From positions 1 to 52,769 of the forward strand of contig DAIDLH010000098.1 in the NCBI GenBank assembly GCA_027449605.1: 52,769 bases of DNA, written 5' to 3'. The position numbers and the translations under genes are program-made. Origin of the DNA: Candidatus Muproteobacteria bacterium. GTDB taxonomy: Bacteria; Pseudomonadota; Gammaproteobacteria; Acidiferrobacterales; Sulfurifustaceae. The notes under the pieces are model-generated. The model was not told the origin of the DNA. It worked only from the letters and a program-made list of their open reading frames with translations, and ran no database searches. Below are positions 1 to 52,769 of this stretch, piece after piece. Numbering within the stretch: the first letter of the stretch is position 1; each line of letters begins with the position of its first letter.

Positions 1-932
1 TGGCGCTGGCGCGCACGCCGGGCGACGCGCGCTACCTGCTCGCTTCAGGGCGCGGTGCGCGGCTGCCGGAGGCGGAAATGCGCCTGCGCCAGCCCTGCAT
101 CGTCGCGGCCAGCCTCGACGCCGGGGAAACCGAGGGCCTGATTCATTCGGCCGCGCCGCTCGCGATCGAATCGCTGCGCGCGCACCTGGGGAAACATTTG
201 CGCACCGAAGACGCGGTGCGCTGGGACGCGCAACAGCAGATTGTCGTGGCGCGGCGCGAAGAACGCTTCGGCGCGCTGGTGCTGGACAGCCGGCCGCTGA
301 CCGACGCGGACCGCGACAAGCTGCGTGCCGCGATGCTTGACGGCATCCGTCGCCTCGGCATCGAGGCGCTGCCGTGGACGCGCGACGCGCGCGAATGGCA
401 GGCGCGCGTCATGTCGCTGCGACGCTGGCGGCCGGAGGAAAACTGGCCGGAGGTGTCGGACGCGGCATTGCGCGAGACGCTGGAGGACTGGCTCGGACCG
501 TATCTCGACGGCGTCACGCGCCGCGATCATCTGGCGCGCCTCGATCTGTCCGCGATCCTGAAAAATCTGCTCGACTGGGAAACGGCCCGGCGCCTGGAGG
601 AAGAGGCGCCGACGCACCTCGATGTGCCGAGCGGGTCGCGCATACGGCTTGAATATGTTCCGGGCGAATCGCCGGTGCTGAAGGTGAAACTCCAGGAGAT
701 GTTCGGCCTGGCGGACACGCCGCGCGTCGCGGGCGGCAAGGTGCCGGTGACGCTGCATCTGCTGTCGCCGGCGCAGCGTCCGATCCAGGTGACTCAGGAC
801 CTGCGCGGTTTCTGGGAGCGCACCTATCCGGAGGTCAAAAAGGAAATGAAGGGGAGGTATCCGAAACACCCCTGGCCGGACGATCCGTGGAGTGCCCCGC
901 CGACGCGGCGGCTCGCAAAACGACATACGTGA
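1..932 (+). CDS. hrpB: ATP-dependent helicase HrpB, C-terminal part (truncated by window edge)
   Basis: The frame is open from base 3 to the stop at 930-932, so only the last ~309 residues of the protein are inside the window. The segment matches the C-terminal region of HrpB, a DEAH-box RNA-helicase-like protein: a GRGARLP motif near the start, then a long helical region, and the family's diagnostic ending RYPKHPWPDDP. The helicase motifs (Walker A, DEAH) lie upstream, outside the window. HrpB is an accessory helicase of poorly defined cellular role in proteobacteria. The gene ends before an AT-rich 416-base spacer and is not coupled to the next gene. Confidence 0.9.
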   Translation, partial: ALARTPGDARYLLASGRGARLPEAEMRLRQPCIVAASLDAGETEGLIHSAAPLAIESLRAHLGKHLRTEDAVRWDAQQQIVVARREERFGALVLDSRPLTDADRDKLRAAMLDGIRRLGIEALPWTRDAREWQARVMSLRRWRPEENWPEVSDAALRETLEDWLGPYLDGVTRRDHLARLDLSAILKNLLDWETARRLEEEAPTHLDVPSGSRIRLEYVPGESPVLKVKLQEMFGLADTPRVAGGKVPVTLHLLSPAQRPIQVTQDLRGFWERTYPEVKKEMKGRYPKHPWPDDPWSAPPTRRLAKRHT

Positions 933-1218
933 TCTTGATTTCCGAATATATTCCTGACGTTCACGGTACTGGCGTTGCCGCCCGGAACGTCCATGTTGAA
1001 AGAATTTACTTCATGCCAAGCAAAAGCGCTGCATACGGTAGTCCGGCTTGCATCCTGATCATTCGTCGGAGAAATTGACAATTTTTTCCCGCTTCATACA
1101 AGCACTTGTGTTTATATGCCTGAATTCCGATGATGGTCGGATGATGGATTGTCGAATTATTTTACAGTTGGATGTTTGGGTCACCACGAAATGGTAATAA
1201 ATCATTAACTTGTAAACA

Positions 1219-1234
1219 TGGCATCAAATGTGCC
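1219..1234 (+). promoter_or_regulatory. Sigma-54 (RpoN) -24/-12 promoter
   Basis: TGGCATCAAATGTGCC has the invariant GG (1220-1221) and GC (1232-1233) separated by exactly ten bases, and matches TGGCA-N7-TGC of the RpoN consensus. Transcription would begin near 1245, giving a leader of about 105 bases before the ATG at 1349. PEP-CTERM genes are known in several lineages to be controlled by the PrsK/PrsR two-component system acting with sigma-54, which fits this context. Confidence 0.7.
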
Positions 1235-1254
1235 TTCATGCTTACCGCTGCAGG

Positions 1255-1324
1255 CACATTGGAATCGTAGAGTTCTACCAATGTGACCATAATTAATTAA
1301 AGAAAGTGCGTGGCTACCACGCAC
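1255..1324 (+). promoter_or_regulatory. Two hairpins in the predicted 5' leader
   Basis: Hairpin 1 has arms CACATTGG (1255-1262) and CCAATGTG (1278-1285), 8 bp perfect. Hairpin 2 has arms GTGCGTGG (1306-1313) and CCACGCAC (1317-1324) with a 3-base loop. The second stem ends 8 bases before the Shine-Dalgarno GGAGGAG. Such stems could protect the mRNA 5' end, modulate translation, or bind a regulator as DNA palindromes; the sequence does not decide between these. Confidence 0.6.
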
Positions 1325-1348
1325 AACATGCTGGAGGAGTAAATAGCA

Positions 1349-2095
1349 ATGAAGCTTTCGTTCCTTGTGTCGGGCGCGTCGGTGGGCGCGTTGTTGTTGG
1401 CTGCAACCCCGGTTTCAGCAGCACCTGTCTCACTCCAAGTTTGCACCGGGACATCGTGTTGGAGCGCCAACAATTATCAGATTGCCGATGGCGTCGTGGT
1501 GAACTGGACGAATGTGCAGCAACTGGCCAACGCCAATGGGGTCAGTGTCGACCAGTGGGAAGCATCTCGCGGTCTCGATGTGTCGGGCTGGTCGCTGAGC
1601 ATGGATAGCGATCCGTTCGTCACCAACAACTTCACCATCACGAATACCAGCGGCTCAACCCAGACCTATACCCTGGGTACCTCTATCGGTATTTCACCCG
1701 CCATCCCCAGTGGAGCGATGCAGGGGTCGATCGGTTTTACCCTGACCGACAATAATAGTAATGGCGCGACGCTGGCGACCTCCGGGGCATCCATATACAA
1801 AGGCATGATCGACGGAAATGTCGCGCGCACGTTGTGGGATCCTTCGACCAGTTTCACGGCTCCATTTGCGTCTACTTCCTCGAACACCTATTTCGGGTTT
1901 CCCACGCGCGAGACGGCGTCTGAATCCGTCGATTCCACCATTGGAGTCCTGATCACCTTCTCGTTGACGGCCGGTGATAGCGTGGCATTCACCAGTAATT
2001 TTGATGTGGTACCGGTACCGGTTCCGGCCGCCGTATGGTTGTTCGGTTCCGGACTGCTCGCATTGTCCGGCGTATTGCGACGCAAACGACGCTGA
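1349..2095 (+). CDS. PEP-CTERM sorting-domain exported protein
   Basis: 248 residues. The N terminus is a classical Sec signal peptide (residues 1-25, ending VSAAP). The C terminus is a sorting tail: VPVPVPAAVWLFGSG, a hydrophobic helix, then the basic end RRKRR, typical of PEP-CTERM/VPxPA-type signals recognised by exosortase. The mature part is rich in Ser, Thr, Asn and Gly, as in many surface or exopolysaccharide-associated PEP-CTERM proteins, and no enzymatic domain is recognised. The Shine-Dalgarno GGAGGAG sits 9 bases before the ATG. It is monocistronic, between a sigma-54 promoter and a strong terminator. No exosortase gene is in the window, so processing depends on one elsewhere. Confidence 0.85.
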   Translation: MKLSFLVSGASVGALLLAATPVSAAPVSLQVCTGTSCWSANNYQIADGVVVNWTNVQQLANANGVSVDQWEASRGLDVSGWSLSMDSDPFVTNNFTITNTSGSTQTYTLGTSIGISPAIPSGAMQGSIGFTLTDNNSNGATLATSGASIYKGMIDGNVARTLWDPSTSFTAPFASTSSNTYFGFPTRETASESVDSTIGVLITFSLTAGDSVAFTSNFDVVPVPVPAAVWLFGSGLLALSGVLRRKRR

Positions 2096-2123
2096 GCCTT
2101 CCTGCGGTTGTTCCGATCTGTAT

Positions 2124-2147
2124 AAACCCCGCTTCGGCGGGGTTTTT
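2124..2147 (+). terminator. Rho-independent terminator
   Basis: AAACCCCGC, TTCG loop, GCGGGGTTT followed by a T run. Ends the PEP-CTERM transcript. Confidence 0.9.
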
Positions 2148-2218
2148 GTTGTTTGGTGTGTGGAACGGTGACGGTGCATCGTGACCCATCGTTGCCAAAG
2201 TTCACGGATGCGGAGATC

Positions 2219-2638
2219 ATGAGGGCCGGAGCCCACATGATTCACCCCGTCGCGAATTCCTCAAAGCACCTGTTGCTCTCCATCATCGAGCTCGGCGGCT
2301 ACCCGAATTTCACGCCGGTCTACCAGCAGGCGGGTTATGCCGTGGAATCGGCGGCCTCGGTGCGCAAGGCGATTGCGTCACTCAAGAAAGCCGCCCCCGA
2401 CGTGATCGTGGCCGAATTCAATTATCAATCGGATTTCCGCGACCGCACCAGCAGCCTGGAGTCGCTGCTGGCGGTGGTGCAGCGCATGCCGCGTACGCGT
2501 GTAATCCTGTTCTACGAGAAAGAGCACGAGCATCAGCTGGTGAAGCTGACGTCACGCTTTCCCATCCATGAAGCCCTGTCCTATCCCATAGATCCCGCCA
2601 GGCTCGGGGAAAGCCTGCAACGCGCCGTTTCCGGCTGA
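2219..2638 (+). CDS. Receiver-like (pseudoreceiver) protein
   Basis: 139 residues from the ATG at 2219; an ATG at 2237 has a better-spaced GGAG, and the frame is open further upstream, so the start is uncertain. The alternating pattern resembles a response-regulator receiver: LLLSIIELGG strand, AGYAVESAAS strand, then PDVIVAEFN where the phospho-acceptor Asp should be, then RVILFYEKEHEH, and ALSYPID at the end. The position of the conserved Asp is Glu (VIVAE), and the usual Thr/Ser and Lys are not apparent, so it is probably not phosphorylated in the normal way. No output domain. Could instead be an unrelated flavodoxin-like fold. It precedes the ferritin-like gene in the same direction. Confidence 0.5.
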   Translation: MRAGAHMIHPVANSSKHLLLSIIELGGYPNFTPVYQQAGYAVESAASVRKAIASLKKAAPDVIVAEFNYQSDFRDRTSSLESLLAVVQRMPRTRVILFYEKEHEHQLVKLTSRFPIHEALSYPIDPARLGESLQRAVSG

Positions 2639-2768
2639 CCCGGACGACGACCGCGGCCGCCATACGGAGGCGGGAACCCCTCGCGTGGCGGCCGGTCTTA
2701 TTTCCCGATCCCGCGCGCCCAGCGGCGTGGAATTTCCCCGACAAAACCATCCAATCAAGGAGAACACC

Positions 2769-3473
2769 ATGAGCACGGAAACCATCTCTCCCCAGGCCCG
2801 CTACCGCCAGTCCATGGGCCAGTTATTGATGCTCTACACGCAGGTCGACAAGCTCATCATGGAGATTTGCGCCCAGCGCCTGGAGGACGCACCCGACGAG
2901 GAAGCGGAGCTGTCGCTGGCGAAGCAGGTCGGCGACGAAAGCCGCCACGTTTCCATCCAGCGCCAATGGATGCGCGACTTCGGAACCCGTCCGGAGCCGG
3001 TCATCACGCCCGAACAGGAACGAATGATCCGCGCGCATTTCCGTTCGCTGCCGTGGATCGATTTTCTCGCCGATCTGTATGTCTGCGTGGAAGCGCTGGG
3101 GAGCGAGGCGGTGGAGCGCATCGTGCCGCTCGCCGATCCGGGCACGCGCGAATCGCTGCGCGTCCCGCTCACCGACGAGATCGACCACGTCGCCTTCGGC
3201 GTTTCGCGGCTGAAGCGGGAACTGGCGCAGCTTGCCGAGAGCGAGCGCAGGGAATTTCTGGAGCGTCTACCCGTGCGCATCGAAGCGTTGGCGGAGGCCT
3301 TTCACGGCTTCGGTTTTTCCGTGCGCGACATGTTCGTGGCCGTCGGCGCGGATTACGATCGGCTGTGCCGGATGCTGGAAGAGCGCCAGAGTGAACTGAT
3401 CGCGGAACTCGCCGCCGCTCCCCAGGCGGTCGGCCGGCAACCGGCGCGGGAGACAGCGGGTGTTTCATACTGA
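2769..3473 (+). CDS. Ferritin-like di-iron protein
   Basis: 234 residues starting at MSTETIS; AAGGAG lies 7 bases upstream of this ATG, so the longer upstream frame is rejected. The protein is almost entirely helical and carries two ExxH motifs: DESRH (about residues 58-62) and DEIDH (about 137-141). Additional acidic residues lie in neighbouring helices (for example MEIC, ALGSEAVE), the arrangement expected of a carboxylate-bridged di-iron four-helix bundle (ferritin/rubrerythrin/MiaE-like superfamily). A precise substrate cannot be read; oxygenase, peroxidase or iron-binding roles are all possible. It sits between the pseudoreceiver and a small exported protein, each with its own Shine-Dalgarno. 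Confidence 0.65.
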   Translation: MSTETISPQARYRQSMGQLLMLYTQVDKLIMEICAQRLEDAPDEEAELSLAKQVGDESRHVSIQRQWMRDFGTRPEPVITPEQERMIRAHFRSLPWIDFLADLYVCVEALGSEAVERIVPLADPGTRESLRVPLTDEIDHVAFGVSRLKRELAQLAESERREFLERLPVRIEALAEAFHGFGFSVRDMFVAVGADYDRLCRMLEERQSELIAELAAAPQAVGRQPARETAGVSY

Positions 3474-3502
3474 GCGATTAAACGACTGACAAGGAGATCA
3501 TC

Positions 3503-3751
3503 ATGAAATTTCGCCTGCTCATTGCTGCCGTGGTTTTTGCGTTCGCAACCGGCAATGCTTTTGCGTTTCATTGCCCCAAGGAAATGAAGAAAATCGACGA
3601 CGCGCTCGCGGCCAAGCCCGGCGTCGCCGCCGAGCGAATCGCCGAGGTCAAGCGTCTGCGCACCGAAGGCGAGACCCTGCACAAGCAAGGCAAGCACCAG
3701 GAGTCGCTGGATGCGCTCGGGCAGGCCGAGAAGATACTGAACATCCAGTAG
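3503..3751 (+). CDS. Small exported helical protein
   Basis: 82 residues with a clear Sec signal peptide (about 1-21, cleavage after AFA) and a mature chain of ~60 residues with a single Cys near its N terminus (FHCPKEMKKIDDAL). The rest is amphipathic helix with a TPR-like sense (HKQGKHQESLDALGQAEKIL). AAGGAG lies 6-7 bases before the ATG. I recognise the type as a conserved short periplasmic protein of proteobacteria without assigned function. It follows the ferritin-like gene by 29 bases and may be cotranscribed with it. Confidence 0.6.
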   Translation: MKFRLLIAAVVFAFATGNAFAFHCPKEMKKIDDALAAKPGVAAERIAEVKRLRTEGETLHKQGKHQESLDALGQAEKILNIQ

Positions 3752-4069
3752 CGGAAGCGCTGCTGTACTCCATCCCCGCTCACGCGAAGCCTGGCGTGGG
3801 AGTCGTTCCTCGCGCGTTTTCTACGGGCCGACCATGCGCCCGCTTCGGTTGCTCGCAACCGCTCGACGGCAGATTGCGCGGCTTGCCGGCGGGAAGTTCG
3901 TTGTAGCTCTCGGCTTTAAGTCGGGCGGCCGACTGGGAGCGGCTCTGGCCCGATAGGCGGGCGATGTCTGATTCGTTCAGCAAGGATATTCCGTTGCAGT
4001 CGCTTTTTGTCGGAATTCCTCAGAGGTATACTCCGCCGCTTGAAAGACATCATTCCAGGAGGTGCAGTC
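3752..4069. other. Non-coding spacer with a candidate promoter
   Basis: About 318 bases without a supportable gene. The first 200 bases show no clear signal. Near the 3' end there is a candidate sigma-70 promoter (4004-4032) and an AGGAGG Shine-Dalgarno for the next gene. Confidence 0.5.
4004..4032 (+). promoter_or_regulatory. Candidate sigma-70 promoter of the glycine-zipper gene
   Basis: TTTTTG (4004-4009), 17-base spacer, TATACT (4027-4032). The -10 is good and the -35 weak. It would give a leader of about 30 bases. Confidence 0.4.
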
Positions 4070-4552
4070 ATGTCCGAAACCAGTCAATCCGGTTCGTCCC
4101 CGATCGTAAAGATTGCCGCCGTGGCCGTCATTATTTTTTCCGCCGTCGGCGTCGGCATGATGACCGGCATCATACCGGGTGCTTCGTCCAGGAATGCGGC
4201 GCAGGACGCCGCCAGGGACTGTCCCAGTTGCGGCGTGGTCGAATCGATCAAGCTCGTCGAACTGAAGGGCGAGGGATCGGGCGCCGGCGCCGTGGCCGGC
4301 GGCGTGCTCGGCGCCGTGGTCGGCAATGAAATCGGCGCGGGCCGCGGCAAGACCCTGGCCACCGTCGCGGGCGCGGCGGGCGGCGCCTATGCCGGTAACG
4401 AGGTCGAGAAGAACGTGAAGAAGTCGACTTACTTTCGCATCACGGTGCGCATGAACAACGGCGGCGTGCGCACCATTACCCAGAAAACCGATCCCGGTTT
4501 CAAGTCGGGTGACAGCGTGAGGATCGAAAACGGCGCGCTGGTCAGGGGATAG
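4070..4552 (+). CDS. Glycine-zipper 2TM-domain membrane protein
   Basis: 160 residues from the ATG at 4070, which has AGGAGG upstream; an in-frame ATG 63 bases earlier lacks one. Residues ~12-35 form a hydrophobic anchor (VKIAAVAVIIFSAVGVGMM). A Gly/Ala-rich segment at ~70-110 has the repeated G-x3-G pattern of the glycine-zipper 2TM family (GAVAGGVLGAVVGNEIGAG). The C-terminal ~45 residues (YFRITVRMNNG..GDSVRIENGALVRG) match the beta-rich tail of SlyB/Rick_17kDa-like envelope proteins. Unlike SlyB it lacks a lipobox; the anchor appears uncleaved. Envelope-integrity role by family; exact function unknown. Followed by a strong terminator. Confidence 0.75.
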   Translation: MSETSQSGSSPIVKIAAVAVIIFSAVGVGMMTGIIPGASSRNAAQDAARDCPSCGVVESIKLVELKGEGSGAGAVAGGVLGAVVGNEIGAGRGKTLATVAGAAGGAYAGNEVEKNVKKSTYFRITVRMNNGGVRTITQKTDPGFKSGDSVRIENGALVRG

Positions 4553-4598
4553 GCCGGAACGCCGGAACCGAAACACGATCTCGGTTCGTGTCCTGAAG

Positions 4599-4628
4599 GG
4601 GCGCGCTTCATGACGAAGTGCGCCCTTT

Positions 4629-4630
<2 letters not shown>
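4599..4630 (+). terminator. Rho-independent terminator
   Basis: An 11-bp stem with one G-U pair (GGGCGCGCTTC pairing with GAAGTGCGCCC), a 5-base loop and TTTTT. The T run touches the stop codon of the convergent metH gene. Confidence 0.85.
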
Positions 4631-8354
<3,724 letters not shown>

Positions 8355-8420
8355 TCTTCTTCAGATTCCGGCTCTGTTAAGAGCTTCGGGAGTTTACCGG
8401 AAAGCCGCGGTGAATGCCTG

Positions 8421-8452
8421 AAAACACAACACCCCGCGCGCGGCGGGGTGTT
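8421..8452 (-). terminator. Rho-independent terminator (minus strand)
   Basis: Read on the minus strand: AACACCCCGC, 5-base loop, GCGGGGTGTT, then GTGTTTT. A perfect 10-bp stem that separates the upstream gene from metH. Confidence 0.85.
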
Positions 8453-8477
8453 GCGACGGCAAGCAAGCAGAATGGTT

Positions 8478-8933
8478 TTACGCGGCCTTGCCGTACCTGG
8501 CCTTGGCCTTGCGCGCGGCCTTGGCTTCCGCGGGGGAGTAGGCGCGGCCGGACCAGAGCATGGTGTAGGCGATTTCCTCGTTACCGTTCTCGCACAGCTC
8601 CAGCACCTGCTTGAACAGCGGCTGGAAGGTCTCGCTGCGATGCGACTGTTCGTGTTCCTCGAAGGAGCGCCAGAACGTGACGATCAGTGCTTCCTTATCC
8701 TTGAGCGGGTTTTTCACCGCCTGGCCGATGGTCGAGCCTTCGTTGGAGATGGCGCCGCTGTTGAGCGCCACGAAACCGCCGACGAAGCCGGTGTCGGAGT
8801 GATAGGTCTTCACGTTCTCGCACAGTACCGCGACGCGTTCCTGCAGGTCGTCCACGGTGTACTCGGGTTTGAGCAGCACCCGGTTGATCGTGACCACGCC
8901 GTCGGAAGGAAAGCCATTGATGAGTTCAGCCAT
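8478..8933 (-). CDS. Dimeric alpha/beta-barrel protein resembling part of sulfur oxygenase reductase
   Basis: 151 residues; GGAGGT lies 6 bases before the ATG. The pattern is that of the dimeric alpha/beta-barrel superfamily (ABM/IsdG-like monooxygenases, sulfur oxygenase reductase). The stretch TFWRSFEEHEQSHRSETF..LF resembles the TFWxxxxxHExxHR..LF segment I recall from archaeal SOR, where two His of an H-x3-H motif bind iron; that H-x3-H is present here (EHEQSHR). A Cys (VLC) precedes TGFVGG, as a Cys precedes PGFVG in SOR. The third SOR iron ligand (Glu after a WGPWE segment) has no evident equivalent (MLWSGRAY). At about half SOR length this may be a distant single-domain relative or an ordinary ABM protein. 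The promoter carries an IscR-like box. Confidence 0.55.
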   Translation of the reverse strand: MAELINGFPSDGVVTINRVLLKPEYTVDDLQERVAVLCENVKTYHSDTGFVGGFVALNSGAISNEGSTIGQAVKNPLKDKEALIVTFWRSFEEHEQSHRSETFQPLFKQVLELCENGNEEIAYTMLWSGRAYSPAEAKAARKAKARYGKAA

Positions 8934-9008
8934 CGTTGATACCTCCGTTTACAGGGATTTGGGTGTTTTCAACGTCACCAAAATGTGTATTAGGATTTAC
9001 TAATATTC

Positions 9009-9038
9009 CTTATACCAATTCCAGACTAATTTAGTCAA
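9009..9038 (-). promoter_or_regulatory. Sigma-70 promoter of the alpha/beta-barrel gene
   Basis: Minus strand: TTGACT (complement of 9033-9038), 18-base spacer, TATAAG (complement of 9009-9014). The leader is about 65-70 bases. The -35 is embedded in the IscR-like palindrome. Confidence 0.65.
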
Positions 9039-9042
9039 CAAT
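9018..9042 (-). promoter_or_regulatory. IscR type-1-like operator (Rrf2-family box)
   Basis: The core GACT-AAATT-AGTC is a perfect palindrome. With flanks, the 25-base site agrees with the E. coli IscR type-1 consensus as I recall it (ATASYYGACTRWWW / YAGTCRRSTAT) at 22 of 25 positions. It overlaps the -35 element, the position expected for repression by [2Fe-2S]-IscR. A second inverted repeat, TATTAG-N6-CTAATA, lies between the -10 and the start. Another Rrf2 regulator could be the true ligand. Confidence 0.6.
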
Positions 9043-9145
9043 ATGAGGACAGATTGCAGGGATTCAAGAAGAGCAAGATACAAGCCATAAATTCAGGGGA
9101 TTTTATGGGGGTACTGCGAAGGCTCGGACGGACCGGACGCGGGTT

Positions 9146-10165
9146 TTATTCGAAGGAGCGCGAGGTCAGGCCGAGCTGCAACAGGCGCTGGATGAAGTCC
9201 TCGTAGCTGAGGCCGGACTTGATGGCCGAGAGCGTGCAATCCTCGTCCCGCGCAATGCCGGGGTTGGGATTCGCCTCCAGCACGTAAAGCGCGCCGTCGG
9301 CCGCCATGCGCAGGTCGATGCGGCCGTAGCCGTTCATGTCGAGCAGGTGGTACACGCGCTTGCACAGGTGGCCGATGCGTTCTTCCATGCCGTTCGGCAG
9401 GTTGCGCGCGAACTGGTAGTCGATGCCCCAGCGCTCGCGGTACTTGTCGTCCCATTTCACCTTGTAGGTCGCCATGCGCGGCGTGCCCGGTTCGGCGTTG
9501 CCGAACACCAGCTCGCGGATCGGCAGAACCTCGAGCTTGGTGTTGCCGAGCACGGTGACATAAAGCTCGCGTCCCTCGATGTACTGTTCGGCGATGGCGT
9601 CGCCGTGGAGTTTCTCGTGAATCAGCGCCACGCGCTCGCGCAACTGGGTTTCGTTCTCGACGTACGACGCCTTGGCGATGCCGACCGAGCCTTCCTCGGT
9701 CAGTGACTTGACGATCAGCGGATAGATGAACTTGCGCCGCCGGCTGATTTTGCGGCCGAGCCGGAACACGTCGAAGTCGGGGACGCTGACGCGGTGATAG
9801 GTCAGGATCATCTTGGTCAGCGCCTTGTCGCGCGCCAGCAGCAGGCCGCGCGGGTTGCAGCCGGTGTAGGGAATGCGCATCATCTCGAGATAGCTGACGA
9901 CGTAGTAGTCGAAGACGCTGTTGCCGGCGAAGTCTTCCAGCAGGTTGAACGCGATGTGCGGTTTCCATTCCTCGTTCAGCTTGCGGATCGGCGCCAGGTC
10001 GTCGTAGACGCCGACCGCCTGCACCTCATGGCCGAGATTCAGCAACGCGGTCTTGACGTCGTACTCGGTGCGGTACTTCTCCATCCGCGGGTCGTCCTTG
10101 TCGCGCAGGTCGTCCGGCGGCACCAGCGTGTAGTGCACCAGCATCATGACACGCAGTTTTTTCAT
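9146..10165 (-). CDS. ATP-grasp ligase of the D-Ala-D-Ala ligase type
   Basis: 339 residues. ATP-grasp fold: N-terminal pre-ATP domain (MKKLRVMMLVHYTLVPP) and YTGCNPRGLLLARDKALTK, the D-Ala-D-Ala-ligase-like entry to the central domain. These are followed by the ATP-binding lysine in PLIVKSLTEEGSVGIAK, the EQYIEGRELYVTVLG strand, and the metal-binding end DLRMAADGALYVLEANPNPG. Such enzymes join a carboxylate to an amine through an acyl phosphate. The non-Ddl N terminus and the neighbours argue against a cell-wall Ddl. The start ATG overlaps the stop of the upstream peptidase (ATGA), so translation is coupled. The substrate is unknown; a peptide or amino-acid ligase is the best inference. Confidence 0.8.
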   Translation of the reverse strand: MKKLRVMMLVHYTLVPPDDLRDKDDPRMEKYRTEYDVKTALLNLGHEVQAVGVYDDLAPIRKLNEEWKPHIAFNLLEDFAGNSVFDYYVVSYLEMMRIPYTGCNPRGLLLARDKALTKMILTYHRVSVPDFDVFRLGRKISRRRKFIYPLIVKSLTEEGSVGIAKASYVENETQLRERVALIHEKLHGDAIAEQYIEGRELYVTVLGNTKLEVLPIRELVFGNAEPGTPRMATYKVKWDDKYRERWGIDYQFARNLPNGMEERIGHLCKRVYHLLDMNGYGRIDLRMAADGALYVLEANPNPGIARDEDCTLSAIKSGLSYEDFIQRLLQLGLTSRSFE

Positions 10166-11232
10166 ATCGCCAGGCGCGAGGTGCCGCTGCGCAGCGAACC
10201 CATGTAGAGCATGACGAGCGAGGAGATGAGGGCGATCTTGGTTTCCTCGCGATCGCGCGAGGCGTGCAGGTTCATTTCCTCGCAGCGGTGGATCATGTCC
10301 TCGATCGTGAGGTTGATGCGGTAGCGGGAATCCGAAGTCCAGCGCGCCACGGTGCCGATCGCCTCGCGCCGCAGGCGGCGGATGAAATGCGCCGCGCGCT
10401 CGTTCTTGTGTCCGGCCGAGGCCGGGAAGATCAGCCGCAGTTGCTGTTCATGAAAGCGCGGCAGGTCCTGTTGCAGGCGCGTCTGCTTTTCGGCGTAATA
10501 CTCGCGCAGCGTGATGCGCAGCGTGGTGGTGGATTCGATCTGTTTCTTGGTGCGCACCGGCGGGCTGCGGCCGACGATCTCCTTCATCAGTCCGTCGACG
10601 TAATTGAGTTTCTTGAGCGCCGGCCAGTCGCGGTATTTTTCGCGCCAGCGCGAATCGGGGTCGAGCCACACGGCGAAGGTCTCGGCCCAGTCCTCGGCCG
10701 GATGGCTCTGCGCGTACCAGTTGTCGAGATGCAGCACGTAATTGCGGCTGTAGGGCCGCGGCAGATAGCTCTCGGGATAGGTCTTGCTGGCGCGCCCGAA
10801 GCGGCGGCGCCAGCTCTGCTTGAGATGCAGCCGGAACGCGTTGGCGAGCGCGTGCGCGGTTTCGTGCCGCAGCAGTTTCATGCGCGACTCGGCGGTGTTG
10901 CCGTCGAATTCGAGCATGCGCGCCTTTTCCAGGCGCATCAGCCGCGGATGCGCGAGATAGAACGGGATCGCGAATCCCGGCACGCCGTCGGGACAGAACC
11001 AGCAGTCCGACAGCCAGGTGTGCGGACGGAACAGGAAGCCGCGGTTTTCCAGCTCCCGGTACAGGGCGTCGATTTCCTTTTGCAGCTTGGCGCCGGCCAG
11101 CGTCAGCCCCAGGTCGCACAGGCGCGTGTCGAGCAGGTGCTCGTCGGAGCGGCGGGTCCAGGATTGCGTGACGATGCGGCGCGCCGGTTTTTTGCGGCGG
11201 CGCGGTCGGTGTTTGGTTTTGCGCGTTGGGAT
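10162..11232 (-). CDS. Zinc-binding metallopeptidase (HExxH), apparent ATC start
   Basis: 356 residues if started at the ATC at 11230-11232. Coding similarity to family members as I remember them extends upstream of the first in-frame GTG (10981-10983): CDLGLTLAG, LYRELENRGFLFRPHTWLSD, CWFCPDGVPG. Between the preceding in-frame stop (11257-11259) and that GTG there is no ATG, GTG or TTG. AAGGAG followed by six bases leads exactly to ATC. HETAH (about 123-127) is the zinc-binding gluzincin motif; the Glu of DWAETFAVW (~184) is the likely third ligand. The family is annotated as putative zinc-binding metallopeptidase of unknown substrate. It lies 27 bases after the TraB/GumN stop and overlaps the ATP-grasp gene by ATGA. 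A base error turning ATG into ATC is the alternative. Confidence 0.75.
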   Translation of the reverse strand: MPTRKTKHRPRRRKKPARRIVTQSWTRRSDEHLLDTRLCDLGLTLAGAKLQKEIDALYRELENRGFLFRPHTWLSDCWFCPDGVPGFAIPFYLAHPRLMRLEKARMLEFDGNTAESRMKLLRHETAHALANAFRLHLKQSWRRRFGRASKTYPESYLPRPYSRNYVLHLDNWYAQSHPAEDWAETFAVWLDPDSRWREKYRDWPALKKLNYVDGLMKEIVGRSPPVRTKKQIESTTTLRITLREYYAEKQTRLQQDLPRFHEQQLRLIFPASAGHKNERAAHFIRRLRREAIGTVARWTSDSRYRINLTIEDMIHRCEEMNLHASRDREETKIALISSLVMLYMGSLRSGTSRLAI

Positions 11233-11259
11233 GTCCGTCTCCTTGTTTTTCAGTTTTTA

Positions 11260-12240
11260 TCAATAGACGCGGGTGACACGATAACCGGCTTTCTCGAGAA
11301 GATTCAACAGTCCCGTGTCGCCGGGCAGGTGCGCCGCCCCGACGGCGACGAAGGCATTGCCCTCGCGCAGTATCGGTCCGAGGCGCGCGGCCATGCGGGT
11401 GTTGCGCCGCGTCAGCAGGCGGTCCATGACCGACCGGTACAACCGGTCGTCATCCGGCTTGTGTTTCGCGCCGGCCTCGGCCAACGCGGCGATGTCGCGG
11501 GCGAGATAGCGCCCGATCATCTCCTCGAGGTCCTTGTCGAAGCTGTCCTGCTCCTGCACCGCCTGCCGCAGCAGCGCGATCTGGTCGGGCAGGGGGAGTT
11601 CGTCGAAGACCGCCACCTGTTCCTGCACGGTTTCGAGTCCCGAGACCGGTTTGTTCTGTTGCGCGGCACGTTGCTGCAGGATCAGGTCGAGATACTCGCC
11701 GGTTTTCGGCGGCGGCATCGACAGCGCCATCATCGCCGCCCACGGTTTCTGTTTCTCCACGCCCAGCGTGGCGATGCCGCGTGCGGTCAATGTCTTGATC
11801 GTCTCGTCGTACAGTTTCCCGCCGATCACCTGCTCCAGCGTGCGGCCGTCGTTGAAGAACATGGCCTCGGCCATGTGCACGATGCCCTCGCCGTCGATCA
11901 CCGCTTCCATCGTGAAGCGGCCGGCAGCGTCGAATGCCTTGGTCACGGCTTCGGGCAGAACCGTGACGCGCCGGTCTTCGGAGTGAATCGTGCCGAACAG
12001 CCAGCTCGACCGCGCGCCTGGCGCGTCGATCTTCCATAACAGACCCTTGGTGTATTTGGATGCCGGTGGCGGTGCGGGGCGAGCCGCTTCGTTATTGGCG
12101 CCGGCATTCGCCGGCGGAGCGGCGTATGTCGTGCCCGCGGCAAACGACAGGCACAACAGCGCAATCAGGATTTTGAAGAAGGACCGCGAACCGGTCGCGG
12201 TCCGCGTCGAGGCCGATGACGGGAAACCGGCGCCTCGCAT
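11260..12240 (-). CDS. TraB/GumN (Tiki-like) exported protein
   Basis: 326 residues from the ATG at 12240; the frame is open to a GTG at 12318, which would add 26 residues before the signal sequence. Residues ~23-42 form a Sec signal (FFKILIALLCLSFAAGTTYAAP). The mature domain has the paired GxxH motifs of the TraB/GumN/Tiki fold: LFGTIHSED near the start and VGAAHLPGDTGLLNLL at the end. Eukaryotic Tiki proteins of this superfamily are metal-dependent proteases; bacterial members are mostly uncharacterised. Likely periplasmic. It is first of three tightly packed minus-strand genes with the metallopeptidase and ATP-grasp ligase, suggesting one process. Confidence 0.8.
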   Translation of the reverse strand: MRGAGFPSSASTRTATGSRSFFKILIALLCLSFAAGTTYAAPPANAGANNEAARPAPPPASKYTKGLLWKIDAPGARSSWLFGTIHSEDRRVTVLPEAVTKAFDAAGRFTMEAVIDGEGIVHMAEAMFFNDGRTLEQVIGGKLYDETIKTLTARGIATLGVEKQKPWAAMMALSMPPPKTGEYLDLILQQRAAQQNKPVSGLETVQEQVAVFDELPLPDQIALLRQAVQEQDSFDKDLEEMIGRYLARDIAALAEAGAKHKPDDDRLYRSVMDRLLTRRNTRMAARLGPILREGNAFVAVGAAHLPGDTGLLNLLEKAGYRVTRVY

Positions 12241-12334
12241 GGGTGGTGTCAGGAGAAGGTCATACGATTGTGCCACCGTTGAGAATGGCGCCACGGAATC
12301 GGAGTCACCTTCACTCACGCCCCCTCACCCCTTG

Positions 12335-12357
12335 CCCTCTCCCGCGAGGGGAGAGGG
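12335..12357. repeat. Palindromic intergenic element
   Basis: CCCTCTCCC, 5-base loop GCGAG, GGGAGAGGG: a perfect 9-bp stem preceded by CCCCTCACCCCTTG. This form (CCCTCACCC..CCCTCTCCCGCGAGGGGAGAGGG family) is a common dispersed palindrome in proteobacteria. It lies between divergent genes. Confidence 0.65.
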
Positions 12358-12430
12358 GGAGTTGGTTCGCTGACGCGCTTTTTTGGTCGAGCCCGATTAC
12401 CATGTCATCAAGAATATAATAGGAATGCCG

Positions 12431-13237
12431 ATGCGTCTAATAACCCTCTTCGCGATCTTGTCGCTCTTTCTGTCCACGGTCCAGGCTCATGCCGGGGACC
12501 TGCCGCGCTGGGAGCTGGGCCTGGGCGTCGCCGGCCTGAGCATCCCGGATTATCGCGGCTCGGATCAACGGCGCGGCTATGTTCTGCCCTTGCCTTATAT
12601 ACAGTATCGCGGCGACGTGTTCCGGATCGACCGCGAAGGGGCGCACGGGAAGCTGTTCACCTCGGAGCGCGTAAAGCTCGAAGTCAGCCTCGCGGCCGGC
12701 CCGCCGGCGAAGAGCGACAGGAGCGACGCGCGCGCCGGCATGCCGAATCTCGATCCGACGGTCGAAGCCGGTCCTTCGCTGCAGCTCTTTCTCGCGCGCA
12801 ACGAAACCCGCGACCGCGTGTGGTCGGTGCAGCTTCCGCTGCGTGCCGCGGCCGCCACCGATCTCAGGCACGTCCGGCACATCGGCTGGGTGTTCTCGCC
12901 GAACCTCAATTTTGACGCGCTCAACGTGCGCGGCGGCTGGGACGTCGCCGCCGCCGTGGGGCCGATCTATGCCACTGAGGATTATCACGATTACTATTAT
13001 GAGGTTGCCCCGGCGTTCGCGACCGCCACGCGCCCCGCGTACGATGCGCGCGCCGGCTACAGCGGCAGCCGGTTCACGCTGACCGCGAGCCGGCGCTATC
13101 CGCGCTTCTGGGTCGGCGCGTTCGCGCGGTATGATAATCTTTCCGGCGCGGTGTTCGCGGACAGCCCGCTGGTCAAAAAGAAGGATTCGTTCATGGCCGG
13201 CGCCGGCATCGCCTGGATTCTGGCCACGTCCCATTGA
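12431..13237 (+). CDS. MipA/OmpV family outer-membrane protein
   Basis: 268 residues starting at MRLITLF with AGGA 6 bases upstream; an ATG at 12425 overlaps that site. Signal peptide at residues 1-20 (ending AHAGDLP). The mature start WELGLGVAGLSIPDYRGSDQ and YVLPLPYIQYRGDVFRIDREGAHGKLF are diagnostic of the MipA/OmpV family. The remainder alternates as beta-strands and ends in an aromatic/hydrophobic strand (GAGIAWILATSH). MipA scaffolds MltA and a transpeptidase in E. coli; OmpV is an outer-membrane protein. The specific role here is open. The following hypothetical gene starts 33 bases downstream. Confidence 0.85.
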   Translation: MRLITLFAILSLFLSTVQAHAGDLPRWELGLGVAGLSIPDYRGSDQRRGYVLPLPYIQYRGDVFRIDREGAHGKLFTSERVKLEVSLAAGPPAKSDRSDARAGMPNLDPTVEAGPSLQLFLARNETRDRVWSVQLPLRAAAATDLRHVRHIGWVFSPNLNFDALNVRGGWDVAAAVGPIYATEDYHDYYYEVAPAFATATRPAYDARAGYSGSRFTLTASRRYPRFWVGAFARYDNLSGAVFADSPLVKKKDSFMAGAGIAWILATSH

Positions 13238-13270
13238 CCTCCACCGCCTGTTTCACCGGAGCCGGTTTTC

Positions 13271-13588
13271 ATGATAACGCCACGCACGCAGAATGAGTAC
13301 CTGGATCTCGTCGATCAGGCGATTTTCGAGATCGAGGACGTGCTCATGTGCGCCGGCGACGAGGGCGATCCGGACGACAGCGCGTTTTCCGACGTGCTGC
13401 CGCTTTACGAAAAGCTCTCGGCCGACCTCAAGAAGCTGCACGCCGATATCCTGGCGGGGCGGCGGGCGGTCGGCCGCGGCGAGGATCTGCCGTTCATGCC
13501 GCTGGTGACGAAATGGAAGGAACGGATTCCGTTCCACGATCTGCTCGCGGCCGTGAACTACACCTGCAATACCGGATTCCCGGGCTAG
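13271..13588 (+). CDS. Conserved hypothetical acidic protein
   Basis: 105 residues, cytoplasmic, predicted almost wholly helical (EYLDLVDQAIFEIEDVL, VLPLYEKLSADLKKLHADIL) with two Cys (LMCAG and YTCNTG). No signal peptide or known domain seen. CCGGAG lies about 9 bases before the ATG. It is read in the same direction as the MipA-like gene and ends just before a composite palindromic repeat. Base composition matches its neighbours, so it is probably a native gene. I do not recognise a function. Confidence 0.6.
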   Translation: MITPRTQNEYLDLVDQAIFEIEDVLMCAGDEGDPDDSAFSDVLPLYEKLSADLKKLHADILAGRRAVGRGEDLPFMPLVTKWKERIPFHDLLAAVNYTCNTGFPG

Positions 13589-13595
13589 GGAAACT

Positions 13596-13712
13596 CCGAA
13601 CAAGTTCTCCGTTCGTGGTGAGCCCGTCGAACCATGAACGGAGGACTGCGTCGAATCAGCGCCATGTGCCGTTCACCCTTCGACGAGCTCAGGGCGAACG
13701 GCACTTGTTCGG
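13596..13712. repeat. Composite palindromic repeat, copy 1
   Basis: Outer arms CCGAACAAGT (13596-13605) and ACTTGTTCGG (13703-13712) enclose two palindromic modules, each bounded by CCGTTC..GAACGG. Module A (13609-13641) has the GTGAGCC-GTCGAACCAT core. Module B (13668-13702) has the CCCTTCGACGAGCTCAGGGC core. The modules recur in opposite order at 17121-17195. Related GTTCG..CGAAC palindromes are widespread in environmental proteobacteria. Confidence 0.8.
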
Positions 13713-13762
13713 ATATTCCCCGGGGGTTTGTTCGTTGCCGGCTTTGCCGGTAAAATGCGATC

Positions 13763-14860
13763 ATGTCCGGCAACACCATCGGCAAGCTGTTCACCGTCAC
13801 CACCGCGGGCGAATCCCACGGCCCGGCGTACGTCGCCATCGTCGACGGCTGCCCGCCCGGCATGGCGCTCACCGAGGCCGACATCCAGCCCGATCTCGAC
13901 CGGCGCAAGCCCGGCCAGTCGCGGCACACGACGCAGCGGCGCGAATCGGACGAAGTCAAAATTCTCTCCGGCGTGTTCGAGGGCAAGACCACCGGCACGC
14001 CGATCGGTCTGCTGATCGAGAACACCGATCAACGCTCCAAGGATTACTCCAAGATCATGGACCGCTTCCGCCCCGGCCACGCGGATTACACCTACATGCA
14101 GAAGTACGGCCTGCGCGATTACCGCGGCGGCGGGCGTTCGTCGGCGCGCGAAACCGCGATGCGCGTGGCCGCCGGCGCGATCGCCAGGAAATACCTGCGC
14201 GAACGCTACGGCGTGACGGTGCGCGGTTACCTCGCGCAGCTCGGGCCGATCCAGCTCGAACTCAAGGACTGGCGCGAAGTCGAGAACAATTCCTTCTTTT
14301 GTCCCGACGCCTCGAAGGTTCCGGAACTCGAAGCCTACATGGATGCCTTGCGCAAGGAAGGCAATTCCGTCGGCGCGCGCATCAACGTGGTCGCGTCGCA
14401 CCTGCCCGTGGGACTGGGCGAACCGGTGTTCGACCGGCTCGACGCCGACATCGCCTATGCGATGATGAGCATCAACGCCGTGAAAGGCGTCGAGATCGGC
14501 GCCGGTTTCCGCTCCGTGGCGCACAAGGGCACCGAGCATCGCGATGAAATCACGCCCAAGGGTTTCCTCTCGAACAACGCCGGCGGCATCCTCGGCGGCA
14601 TTTCCACCGGCCAGGACATCGTGGTCAGCATGGCGCTCAAGCCCACGTCCAGCATCCGTCTGCCCGGGCGCACGGTGAACGTGAACGGCGAGGCGGTCGA
14701 GATCGCCACCACCGGCCGTCACGATCCCTGCGTCGGCATCCGCGCCACGCCGATCGCCGAGGCGATGCTTGCCCTGGTGCTGATGGACCACGCGCTGCGC
14801 CACCGCGCGCAGAACCTCGACGTCAAAAGTCCCACGCCCGTCATTCCCGGCAGCGTCTGA
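13763..14860 (+). CDS. aroC: Chorismate synthase
   Basis: 365 residues, normal length. It catalyses the last shikimate step, converting 5-enolpyruvylshikimate-3-phosphate to chorismate with reduced FMN. Signatures visible: [18 protein letters not shown] near the N terminus, [51 protein letters not shown] and [13 protein letters not shown]. The start follows the composite repeat by about 50 bases. The MlaE-type permease begins only 12 bases after its stop, so the lipid-transport cluster probably shares its transcript. Confidence 0.97.
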
Positions 14861-14872
14861 CCTCCCGCGAGC

Positions 14873-15655
14873 ATGGGCACGACGCTCCTCAATCCGGGAC
14901 GGATCGGCCGGGCGGTGCTCGGCGCCACCGATTACTGGAAGGGCTTTCACGAACTTTTCTTTTACAGCCTGCGGCGCCTCGGCGCGCTCGGCAGGCCGCC
15001 GGTGCGCCAGGTGTTGTTCAAGCAGATCTATTTCACCGGCATCGAGGCGCTCGGCGCGGTGACGGTGATCGCTGCGCTGTCCGGCATCGTGGTCACCACC
15101 CAGGTCACCAGCCTGGTGGGCCAGGACATCGCGCTCACCGCAAAGATCATGCTCTGGACCGTGGTGCGCGAGCTCGGGCCGCTGCTGTCGGCGATCGCGA
15201 TCATCGCGCGCAGCAGCTCGGCCACCGCCTCGGAACTCGCGAGCATGAAAATCCGCGGTGAGATCGATCATCTGCGCTTCATGGGCATCGCGCCCGGCGA
15301 TTATCTGCTGGTGCCGCGCGTCGCCGGCATCACGCTCTCCGTGGTCGCCGTCACTTTCTATTTCCAGATGACGGCGATCGTGATGGGCTACGCATTCGCC
15401 GCCGCCACCGGGTCGCTGCCGTTCGTTAAAAGTATCACCGGTGTCATTTCGACGTTGAGCATGATTGAGGTGCTGGTATCGCTGCTCAAGGCTTTCGTCT
15501 TCGGTCTGGTGATCTCGATCACTTCCTGTTATTACGGCCTGCGCGCCACCGGCACCGTGACCGCGATTCCGCGCGCCGCCACCGGGGCCGTGATGCGCAA
15601 TCTGCTGACGGTTTTCCTGCTCGACGGAATCATTTCCTATGTTTTCTTCGTGTGA
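14873..15655 (+). CDS. MlaE-family ABC permease
   Basis: 260 residues with about five to six membrane helices. MlaE/YrbE family: RQVLFKQIYFTGIEAL near residue 45, LWTVVRELGPLLSAIAIIARSSSATASELASM in the middle (the conserved ELGP..G..A..AE coupling region), then RVAGITLSVV and FGLVISITSCYYGL. In the Mla system the permease dimer sits in the inner membrane and moves phospholipid between membranes with an ATPase and an MCE protein. Those partners follow directly (9- and 12-base gaps). It differs from mlaE of the canonical mlaFEDCB operon in its neighbours (aroC, no mlaB/mlaC), so it is likely a paralogous MCE system. Confidence 0.85.
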   Translation: MGTTLLNPGRIGRAVLGATDYWKGFHELFFYSLRRLGALGRPPVRQVLFKQIYFTGIEALGAVTVIAALSGIVVTTQVTSLVGQDIALTAKIMLWTVVRELGPLLSAIAIIARSSSATASELASMKIRGEIDHLRFMGIAPGDYLLVPRVAGITLSVVAVTFYFQMTAIVMGYAFAAATGSLPFVKSITGVISTLSMIEVLVSLLKAFVFGLVISITSCYYGLRATGTVTAIPRAATGAVMRNLLTVFLLDGIISYVFFV

Positions 15656-15664
15656 TCACGGTCC

Positions 15665-16312
15665 ATGATCCGTTTCGAGCGTGTAACGAAAGGACCGATT
15701 CGCAATCTGTCGTTCGATCTCGGCCGCGGCGGCACCGCCAAAATCCTGTTCGATTCGGAAGACCGGAAAAATATTTTGTTCGGCCTGCTTGCCGGCAGGC
15801 AACGGCCGGAGGCCGGCAAGATTTTTTTCTTCGGCGAGGATCTGTTCGCGCACGCGGAGAACGAACGTCTCGCGCTGTTCCGGCGCATCGGCGTGGTGCC
15901 CGCGGACGGCGGCCTGATCAGCAATCTCAAGGCCTGGGAGAATCTGCTGTTGCCGGCGTGGTATCACCACGGTTTGACGGCGGAACAGGCCGAGCAGCCG
16001 GTGGCGGAGATATTTGAACAACTCGAAGCGGGCGAGGCCGGGTTGAAGCGGCGCATGGGCGAGTTGCCCGGCCAGCTGAGCCTGTACGAACGGCGCGTCG
16101 TGGCGCTGGCGCGGGCGATGCTGATGGAGCCGGACATCCTGATATATGATTTCACCTTCGCCGGCCTGGAGCGCGACGCCGCGCAGCGACTGATGAACCT
16201 GACCGGCGAGTTTCACGGCAGAAAGGCCGGGCGGGTGTCGCTGTACCTGTGCCCGGACGACGCGGTGTCGGCGCGTCTCGCGGCCGACAGCACCATCACC
16301 CTGACCCAATGA
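15665..16312 (+). CDS. MlaF-like ABC ATPase homologue with degenerate catalytic motifs
   Basis: 215 residues. The order of elements is that of an ABC ATPase, but every catalytic signature is changed. The Walker A position reads FDSEDRKN (no GxxGxGK[ST]). The Q-loop region reads GVVPADGGL, with no Gln. The signature reads LSLYERR instead of LSGGQ. Walker B ends LIYDFTFAGLE, with Phe where the catalytic Glu belongs. The H-loop reads LCPDD instead of THD. The frame is intact, with normal composition and tight spacing to both neighbours. It therefore looks like a retained pseudo-ATPase, possibly a structural partner of the permease or one half of a heterodimer with an ATPase encoded elsewhere. 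Confidence 0.75.
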   Translation: MIRFERVTKGPIRNLSFDLGRGGTAKILFDSEDRKNILFGLLAGRQRPEAGKIFFFGEDLFAHAENERLALFRRIGVVPADGGLISNLKAWENLLLPAWYHHGLTAEQAEQPVAEIFEQLEAGEAGLKRRMGELPGQLSLYERRVVALARAMLMEPDILIYDFTFAGLERDAAQRLMNLTGEFHGRKAGRVSLYLCPDDAVSARLAADSTITLTQ

Positions 16313-16324
16313 CGCGAGGGACCC

Positions 16325-17101
16325 ATGGCCATATTGCACGATGACGATGCGCGCTTCAAAGGCCTCGAGAAAAAAATCGGGCTCTTCGTCATTATCGCTC
16401 TCCTCGGCATCGTCCTGACCGTCATCGCCGTCGGCATCCAGCACGATGTCTTCTCGCCCAAGACCCGGCTGTTCTTCATCACCGACAGCGGGCAGAGCAT
16501 CGACGAAGGCATGGCCGTCAAACTCAGCGGCTTCAATATCGGCAAGGTGGAGAAGCTCGAGCTGACTGACGACGCCAAGGTCAGGGTCACGTTGACGATC
16601 CTGCGCGGCTACATGAAGTGGGTGAAGAGCGATTCCAAGGCGCGCTTGGTCAAGGAAGGCGTGATCGGCGCCAACGTCATCGAGATCACGCCCGGCTCCG
16701 ACAAGGAAAAATCCCTGGAGCACAACGCCCAGATCGCTTTCGAGCGCGAGCGCGGGCTGGGGCAGGTGGTGGACCAGCTGTACGCGGAAGTGATTCCGCT
16801 GATCGATGATCTGAAACGCGTCGCGCGCCGCGCCGACACGCTGCTCGCCGGCCTGCCCGCAACGCAGCAGAAACTGGACGAGACGCTCACCAGCGCCAGG
16901 AAAAATTTCGAGAATCTGGAAAAAGTCACGGCCTCCGACCTGCCGGCCATGACCCGCAAGGGACGCGAAACCGTGGAAAAGGCCGGCAAGGTCGTGGACT
17001 CGGTCAGCCGCACCTGGCCGATCAGCAGCAACATCAAAGAGCCGCGCTCGGAAACCCTGCCGGTGGACAGTTACTCAGGCGAGAAAGAGAAGAAACAATA
17101 A
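16325..17101 (+). CDS. MCE-domain (MlaD-like) membrane-anchored protein
   Basis: 258 residues. Short cytoplasmic N terminus, one transmembrane helix (about 19-38, IGLFVIIALLGIVLTVIAVGI), then an MCE domain: TRLFFITDSGQSIDEGMAVKLSGFNIGKVEKLEL..VRVTLTI and the SKARLVKEGVIGANVIEITPG end. A helical region (about 150-230, QLYAEVIPLIDDLKRVARRADTLL) resembles the tail that forms the lipid tunnel in MlaD/PqiB-type hexamers. It is the periplasmic lipid-binding subunit of the cluster begun at 14873. Confidence 0.9.
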   Translation: MAILHDDDARFKGLEKKIGLFVIIALLGIVLTVIAVGIQHDVFSPKTRLFFITDSGQSIDEGMAVKLSGFNIGKVEKLELTDDAKVRVTLTILRGYMKWVKSDSKARLVKEGVIGANVIEITPGSDKEKSLEHNAQIAFERERGLGQVVDQLYAEVIPLIDDLKRVARRADTLLAGLPATQQKLDETLTSARKNFENLEKVTASDLPAMTRKGRETVEKAGKVVDSVSRTWPISSNIKEPRSETLPVDSYSGEKEKKQ

Positions 17102-17120
17102 GAGCGTCTAATAAAATGAA

Positions 17121-17195
17121 ATTTGCCCTTCGACAAGCTCAGGGCGAACGGTTTACAAAAGCCGTTCGTGGTGAGCCTGTCGAACCATGAACGGC
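17121..17195. repeat. Composite palindromic repeat, copy 2
   Basis: Contains the same two modules as 13596-13712 but in opposite order: CCCTTCGACAAGCTCAGGGC within 17122-17151, then the GTGAGCC-GTCGAACCAT module within 17161-17195. It lies between the MCE gene and the lipoprotein gene and overlaps an ATG (17187) that should not be taken as a start. Confidence 0.8.
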
Positions 17196-17231
17196 ACCCT
17201 CTTGTTAGGTGCTCTAGGATTAAAAAAACTT

Positions 17232-18071
17232 GTGAAACAAATCCTGCTCTTTATTTTTCCGACGGTTCTATTGATTGCTGGCTGTGGCAGCAATCCGCCC
17301 GTGCTCACGGAACAGCAGGAAGTCGCGATCCAGTTCAATCAGCGTGGCGAGACCGCCTTCCGCCGCGGCGATTACGCGCAGGCGCTGCAGGAATATCAGG
17401 GTGCGTTGGCGATCCACCGCTCGGTCGAGAACGTGGCGGGCATCGCCACCGAGCTACTGAATCTGTCCGTCGTTCATCGCCGGCTCGGTGACAAGACAGC
17501 AGCGCAGACAGCGCTCGACCAGATCCTGACGGAAGGCAGCCCCGCCTTCAGCGCCGGTCAGAAAGCCGAGGCCGCGTACCGTAAAGCCGGTTTTTATCTG
17601 GATGACGGCAACGAAACCGAAGCGCGGTCATGGGTGAACAAGGCGCTCGAATACTGTCACGGCTGCGGCGCCGAAGGCCGGCTTTACAACCTCCTGGCTA
17701 GAATGGCGCTCGCCGGTCAAGCGCAGGAAGCCATGAACCATGCTCGCCGCGCGCTGGTGTTGAATCGAAACGCCGGCGACAAAAACGAAGAAGCCAATTC
17801 GCTGCGCCTGATCGCCGACGCCGCTTTCAAATTGGAGGATTTCAAAACCGCTCAACAATCCTATGATGACGCCCTGCGGCTCGACAAGGACACCGGCGCC
17901 GCGACCAAGATCGCGCTCGATCTGATGGGCCTCGGCCGCAGCGTGGCGAGACAGGGCCGGCGCTCAGAAGCCATCGAATATTTTCAGCGCGCATATTCCG
18001 TCAGTGAGGGGGCGGGAGATGCTAAGGCTATGGACGACGCTGCGGTGGAAATGAAACAACTGACTCCGTGA
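17232..18071 (+). CDS. TPR-repeat lipoprotein of the MCE cluster
   Basis: 279 residues if begun at the GTG at 17232, which gives a textbook lipoprotein signal ending in the lipobox LIAGC (Cys at ~18). The ATG 45 bases earlier lies inside a palindromic repeat. The mature protein is a TPR solenoid (FNQRGETAFRRGDYAQALQEYQGAL; LLNLSVVHRRLGDKTAAQTALDQIL; SLRLIADAAFKLEDFKTAQQSYDDALRL; LDLMGLGRSVARQGRRSEAIEYFQRAY). It occupies the place where other MCE clusters encode a PqiC/ABC-auxiliary lipoprotein, so a role as periplasmic partner is inferred from position. Confidence 0.75.
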   Translation: MKQILLFIFPTVLLIAGCGSNPPVLTEQQEVAIQFNQRGETAFRRGDYAQALQEYQGALAIHRSVENVAGIATELLNLSVVHRRLGDKTAAQTALDQILTEGSPAFSAGQKAEAAYRKAGFYLDDGNETEARSWVNKALEYCHGCGAEGRLYNLLARMALAGQAQEAMNHARRALVLNRNAGDKNEEANSLRLIADAAFKLEDFKTAQQSYDDALRLDKDTGAATKIALDLMGLGRSVARQGRRSEAIEYFQRAYSVSEGAGDAKAMDDAAVEMKQLTP

Positions 18072-18090
18072 TCTCTATTCAATAATGCAG

Positions 18091-18142
18091 GGTGCGCCCT
18101 GCGCACCGATCAACATGCTATTAAATGGTGCGTGGGACACGC
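18091..18142. repeat. Pair of GC-rich hairpins ending ..CGCCCTACA
   Basis: Stem 1: GGTGCGC, CCT, GCGCACC (18091-18107). Stem 2: GCGTG, GGA, CACGC (18130-18142), followed by CCTACA. No T run, so it is more likely a dispersed intergenic repeat than a terminator. It marks the left edge of a lower-GC segment. Confidence 0.5.
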
Positions 18143-18192
18143 CCTACATCGTTGGATTTGTGATTTTCTTTTAGGTCGTACTAAAATCGTGC

Positions 18193-18525
18193 ATGCGTGT
18201 TTCTAACCAGGCTCATCAAATGCAACGTTCATTCTGGGAACAACTCGACGCAGCAAACGATGAAGCGGAGGTCTGGCGTCGTATTGCGGAAGGGTTGTAT
18301 GGTCAGCCACATCTTGGCATCGCCCAAGAGTGGATTCGACGCAAAGATGATGCGCGGGCCGCAGAAGTAGCGGTCTGCACTGAAGCACGAGAAGAGGAGA
18401 GCTTGTCTATCTCGCACCAAGCTTTGCGCAATTCTGAGCGCGCAAACGGTATTGCAATTAGCGCAATTATCTTGAGTGTTATCACTGCTATCGCGGTAGC
18501 CATAATTGAATACTTCAAGCCTTAG
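18193..18525 (+). CDS. Small single-pass membrane protein, unknown function
   Basis: 110 residues (ATG at 18193; a second ATG at 18220 is possible; neither has a strong Shine-Dalgarno). The N-terminal ~80 residues are charged and helical (FWEQLDAANDEAEVWRRI; WIRRKDDARAAEVAVC) and may form a coiled coil. Residues ~84-106 are a transmembrane helix (GIAISAIILSVITAIAVAI) ending EYFKP. GC content is clearly below that of the neighbouring operons, suggesting a later arrival. No recognised family. It overlaps the upstream part of the next frame but not its likely start. Confidence 0.5.
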   Translation: MRVSNQAHQMQRSFWEQLDAANDEAEVWRRIAEGLYGQPHLGIAQEWIRRKDDARAAEVAVCTEAREEESLSISHQALRNSERANGIAISAIILSVITAIAVAIIEYFKP

Positions 18526-18556
18526 AGTAACCAAAGGGGACATCGGCTTGTTTACG

Positions 18557-18979
18557 ATGTTCCGTTTTCTACTCGTAGCGGCAACTTTTCTCTATTCTGC
18601 AGTGGCATATGCCGAAACAGTATGCCCAAGCAAGTTCTCTGAATTTTTAGGTTTCTTTGAAGCAGACGAGTCTTCCCAAAGACAACACACACGTTATCCG
18701 CTGTCATATTCCTCTATCGATGCGGAAGCAGAGCCCGAGCCAAAAATCGTAAAACAATCACTGACTCGTAAGGAGGTAATGAAGCAGGAACGCATTATTT
18801 ATCCATCACGGGCTACGCAAAAAGAAGTGCCATTACAGCGCAAGGTGAGTAAACGGCCCGATAAATCTCGTGTCGTTCAATTCAATAAACCAGGGTCGGA
18901 TGCATATTCAATTGAGTTCGTTTTTGATCAGAAGAATGGCTGTTGGGAACTTGTTGAGGTTGCCGACTATTCGTTATGA
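18557..18979 (+). CDS. Exported protein of unknown function (possibly DUF4348-like)
   Basis: 140 residues from the ATG at 18557; a TTG at 18548 has better spacing to AGGGGA and may be the true start. Signal peptide LLVAATFLYSAVAYA. The mature start CPSKFSEFLGFFEADESSQRQHTRYPLSY resembles the DUF4348 pattern (F..F...F..D..FQ..R..FPL) and the end has VFDQKNGCWELVEVADYSL. The family call is tentative. Composition is AT-richer than the genome core. It sits in the small island between the MCE cluster and the MFS gene. Confidence 0.5.
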   Translation: MFRFLLVAATFLYSAVAYAETVCPSKFSEFLGFFEADESSQRQHTRYPLSYSSIDAEAEPEPKIVKQSLTRKEVMKQERIIYPSRATQKEVPLQRKVSKRPDKSRVVQFNKPGSDAYSIEFVFDQKNGCWELVEVADYSL

Positions 18980-19052
18980 ACTGATAGCCAAAGGAGCCTG
19001 GCTCGTTTAATAATTCAAGCCCGGTTCCTTTTGCCATTTAAGGAGATATACG

Positions 19053-19313
19053 TTGCCCGAAATTAGCCGCTTTCTGGGGATTATCATCGTGATGTATTAC
19101 AATGATCACGCGCCTCCGCATTTTCACGCGAGATACGGCGATCTGGAGGCGGTCATCGCGATTGATTCGGGCGAGGTTGTCGAAGGCCGCTTGCCGCCGC
19201 GTGTTTTGGGTCTGGTTCAAGAGTGGCGCGAATATCACCGAGCCGAGTTGACCGAAGACTGGAACCTGGCCCGCGAAAGAAAGGCGTTGAAGCGAATTGA
19301 CCCATTGGAGTGA
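19053..19313 (+). CDS. DUF4160 family protein
   Basis: 86 residues with a TTG start preceded by AAGGAG and a 7-base gap, the best ribosome site in this stretch. The sequence is a clear DUF4160: MPEISRFLGIIIVMYYND, HAPPHFHARYGDLEAVIAI, GRLPPRVLGLVQEW. The HAPPHFHARYG core is the family hallmark. The next gene (DUF2442) starts 6 bases after its stop, and the two families are usually found side by side. A toxin-antitoxin-like or other regulatory module has been suggested from this pairing; I know of no proven activity. Confidence 0.85.
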   Translation: MPEISRFLGIIIVMYYNDHAPPHFHARYGDLEAVIAIDSGEVVEGRLPPRVLGLVQEWREYHRAELTEDWNLARERKALKRIDPLE

Positions 19314-19318
19314 CATCC

Positions 19319-19597
19319 ATGTTGCCCATATTGCGAGAAGCGAAATACCAGCGCGATTACCGCATCTGGCTGAAATTTGCCGATGGCGTGGAAGGTGAAG
19401 TCGATCTTGAAGCCGAGCTATGGGGAGAGGTATTTCAACCCTTGAAGGACAAGACACGCTTTGCGGAGTTTTCGCTGAATGAAGAGCTTGGGACCATCGT
19501 TTGGCCCAACGGGGCGGATTTCGCGCCGGAGTTCCTTTACCAGAAGCTGCGCCCCGGTTATGTGCTCAGGCCAGCGCCAAAAAGCGGCGCGGCTTAG
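19319..19597 (+). CDS. DUF2442 family protein
   Basis: 92 residues. The ATG at 19319 has GGAG about 8 bases upstream, at the end of the DUF4160 gene. Family signatures: YRIWLKFADGVEGEVDL, VFQPLKDKTRFAEFSLNEELGTIVWPNGADFAPEFLYQKL. DUF2442 proteins are small, often with or without an HTH extension; this one has none evident. Partner of the DUF4160 gene in a two-gene unit lacking an obvious terminator. Confidence 0.85.
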   Translation: MLPILREAKYQRDYRIWLKFADGVEGEVDLEAELWGEVFQPLKDKTRFAEFSLNEELGTIVWPNGADFAPEFLYQKLRPGYVLRPAPKSGAA

Positions 19598-19684
19598 CGT
19601 GGCGTTCGTGTCGACGCCAAGGTGATACACACAAGCCCCGCAAGAGGGCTGGTATATTGAGTTTTGCGGCCTTCCTCTAGCCAG

Positions 19685-20818
19685 ATGCCCTACTGGCGCC
19701 TCTCCGGATTTTATTTTTTCTATTTCGCCACGCTCGGCGTGCTGGTGCCGTACTGGGGCTTGTATCTCCAGTCGGTCGGCTTCACGCCGGTGGACATCGG
19801 TAATCTCATTGCCATCCTGATGTTCTCGCGCATCGTCGCGCCGTTGGTGTGGGGCTGGATCGCGGATCACCGCGAGTCGCGCATGGCGGTGGTGCGGCTC
19901 GCGTCGTTTCTCACGATCGTGAGCTTCAGCGGCGCGTTCTTCGGTTCGTCGTTCTGGTGGCTGGCGGCGGTGATGCTGCTGTTCAGTTTTTTCTGGCACG
20001 CCTCGCTGCCGCTGCTCGAAGTGTTCGTCATGCGCCACACCGCCTCGCGCCCCGGCGCTTACGGACGCGTGCGGCTGTGGGGTTCGATCGGTTTCATCGT
20101 TGCGGTGACCGCGCTCGGCCCGGTGATCGACGCGCGCGGCCCATGGTGGGTGCTGCCGGCGTTGCTGACGATGATGCTCGGCATCGGGTCATTCAGCCTG
20201 ACGCTGCCGGAGTCGGAGATGCGTGGTTCGGTCGAACACGCGGGACCGTTCCGCCAGGCGCTGCTGCGGCCCGAGGTGTTCGCGTTTCTGCTCGCGTGCC
20301 TGCTGATGCAGATCAGCCACGGGCCGTACTACACCTTCTATTCGATTTATCTGGAAGGCTACGGCTATTCGAAGACGCTGATCGGCCTGTTGTGGGCGTT
20401 CGCGGTGCTGTGCGAGATCGGCGTGTTTCTGGTGATGCAGCGCCTGCTCGCGCGCGTCGCGCTGCGCACGGTGCTGGTCGCGAGCTTTTTCCTCGCCGCA
20501 GTGCGCTGGCTGTTGATCGGCCATTATCCGGAGAGTCTCGCCGTGCTGGTGCTGGCGCAGACGCTGCACGCCGCAACCTTCGGAAGTTTTCATGCCACCG
20601 CGATGCAACTGGTGCATCGGTTCTTCACCGGTAGACATCAGCATCGCGGTCAGGCGATTTACGGCAGCCTGAGTTTCGGGATCGGCGGGGCGGTGGGGAG
20701 TTTCTACAGCGGCCACACCTGGGTGATGCTGGGTCCGACGGCGACTTTCAACATCGCCGCCGCGAGCGCGGGGCTGGCGTTTATTGTGGCGTGGTTTCTG
20801 ATTAAGCCGAAGACTTAA
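19685..20818 (+). CDS. MFS transporter (HcaT/nucleoside-proton-symporter-like)
   Basis: 377 residues, twelve predicted membrane helices. The ATG at 19685 is preferred over an upstream TTG because the conserved N terminus MPYWRLSGFYFFYFATLGVLVPYWGLYLQ begins there. It resembles the MFS_1-like (3-phenylpropionic acid transporter HcaT) group: ILMFSRIVAPLVWGWIADH, RHTASRPGAYGRVRLWGSIGFI, and RGQAIYGSLSFGIGGAVGSFYSG in the C-terminal half. Substrate unknown. A hairpin with a T-rich tail follows. No obvious partner gene. Confidence 0.85.
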   Translation: MPYWRLSGFYFFYFATLGVLVPYWGLYLQSVGFTPVDIGNLIAILMFSRIVAPLVWGWIADHRESRMAVVRLASFLTIVSFSGAFFGSSFWWLAAVMLLFSFFWHASLPLLEVFVMRHTASRPGAYGRVRLWGSIGFIVAVTALGPVIDARGPWWVLPALLTMMLGIGSFSLTLPESEMRGSVEHAGPFRQALLRPEVFAFLLACLLMQISHGPYYTFYSIYLEGYGYSKTLIGLLWAFAVLCEIGVFLVMQRLLARVALRTVLVASFFLAAVRWLLIGHYPESLAVLVLAQTLHAATFGSFHATAMQLVHRFFTGRHQHRGQAIYGSLSFGIGGAVGSFYSGHTWVMLGPTATFNIAAASAGLAFIVAWFLIKPKT

Positions 20819-20845
20819 AGATAAGACAACCAACGAAGTCGTATT

Positions 20846-20873
20846 GGTGGGCAATGCCCACCCTACATTTTTT
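20846..20873 (+). terminator. Probable terminator / palindromic repeat
   Basis: GGTGGGC, AAT, GCCCACC, then CTACATTTTTT. A 7-bp perfect stem and T-rich tail after the MFS gene. The GGTGGGCAATGCCCACCCTACA form is also a common dispersed repeat. Confidence 0.65.
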
Positions 20874-20880
20874 GAATTAA

Positions 20881-21297
20881 TCAGGCCGAAGACTTGAGGT
20901 AGCGCTGCCGCCGATAGGCCGACAGCGGAATGATTTCGGCGGTGCGCCGGACCGGCGCGGCGACCTTGATCGGCGCGCGAGTGTCGGCGAAGATTTCGTT
21001 CAGGGCGACGCCGAGATCGTCGAGCAGCCGATACAGGTCCACGTCCGTGGTCGTCGAGCGCAGCGCTTCCTGGCGGATCGGCGCGAGCGCTTGCAGCGTG
21101 TTGTCCAGACTCACCGGATCGGTCAGGCGGCGGCAGGCGTTCGAAACGTAAATCGCGCGCACCAGTCCCGTCATCATGTCGTGATGCAGCGGACTGCCGT
21201 CGAAAACATTCTTGATGGTGGACGCGGCCGGATTCACCGGGAACTGGTGAGCGCCCAGGTGTTCTTCCAGCTGCGACAGCAACTCTTTAAAGTTCAT
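20881..21297 (-). CDS. Conserved hypothetical protein coupled to the LysR gene
   Basis: 138 residues, all-helical, no signal peptide or membrane segment. It starts MNFKELLSQLEEHLGAHQFPVNPAAS, has an Arg/Asp-rich middle, and ends IIPLSAYRRQRYLKSSA. Its ATG overlaps the LysR stop (ATGA at 21294-21297), so the two are probably cotranslated. No domain recognised. A function linked to the regulator or to leucine biosynthesis is only suggested by position. Confidence 0.6.
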   Translation of the reverse strand: MNFKELLSQLEEHLGAHQFPVNPAASTIKNVFDGSPLHHDMMTGLVRAIYVSNACRRLTDPVSLDNTLQALAPIRQEALRSTTTDVDLYRLLDDLGVALNEIFADTRAPIKVAAPVRRTAEIIPLSAYRRQRYLKSSA

Positions 21298-22163
21298 TTC
21301 GTTTCTCTAATGATTCGTATCATCGCCTGACCGGCGTTGGAGAGGGTGCGCTTCTCGTGGGTCACAATTCCCAGCTCGCGGCGTATCTCCCGTTTTTCAA
21401 TCTGGACCACTTTCAGCCCTTCGTCAATCATAGTCCGTGGCAGCGCACTCCACCCGAGGCCGATGGCGGCGAGCATTTTGAGCACTTCCAGGTAATTGGT
21501 GGCCATCCCGACCTGAATCCGGTCGCGCCACGGCCCAAAGGCATTGAGAATGATTTCGCGTGTGTAGGTGCCGGGGCCGGGCAAAATCGCCGGATAATCC
21601 AGCAGCATCGCGGCTTGTACGTGTTTCAGCTTCGCCAGCGGATGGCCGCGGCTGACCACGATATCCAGCGGATCGTCCCAGATTTTCTCCAGTTTCAGCG
21701 GTGCCGCGGCCTTGGGCGGCAAAGTGACCACCGCCAGCTCCAGGTCGCCCCGGGCCACGGCGTTGCAGGCCTTTTCCGAATCCATGAAATGCAGATTCAA
21801 GCGCACGTTTGTGTAGGTTTCATGAAATCGCTTGAGCGCCGGCGGCAGCCGGTGCAGGCCGATGTGATGGCTGGTGGCCAGGGACAGTTCCCCGGCGATG
21901 GTACCGGAAAGATTGGCGATGCCGCGCTTCACGTCCTCCAGCTCTTTCAGCACCGCGCGGGCGCGGATCAGCAGCGCCTCGCCGGCCTCGGTCAGGCGAA
22001 TCCCGCGGCCGATGCGGTCGAACAGGCGTGCGCCGATCTGCTTTTCCAGGGCGGCGATGCGCTTGCTGATGGCCGGCTGGGTCAGGTAAATCTTTTCCGC
22101 GGCGCGCGAGAACGAGCCGGATTCGGCCACGGCCAGGAAGGCTTGCAGGGCGGATATATCCAT
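21294..22163 (-). CDS. LysR-family transcriptional regulator divergent from leuC
   Basis: 289 residues. N-terminal winged helix-turn-helix (MDISALQAFLAVAESGSFSRAAEKIYLTQPAISKRIAALE, residues 1-40; RLFDR, LTEAG), then a linker helix and a two-lobed effector domain (GELSLATSHHIGLHRLPPALKRF; GRGDLELAVV-type segment at ~140; GLGWSALPRTM). It is CysB/CbbR-like in general layout. Transcribed divergently from leuCDB over a 93-base AT-rich spacer with inverted repeats, the classic arrangement for a LysR regulator of the adjacent operon. Control of leucine biosynthesis is therefore likely but inferred. Confidence 0.88.
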   Translation of the reverse strand: MDISALQAFLAVAESGSFSRAAEKIYLTQPAISKRIAALEKQIGARLFDRIGRGIRLTEAGEALLIRARAVLKELEDVKRGIANLSGTIAGELSLATSHHIGLHRLPPALKRFHETYTNVRLNLHFMDSEKACNAVARGDLELAVVTLPPKAAAPLKLEKIWDDPLDIVVSRGHPLAKLKHVQAAMLLDYPAILPGPGTYTREIILNAFGPWRDRIQVGMATNYLEVLKMLAAIGLGWSALPRTMIDEGLKVVQIEKREIRRELGIVTHEKRTLSNAGQAMIRIIRETK

Positions 22164-22177
22164 AACCTTAAAGAATA

Positions 22178-22211
22178 TATCACATGATAAATATGAATTT
22201 GTGTTATTTAT
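22178..22211. promoter_or_regulatory. Candidate LysR operator between lysR-type gene and leuC
   Basis: ATAAATA (22187-22193), an 11-base spacer, TATTTAT (22205-22211), overlapped on its left by TATCA-CA-TGATA (22178-22189). AT-rich interrupted palindromes in a divergent spacer fit LysR binding, though the T-N11-A core cannot be fixed by eye. Confidence 0.5.
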
Positions 22212-22256
22212 AGATTCTGCCTAGGATTTGCGCATTCCAGTACGGTTCACGCTGCC

Positions 22257-23660
22257 ATGTCCGGAAAAACCCTGTATGACAAACTCTGGGATGCACATGT
22301 GGTGCGTCGCAACGACGACGGCACCTGCCTCCTTTATATCGACCGCCATCTGGTGCACGAGGTGACCAGCCCGCAGGCCTTCGAAGGGCTGCGGCTCGCC
22401 GGCCGCCCGTTGTGGCGCGTGGACGCCAACCTCGCCACCGCCGACCACAACGTGCCGACCACCGGCCGCGCCCAAGGCATCGCCGACCCGGTGTCGCGGT
22501 TGCAGGTCGAGACGCTCGATGCCAACTGCCATGACTTCGGCATCACCGAATTCGGCATGAACGACGCGCGCCAGGGCATCGTGCACGTGATCGGGCCGGA
22601 GCAGGGTGCGACCCTGCCGGGCATGACCGTGGTGTGCGGCGATTCGCACACCTCGACCCACGGCGCGTTTGGCGCGCTCGCCTTCGGCATCGGCACTTCC
22701 GAGGTGGAGCACGTGCTCGCGACGCAATGTTTGATCCTGAAGAAGGCGAAGAACATGCGCGTGCGCGTGGACGGCGCGCTCCCGGCGGGCGTGACCGCCA
22801 AGGACATCGTGCTCGCGATCATCGGCAGGATCGGCACCGCCGGCGGCACGGGACATGCGATCGAGTTCGCCGGCGCGGCGATCGAACAGCTCTCGGTCGA
22901 GGGGCGCATGACCGTGTGCAACATGGCCATCGAGGCCGGCGCGCGCGCCGGCATGATCGCGGTGGACGACAAAACGATCGAATATTTCCGCGGCCGTCCC
23001 TATGCGCCCAAGGACGGGATGTGGGACATGGCCGTGAAGACATGGCGCGATCTGAAGAGCGACGCCGATGCCAGGTTCGACGAGGAAGTCGTGCTCAACG
23101 CCGCCGACCTCAAGCCGCAGGTGAGCTGGGGCACGTCGCCGGAGATGGTGGTGCCGGTGGACGGCGCGGTGCCCGATCCGGAAAAGGAAACCGATGCCGT
23201 GAGGCGCACCGGCATGCAGCAGGCGCTCAAGTATATGGACCTCAAGCCCGGCACGCCGATACGCGATATCGCGCTCGACAAGATTTTCATCGGCTCGTGC
23301 ACCAACTCGCGCATCGAGGATTTGCGCGCCGCGGCCAAGGTGGTGCAAGGCAAGCGCGTGGCGAAGAACATCAAGCTGGCGATGGTCGTGCCGGGTTCCG
23401 GCTTGGTGAAAGTGCAGGCGGAAAAAGAAGGGCTCGACAAAATTTTTCTCGACGCCGGCTTCGAGTGGCGCGCGCCAGGTTGTTCGATGTGTCTCGCCAT
23501 GAACGCCGACCGGCTCGGGCCGGGCGAACGTTGCGCCTCGACGTCAAATCGCAATTTCGAAGGTCGCCAGGGCGCCGGCGGACGCACGCATCTCGTGAGC
23601 CCTGCCATGGCCGCGGCCGCGGCAATTGCCGGACATTTTGTCGATGTAAGAGAGCTGTAA
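22257..23660 (+). CDS. leuC: 3-isopropylmalate dehydratase, large subunit
   Basis: 467 residues, full length. With LeuD it isomerises 2- to 3-isopropylmalate in leucine synthesis. Aconitase family features: [42 protein letters not shown] (Cys ~347) and [11 protein letters not shown] (two Cys ~408 and ~411), the three ligands of the [4Fe-4S] cluster. The start [16 protein letters not shown] is canonical. First gene of the leuC-leuD-leuB order; a palindromic repeat separates it from leuD. Confidence 0.97.
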
Positions 23661-23668
23661 GATTGTTT

Positions 23669-23743
23669 GCCGCAAAGACGCAAAGAGAATCAAATAATCA
23701 ATATTTTTTTATTTTTTCTCTGCGTCCTTCGCGTCTTTGCGGC
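23669..23743. repeat. GCAAAGACGC-type palindromic repeat in leuC-leuD junction
   Basis: GCCGCAAAGACGC (23669-23681) and GCGTCTTTGCGGC (23731-23743) are perfect 13-bp inverted arms around an AT-rich middle that contains a T run. A related copy lies after leuB (from 25503). It resembles a common dispersed repeat of environmental proteobacteria. Confidence 0.75.
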
Positions 23744-23766
23744 GAAAACTCATATAGGCCTTTTCT

Positions 23767-24408
23767 ATGAAAAAATTTGAAAAACTAACCGGGTTAGTCG
23801 CGCCGCTGGATCGTGCCAACGTCGACACAGACGCGATCATTCCCAAGCAGTACCTGAAATCGATCAAGCGCACCGGCTTCGGACCGAGTCTGTTCGACGA
23901 CTGGCGTTATCTCGATCCGGGCGAGCCGGGGATGGATCATGGCAAGCGCCGGATCAATCCGGACTTCGTGCTGAACCAGCCGCGTTACCGCGGCGCGCAG
24001 GTGCTGCTCGCGCGCGACAATTTCGGCTGCGGCTCCTCGCGCGAGCATGCGCCGTGGGCGCTCCTGGACTACGGCTTTCGCGTCATCATCGCGCCGAGCT
24101 ACGCCGATATTTTCTACAACAACAGTTTCAAGAACGGCTTGCTGCCGATCGTGCTCGAGCGTGACGCCGTGGATCTGCTGTTTCGTGAAACCGAAGCGAC
24201 GCCAGACTACCGTTTGACCGTGGACCTCGCCGCGCAGACCGTGGCGACGCCTTCGGGCAGGGTGTTCAAGTTCGAGATCGACGCCTTCCGCAGGCACTGC
24301 CTGTTGAACGGTCTCGACGACATCGGACTCACGCTGCAACACGTGGACGAGATCAAGGCCTACGAAGCACGGCGTCGCCGGGAAGCGCCGTGGCTTTTCG
24401 CGAAGTAG
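23767..24408 (+). CDS. leuD: 3-isopropylmalate dehydratase, small subunit
   Basis: 213 residues, proteobacterial long-form Leu[40 protein letters not shown] at the N terminus and [15 protein letters not shown] (residues ~79-93) are diagnostic. It forms the swivelling domain partner of LeuC. leuB follows after 10 bases. Expression together with leuC across the intervening palindrome is likely. Confidence 0.97.
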
Positions 24409-24418
24409 AGGAATGAAC

Positions 24419-25492
24419 ATGACCAAAAAGATTGCGATATTACCCGGCGACGGCATCGGACCCGAAGTGATCGCCGAAGCGGTCAAGGTGCTCGAACGCC
24501 TGCGCCGCGATTTCGGCCTCAGGATCGAAATGGAAACCGAGACGGTCGGCGGCACCGCCTACGATCTGCACCACCATCCGTTGCCGGTGGCGACGCTGAG
24601 GCTGGCCCAGGCCGTCGACGCCGTGCTGCTGGGCGCGGTCGGCGGCGTGAAATGGGACATGCTGCCGCGCGAGCTGCGCCCGGAAAAGGCGCTGCTCGGC
24701 CTGCGTTCCGAGCTCAAGCTGTTCGCCAACCTGCGTCCGGCGATACTCTATCCGCAGCTGGCCTCGGCCTCGACACTCAGGCCGGAAGTGGTCGCCGGGC
24801 TCGATCTGCTGATCGTGCGCGAACTGACCGGCGACATCTATTTCGGCGAGCCGCGCGGCGTGCGCACGCTCGCGAACGGCGAGCGCCAGGGTTTCAACAC
24901 CATGGTGTACGCGGAGCACGAGGTCGAGCGCGTGGCGCGGGTGGCCTTCGACGCCGCACGCAAACGCCGCAAGAGGCTGTGCTCGGTCGAGAAGGCCAAC
25001 GTGCTCGAAACCTCGGGCCTGTGGCGCGAGGTGGTCATCCGGGTCGCCAGGGATTATCCTGATGTCGAGTTGAGCCACATGTACGTGGACAACGCCGCCA
25101 TGCAGCTGGTGCGTGCCCCCAAGCAGTTCGACGTGATCGTGACCGGAAACATTTTCGGCGATATCCTCTCGGACGAGGCGGCGATGCTGACCGGTTCGAT
25201 CGGCATGCTGCCCTCGGCCTCGCTGGACAGTGCCAACAAGGGCATGTACGAACCGATCCATGGCTCCGCTCCGGACATCGCCGGCAAGGGGGTCGCCAAT
25301 CCGCTGGCCACGATTCTTTCGGCAGCGATGATGCTGCGTTACACGCTCAACGAGCCGGCGCTGGCGGACAGAATCGAGCGCGCGGTATCGAAGGTACTCG
25401 ATCAGGGATTGCGTACCGGCGATATTCACACCGAAGGCACGAAAAAGGTCGGCACCGCCGAGATGGGCGACGCCGTGGTTGCGGCGTTATAA
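24419..25492 (+). CDS. leuB: 3-isopropylmalate dehydrogenase
   Basis: 357 residues from the ATG at 24419, which has GAGGA at proper spacing; an ATG at 24413 lies too close to it. It oxidatively decarboxylates 3-isopropylmalate with NAD+. Signatures: [43 protein letters not shown], and [26 protein letters not shown] with the metal-binding acids, then [18 protein letters not shown]. Last gene of the leu operon. Confidence 0.97.
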
Positions 25493-25502
25493 GATTATTC
25501 AC

Positions 25503-25644
25503 CGCAAAGACGCAGAGAACGCAAAGAAAATCCGTTTTAAATTTCTTTAAATCTTTGCGCCCTTTGCGCCTTTGATGCGCGCCATTCATGGCGCGCATCC
25601 TGCGGGCGCACTAAAATGCGCCTAATTTTGTTCCTGACAAAATT
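25503..25644. repeat. Palindrome-rich spacer between leuB and asd
   Basis: Three structures in a row. First, CGCAAAGA..TCTTTGCG (25503-25510 / 25552-25559) within a GCAAAGACGCAGAG repeat. Second, a perfect 12-bp stem GATGCGCGCCAT-TC-ATGGCGCGCATC (25574-25599). Third, AATTTTGT-TCCTG-ACAAAATT (25624-25644). None has a clean T tract, so read-through into asd is possible. Confidence 0.65.
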
Positions 25645-25684
25645 GGGCGGTAAGAGCTCATAGGTTTTTTAAAGAGGTGAAGCA

Positions 25685-26800
25685 ATGAAGCGGGTAGGTC
25701 TGGTGGGTTGGCGCGGCATGGTGGGCTCGGTGCTCATGGGCCGCATGAAGGAAGAACGCGACTTCGATCATATCGAGCCGGTGTTCTTCACCACGTCGAA
25801 CGTGGGCGGCAAGGGTCCCGCGATCGGCAAGGACGTGCCGCCGCTCAAGGACGCGAAGAACATCGACGAACTGAAGTCGATGGACATCGTCATCACCTGC
25901 CAAGGCGGCGACTACACCGGCGAAATTTTCCCCCAGCTGCGCGCCGCCGGCTGGAAGGGTTACTGGATCGACGCCGCCTCGACGCTGCGCATGAACGACG
26001 ACGCCGTGATCATTCTCGATCCGGTGAACATGAACGTGATCAAGGACGCGATCGCCGGCGGCACGAAGAATTACATCGGCGGCAACTGCACGGTGTCGCT
26101 CATGCTCATGGCGCTCGGCGCGCTGTTCCAGAAGGGTTACGTCGAATGGATGAGCGCGATGACCTACCAGGCCGCTTCCGGCGCCGGCGCGAACAACATG
26201 CGCGAGCTGCTGAAGCAGATGGGCGCGGCCCATGCCTCGGTGAAGTCGTTGCTCGACAATCCCTCGTCGGCGATCCTCGACATCGATCGCCAGGTGGCGG
26301 AAACGATTCGCGGCTCGCAGTATCCGACCGAATTCTTCGGCGTGCCGCTCGCGGGTTCGCTGATCCCGTGGATCGACAAGGAACTCGAGAGCGGACAGTC
26401 GAAAGAGGAATGGAAAGGGCAGGCGGAGACCAACAAGATTCTCGGCCGCGGCGACAAGCCGATCCCCATCGATGGCATCTGCGTGCGCATCGGCGCCATG
26501 CGCTGTCACAGCCAGGCGCTGACCATCAAGCTGACGAAGGACATCCCGCTGAATGAAATCGAGGGGATGATCAAGTCGTCGAACGCCTGGGTCAAAGTGG
26601 TCCCGAACCATCGCGAGATTTCCATGAAAGAACTCACGCCGGCGGCGGTCACGGGCACCCTGACCGTGCCGGTGGGGCGGCTGCGCAAGCTCAACATGGG
26701 CAGCCAGTATCTCGGGGCCTTTACCGTCGGCGACCAGCTCTTGTGGGGCGCCGCGGAACCGCTGCGCCGGATGCTGCGGATTCTGCTGGAATTCAGGTAA
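25685..26800 (+). CDS. asd: Aspartate-semialdehyde dehydrogenase
   Basis: 371 residues, the gammaproteobacterial long form. It reduces aspartyl phosphate to the semialdehyde for lysine, diaminopimelate, threonine and methionine synthesis. [20 protein letters not shown] is the NADP-binding start, [14 protein letters not shown] carries the catalytic Cys at 135, and [16 protein letters not shown] the catalytic His region near 277. GAGGTGAAGCA precedes the ATG. The order asd-fimV is conserved in many gammaproteobacteria. Confidence 0.97.
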
Positions 26801-27132
26801 TTCCCCGCTATCCTGCCGTACCTGCCGCGCCGGCATGTCCATATTGATGTCGGCGGTGGCAGCGACTATAAAAAAATAGGGGGTCAAATCACGCCGGATT
26901 TGAATCGGGGGTCTCGTGCGACAGGGCAGTCCGCCTGCTCGAAAACCCGCGTATCCCGGCCTGATTCAGGGACGAAATGACGATAGTCCTGACAGGGAAT
27001 GTCTGGTAAAAAACCCTCTGTACGCTATAGTTAGTTGAGATTTATAAAGACTATTGCTATTTACTTACATAACTCCCGGTCTTATAAGGCTTTGCACAGG
27101 GAAACTCGTTGAATACCAGAGGGGTGAAAAGG
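26801..27132. other. Spacer between asd and fimV
   Basis: About 330 bases without a gene. Contains a short inverted repeat CAAATC-ACGCCG-GATTTG flanked by GGGGGT motifs (about 26880-26915) and, near its end, a candidate promoter for fimV (27035-27063). No terminator with a clear T run was seen after asd. Confidence 0.5.
27035..27063 (+). promoter_or_regulatory. Candidate sigma-70 promoter of fimV
   Basis: TTGAGA (27035-27040), a 17-base spacer, TATTTA (27058-27063), in an AT-rich patch. Confidence 0.5.
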
Positions 27133-30015
27133 ATGTCTCGGAACAGGAGGGTCATGGCACGAGCGCGGCACTGGATGATCGTCTGCATGATCGCGCTTGT
27201 CCCCGTCACCAGTCATGCGCTGGCGCTTGGCAAGCTGAAGGTTCTGTCCGCGCTCAATGAACCGCTCAACGCCGAGATCGATTTCACCTCCGCCACCGAG
27301 AAGGAACTGAAAGGCCTCAGCGTCACGCTCGCTTCGCGCGCCGATTTCGACGCCGCGGGCGTGGATCGCCTGCCGATGCTTTCCCAGATCAAGTTCGTCG
27401 TCACCAAGCGTGCCGATGGCCGGTATTTTCTCGAACTGCGTACTGAAGAGCAGCTGGGCGAACCGTTCCTGCATTTGCTCCTGCAAGTCGAGTGGCCCGG
27501 CGGACGTCTGGTGCGCGAATACACCGCGCTGATCGATCCGCCCTACAAGATCGCCGGCAAGGCTGCTCCGGTTGAAACGCCCGTGATCACTCCGCCCGCG
27601 CCGGAAGCCGCGCCCGCACCGTCGGCGCCCGTCGCCGAGGTTCCGCCCGCCGAAGCGCCGCAAGCAGCGCCGGCTGAAGCGCCCAAAGCCGTCGAAGCAC
27701 CGAAGGAAGAAACGCCGCCGGTGGCGAAGATGGAAGAACCCAAGGCTCCGGAAGAACCCAAACCGGAGCAGATTGCGCCCAAGGAAGAAGTCGCGAAGGA
27801 AGCGCCGCCAATGGAGGCGAAGCCGGATGAGACGAAACTCGGACCGCCGGAAGTCGCGCAGGGCGCCGCTCCGCAGGAACCCGCCGCGCCCACCGTAGAA
27901 CCCCTGGAAGCGGCGCCGAAGGCGGAGGCCGCGCCCGAAGCCCCGGCCCCGGTTGCGCCGGAGACCGCGCCGGCCGCTGCGCCCGCGGTGGCGGCGATGG
28001 CGGAATATAACGTCAAGAAGGGCGACACGCTCTGGAAGATTGCCGAAGGCGCGCGCGCGGACAACAAGGATGTCAGCGTCGAACAGGTCATGCTGGCGAT
28101 CTACCGCACCAACAAGGACGCGTTCTTCGGGAACAACGTCAACAATCTGAAGGCGGGCAAGATTTTGAAGATGCCCGAGAGCGAGGAAGTGAATGCCGTT
28201 GCCGTGCCCCAGGCGCGGCGCGAATTCCGCGCCCAGTACAACACCTGGCAGGAATACAAGCTCAAGCTGGCCGCGGCCAGCAGCGCGGTCAAGGTGACGG
28301 AAGCGCCGGAAGCAGCCCCGGCGGCTGAGACGCCGGCCGCGAAGCCCGCGGAGAAACCCGCCGCGCCGGCGCCGACCAAGCAGGCCGAAGCCAAGCCGGC
28401 GACACCGCCCCCGGCGGCAGCCGACAAGGGCAAGCAGGATGAACTGCTCAAGATCGTGCGCAGCACGCTGCAGCAGGAGAAGAGCACACCGGACAAGAAA
28501 GTTTCGGAAAAAGAATCCGCCAGGGAAGCCTCGGTGCGCGAGCAACAGGCGCTGGCCGAGCGTGCCGCCACGCTGGAAGAGTCGCTCGAATCCAAGCGGC
28601 TCGAGAACAAGGACCTCAGCGAGAAGATCGGGCTGGTGCGTTCGCAGCTGAAGAAAGAATCGCGCCTGATCGAACTCGAAAGCCAGAGCCTGGCCCAGCA
28701 GAAAAAGGCCGCCGAGCAGAAGGTCGCGGAGGCCAAGCCCGCCGAACCCGTGGTCAAGCCGGCGGAGAAGCCGGCCGAGAAGCCGGCCGCCGTCAAGCCG
28801 GAGGAAAAGATCAAACCCGAGCCGCTGCCGCCCGTGGCCAAGACCGCGCCGCCAAAGCGCGTGCCGCCTCCGCCGGCGCCTCCCAAGGAAGAGAAGGGCT
28901 TCATGGCCGCCGTGCTGGAGGCCGTGCAGAGCGATCTGCTGATACCGGCGGTGATCGGTGTCGTCGTGTTGTTGAGCGGCGGCATTGCGCTCGTGTATTT
29001 CCGCCGACGCCAGAAATCCATCGCCGAGTTCGAGGAAAGCATACTTTCCGCCGACGCCATCAGCACCGAGCAGCCGGCCACCACCGGTACCGTGCCCGGT
29101 CAGCCGGCCGCGCCTGCGACCACCGGCGGCGATACGTCGTTCCTCAGCGACTTCAGTCAGGGAGGCATGGGCAACATCCATACCGACGAGGTCGATCCGA
29201 TCGCCGAAGCCGAGGTTTATCTCGCCTACGGGCGCGACGAAACCGCCGAGGAGATTCTCAAGGAAGCGATGGTCAAGAATCCGGACCGTCAGGAACTCAA
29301 GCTCAAGCTGCTCGAGATATATCATCAGCGCAACGACGTGGCGGCGTTCGAAACCCTGGCCGAGGAACTTTATGCCGGGCTCGGCGGACGCGGCGGCAAG
29401 ATATGGGACAAGGTCGAGGAAATGGGCCGCAAGCTCAATCCGGAAAACCCGATGTTTCGCGGTGGTGCGCCGGCCAGGGCTTCGGCGGCGCCGGCGACAG
29501 CCGCGCCCGCGGTTAAGGCAGCTATGCGCGCCGCCCCCAAGGCGGAACCGGCCGGAGACTTCGATTTTGACATGGCGTCGTCTCCGGCCGCGGATGATTT
29601 GTCAGCCACGCTGGCGCAGCCAGCGGCCAGGGCGGACGCTGAGATGAGTCTCGATTCGCTCGATCTGGGCACACCGGCGGACAACGCAATTGATTTCGAT
29701 ATCGGCGGCAAGGAAGAAGCCGAAGCGAAAATAGACGTCGGCGCTCCGGAAGCCGCGCCTGCGGGCAACGAAATCCAGTGGGAGCCGCAGCCGGGGGCCG
29801 GACCCGCGGCGGAAGTGTCGCTCGAGGCGCCCGCGGGCGGTGAAGCCCAGGCGTCGGGACAGTGGGACGAAACCGCGACCAAGCTGGACCTGGCCAAGGC
29901 CTACATCGACATGGGCGATGCCGAAGGCGCGCGCAGCATCCTGCAGGAAGTGATGGCCGAAGGCAACGATACACAAAAGAAGCAGGCCCAGGAACTGTCG
30001 GCCCAGATCGCCTAG
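27133..30015 (+). CDS. fimV: FimV-type pilus assembly / polar hub protein
   Basis: 960 residues from the ATG at 27133 (GAGGGG 7-8 bases upstream); a TTG at 27109 and an ATG at 27154 are alternatives. Signal sequence to about HALA, then the conserved FimV N-terminal domain (LGKLKVLSALNEPLNAEIDF). Next come a Pro/Ala/Glu-rich spacer, a LysM motif at ~289-345 (YNVKKGDTLWKIAEG), a coiled coil (~430-540), a single membrane helix at ~602-622 (LIPAVIGVVVLLSGGIAL), an acidic cytoplasmic region, and the C-terminal TPR-like FimV domain (LDLAKAYIDMGDAEGARSILQEVMAEG). FimV organises type IV pili and twitching and activates cAMP signalling in Pseudomonas. No truA follows here. Confidence 0.93.
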   Translation: MSRNRRVMARARHWMIVCMIALVPVTSHALALGKLKVLSALNEPLNAEIDFTSATEKELKGLSVTLASRADFDAAGVDRLPMLSQIKFVVTKRADGRYFLELRTEEQLGEPFLHLLLQVEWPGGRLVREYTALIDPPYKIAGKAAPVETPVITPPAPEAAPAPSAPVAEVPPAEAPQAAPAEAPKAVEAPKEETPPVAKMEEPKAPEEPKPEQIAPKEEVAKEAPPMEAKPDETKLGPPEVAQGAAPQEPAAPTVEPLEAAPKAEAAPEAPAPVAPETAPAAAPAVAAMAEYNVKKGDTLWKIAEGARADNKDVSVEQVMLAIYRTNKDAFFGNNVNNLKAGKILKMPESEEVNAVAVPQARREFRAQYNTWQEYKLKLAAASSAVKVTEAPEAAPAAETPAAKPAEKPAAPAPTKQAEAKPATPPPAAADKGKQDELLKIVRSTLQQEKSTPDKKVSEKESAREASVREQQALAERAATLEESLESKRLENKDLSEKIGLVRSQLKKESRLIELESQSLAQQKKAAEQKVAEAKPAEPVVKPAEKPAEKPAAVKPEEKIKPEPLPPVAKTAPPKRVPPPPAPPKEEKGFMAAVLEAVQSDLLIPAVIGVVVLLSGGIALVYFRRRQKSIAEFEESILSADAISTEQPATTGTVPGQPAAPATTGGDTSFLSDFSQGGMGNIHTDEVDPIAEAEVYLAYGRDETAEEILKEAMVKNPDRQELKLKLLEIYHQRNDVAAFETLAEELYAGLGGRGGKIWDKVEEMGRKLNPENPMFRGGAPARASAAPATAAPAVKAAMRAAPKAEPAGDFDFDMASSPAADDLSATLAQPAARADAEMSLDSLDLGTPADNAIDFDIGGKEEAEAKIDVGAPEAAPAGNEIQWEPQPGAGPAAEVSLEAPAGGEAQASGQWDETATKLDLAKAYIDMGDAEGARSILQEVMAEGNDTQKKQAQELSAQIA

Positions 30016-30035
30016 TCAAACGCAGGATGGCGAAC

Positions 30036-30061
30036 GCGGATTGTGGAATTCCACGCTCCGC
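30036..30061. other. Hairpin between convergent fimV and beta-barrel gene
   Basis: GCGGA..TCCGC enclosing the perfect 12-base palindrome GTGGAATTCCAC (30043-30054). No T run, so termination is uncertain. Placement between convergent stops suggests it may serve both directions. Confidence 0.45.
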
Positions 30062-30063
30062 AT

Positions 30064-30744
30064 TCAATAGCGTCGCTTGAAATAAATCTCCCCGCCCCGG
30101 GTTACCCCATGCCGTAGCTCGACCCCGACGTAACCGTCGGGGTCGGTTGCCAGATCCAGACCGAGAAAACCGCCGCCACGCGCGGCACGACCGATGTCCG
30201 TGGTGCGATTGATCGTTCCGCTGGCGCGTTCCTCGCCATCAATTCGACCGTAGCTTCCCCCGCCATAAAACCGGAAATTCGGCGCCAGCGGAATAATCGC
30301 GCCGAATAGCGCCTGCGGCTGCGACCAGTCGATGACCACGGTTTGGGTGTCGTTCTTGTGGTCGACTTTCTGATAGGTGTAATCGAAAGCGTAGAACAGC
30401 GTCGCGCGCCGGTTCTCGAACAGCACGCCGTGCAGCGAGAACCCCGCGTGGAAACCGTCGAGCTCGATGCCGGCGGTGACCGGATTGCCCGTCTGGGTGA
30501 CGTAGGCGTAACCGCCGTACATGCCGAGCGTCACGTAGCGGCCGGCTTTCTCGCGCAACGAGAGGCCGATCCAGCGGCTGTTGGTGTCGTAGGCGCGGCC
30601 GTCGTAATCCAGCGGCATCTTGGCGCGCGCGAAACGCAACGACAGATCCGGACCTGCGTCCCGATCATTCGGCACCAGCGGCCCCGTCGCTTGCGCCAGA
30701 ACCGGCGCCAGCATCAGCAAGCCCAGGAGGACGCGCCGCATCAT
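30064..30744 (-). CDS. Outer-membrane beta-barrel protein, unknown function
   Basis: 226 residues from ATGATG at 30744, which overlaps the folA stop (ATGA). Signal peptide to about LAQATG. The mature chain consists of alternating amphipathic strands rich in Gly, Tyr and Phe (SLRFARAKMPLDYDGRAYDT, VTLGMYGGYAYVTQTG, FRFYGGGSYGRIDG, GYVGVELRHGVTRGGEIYF) and ends in an aromatic residue (RRY), typical of small outer-membrane barrels. No named family. It is translationally coupled behind thyA-folA, an odd place for an envelope gene. Confidence 0.7.
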   Translation of the reverse strand: MMRRVLLGLLMLAPVLAQATGPLVPNDRDAGPDLSLRFARAKMPLDYDGRAYDTNSRWIGLSLREKAGRYVTLGMYGGYAYVTQTGNPVTAGIELDGFHAGFSLHGVLFENRRATLFYAFDYTYQKVDHKNDTQTVVIDWSQPQALFGAIIPLAPNFRFYGGGSYGRIDGEERASGTINRTTDIGRAARGGGFLGLDLATDPDGYVGVELRHGVTRGGEIYFKRRY

Positions 30745-31235
30745 GCAGGCTTTATCCTGTCGTAAACCAGGAACGTGCACGCATAAGGATTCCTTTCATC
30801 TGGCTCGTGCCGCTCGCGGGCGGTCTCGCGCCAGTGTTTTTCGTCGAACGGCGGGAAATACGTGTCGCCCTGAATCCGGGCGTGAACCAGCGTCAGATAC
30901 AAGCGGTTGGCGCGGTCGAGCGCCTGACGGTAAATTTCCGCGCCGCCGATCACGAAGATTTCCGGATCGTCCTGGGCCACCGCGAGCGCGTCTTCGAGGG
31001 AATGTTTCACGAGACAGCCCGGCGCACGATAATCCGGGTTGCGCGTGACGACAATGTTGGTGCGATCCGGCAGCGGTTTGCCGATGGATTCGTAGTTGCG
31101 TCGTCCCATGATGACGTGATGCCCGGTGGTGACGCGGCGGAAATGTTTCAGATCCGCCGGCAGCCGCCACGGCAGCGTGTTGTTGACGCCGATCACGCGG
31201 TTTTCCGCCATGGCCGCGATGAGGGAGACGCGCAC
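30741..31235 (-). CDS. folA: Dihydrofolate reductase
   Basis: 164 residues from the GTG at 31235, giving the family N terminus [M]RVSLIAAMAENRVIGVNNTLPW; another GTG at 31247 would add four residues. It reduces dihydrofolate to tetrahydrofolate with NADPH. Conserved features: GVNNTLPWRLPADLKHFR (active-site Asp in LPADL), HHVIMGRRNYESIGKPLPDRTNIVVTRN, and FVIGGAEIYRQAL (cofactor loop). The long upstream frame is spurious and overlaps thyA. It follows thyA by 17 bases and overlaps the next gene, so thyA-folA-barrel form one transcript. Confidence 0.95.
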   Translation of the reverse strand: MRVSLIAAMAENRVIGVNNTLPWRLPADLKHFRRVTTGHHVIMGRRNYESIGKPLPDRTNIVVTRNPDYRAPGCLVKHSLEDALAVAQDDPEIFVIGGAEIYRQALDRANRLYLTLVHARIQGDTYFPPFDEKHWRETARERHEPDERNPYACTFLVYDRIKPA

Positions 31236-31252
31236 GGCGCGGGTCACCGGAA

Positions 31253-32047
31253 CTACACCGCCACCGGCGCCTTGATGGAAGGATGCGGGTCGTAGTTCAA
31301 CAGCTCGAAATCGTCGAAGTCGAAATCGAGCAGCGAGGTTTTCTGCGGGTTGAGCCGCATGCTCGGCAAGGGCCGGGGCTCGCGGGCGAGTTGCGTGCGC
31401 GCCTGTTCCAGGTGGTTGAGATAAAGATGCGCATCGCCGAGCGTGTGCACGAATTCGCCCGGCCGGAGTCCGGTCGCCTGCGCCATCATCAGCGTGAGCA
31501 GCGCGTAGGAAGCGATGTTGAACGGCACGCCGAGGAAGATATCGGCGCTGCGCTGGTACAGCTGACAGGACAGGCGTCCCTGGGCGACGTAGAACTGGAA
31601 CAGCAGATGGCACGGCGGGAGCGCCATGCGCTCGATCTCGGAGACGTTCCAGGCGCTGACGATCAGGCGGCGCGAATCCGGGTTCTCGCGGATGGCGCGG
31701 GTCACCTGGGCGATCTGGTCGATGTGCCGGCCGTCCGGCGTCGGCCAGGAACGCCACTGGGCGCCGTAGACCGGGCCGAGGTCGCCATTCTCGTTCGCCC
31801 ACTCGTCCCAGATGCTGACGCCGTGTTCCTTGAGATAGCGGGTATTGGTGTCGCCGCGCAGAAACCACAGCAACTCGTAGATGATGGACTTGGTGTGGAC
31901 CTTCTTGGTGGTGAGCAGGGGAAATCCCTGGGCCAGGTCGAAGCGCGTCTGGTGGCCGAACACGCTGAGCGTGCCGGTGCCGGTGCGGTCGTCCTTGCGC
32001 ACGCCGTGGTGCATGACGTGGCGCATCAGGTCGAGATACTGCCGCAT
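31253..32047 (-). CDS. thyA: Thymidylate synthase
   Basis: 264 residues, exactly the E. coli length, from the ATG at 32047 with GGAGAACTCGAC upstream. It methylates dUMP with methylenetetrahydrofolate, generating dihydrofolate that the adjacent folA recycles. [31 protein letters not shown] at the start, [20 protein letters not shown], and the catalytic Cys in [14 protein letters not shown] (~146), [21 protein letters not shown] classical single-step coupling of synthase and reductase genes. Confidence 0.97.
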
Positions 32048-32140
32048 GTCGAGTTCTCCGTTGCTACGATGTTGCTTGACGCCAGACGAGCCAATTATAA
32101 CTGCTCGCCTTGTTGGGCGCAGCATCTATCATTCCATACG

Positions 32141-32893
32141 TCAGCTACCATTTCTGATCGTCGCCTGAGTGCTTTCATTAGTAGTCATGCTCAAATACTT
32201 GCCTTTTATTTTTTTATATTTGAGGTAATCGGCGATCCATATTCCAAGCATAAGAACTGGACCAAAACCAAAAGCAATGAACCATGTTACTGCATTGCCA
32301 ATTTGTCGGACATTTGGTTCAGGTATGCCAATCTGCGAAGTAACTATTAGCCATAACGTGACGGCAAACAACCAACCTAATTTGTCAGCGTATTTTTCAA
32401 GGCCAATTTTTTCCAGAATACCGAATCGAATAGGCATATAAAGCAACAGTAGAAGATATGAAAGGAACCAGCCTGCGAAACAACCAGTGAGGATACTTAA
32501 AACTGAAATAAATGCGATTGGGAATAAATGAGTTTCCGGAAAACTTCTGGCGTACAAGCCTGCTTGTATAAATAGCAAAATCCCTACCGAAGCACCGACT
32601 AAAAGAAATGCTGCTTTAACCCATTCTTGCCAAGGAACCGTATCTCTCAGCGAACTTGACGCTGACGAAACCCTTGTTTCTTTTGGCGTACCTACATGAT
32701 GCCGTGCGAGCTGCAATGCAGTTTCATAAGCTTCTTTGATTTCAACAAAGAGTATCGTGTATTTTCTTTTTTTGTCTGGCGTCCTTGCTTTATCTGGATG
32801 ATATTTTTGAGCCAAAGCACGATATGCCTTTTTGATCTCATCCATATCAGTAGTTGGCTGGATTCCTAAAACCTTCCAAGGATCTTTTACCAT
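32141..32893 (-). CDS. Membrane-bound J-domain (DnaJ-like) protein
   Basis: 250 residues from the ATG at 32893 (AAGAG upstream). Residues ~4-55 form a J domain: DPWKVLGIQPTTDMDEIKKAYRALAQKYHPDKAR, including the HPD motif needed to stimulate Hsp70. There are no G/F or zinc-finger regions. About four membrane helices follow (for example AAFLLVGASVGILLFIQAGL; FPIAFISVLSILTGCFAGWFL; LGWLFAVTLWLIVTSQIGI; AVTWFIAFGFGPVLMLGIW). Base composition is far more AT-rich than its neighbours, pointing to acquisition. It is read in the same direction as thyA, with only 93 bases between. Confidence 0.8.
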   Translation of the reverse strand: MVKDPWKVLGIQPTTDMDEIKKAYRALAQKYHPDKARTPDKKRKYTILFVEIKEAYETALQLARHHVGTPKETRVSSASSSLRDTVPWQEWVKAAFLLVGASVGILLFIQAGLYARSFPETHLFPIAFISVLSILTGCFAGWFLSYLLLLLYMPIRFGILEKIGLEKYADKLGWLFAVTLWLIVTSQIGIPEPNVRQIGNAVTWFIAFGFGPVLMLGIWIADYLKYKKIKGKYLSMTTNESTQATIRNGS

Positions 32894-33169
32894 TGAACTC
32901 TTAAAGGTTTGTCTGGCCGCCAATGTGCGGAATTACGAAAAGTAATGACATGTTTGTGCTTCTGAGTCTTTGAGTCAAGCCAAACCACGGGTAGGTTTTG
33001 CTAACCCCCCCCCGTAGCGCGCGCCTAGTACCGCAGCCCCACCGGGAGTATTCAAGCGAGACCGTGTTCGAGCCCGAGGCGCGTAGTTTGCGCCCGGCGA
33101 GTTGGTCGAGCGCCCGGTGGGGCGAGGAACGCAAGGAAGATTTCGCGCGCTCCGGGGTGTCTTCTTTTT

Positions 33170-33205
33170 GGTGACTTTTTCTTGGACAAGCAAGAAAAAG
33201 TCACC
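33170..33205. repeat. Perfect 15-bp hairpin
   Basis: GGTGACTTTTTCTTG (33170-33184), loop GACAAG, CAAGAAAAAGTCACC (33191-33205). Long, perfect and AT-rich in the stem; the absence of a flanking T run on either strand argues against a simple terminator. Confidence 0.8.
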
Positions 33206-33207
33206 TG

Positions 33208-33230
33208 CCGTGGGTCAGCCACCCACAAGT
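33208..33230. repeat. Dispersed 23-base motif, copy 1
   Basis: The reverse complement of this stretch (ACTTGTGGGTGGCTGACC..) recurs at 52668-52690 with one mismatch. Confidence 0.75.
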
Positions 33231-33282
33231 ACACGCGGCCGAAGGCCGCTCGACTTCACGCGGGAATGACAGAAAGCCATCC

Positions 33283-33314
33283 GGCGGGTTACGGCAAAAA
33301 CCGCCTAACCCGCC
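33283..33314. repeat. GGCGGGTTA/TAACCCGCC hairpin
   Basis: A 9-bp perfect stem with an inner CGG/CCG pairing, followed by CCTACG. Of the same style as the GGTGGGC..GCCCACCCTACA element at 20846. Confidence 0.65.
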
Positions 33315-33322
33315 CTACGTTA

Positions 33323-34018
33323 CTAATGTCGCGACGGCGCGAACAGGCGCACGCCACGGCGTTTGAAAATCGGCAGCAGCGCCATGCCTGCGACGAAGCC
33401 GCCGATATGTGCGCCGAAGGCGACGCCGCCGCCGCGCGGATCGGCGAGCGCCGTGCTGACCAGTTGCAGCAAGAACCAGAAGCCGAGCACCGCCATCGCC
33501 GGCAGGTGCACGAGGCGGGAATAGAAGCCGAGCGGAATCAGCACCAGCACGCGGGCGTGGGGATACAGCAGCAGGTACGCGCCGAGCACGCCGGAGATGG
33601 CGCCGCTGGCGCCGATCATGGGGACGGTGGAATCCGGATTGGGCAGCGATTGGGCGAGCACGGCCGCCACGCCGGCCAGCAGATAGAAAATCACGAAACG
33701 CGCATGCCCCATCGCATCCTCGACGTTGTTGCCGAAGATCCAGAGGTACAGCATGTTGCCGATCAGGTGCATCCAACTGCCGTGCAGGAACATCGAGGTG
33801 AAGACCGTCAGTGTCGGCGGCAGCAGCGCCAGTTCCGGCGGCAGGGTTTTGCCGCCCAACAGCGTCGCCGGGGTCACGCCCAGGCTCAGCACCGCCGCCT
33901 CGAAACCCCGGCCGCCGAGCGAAATCTGCCACAGGAAAACGAGAACACACAGAACGATGAACGCTATCGTCATCAGCGGCTGGATCGCGGTCGGATTGTC
34001 GTCGCGCAACGGAATCAT
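33323..34018 (-). CDS. Rhomboid-family intramembrane serine protease
   Basis: 231 residues, about six membrane helices. HGSWMHLIGNMLYLWIFGNNVED carries the HxxxN oxyanion region, GASGAISGVLGAYLLLYP the catalytic Ser in GxSG, and FGAHIGGFVAGM the catalytic His. It cleaves transmembrane substrates within the inner membrane. It starts with an ATGA overlap on the mtfA-like gene, so the two peptidases are cotranslated. Confidence 0.92.
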   Translation of the reverse strand: MIPLRDDNPTAIQPLMTIAFIVLCVLVFLWQISLGGRGFEAAVLSLGVTPATLLGGKTLPPELALLPPTLTVFTSMFLHGSWMHLIGNMLYLWIFGNNVEDAMGHARFVIFYLLAGVAAVLAQSLPNPDSTVPMIGASGAISGVLGAYLLLYPHARVLVLIPLGFYSRLVHLPAMAVLGFWFLLQLVSTALADPRGGGVAFGAHIGGFVAGMALLPIFKRRGVRLFAPSRH

Positions 34019-34839
34019 GACGACTCCCGCGGCAGGTACCGGCAGGGGTCCTGACGGTAGAAATGTTGCAGATGTTTATATACCGCCGGGAACGTATCGT
34101 TGACCCGATGCGGTGCGGTAAAAAAAGTTTCGCTCAGCACGGCAAAAAACTCCGCGGGATCTTCGGATGCGTAAGGATCAACGCCCGGATCGCCGCCTGC
34201 CTCCAGCGCGGCGCGAAACCAGTCGTAGGCGGCCTGAAAATCGCGCGACCATTCACGCACGTCCATGTCGGGATGCAGCGGCGGGAAGCCGTTGGCGTCG
34301 CCGTTGAGCACGTCCAGCTTGTGCGCGCATTCGTGGATGACGAGATCGTGATCGGCCGGCGCTTCGTCTTCGTCACGCATGGCTTCCCAGGACAACACCA
34401 TCGGGCCGTGGGACAGCGACTGGCCGCAGAGATCCATGATCTCGCGATGCACGATGCCATGCTCGTCGGTGTATTCGTCGTGCACCCGGAAATCGCCGGG
34501 ATAGATCACGATCGAATCCCAGCCGGCGTAATAATCGGGACCGAGGTTGAGTACCGGCAGGCAGGCATGCAGCGCGACGCGCGCCCGCATGGCGTTCGTC
34601 ACGACCAGGCCCGCCGCACCAGAGAAAGATTTTTCGCGCAGCAGACGGTTGGCGAGCTCGCGCAGCCGTTGCCGATCCGATGCATTCAAGGATTGCGCAT
34701 AGCGCGAAGTACGCAGGATGCGGGACCACAGAGCATCGGCGATTCCGTCGCACCGGGACCGCCGCAGGTGCAGCAGGCGTTTCAGACCGCCGGCGGCGCG
34801 GCCGGTGCGTCGGGGCGAGGATTTACGCGGGACGGTCAC
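34015..34839 (-). CDS. mtfA: MtfA-type zinc peptidase
   Basis: 274 residues from the GTG at 34839, which overlaps the end of pgi by 17 bases; the exact start is uncertain because the frame is open further upstream. Central motif LVIHECAHKLDVLNGDANGFPPLH contains HExxH, and EDPAEFFAVLSETFF supplies the third ligand Glu, as in E. coli MtfA, the Mlc-interacting peptidase that modulates the glucose phosphotransferase gene. LNLGPDYYAGWDSIVIYPGDF is a further family signature. Immediately downstream of pgi, a fitting link to glucose metabolism, although no PTS gene is visible. Confidence 0.88.
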   Translation of the reverse strand: MTVPRKSSPRRTGRAAGGLKRLLHLRRSRCDGIADALWSRILRTSRYAQSLNASDRQRLRELANRLLREKSFSGAAGLVVTNAMRARVALHACLPVLNLGPDYYAGWDSIVIYPGDFRVHDEYTDEHGIVHREIMDLCGQSLSHGPMVLSWEAMRDEDEAPADHDLVIHECAHKLDVLNGDANGFPPLHPDMDVREWSRDFQAAYDWFRAALEAGGDPGVDPYASEDPAEFFAVLSETFFTAPHRVNDTFPAVYKHLQHFYRQDPCRYLPRESS

Positions 34840-36202
34840 CGCTGAGCAGCTGAATCGCAAGTTTCTTGCCTTTCTCCACGGCCGGCTGATCGAGCGGGTT
34901 GATGCCGTAGAGCAGGCCGGCGTAGACCGTGACGCGCTGGTAAAGATCGATCAGCTGGCCGATGACATGCTCATCGAGCGCGGGCAGGCGCAGCGTCATG
35001 TTGGGATGGCCGGTTTCGGTAATCACCTGGCGTGTCGCCTGGAATTCGGCCTCGAGCACCTGGCTCATCTTTTTTCCCGCCAGATACGGAAATTGTTTCC
35101 GGCTTTCTTCCGGCAGCGGGATCGAAAAATCCCGTTCCCACGAATCCAGCGTAAGGAAAGTGAAGATCTTGTCGAGGCGCGATTCGAGATACATCTGCAA
35201 CTGGCTGTGCTGGTCCACCGCGCCCATGGCGCGCACCGGCAGCGTGCCGGCGGGCGGTCGGCCCGGCCGGGCCTCCATCCGCTTGCCCAGCGACTCGGCC
35301 CACAGCTGCCGGTACCAGTCCCCCATCAGTTCCAGCGGATCGGCGTAGGGCATCATGATCGACACGCGTTTGTTCTTGTGCACGTCGAGCAGATAGAACA
35401 ACGCGGCGATTTCCAGCGCCGGGTTGGCGTGGATATCCTCCGTGACGCAGCGCGCAGCGCTGTCCGCGGCGCCGGCGAGCAGGGTACGGACATCCACGCC
35501 GGCGGCGGCCAGCGGCAGCAGTCCCACGGCGGTGAGCACGGAGAAACGTCCGCCGACCATGGGCGGCACCGGCAGCGACGGAAGATTCTCGCGGCCGGCC
35601 AGTTCACGCAACCAGCCGTGCGCCGGGTCGGTGACGAGCCACTGGTGCGCGCGCGCCTTGTCCTTGCCGAGTTCTTTTTCGAGCCAGTCGCGCAGGATCA
35701 GGTACTGAATGGCGGTCTCGACGGTCCCGCCCGACTTGCTGATGCAGATGACCCCGGTTTTTTCGGCCTGTCGGTTTTGCAGGAGGGCGTGCAAACGATA
35801 GGAATCTATGTTTTCCAGAAAATGCAGCGTGGGGGCAGCTGGGTCCGGACGCACCGCCATCATGGCGTGATGCACCGCCTTGGCGCCGAGACTGGAGCCG
35901 CCGATGCCGATGACGATGACGTCTTCGAAACGGCGCAGCTGCGCCGCCATCGCCTCGATGGAAGCCAGCGAATCGGGCATGACGGCGTGCAGGTTGAGGC
36001 TGGCAAACTCCGCATCGATTCCGCCCCGTGACTTCTCTAGGACGGTCTGGTGGATGCGCCTGAGTTCCGGAGCCAGTTCGTCCAGTTCATTCGTGGTCAC
36101 GCCTTCGGCGCCGACGCCGTCGCGGTAAAGACGAGCGGTATCGATTTGCAGCAGTTTCCGCGATGAGGCGTTTGGCGCGGAGGAATGACGAGGCGGGTTC
36201 AC
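34823..36202 (-). CDS. pgi: Glucose-6-phosphate isomerase, short form
   Basis: 459 residues, about 90 fewer than the ~549-residue enzyme usual in enteric gammaproteobacteria and close to the form seen in Bacillota and several deep-branching proteobacteria. It interconverts glucose 6-phosphate and fructose 6-phosphate. VIVIGIGGSSLGAKAVHHAM is the sugar-phosphate loop, CISKSGGTVETAIQYL the SIS-domain loop, and GGRFSVLTAVGLLPLAAAGVD the PGI signature; AVDQHSQLQMYLE and the C-terminal lysine region complete the active site. All core motifs are present, so it should be active. Downstream genes overlap it. Confidence 0.95.
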   Translation of the reverse strand: MNPPRHSSAPNASSRKLLQIDTARLYRDGVGAEGVTTNELDELAPELRRIHQTVLEKSRGGIDAEFASLNLHAVMPDSLASIEAMAAQLRRFEDVIVIGIGGSSLGAKAVHHAMMAVRPDPAAPTLHFLENIDSYRLHALLQNRQAEKTGVICISKSGGTVETAIQYLILRDWLEKELGKDKARAHQWLVTDPAHGWLRELAGRENLPSLPVPPMVGGRFSVLTAVGLLPLAAAGVDVRTLLAGAADSAARCVTEDIHANPALEIAALFYLLDVHKNKRVSIMMPYADPLELMGDWYRQLWAESLGKRMEARPGRPPAGTLPVRAMGAVDQHSQLQMYLESRLDKIFTFLTLDSWERDFSIPLPEESRKQFPYLAGKKMSQVLEAEFQATRQVITETGHPNMTLRLPALDEHVIGQLIDLYQRVTVYAGLLYGINPLDQPAVEKGKKLAIQLLSGDRPA

Positions 36203-36250
36203 AGCAGATATTCCAGATTTATGTCGAAATTGCCGGACAGGAAAATGTTA

Positions 36251-37111
36251 TCACTGTTTGCCTTCCCGGAACTTGGCCGCTTCGAGCGTGTTCAACAATA
36301 ACGTGGCGACGGTCATGGGGCCGACGCCGCCGGGGACCGGCGTGATCCAGCCGGCGCGCCGCCGGGCGGCGTCGAATTCCACGTCGCCGGTCAGCTTGCC
36401 GTCCGGCAGCCGGTTGATGCCGACGTCGATCACGATGGCGCCGGGCTTGATCCATTCGCCCTTGACCATGCCGGGCTTTCCCACTGCGACCACGAGCACG
36501 TCGGCGCGCGCGACATGCGCCGGCAGGTTCTGCGTGAACCGGTGACAGATGGTGACGGTGCAGCCGCCGAGCAGCAGCTCGAGCGACATCGGCCGTCCCA
36601 CGATATTGGATGCGCCGACCACCACCGCCTCCTTGCCTTCCAGCGACTCGCCGGTGGCCGCGAGCAGGCGCATGATGCCGTAGGGCGTGCACGGGCGCAG
36701 CCGCGGAATGCGTTGCGCCAGCCGCCCGATGTTATACGGATGAAATCCGTCCACGTCCTTGGCGGGACTGATGCGTTCGATGACCGTGGTCTGGTCGATC
36801 TGCTTCGGCAGCGGCAGCTGCACCAGAATGCCGTCCACCTCGGGGTGGTCGTTCATCTGGTCGATCAGGGACAGGAGCTTGTCCTGGGCGGTCTCGACCG
36901 GCAGGTCGTAGTCGAAGGAGCAGAAACCGGCCTCGCCGCAGGCCTCGCGCTTGTTGCGCACGTAAACCTCGGAGGCAGGGTCATGGCCGACCTTGAGCAC
37001 CGCGAGGCCCGGCGGACGCCGGCCGTCGCGCAGACGCCGGCTCACCCGCTGTTTGATTTCGGCGCGCAGGTCTTGTGCGATTTTTTTTCCGTCGAGGAGG
37101 CGTGCGCTCAT
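36251..37111 (-). CDS. folD: Methylenetetrahydrofolate dehydrogenase/cyclohydrolase
   Basis: 286 residues, standard length. It interconverts 5,10-methylene-, methenyl- and 10-formyl-tetrahydrofolate with NADP+. [22 protein letters not shown] contains the catalytic Tyr/Lys region; [42 protein letters not shown] (nucleotide-binding) and [21 protein letters not shown] are family signatures. It starts the minus-strand run folD-pgi-mtfA-rhomboid and is divergent from the tRNA cluster. Confidence 0.97.
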
Positions 37112-37417
37112 CTTTGATTATTGAGGCGGCATGATTCAACTTGAAAATTTCCGTGGAAATATTTTTTCCTATCGCTATTTAAGGCCATCATGCCGGGTCA
37201 ATATCGGGTCCGGCGCGCCCAATGCGCGGACGAATCATCGCACGCGCCGCGGCAACGCGCCAAGCGCGGACCCGCATAAATGGCTTATAATCGTGCTTGA
37301 GCCAGATTGACGGTCCCGGGGGTGGTGCGTATAGTTCCGCCCTCGCGCCGCCCGGGCCGGTCGCACAGGGTCCCGGAGGTGGATGCGGTGACGCGGCGCC
37401 TGGCGTGATGTACCGAT
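37112..37417. other. Divergent spacer between folD and the tRNA cluster
   Basis: About 306 bases with no gene. The folD-proximal 80 bases are AT-rich. The remainder is very GC-rich and carries the tRNA promoter (37307-37335). An isolated TATAAT (37285-37290) has no convincing -35. Confidence 0.6.
37307..37335 (+). promoter_or_regulatory. Sigma-70 promoter of the tRNA cluster
   Basis: TTGACG (37307-37312), exactly 17 bases, TATAGT (37330-37335), then a GC-rich discriminator (TCCGCCC), the hallmark of stable-RNA promoters under stringent control. The leader to tRNA-Pro is about 75 bases. Confidence 0.75.
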
Positions 37418-37494
<77 letters not shown>

Positions 37495-37548
37495 TTTTGC
37501 CAATTGCGCGACGGGAGCGCTTGGGATGTAATGACGGGCGTTTCGCCG

Positions 37549-37625
37549 GCGCCCGTAGCTCAGTTGGATAGAGCACCAGCCTTCTAAGCTGGTGGTCGCA
37601 GGTTCGACTCCTGCCGGGCGCGCCA
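37549..37625 (+). tRNA. tRNA-Arg (TCT)
   Basis: Acceptor GCGCCCG/CGGGCGC, anticodon loop CTTCTAA, T arm GGTTCGACTCC, encoded CCA. Confidence 0.95.
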
Positions 37626-37693
37626 ATTTTTCAGAGTAGAGCAGTCAAAGTCATCGCAGGTTATAATATCCGGCGACGTGATCATCCGTTTAT

Positions 37694-37771
37694 GGTGAGC
37701 GTAGCTCAGCTGGTCAGAGTCCCGGATTGTGATTCCGGTTGTCGTGGGTTCGAATCCCATCGCTCACCCCA
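37694..37771 (+). tRNA. tRNA-His (GTG)
   Basis: Acceptor GTGAGCG/CGCTCAC with the extra 5' G (37694) facing the discriminator C, anticodon loop TTGTGAT, T arm GGTTCGAATCC, encoded CCA. Confidence 0.95.
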
Positions 37772-37782
37772 GTTTTTGACCC

Positions 37783-37858
<76 letters not shown>

Positions 37859-37989
37859 TTTCCCCGGCTTGATATGGCTGAAGGCGCCTCGCTTCGCCGT
37901 ATAACCTTCCAGCCGCTTTCCGTCTTCCGCACGCGGCCCATCCGGCATGAATCGCGCCGGATGGCGCTATACTGTGCAACGCATTTGCT

Positions 37990-38074
37990 GCGAATGTGGC
38001 GGAACTGGTAGACGCGCTGGATTTAGGTTCCAGTGGGGGAACCCGTGGGAGTTCGAGTCTCCCCATTCGCACCA
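37990..38074 (+). tRNA. tRNA-Leu (TAG)
   Basis: Acceptor GCGAATG/CATTCGC, anticodon loop TTTAGGT, long variable arm (TGGGGGAACCCGT), encoded CCA. Class II structure. Confidence 0.95.
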
Positions 38075-38096
38075 GGTTTCCCTGCGCCGCAAATTC

Positions 38097-38126
38097 TTGG
38101 CCAGCCCGAGGCAAATTCGGTATGAT
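38097..38126 (+). promoter_or_regulatory. Candidate promoter of tig
   Basis: TTGGCC (38097-38102), 18-base spacer, TATGAT (38121-38126). Moderate match, about 45 bases before the tig start; read-through from the tRNA cluster is also possible. Confidence 0.4.
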
Positions 38127-38171
38127 CTTCCCGGTTGTTTCAAGCTTTATTTATTAGAACGAGGTTTTCCA

Positions 38172-39461
38172 ATGCAAGTTTCAGTTGAAACCATCGGCAC
38201 GCTGGGGCGTCGCCTGAAGGTGGCCGTGCCGGCGGATCAGGTGGAGAAAGAATTCAATACCCGGCTTCAGCGTTTGTCGAAGCAGGTGAAGCTGCCCGGT
38301 TTTCGTCCGGGCAAGGTGCCGCTCAAGATGGTCGAAGCGCAGTACGGCGGACGGCTGATGGATGAGATCGCCGGCGACTTGATTCAGACCACGATGCATG
38401 AAGCCATCGGCAGCCAGGGTTTGCGTCCGGCCGGCGACCCGCGCGTGCAACGCAAGGCCGTGGCTCGCGGCGAACAGCTCGAGTACACCGTGGAGTTCGA
38501 GATTTACCCGGAGGTCAAGCGCTTCGATCTGGCGGGGACCCGCATCGAACGGCCGGTGGTGACGGTGAGCGAGGCGGACGTGGACCGCACGCTGGAAACC
38601 ATCCGCAAACAGCGCGCCGCCTGGAAGCCGATTGAACGTGAAGCGCGCCTGGGCGATCGCGTGACCATCGATTTCGTGGGGCGGCTGAACGGCAAGGAAT
38701 TCGAAGGCGGCAAAGCCAATGCCTTGCCGGTGGTGCTCGGAAGCGGCACGTTGATCGAGAGCATGGAGCAGGGACTGCTGGGCGTGAAAGGCGGAGAGGC
38801 GCGTAGTATCACGGCGCGGTTCCCGGCGGACTACCGGCATGCTTTGCTGGCCGGGCAGGCGGCGGATTTTGACGTCAAGGTCAATGAAGTTGCCGAAGCG
38901 GTTTTACCCGAAGTGAACGAAGCCTTCGCCCGCGAGCTGGGTGTCGCTGACGGGAACGTCGAAAAACTCCGCGCTGACGTGAAAACGAATCTCGAACGCG
39001 AGGCGGCCAGCCGCGCCCGTGCCGTGGTGCGTACGCGGGTGCTCAAGTTGCTTCTTGAGACCAATCCAATCGAAGTCCCGCAGAGCCTGCTCGAGGCCGA
39101 GATTCAGCGCCTGAAGTCGGCCGATATTTCCAGCGGCCTGACGTTGACCGATGAAGATACCTATGGAAAACGTGCGCGCAGCCGCGTGGCGCTGGGGTTG
39201 ATATTGGGTGAAATCATCCGCACCCGGGGACTTGTCCCGGATCCGTCGCGGGTTCGCGCCCGTCTCGAGGAAATGGCCGCGGATTACGAGTCGCCCCAGG
39301 AGTTTATCAAGTGGCACTATGAAAAACCGGAACGTCTGAGCGAGGTTGAGAGTCTGGTCATGGAGGAGAGGGTTGTGGAAGATCTTCTGGTTTCAGCCGA
39401 GGTGGCCGACAAATCCATGGCCTTCCAGGAATTATTGAAGGTGGATATTGTCGTTCAGTAG
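38172..39461 (+). CDS. tig: Trigger factor
   Basis: 429 residues from MQVSVETIG; the longer frame through tRNA-Leu is spurious. Ribosome-associated chaperone and peptidyl-prolyl isomerase. The ribosome-binding loop [17 protein letters not shown] is intact (~44-60), the FKBP-like domain spans ~150-240 ([20 protein letters not shown]), and the C-terminal helical cradle follows ([13 protein letters not shown]). First gene of the conserved tig-clpP-clpX-lon-hup block. Confidence 0.97.
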
Positions 39462-39522
39462 GAATACTCTAATTATCTATAATTGTAAGCCAGCCGATCT
39501 TGGCGTAACGAAGGAACCGATA

Positions 39523-40149
39523 ATGACAGACAGTGGACAACGTGGCGCGGTAAATCCCCAGGCCCTGGGCCTGGTTCCCATGGTGATCGAGACCACCGGT
39601 CGCGGCGAGCGGGCTTACGACATTTATTCGCGCATGCTCAAGGAGCGCGTGGTATTCCTGGTCGGGCCGGTGGAAGACCACATGGCGAATCTGGTCGTGG
39701 CGCAGCTGCTGTTTCTCGAATCGGAAAACCCGGACAAGGACATACACCTTTATATCAATTCGCCGGGCGGGGCGGTCAACGCAGGTCTGGCGATTTACGA
39801 CACCATGCAGTTCATCAAGCCGGACGTGAGCACGGTGTGCATCGGACAGGCGGCCAGCATGGGCGCACTGATTCTGACCGGCGGCGCCAAGGGCAAGCGT
39901 TTCGCGCTGCCGCACGCGCGCATGATGGTGCACCAGCCCATGGGCGGTTTTCAGGGCCAGGCGACGGATATCGACATCCATGCGCGGGAAATCCTGCGCG
40001 TGCGCGAACGCCTGAATCAGATCATGGTCAACCACACCGGCCGTACCATGGATCAGATCAAGGACGACACCGACCGCGACTATTTCATGGATGGAGAGGA
40101 AGCCAGGAGTTTCGGCCTGATTGACGCGGTCATCGAAAGGCGCGCCTAA
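39523..40149 (+). CDS. clpP: ATP-dependent Clp protease proteolytic subunit
   Basis: 208 residues from the ATG at 39523 (AAGGA upstream). Tetradecameric serine protease working with ClpX/ClpA. Catalytic Ser ~112 in GQAASMGA, His ~137 in MMVHQPMGG, and Asp in the [11 protein letters not shown] region. Short propeptide before [28 protein letters not shown] at 39478-39483 could serve as an internal -10, but no good -35 accompanies it. clpX follows after 226 bases. Confidence 0.97.
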
Positions 40150-40375
40150 TGAGGATCGCCGAACGGACTTGCCTGGGATGGCAAGCCCTGGCTTTCAAGC
40201 GCAGCAGGACGCGAAGCGAAGAAAGCGTCGAGAAAAATAGGTGAACTTTCCGCAGGATATGCTATAGATTTAAGGTAGAATATTGGCAATGGTGTCCCAA
40301 AGCTTGCAAACGATGGCGGAAACCCGCATCCTTGCAGACATTACAAAGATCCTTAATCGATCATGAGGTTTAAGG

Positions 40376-41677
40376 ATGGCTGACAACAACCACACAGGCA
40401 GGGGCGACGGAAAGGGCGAAAAGCTCCTGTACTGTTCTTTCTGCGGCAAAAGCCAGCACGAGGTGCGCAAGCTGATTGCCGGTCCGTCCGTGTTCGTCTG
40501 CGACGAATGCGTCGAGTTGTGCAACGACATCATCCGCGAGGAAGTCCAGGAAGAGAAAAACGCCGCCAGCGCCAAGAAAAAATTCCCGACCCCGCGCGAG
40601 ATTCACCAGATACTCGACGAGTATGTGATCGGCCAGTCCGACGCCAAGAAGGTGTTGTCGGTCGCGGTTTACAACCATTACAAGCGCATCGAGCACGAAG
40701 GCAAGATCGGCGAGGTCGAGCTTTCCAAGAGCAATATCCTGCTGATCGGCCCGACCGGCTCCGGCAAGACGCTGCTGGCCGAGACGCTGGCGCGACTGCT
40801 CAACGTGCCGTTCACGATCGCCGACGCGACCACGCTGACCGAAGCGGGTTACGTCGGCGAGGACGTCGAGAACATCATCCAGAAGCTCCTTCAGAAGTGC
40901 GACTACGACGTCGAGAAGGCGCAGAAGGGCATCGTCTACATCGACGAGATCGACAAGATCTCGCGCAAGTCCGAAAACCCCTCGATCACCCGCGACGTGT
41001 CGGGCGAGGGCGTGCAGCAGGCGCTGCTCAAGCTCATCGAGGGCACCATCGCCTCGGTGCCGCCCCAAGGCGGCCGCAAGCATCCGCAGCAGGAATTCCT
41101 GCAGGTGGACACGCGCAACATCCTGTTCATCTGCGGTGGCGCGTTCTCCGGGCTCGAGAAGGTGATTCAGGGCCGCAGCGAAAGGGCCGGCATCGGCTTC
41201 CATGCGGAAATCCGCAGCAAGGCCAACGCCAGGAAAACGGGCGAGGTGTTGCGCATGGTCGAACCGGAAGACCTGATCAAATACGGACTGATTCCGGAAT
41301 TCGTCGGCCGCCTGCCGGTCGTGGCGATCCTCGACGAGCTCGACGAGCGGGCGCTGATCCAGATTCTGACGGAACCCAAGAACGCCTTGGCCAAGCAGTA
41401 CCAGAAGCTGCTCAAGCTGGAAGGGGTGGAGCTTGAAATTCGCGAGGACGCGCTGCTGGCGGTCGCCAAGCGTGCCATGGAGCGCAAGACCGGCGCACGC
41501 GGCCTGCGGTCCATTCTCGAGCGCGCCCTGCTCGACGTGATGTTCGACCTGCCATCCGCGGAAAACGTGAAGAAGGTCGTCATCGAATCGGGCGTGATTA
41601 CCGATGGCACCAAGCCGATAGTGATTTACGCCGAGAACGACGAGCAGGACAAGCGACGGGCTTCAGTCAGCCAGTAA
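40376..41677 (+). CDS. clpX: ATP-dependent Clp protease ATPase subunit
   Basis: 433 residues. N-terminal zinc-binding domain with paired Cys ([14 protein letters not shown]); Walker A GPTGSGKT at ~124; Walker [12 protein letters not shown]; the IGF-loop region recognised by ClpP (GIGFHAEI here); sensor-2 [10 protein letters not shown]. It unfolds substrates and feeds them to ClpP. GAGG sits 7 bases before the ATG. Followed by a strong terminator. Confidence 0.97.
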
Positions 41678-41702
41678 ATGATCCGCTGGCAGCCGAATCA
41701 GG

Positions 41703-41732
41703 AACCCCGCCGCGAGCGGGGTTTCTTTTTTT
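41703..41732 (+). terminator. Rho-independent terminator after clpX
   Basis: AACCCCGC, CGCGA, GCGGGGTT, then TCTTTTTTT. Confidence 0.9.
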
Positions 41733-41822
41733 CAGAGCCAGTGCAGTTTATACGGCCATGTGCACCTTTCGTCGTCGCTTCGGTCAAATCGGGGGTCGCC
41801 GGAAAAAATCTTTTTCAGATGA

Positions 41823-41850
41823 TTGAAATCGGGTCATTTAGGCCCCAAAC
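41823..41850 (+). promoter_or_regulatory. Heat-shock (sigma-32-like) promoter of lon
   Basis: TTGAAA (41823-41828), 14-base spacer, CCCCAAAC (41843-41850), a close match to CTTGAAA-N11-16-CCCCATNT. It lies about 50 bases before the lon start, and lon is a classical heat-shock gene. Confidence 0.6.
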
Positions 41851-41897
41851 TTGAATCAACCCATCCACATTCACTGACACAGGAATTTCAGGCGGAA

Positions 41898-44330
<2,433 letters not shown>

Positions 44331-44429
44331 TCGGAACGACGTTGCTTGCCCTCGTTCGAGGGCGGTGTTCCTTTTGTCCCCCTGCGCGCCACGCTCCGCT
44401 TCCGGCGGCGCGTGGCGCATTGTTTTTTC

Positions 44430-44458
44430 TTGACAAGAATTTCCCGCCTCTGTATATA
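44430..44458 (+). promoter_or_regulatory. Strong sigma-70 promoter of the HU gene
   Basis: Consensus TTGACA (44430-44435), 17-base spacer, TATATA (44453-44458). Leader about 95-100 bases. Confidence 0.85.
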
Positions 44459-44562
44459 ACCTGCGTCGCGTCTGTGTTTTTTCACGACGCGTCGTTTCTG
44501 TTCCGGCAGCAATGTTGTTCGGGAATCCTGTTCACCACTTCTTCCAGCATGAGGACGCCAAC

Positions 44563-44835
44563 GTGAATAAAACCGATCTGATAGACAAAGTTGCTGTAAC
44601 CACCGAAATGAACAAAGCCTCCGCCACGCGCGCCGTGGAAGCCGTGCTCGAGATCATCGCGGGCACCCTGCGCGAGGGTAATACCGTCACGCTCTCGGGT
44701 TTCGGTACCTTCTCGGTCAGTAACCGGTCGGCGCGCACCGGACGCAACCCGCGCACCGGCGAGCTGATCACGATCCCGGCCTCCAAGGCGCCCAAATTCA
44801 AGTCTGGCAAAGGCCTGAAGGATGCCTTAAACTAG
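44563..44835 (+). CDS. hupB: DNA-binding protein HU
   Basis: 90 residues with a GTG start (GAGG 7 bases upstream); the in-frame ATG at 44512 would add an atypical leader. VNKTDLIDKVAVTTEMNKASATRAVEAVLEII is the helical dimer base, GFGTFSVSNRSARTGRNPRTGE the signature with the DNA-intercalating Pro, and KFKSGKGLKDALN the end. Nucleoid architectural protein; its place after lon is the usual hupB position. Confidence 0.95.
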   Translation: MNKTDLIDKVAVTTEMNKASATRAVEAVLEIIAGTLREGNTVTLSGFGTFSVSNRSARTGRNPRTGELITIPASKAPKFKSGKGLKDALN

Positions 44836-44868
44836 CCGGCCTTTTGGGGGAGGGTCTCTTTCGCCTCC

Positions 44869-44944
44869 GGGTGCTTAGCTCAGTTGGTAGAGCGTCGCCC
44901 TTACAAGGCGAATGTCGGGGGTTCGAGCCCCTCAGCACCCACCA
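44869..44944 (+). tRNA. tRNA-Val (TAC)
   Basis: Acceptor GGGTGCT/AGCACCC, anticodon loop CTTACAA, T arm GGTTCGAGCCC, encoded CCA. Confidence 0.95.
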
Positions 44945-44951
44945 AAGACCG

Positions 44952-45028
44952 GGAGCGGTAGTTCAGTCGGTTAGAATACCGGCCTGTCACGCCGGGGGTC
45001 GCGGGTTCGAGTCCCGTCCGCTCCGCCA
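44952..45028 (+). tRNA. tRNA-Asp (GTC)
   Basis: Acceptor GGAGCGG/CCGCTCC, anticodon loop CTGTCAC, T arm GGTTCGAGTCC, encoded CCA. Seven bases after tRNA-Val, certainly cotranscribed. Confidence 0.95.
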
Positions 45029-45040
45029 CTAAAACGCGCA

Positions 45041-45073
45041 GGGCGAGGAGTAATCCTCGCCCTTTGTTTTTTT
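45041..45073 (+). terminator. Rho-independent terminator after the tRNA pair
   Basis: GGGCGAGGA, GTAA, TCCTCGCCC, then TTTGTTTTTTT. Confidence 0.92.
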
Positions 45074-45133
45074 GATTCGGAACGAATTCAGGGAATTGAT
45101 GTGCCCGCCAACCCTCTGTAGAGTAGCCGCCCA

Positions 45134-47023
45134 ATGCTTTCCACGATTCGCGACAAAACCCAGGGCATCTTCGCCACCTTCATTCTGATCCTCGTCGTCG
45201 TTCCGTTCGCGCTGTGGGGGATCAATTCCTATTTCGACAGCGGTTCCAAGATCAACGTCGCCAGGGCCGGTGACATCGACATCAGCCAGATAAAATACCG
45301 GCGCGAGATGGACCGGCTGCGCGGGCGCGTGGAACCGGCGGTGCTCGACAATCCCCAGTTCAAGCAGCGGGTGCTCGACAGTCTGATCGACGAGGCCTTG
45401 CTCGCGCATGACGCCGAGAAGCAGGGTTATCGCATCAGCGACGCGCGGTTGGCGCAGACCATCCGCACGCTGCCGTATTTCCAGCGCGAAGGAAAATTCG
45501 ATTCCACGCTGTACGAAGCCACGTTGCGTCGCGAGGGCATGAATCCGCGTGACTTCGAGGCCCGGGTCCGCGAACAGGGTCTCATGGTCCAGGTTCAGGC
45601 CGGACTGACCGAGAGCATCTTGGTAACGTCGAGCGACGCGGCGGAACTGGCGCGGTTGCTGTCGCAGCAGCGTGAAACCGCTTATGTCGTATTGAGCCCG
45701 GAGACGTTCATGCCCAAAACGTCCGTCACCGGGCCGGAGATCGAACAATATTATTCATCGCATACCGAGCTTTTCCAGATACCCGAACAGGTCCGGGTCG
45801 AGTATCTGCGCTTCTCCGCCGCGGATCTGAACACGGGCGGCCAGCCGACCGAGGAAGAGCTTAAAAAGGCCTATTCCGACGAAGCGGCGCGTTATGTCGT
45901 GCCCGAAAAGCGCCGCGCCAGTCACATCCTGATTGCGCTTTCGGCCCGGGCGACGGACGACCAGACCAGGCAGGCGCTGGCAAAAATCGAGGAAGTCGCC
46001 AAACAGGCGCGCGCCGGAACCGACTTTGCGACGCTGGCCAGAAAATATTCCGCCGACAGCGCGACAGCCGGTCAGGGCGGCGATCTCGGTGAAGTGCGGC
46101 GCGGCGGAGCCCTGCCGAAGGAGATCGAAGCCGCCGTCTATTCACTCAAGTCGGGTGAAATCAGCCAGCCGATTCGCAGCACCTACGGCTACCATCTGGT
46201 CAAGCTGACCGGACTGGTGGCGGAGAAACGCAAGCCGTTTGCGGACGTGCGCAAGGAACTGGTCGAGCTCGTGCGCCGGCGCAAGGGCGAGGAAAAGTAT
46301 TTCGAGTTGTCGGAGAAATTCCGCAACCTGGTTTACGAGCAACCTGACAGTCTCGCGCCGGCGGCCAAGGCGCTGGGGCTCACGATACAGAAAAGCGACT
46401 GGTTCACGCGCGCCGGCGGTTCCGGTATCGCCGCCAACCCGAAGGTGGCGCAGGCCGCGTTCGAGCCGGATGTGCTGGCGCAGGTTCGCAACAGCGACGC
46501 CATCGAAATCAGCGGCGATGCCCTGGCGGCCATCCGCGTCACCGACAAGAAGCCGGCGGGACGCAAACCGCTCGCGGAGGTGCGCACCGAAATCGAGCGC
46601 GTCCTGAAGCAGGAACAGGCCAAACAGGACGCCATCAGGCTGGCGGAGGAATGGTTGCGCGAGTTGCGCGCCGGCGAGTCGCTCGAATCGCTCGCCAGAA
46701 AACGCGGATTCAAATATCAGCCGCCGAAAGACGTGTCACGCCTGGCGCCGGGAAGCGTCGACGCGCGTGTCGCCGAGGCCGTGTTCCGGATGCCGCGGCC
46801 GGAGGGCGGGAAACCGGTGTATGACATGGTGGATTTGGGCGCCCAAGGCTATGCCGTGCTGGCGCTGCGGCAAGTGCGTGACACGTCCGGCAAGCCGGAC
46901 AACGCCGCGCTGGAGAAAGCCCGCTCGCTGTTGAACACACGTCGCGGGCCGGATTACTATGCCAATTATCGTGCGGGCCTGAAACAGAAGACCAAGATCA
47001 AGATTTTCCCGGACCAGCTCTAG
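45134..47023 (+). CDS. ppiD: Periplasmic folding chaperone PpiD (SurA-type, parvulin domain)
   Basis: 629 residues. N-terminal inner-membrane anchor (~12-33, IFATFILILVVVPFALWG), SurA-N-like helical chaperone domain, one parvulin domain at ~255-360 (RRASHILIALSARATDD..DFATLARKYSADSATAGQGGDLG..GYHLVKLTG), then a C-terminal helical region. It assists outgoing envelope proteins at the Sec translocon. Conserved location downstream of hupB. Its stop is 6 bases from that of the convergent fabI. Confidence 0.93.
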   Translation: MLSTIRDKTQGIFATFILILVVVPFALWGINSYFDSGSKINVARAGDIDISQIKYRREMDRLRGRVEPAVLDNPQFKQRVLDSLIDEALLAHDAEKQGYRISDARLAQTIRTLPYFQREGKFDSTLYEATLRREGMNPRDFEARVREQGLMVQVQAGLTESILVTSSDAAELARLLSQQRETAYVVLSPETFMPKTSVTGPEIEQYYSSHTELFQIPEQVRVEYLRFSAADLNTGGQPTEEELKKAYSDEAARYVVPEKRRASHILIALSARATDDQTRQALAKIEEVAKQARAGTDFATLARKYSADSATAGQGGDLGEVRRGGALPKEIEAAVYSLKSGEISQPIRSTYGYHLVKLTGLVAEKRKPFADVRKELVELVRRRKGEEKYFELSEKFRNLVYEQPDSLAPAAKALGLTIQKSDWFTRAGGSGIAANPKVAQAAFEPDVLAQVRNSDAIEISGDALAAIRVTDKKPAGRKPLAEVRTEIERVLKQEQAKQDAIRLAEEWLRELRAGESLESLARKRGFKYQPPKDVSRLAPGSVDARVAEAVFRMPRPEGGKPVYDMVDLGAQGYAVLALRQVRDTSGKPDNAALEKARSLLNTRRGPDYYANYRAGLKQKTKIKIFPDQL

Positions 47024-47029
47024 GCCGTT

Positions 47030-47830
47030 TTATTCCAGCAGCTTTCCGTAGTTGAGACCGATGGCGACGGTGTTGAATCCGCCGTCCACGTAGGTGATTT
47101 CGCCGGTCACGCCGGAGGCGAGATCGGAGCACAGGAAAGCGCCCACGTTGCCCACTTCGTCGATCGTCACGCCGCGTCCCAGCGGCGCCATCTTGTCGTT
47201 GTAGTCGAGCAGCTTTTTGAAGTCGGTGATGCCCGCGGCCGCGAGCGTGCGGATCGGTCCGGCGGAAATGGCGTTGACGCGGATGCCCTCGGGCCCCAGC
47301 GCCTGCGCCAGATAACGTACGTTGGCTTCGAGACTCGCCTTGGCCAGTCCCATGATGTTGTAGTTGGGCACCGAACGTTCGGCGCCGATGTAGGACAGCG
47401 TCAGCATCGCGCCCTGGCGACCCTGCATCATGGCCTTGCCGGCCTTGGCCAGCGCCGTCAGGCTGTAGGAACTGATCTCGTGCGCGATGCGGAAGCCCTC
47501 GCGCGTCGTGACTTCCGCGAAGTTGCCGGACAGCTGCTCGCGCAACGCATACGCGACCGAATGGACGATGATGTCGAGCCCGTCCCAGTAGTCGTCGAGG
47601 TGCGAGAACACCGCCTCGATCTGTTCGTCGCTGGAGACGTCGCAGGGAATCAGGATGTCGGACTTGGTCTGGGCCGCGAGTTTCTCGACCCGTTCCTTGA
47701 GCTTGTCGTTCTGGTAGGTGTAGGCCAGCTCGGCGCCTTCCCGGTGCATGGCCTTGGCGATTCCCCAGGCGATCGACCGGTCCCCGGCCACGCCCACGAT
47801 CAGCGCCCGCTTGCCTGCCAGAAATCCCAT
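47030..47830 (-). CDS. fabI: Enoyl-[acyl-carrier-protein] reductase (NADH)
   Basis: 266 residues, standard FabI. It reduces enoyl-ACP in the last step of each fatty-acid elongation cycle. [32 protein letters not shown] is the dinucleotide-binding start; [30 protein letters not shown] has the Tyr-x6-Lys catalytic pair; [14 protein letters not shown] the flexible substrate loop, with the residues usual for the triclosan-sensitive type. It is divergent from the peptide-transport operon and convergent with ppiD. Confidence 0.96.
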
Positions 47831-48017
47831 AAAACAGTCTCCACCAGTTATTCGTATTGAGAGCCGACGCCCATTGTTTTCACCGGGCGTCCGGGATGAA
47901 ATCAGGCGCTACAGTAACGAAAATCCGCGCTCGCGGGAAGAGGGACGAACGAACGGAATTTGATATATTGGCGCCATAACCGGCAAGACGGAACACAGGA
48001 GAACGGACTCAGGCAGC

Positions 48018-50189
48018 ATGAATTGCCCCGGCGCGACGCGGACTGTCTTGTTGACGGTTTTGATCCTTTTCTCCGCCGCCGCGGCGGCTTCCTGGAACAA
48101 TCCCTATCCGGACGCGGACGCGGAGAAGAACATTCTCTATTCGGCGTTTCGGGAGCGCCCGAAAACCTTCGACCCGGCGCGCGCCTACAGCTCCAACGAA
48201 TACCAGTTCATCGCCCAGATTTACGAGCCGCCGTTTCAGTATCATTACCTCAAGCGGCCGTACACGCTGGTGCCGCTCACCGCCAGCGCCGTTCCCGCGC
48301 CCATCTATCTCGACAAGCAGGGACGCCGTTTGCCGCACAACGCGCCGGTCGCGCGGATCGCCTACAGCGTGTATGAAATCCACATCCGTCCGGGGATTTA
48401 TTTCCAGCCGCATCCGGCGTTCGCGCGCGACGCTGACGGGAAGTTGCAGTATCACGCGCTCGGCTCCAGCGACCTGACAAACATCAACGCCATCGGTGAC
48501 TTTCCGCAGACCGGCACGCGCGAGCTGACCGCCGCCGACTACGTTTACCAGATCAAGCGTCTGGCGCATCCCAAACTGCATTCGCCGATCCAGAGCCTCA
48601 TGAACGATTACATCGTGGGACTGCGCGAATATGCCGACACGCTCAAGAAGGCCTACGACACCATCGCCGGCGGCCGCGAAGAGGGCGTTTATCTCGATCT
48701 CGCGCAATATCCGCTCGCCGGCGTCGAGGAAGTTGATCGTTACACCTATCGCGTGAAGATCAAGGGCAAGTATCCGCAGTTTCTCTACTGGATGGCGATG
48801 CCGTTTTTTGCGCCGATGGCGCCCGAGGCCGATCACTTCTTCTCGCAGCCGGGCATGGCGGAAAAAAATCTCACGCTCGACTGGTACCCGGTCGGCAGCG
48901 GCGCGTACATGCTGACGATCAACAATCCCAACCGCCAGATGGTGCTGGAGCGCAATCCGAACTATCACGAGGAACTTTATCCCGCCGAGGGCGAACCCGG
49001 CGATGCGCCGGCCGGGCTGCTGGCCGACGCCGGCAAGCCCCTGCCCTTCATCGACAAGGTGGTGTTCAGCCTCGAAAAGGAAAGCATTCCGTACTGGAAC
49101 AAATTTCTCCAGGGATACTACGACCGTTCCGCGGTGCTGGCCGAGAGTTTCGATCAGGCGATCCGCTTCACCGGCGAGGGCGATACCGAGGTGAGCGACG
49201 CCATGAAACAGAAGGGCATACAGCTGCTGACCAGCGTGCAGACCTCGACTTATTATCTTGGTTTCAACATGCTCGATCCGCTGGTGGGCGGATACACGGA
49301 ACGCGCCCGCAAGCTGCGCCAGGCGATTTCCATCGCCATCGACTTCGAGGAGCAGATTTCCATTTTCGACAACGGCCGCGGCATCGCCGCGCAGGGCCCG
49401 CTGGCGCCGGGCATCTTCGGTTTCCGCGACGGCCGGGCGGGGGTCAATCCGTACGTATACGACTGGGTGGACGGCAAGCCGCAACGCAAGCCGGTTGAAT
49501 ACGCGCGCCGGCTGCTGGCCGAGGCCGGTTATCCGGGCGGCGTCGATCCCGCCACCGGCCGGCCGCTCATGATCAATTTCGAGACGCCGGCGACCGGCCC
49601 CGAGCGCAAGGCGCAGCTCGACTGGATGCGCAAACAGTTGCAGAAGCTCGACATCCAACTGGTGATACGCGCCACCGACTACAACCGTTTCCAGGAAAAG
49701 ATGCGCAAGGGCGACGCGCAGCTCTACGACTGGGGCTGGAACGCGGATTATCCCGATCCGGAGAATTTCCTGTTCCTGCTCTACGGACCGAACAAGAAGG
49801 TCGGCCACGACGGCGAAAACGCGTCGAACTACGACAACCCGGAATTCAACCGCCTGTTCGAGCGCATGAAGAACATGGACAACACGCCGGAGCGCCAGGC
49901 CATCATCGACCAGATGGTCGACATCGCGCGCCGCGACGCGCCCTGGGTCTGGGGCGTGCATCCCAAGCAGTTCATCCTGCAGCACGACTGGCTGTTCAAC
50001 ACCAAGCCCGGGCAGATGGCGAACAACACCCTCAAGTACGCCAGGCTCGATCCGAAGAAGCGCGCGGTGCAGCGCGCGGCGTGGAACCGTCCGGTGGTCT
50101 GGCCGCTCGCCGTGGCGCTGGCGGTGTTCGTGGCCGGCGCGGCGCCGGCCGTCGTGAACTACCGCCGACGTGAGACAGGCAGACGCTGA
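48018..50189 (+). CDS. ABC-transporter substrate-binding protein (family 5), C-terminally membrane-anchored
   Basis: 723 residues. Signal peptide (about 1-24, TVLLTVLILFSAAAAASW). The family-5 solute-binding fold (oligopeptide/dipeptide/YejA type) follows: FRERPKTFDPARAYSSNEYQFIAQIYEP, YVYQIKRLAHP, YPVGSGAYMLTINNPNRQMVLERNPNY, YDWGWNADYPDPENFLFLLYGPN. Unusually, a hydrophobic helix and basic tail close the protein (~695-723, WPLAVALAVFVAGAAPAVV then RRRETGRR), predicting a protein tethered to the inner membrane with its binding domain in the periplasm. The stop overlaps the permease start (ATGA at 50187-50192 region), so translation is coupled. Larger than most OppA/DppA. Confidence 0.88.
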   Translation: MNCPGATRTVLLTVLILFSAAAAASWNNPYPDADAEKNILYSAFRERPKTFDPARAYSSNEYQFIAQIYEPPFQYHYLKRPYTLVPLTASAVPAPIYLDKQGRRLPHNAPVARIAYSVYEIHIRPGIYFQPHPAFARDADGKLQYHALGSSDLTNINAIGDFPQTGTRELTAADYVYQIKRLAHPKLHSPIQSLMNDYIVGLREYADTLKKAYDTIAGGREEGVYLDLAQYPLAGVEEVDRYTYRVKIKGKYPQFLYWMAMPFFAPMAPEADHFFSQPGMAEKNLTLDWYPVGSGAYMLTINNPNRQMVLERNPNYHEELYPAEGEPGDAPAGLLADAGKPLPFIDKVVFSLEKESIPYWNKFLQGYYDRSAVLAESFDQAIRFTGEGDTEVSDAMKQKGIQLLTSVQTSTYYLGFNMLDPLVGGYTERARKLRQAISIAIDFEEQISIFDNGRGIAAQGPLAPGIFGFRDGRAGVNPYVYDWVDGKPQRKPVEYARRLLAEAGYPGGVDPATGRPLMINFETPATGPERKAQLDWMRKQLQKLDIQLVIRATDYNRFQEKMRKGDAQLYDWGWNADYPDPENFLFLLYGPNKKVGHDGENASNYDNPEFNRLFERMKNMDNTPERQAIIDQMVDIARRDAPWVWGVHPKQFILQHDWLFNTKPGQMANNTLKYARLDPKKRAVQRAAWNRPVVWPLAVALAVFVAGAAPAVVNYRRRETGRR

Positions 50190-51166
50190 TGATTGCTTAC
50201 ATCATCCGCCGCCTGCTGTACGCGATTCCGATCCTGATCGGCGTGAACCTGCTTACCTTCGCGCTGTTCTTTTTCGTCAACAGCCCCGACGACATGGCGC
50301 GCGTGCACCTCGGCGGCAAGCGCGTCACGCCCGAGGCGATCGAAAAATGGAAGCAAGACCGCGGCTACGACAAGCCGCTGCTGTACAACCCCGCCGGCGC
50401 CGGCGCGGGGAAGCTCACCGACACCATCTTTTACAGGCATTCGCTGCGACTGTTCGTGCTCGAATTCGGCCGCTCCGACAACGGCCGCAACATCGGTTAC
50501 GACATCCGCCAGCGCATGTGGCCGAGTCTGGCGATCGCGCTGCCGATTTTCATCGTCGGCATCCTGGCGCACATCACTTTCGCCATGCTACTTGCGTTTT
50601 TCCGAGGAAGTTATCTCGACACGGCGGGCGTGGTGCTGTGCGTCGTCATGATGTCGGTTTCCACGTTGTTTTACGTCATCGGCGGGCAATACCTGGTCAG
50701 CATGCTGCTGCGGCTGGTGCCGGTTTCGGGTTATGACGTCGGCGTGGATGCGGTCAAGTTCCTGGCGCTGCCGGTATTGGTCGGCGTGGTCAGCGGCATC
50801 GGCGCGAGCACGCGCCTGTACCGCACGCTGTTTCTCGAGGAAATCGGCAAGGATTATGTGCGCACCGCGCGCGCCAAGGGCCTGTCGGAATTGCGCGTGC
50901 TGTTTCGCCACGTGCTCAAGAACGCCATGATTCCGATCCTGACCGGGGTGGTGGTGGTGATCCCGCTGCTGTTCACCGGCAGCCTGATCATGGAGTCGTT
51001 CTTCGGGATTCCCGGCCTCGGCAGTTACACCATCGACGCCATCAACTCGCAGGATTTCGCCATCGTGCGCGCCATGGTGTTCCTCGGCTCGGTGTTGTAC
51101 ATCCTGGGACTGATCCTGACCGACATTACTTATACTCTGGTCGATCCGCGCGTGAGGCTGAGCTGA
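50189..51166 (+). CDS. Oligopeptide-type ABC permease 1 (DppB/YejB-like)
   Basis: 325 residues, six membrane helices. N terminus MIAYIIRRLLYAIPILIGVNLLTFALFFFVNSPDD is typical of DppB/OppB/YejB. A periplasmic loop of ~100 residues follows, then the permease core with the EAA-type coupling loop (TLFLEEIGKDYVRTARAKGLSELRVLFRHVLKNAMIP). C-terminal SLIMESFFGIPGLGSYTIDAINSQDFAIVRAMVFLGSVLYILG is canonical. The next permease starts 4 bases after its stop. Confidence 0.93.
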   Translation: MIAYIIRRLLYAIPILIGVNLLTFALFFFVNSPDDMARVHLGGKRVTPEAIEKWKQDRGYDKPLLYNPAGAGAGKLTDTIFYRHSLRLFVLEFGRSDNGRNIGYDIRQRMWPSLAIALPIFIVGILAHITFAMLLAFFRGSYLDTAGVVLCVVMMSVSTLFYVIGGQYLVSMLLRLVPVSGYDVGVDAVKFLALPVLVGVVSGIGASTRLYRTLFLEEIGKDYVRTARAKGLSELRVLFRHVLKNAMIPILTGVVVVIPLLFTGSLIMESFFGIPGLGSYTIDAINSQDFAIVRAMVFLGSVLYILGLILTDITYTLVDPRVRLS

Positions 51167-51170
51167 CGCC

Positions 51171-52571
51171 ATGCCCTTTCAACTTGAATTTCTTTGGACC
51201 GATATCCTGATCTACCTGCTGCTCGCGTCGACGCTGGCGTTCACGTTTTATACCCTGCGTCATGAACACCTGCGCGTGCCGTGGCGGCAGGTCGCGCGCC
51301 GGCCCATGGCCATGGCATCCCTGGTTGTGTTGGCGGTCTACGTGGTCGTGGGACTCATGGACTCGGTGCATTACCGGCCGCTGCTTGAAATCCGGAATCA
51401 GGCCGAGCGGGTCTACTCGAACGAGGTGCTGAGCCTGCTCGACAAACTGACGACAACCTTGCGCACGCGGGTGGAGAAAACCTATTCCGCGCCGTTCGCG
51501 GTGCAGGCGTACAGCAAGGAAACCGTGGAATATCCCGACGGCCGCCATGCGCGTGAGTATCCGCGCTTGACGTACGGCGGCGCGCATCTGCGGAATCCGC
51601 AGGATCGCGCGACCGACATCGCGCGGCGGACAGGATTCGCCGCGCTGACGGGGATCGGGTTGTGGCTGGTGTCGGTCGCGGGTTTTCTGTGGTGGTGGCG
51701 CGGAAGCGCGGAATCCTGGAACGGAGCGGCGCGGCGTTTGTGGCGCGGTGAGAGCCAAATACCATGGCGCGCGATCTGGGTGACGATTGGCGTCGTGATC
51801 GTGCTCGCGGCAAATGCCGCAAGCCTCTCGCCGCTCTATCATATTTTCGGCACCGATCAGGTGGGCCAGGACGTCTTTTACAAATCTTTGAAAAGCATCC
51901 GCACCGGTCTCGTGATCGGCACGCTCACCACGCTGGTGATGCTGCCATTTGCCGCCGTGTTCGGCATCATGGCCGGTTATTTCCGCGGCTGGGTGGATGA
52001 CGTCATCCAGTACACCTACACGACGCTCAGTTCGATTCCCGGCGTGCTGCTGATCGCCGCCGCGATCCTGAGTCTGCAAGTTTACGTGGGCAATCATCCC
52101 GAATCGTTCCACAGCGCGACCGAACGGGCCGACATCCGGCTGCTGTTCCTGTGCCTGATTCTCGGCGTGACCAGCTGGACCAGCCTGTGCCGGCTGCTGC
52201 GCGGCGAGACGCTCAAGCTGCGCGAGGTGGACTATATCCAGGCCGCGCGCGCCCTGGGTTCAAGTCACGTCTCGGTCATGGCGCGCCATGTTCTGCCCAA
52301 TGTCATGCACATCATTCTCATCACCGTGGTGCTGGATTTCAGCGGACTGGTGCTGGCCGAGGCGGTGCTGTCCTACGTCGGCGTGGGCGTGGACCCGACC
52401 ATGGACAGCTGGGGCAACATGATCAACAGTGCGCGGCTGGAAATGGCGCGCGAGCCGGTGGTGTGGTGGAGCCTGGCGTCGGCGTTCGTGTTCATGTTCG
52501 GTTTGGTGCTGGCGGCCAATCTGTTCTCCGACGCGGTGCGGGATGCGTTCGATCCGAGGTTGCGGAAGTGA
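51171..52571 (+). CDS. Oligopeptide-type ABC permease 2 (DppC/YejE-like) with extended N terminus
   Basis: 466 residues, about 130-170 longer than typical DppC/OppC. The first helix (~10-27) and a second (~45-62) are followed by ~100 periplasmic residues (~65-160) and another helix (GFAALTGIGLWLVSVAGFLWWW). Only then comes the usual core: FGTDQVGQDVFYKSLKSIRTGLVIGTLTTLV, REVDYIQAARALGSSHVSVMARHVLPNVMH (coupling loop) and AVLSYVGVGVDPTMDSWGNMINSAR. Partner of the preceding permease and anchored binding protein. No ATPase gene is present before the window ends. Confidence 0.92.
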   Translation: MPFQLEFLWTDILIYLLLASTLAFTFYTLRHEHLRVPWRQVARRPMAMASLVVLAVYVVVGLMDSVHYRPLLEIRNQAERVYSNEVLSLLDKLTTTLRTRVEKTYSAPFAVQAYSKETVEYPDGRHAREYPRLTYGGAHLRNPQDRATDIARRTGFAALTGIGLWLVSVAGFLWWWRGSAESWNGAARRLWRGESQIPWRAIWVTIGVVIVLAANAASLSPLYHIFGTDQVGQDVFYKSLKSIRTGLVIGTLTTLVMLPFAAVFGIMAGYFRGWVDDVIQYTYTTLSSIPGVLLIAAAILSLQVYVGNHPESFHSATERADIRLLFLCLILGVTSWTSLCRLLRGETLKLREVDYIQAARALGSSHVSVMARHVLPNVMHIILITVVLDFSGLVLAEAVLSYVGVGVDPTMDSWGNMINSARLEMAREPVVWWSLASAFVFMFGLVLAANLFSDAVRDAFDPRLRK

Positions 52572-52769
52572 TGTTCAGGCAACGTGGCCATAATGTCGTC
52601 ACCCCGGCGAAAACCGGGGTCCGGGTTTTAAAGGGTATCGCGCGCCTTGCGCGCGATTTCAAAACCTACTTGTGGGTGGCTGACCCGTGGAGATTATATG
52701 TGCGTGCGCTCCGCGCACGATTTGAAAAGCTATGTGCGGGTGGCTCCGCCCCTGCACCCTGGGCCCATT
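52572..52769. repeat. Palindromic and near-tandem repeats at the right edge
   Basis: ACCCCGG-CGAAAA-CCGGGGT (52601-52620) is the widespread GTCACCCCGGCGAAA-type palindrome. Two degenerate copies of a ~52-base unit follow (about 52635-52686 and 52699-52750). Each consists of a GC hairpin (for example ATCGCGCGC-CTT-GCGCGCGAT), then GATTT.AAAA.CTA, then GTGGCT. The first copy includes the 23-base motif (52668-52690) shared with 33208-33230. No coding capacity seen. Confidence 0.65.

Follow-up and report, generated by a model that had tools for sequence, protein, structure and literature searches.

The closest described systems to the locus analysed here are the Anbu operon, the branch 2 graspetide loci, the D-Ala-D-Ala ligases (Ddl) and the Peptidase_Mx family. 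As given in the accessible portions of the papers on it, the Anbu operon consists of four genes, encoding Anbu, an ATP-grasp enzyme, an Alpha-E protein and a transglutaminase-like protein, and is a proposed tagging system. Those portions contain no mention of 'zinc' or 'metallopeptidase'. PMC4431377 holds nothing on peptidases. In the accessible part of PMC8939145, zincin and Tiki/TraB peptidases occur in branch 2 ATP-grasp loci of candidate-phyla bacteria. Among the titles and abstract openings listed by literature searches, none names the peptidase and ligase genes paired in the present locus; the 2009 amidoligase survey of Iyer and colleagues, where an earlier description would most likely be found, lies outside that scope, so such a mention is possible. 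By profile alone, the ligase resembles a D-Ala-D-Ala ligase and the peptidase is a 'putative' one.

The window, a stretch of 52,769 nucleotides from a Candidatus Muproteobacteria bacterium, carries at positions 9146-12240 three genes, all on the minus strand, encoding a TraB/GumN protein, an HExxH peptidase and a Ddl-like ATP-grasp enzyme. The original prediction, which treated them as one three-gene unit, had described their place, motifs and junctions correctly apart from a condition on one junction. Both GxxH motifs of TraB/GumN proteins are present, the HETAH of the peptidase is followed by a downstream Glu, EANPNPG is found in the ATP-grasp, and the corresponding Pfam families are matched. 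The features are as follows:

9146..10165, minus strand: Ddl-like ATP-grasp ligase, 339 aa, gene 2 of the pair (PF07478, E=5e-28; EANPNPG)
10162..10165, minus strand: ATGA, the peptidase stop overlapping the ligase start (read from the sequence)
10162..11232, minus strand: predicted Mx-type zinc peptidase, 356 aa counted from ATC, gene 1 of the pair (PF15887, E=2e-7; HETAH, HPAEDWAE)
11230..11232, minus strand: ATC, probable start codon of the peptidase gene (at the aligned position, ATC in 8/9 and ATT in 1/9 genomes of the genus)
11239..11244, minus strand: AAGGAG, ribosome-binding-site-like, 5' of the ATC (kept in 9/9 genomes of the genus)
11260..12240, minus strand: TraB/PrgY/GumN (Tiki-like) protein, neighbour outside the module (PF01963, E=5.5e-63; FGTIH, VGAAH)

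The TraB/GumN coordinates count from an ATG, with an alternative in-frame GTG at 12318, and the protein is predicted, as judged by eye, to be exported. The ATGA junction of the original prediction is found as described. Its 27-base junction between the TraB and peptidase genes exists only if the peptidase begins at the unusual ATC at 11232-11230; otherwise, the earliest ATG, GTG or TTG in the peptidase frame is a GTG at 10983, within the conserved core. The start codon was compared across nine genomes of the genus, the window's own included. Because AAGGAG followed by ATC or ATT is present in all nine, and five of them have no in-frame ATG, GTG or TTG from the preceding stop to peptidase residue 33, the ATC start is credible. 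In this genus, a conserved ATC or ATT thus seems to serve as the start codon of the peptidase gene.

Genomic neighborhood analysis identifies the peptidase and the ATP-grasp as a real two-gene unit across several bacterial phyla. A profile search with the ATP-grasp over named GTDB contigs gave at least 592 confirmed relatives, the best 80 of which were examined; with the loci from the searches of relatives, class and phylum, and with identical proteins dropped, these provided 113 distinct ATP-grasp sequences. In 106 of the 113, a peptidase gene lies directly upstream on the same strand, separated by no more than 216 bases, so that it precedes the ligase gene in every adjacent case. The exact 4-base overlap recurs at 92/113 loci. 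Among the best 80 of the at least 592 relatives, a peptidase homologue is found upstream in 73: Pseudomonadota (29/33), Acidobacteria (8/11), Planctomycetes (13/13), Nitrospirae (19/19), Myxococcota (2/2), Deltaproteobacteria (1/1) and Methylomirabilis (1/1), phyla being counted from record titles, which can be wrong for drafts. Co-occurrence in more than half of distant genomes had been proposed beforehand as support for the ligase-peptidase pair; the two genes stay together over several phyla, and the pair is not confined to close relatives. The 80 loci are the closest ATP-grasp relatives, and the paired share may drop further out.

The coupling is also seen at the level of genomes and sequences. 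Of 60 relatives, 29 have both genes, 1 has only the ATP-grasp and 30 have neither (thresholds 1e-30 and 1e-5), and the pairwise distances of ligases and peptidases from 98 full pairs are correlated at r=0.82 (no control). Seven of the 113 ATP-grasps have no adjacent peptidase; of those seven genomes, all drafts, two carry a peptidase elsewhere and five gave none. Around the two detached peptidases, no ATP-grasp match is present in the approximately 1.5 kb read on either side. The ligase may sometimes act alone. In an eighth genome, the draft with locus L092, the peptidase is cut by the contig end.

Beyond the pair, gene content is variable. Outside the window's own order the flanking genes differ, and the commonest further neighbour family (TtcA-like, by eye) occurs at 18/80 loci; no third family exceeds this count among ORFs of at least 60 aa. 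No transporter or biosynthetic gene is common to the loci among the flanking genes called, the calls coming from a rough codon-usage caller that missed the pair genes in L054 and mis-called L063 and L156. The TraB gene adjoins the pair in 16/30 near relatives and, among the loci found by searching the class and the phylum, in 1/18, from the window's own genus (both lower bounds, with flanks of approximately 1.5 kb); among the named loci (the best 80 of at least 592) it does so in 6/80. A longer stretch of one genome (L063) also shows TraB by the pair, and the adjacency is confined to gammaproteobacterial relatives. TraB was accordingly rejected as the third part of the unit and is a local neighbour outside the module: of the three-gene unit of the original prediction, the ligase and peptidase stand and TraB does not.

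The peptidase was found in 11/185 genomes of the class, in 9/398 genomes of the phylum (the window's own genome and eight from a single genus), in 33/148 genomes of the phylum of a Nitrospira record and in 33/149 genomes of the phylum of Rhodopirellula sallentina; thresholds differ between these surveys. A search for plasmid carriage gave no peptidase match in PLSDB at E<=1e-5, and PADLOC and PHROGs hold no family matching the three window proteins at E<=0.01.

The best matches of the ligase are Ddl enzymes, and its profile is similar to those of Ddl and Van ligases. The window ATP-grasp is distinct from this genome's D-Ala-D-Ala ligase. Against TIGR01205 it scores 113.7 bits, less than half the cut-off of 245.65 bits, compared with 352.6 bits for the genome's own Ddl, and it falls under every Ddl cut-off compared. 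The canonical Ddl is encoded on a different contig, flanked by a murB-like and an ftsQ-like gene (named by eye), and the pair is located away from this mur/fts cluster. Across ten genomes of several phyla, eight have, in addition to the pair protein, a Ddl that exceeds the cut-off, and one has a match at 239.3, just under it; in the tenth, Rhodopirellula sallentina, the Ddl model at E<=1e-20 finds the pair protein only.

Alignment of 105 ATP-grasps, all from paired loci, separates what the ligase shares with Ddl from what it does not. The ATP and metal residues of Ddl are kept in the window protein, and Lys153, Arg282, Asp284 and Asn299 are identical in 105/105 homologues. The Ser-Leu of the genome's own Ddl, which in Ddl enzymes binds the carboxylate of the second D-Ala, is retained in 0/105; the Ser place is occupied by Glu (81), Asp (16) or Gln (8), and the Leu place by Asp (84) or Glu (21). 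In a FastTree phylogeny of every third sequence, rooted on the genome's own Ddl, the 35 pair proteins group in a single clade (support 0.946), with that Ddl and five other Ddl-like ATP-grasps falling outside it. Grouping of the ATP-grasp with true Ddl enzymes near mur genes, named beforehand as evidence against the proposal, is thus not seen. With a score far under the cut-off, a separate canonical Ddl and a replaced Ser-Leu, identity with Ddl was rejected.

On profile evidence, the window peptidase is a divergent Peptidase_Mx. PF15887 matches it locally (profile positions 90-164 of 236) at 31.2 bits, against a gathering cut-off of 27. The same family matches 25/25 aligned peptidase homologues at E<=1, any other Pfam family matching at most 2, and profile-profile comparison of the window peptidase family with full-length Mx gave 97.4% (E=1e-11) over 87 columns that include both active-site motifs. 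The HExxH residues are identical in 102/102 peptidase homologues and the downstream E/D/E is kept in 101/102. Since HExxH and the Lys, Arg, Asp and Asn of the ATP-grasp are invariant throughout, this conservation goes beyond chance. HExxH and the Mx homology mark the protein as a putative zinc peptidase. The zinc ribbon PF10005 has no match in it. Compared with solved structures, the peptidase found best matches at E=0.33 (protein) and 0.018 (profile), neither of them a peptidase, and the full-length Mx profile found the zinc metallohydrolase lipoprotein 9urd (E=0.0024).

The Mx homology links the pair to the Anbu operon. Elsewhere in the same genome, a zinc-ribbon Mx lies beside genes for Anbu, a circularly permuted ATP-grasp (PF14403) and Alpha-E. 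Of 25 Mx loci in the class survey, own locus excluded, 16 have at least one of these three genes no more than 1.5 kb away, and the other 9 have none of them. Mx is present in 7/11 pair genomes versus 18/174 others (Fisher p=8e-5, kinship not corrected for) and was not found in the remaining 4/11. None of Anbu, the circularly permuted ATP-grasp or Alpha-E is among the flanking genes of the pair. Mx-type peptidases are thus found with ATP-grasps of two kinds, since Mx adjoins Anbu-operon genes and the divergent Mx adjoins the Ddl-like ligase.

The viral collection contains 28 loci with relatives of the peptidase, at 29-40% identity. Only one of these, L200, has an ATP-grasp, and one gene in its flank is bacterial-looking by eye; an ATP-grasp scan of the viral collection found the contig of this locus and no other. 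Because the other 27 have no ligase nearby, the peptidase fold can work without one. Four of the ligase-less viral proteins were scanned for domains; in two of them, from L205 and L220, the Mx-like part is followed by the C-terminal domain of an iron/manganese superoxide dismutase.

Tight conservation of two genes across phyla implies that the pair should have a definite biochemical job. The reading preferred here, by analogy and with confidence that stops somewhat short of even, is that a cytosolic amide ligase and a dedicated peptidase act on the same product, so that the pair adds and removes a small amino-acid or peptide-like tag. As its family would predict, the ATP-grasp would use ATP to convert a carboxylate into an acyl-phosphate, which would then be joined to an amine other than D-alanine. 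The mostly acidic residue pair at the site where Ddl would hold the D-Ala carboxylate suggests a positively charged acceptor, a guess that depends on one aligned site whose first residue is Gln in 8/105. The translationally coupled Mx-type zinc peptidase would hydrolyse the same amide, the shared bond being assumed by analogy, and the tag would be put on and taken off much as in the unproven proposal for the Anbu system. Both proteins are probably cytosolic, as no signal was seen by eye. Gene coupling, wide distribution, the difference from Ddl, the catalytic residues and the homology between the peptidase and Anbu-linked Mx support such a module; the 7/113 unpaired ATP-grasps, the 9/25 Mx loci without Anbu-operon genes within 1.5 kb, the 4/11 pair genomes in which no Mx was found and the ligase-less viral relatives count against it.

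Opposition of the two enzymes is not the only arrangement that would place them together. The peptidase could instead trim a protein or peptide, and the ligase then cap or extend the terminus freed in this way, in one direction; the gene data, with the peptidase gene first at each of the 106 adjacent loci, fit such sequential processing equally well. A conserved substrate gene beside the pair is missing from the ORFs of at least 60 aa, where no third family passes 18/80 loci, and we regard this alternative as unlikely, although it deserves serious consideration. A little less probable still is a metabolite route, in which the product of the ligase is a small metabolite, dipeptide-like or an amine conjugate, for storage, stress or signalling, and the peptidase degrades it. 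Ddl-like ATP-grasps do join small amino acids and two genes would suffice, but among the flanking genes called the loci have no transporter or biosynthetic gene in common.

The two remaining explanations are each very improbable. A graspetide-like ribosomal-peptide cluster of ligase, peptidase and TraB is suggested by the branch 2 loci of PMC8939145, as far as the accessible part of that paper goes; against it, TraB is not kept with the pair, the ligase has Ddl enzymes as its best relatives, and a precursor-like conserved neighbour is missing among ORFs of at least 60 aa. Just as hard to sustain is the view that the ligase is a Ddl paralogue, acting on the cell wall as a second ligase with a wall-peptide peptidase. 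The resemblance of its profile to those of Ddl and Van ligases and the single Ddl-model match in R. sallentina speak for this role, but the score below half the Ddl cut-off, the canonical Ddl of the same genome, the Ddl over the cut-off in 8/10 other genomes (a ninth just under) and the loss of Ser-Leu in all 105 ligases weigh against it.

If the pair is a reversible tagging module, a broader and decidedly doubtful extension can be drawn. Mx-type zinc peptidases may serve in general to remove the tags that bacterial ATP-grasps attach, with one branch serving alongside Anbu and a second being the sole partner of a Ddl-like ligase, which would give Nitrospira, Planctomycetes, Acidobacteria and Proteobacteria a minimal reversible two-gene tagging system; the peptidase relatives borne by phages, which have no ligase, would have tags of this kind as their target. 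The tie between the peptidase family and the Anbu operon links two puzzles, and the pair is a small, testable enzyme system.

Among the known systems, Ddl resembles the window ligase in fold family, as judged by sequence, and in its ATP and metal residues, and differs in its curated cut-off, mur/fts location and Ser-Leu, all Ddl features that the pair ligase lacks. The tandem Ddl-like ATP-grasps linked to kamA (L162 and L163) are 25-27% identical to the window ligase; their loci hold two ligases in tandem with kamA and an acetyltransferase (named by eye) and no Mx-type peptidase match, and all five kamA-linked ATP-grasps fall outside the pair clade in the FastTree phylogeny. Branch 2 graspetide loci, in the accessible part of PMC8939145, recall the window trio in having an ATP-grasp with zincin and Tiki/TraB peptidases, but belong to candidate-phyla hosts and include precursor peptides, whereas TraB is not conserved with the pair and no precursor is found among its neighbouring ORFs of at least 60 aa. 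Peptidase_Mx (PF15887) has the HExxH and HPxEDxAE regions in common with the window peptidase, and its Anbu-linked member has an N-terminal zinc ribbon (PF10005), unlike the window protein. In the Anbu operon, as in the pair, a peptidase stands by an ATP-grasp amide ligase, and the Mx that adjoins Anbu genes is a homologue of the window peptidase. The ATP-grasp of that operon is of the circularly permuted type and accompanied by Alpha-E and Anbu, whereas the window pair has a Ddl-like ATP-grasp and, among the flanking genes read, neither of these companions.

In the gene for the zinc peptidase (Peptidase_Mx, PF15887) of the pair, AAGGAG is followed by the apparent start codon, at 11230-11244 on the minus strand and likewise at the same-genus loci (L002-L010). 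This codon is ATC in 8 of the 9 genomes of the genus and ATT in the remaining one. Judged from sequence, translation of the peptidase from ATC/ATT seems to represent a rare start-codon type, conserved genus-wide.

Among the best 80 of at least 592 relatives of the ATP-grasp ligase in named GTDB contigs, 18 loci carry a gene near the pair that resembles TtcA by eye. These loci are from Nitrospira and some Gammaproteobacteria, with two examples listed here:

L102, 3610-4455: TtcA-like gene (by eye)
L100, 4111-4950: TtcA-like gene (by eye)

This proximity may reflect a lineage effect alone. In the Rhodopirellula sallentina genome (pair locus L149), the sole match to the D-alanine--D-alanine ligase (Ddl) model at E<=1e-20 is the ATP-grasp of the pair, and a canonical Ddl was not found in this draft assembly with that model and threshold.

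The peptidase family also occurs in other settings. In a class survey, an Anbu, circularly permuted ATP-grasp or Alpha-E gene lies within 1.5 kb of Mx at 16 of 25 loci, not counting that of the own genome, and peptidase relatives are encoded at 28 viral-collection loci (L200-L227), with an ATP-grasp match absent from the flanks read at 27 of them. Individual cases are:

L166 (own genome, contig C36), 1-8263: zinc-ribbon Peptidase_Mx gene, adjoined by genes for Anbu, Alpha-E and a circularly permuted ATP-grasp
L205, 4725-6230: viral-collection fusion protein, with the C-terminal domain of iron/manganese superoxide dismutase after its Mx-like peptidase part
L220, 4821-6134: viral-collection protein, the same fusion

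Queuosine-pathway-like genes (by eye; L220, 2375-4821) directly precede the latter fusion.

Ddl-like ATP-grasps also stand in tandem (L162 and L163), adjoined by a lysine 2,3-aminomutase-like gene and an acetyltransferase-fusion-like gene, both recognized by eye. This tandem arrangement is related to the pair, but separate from it.
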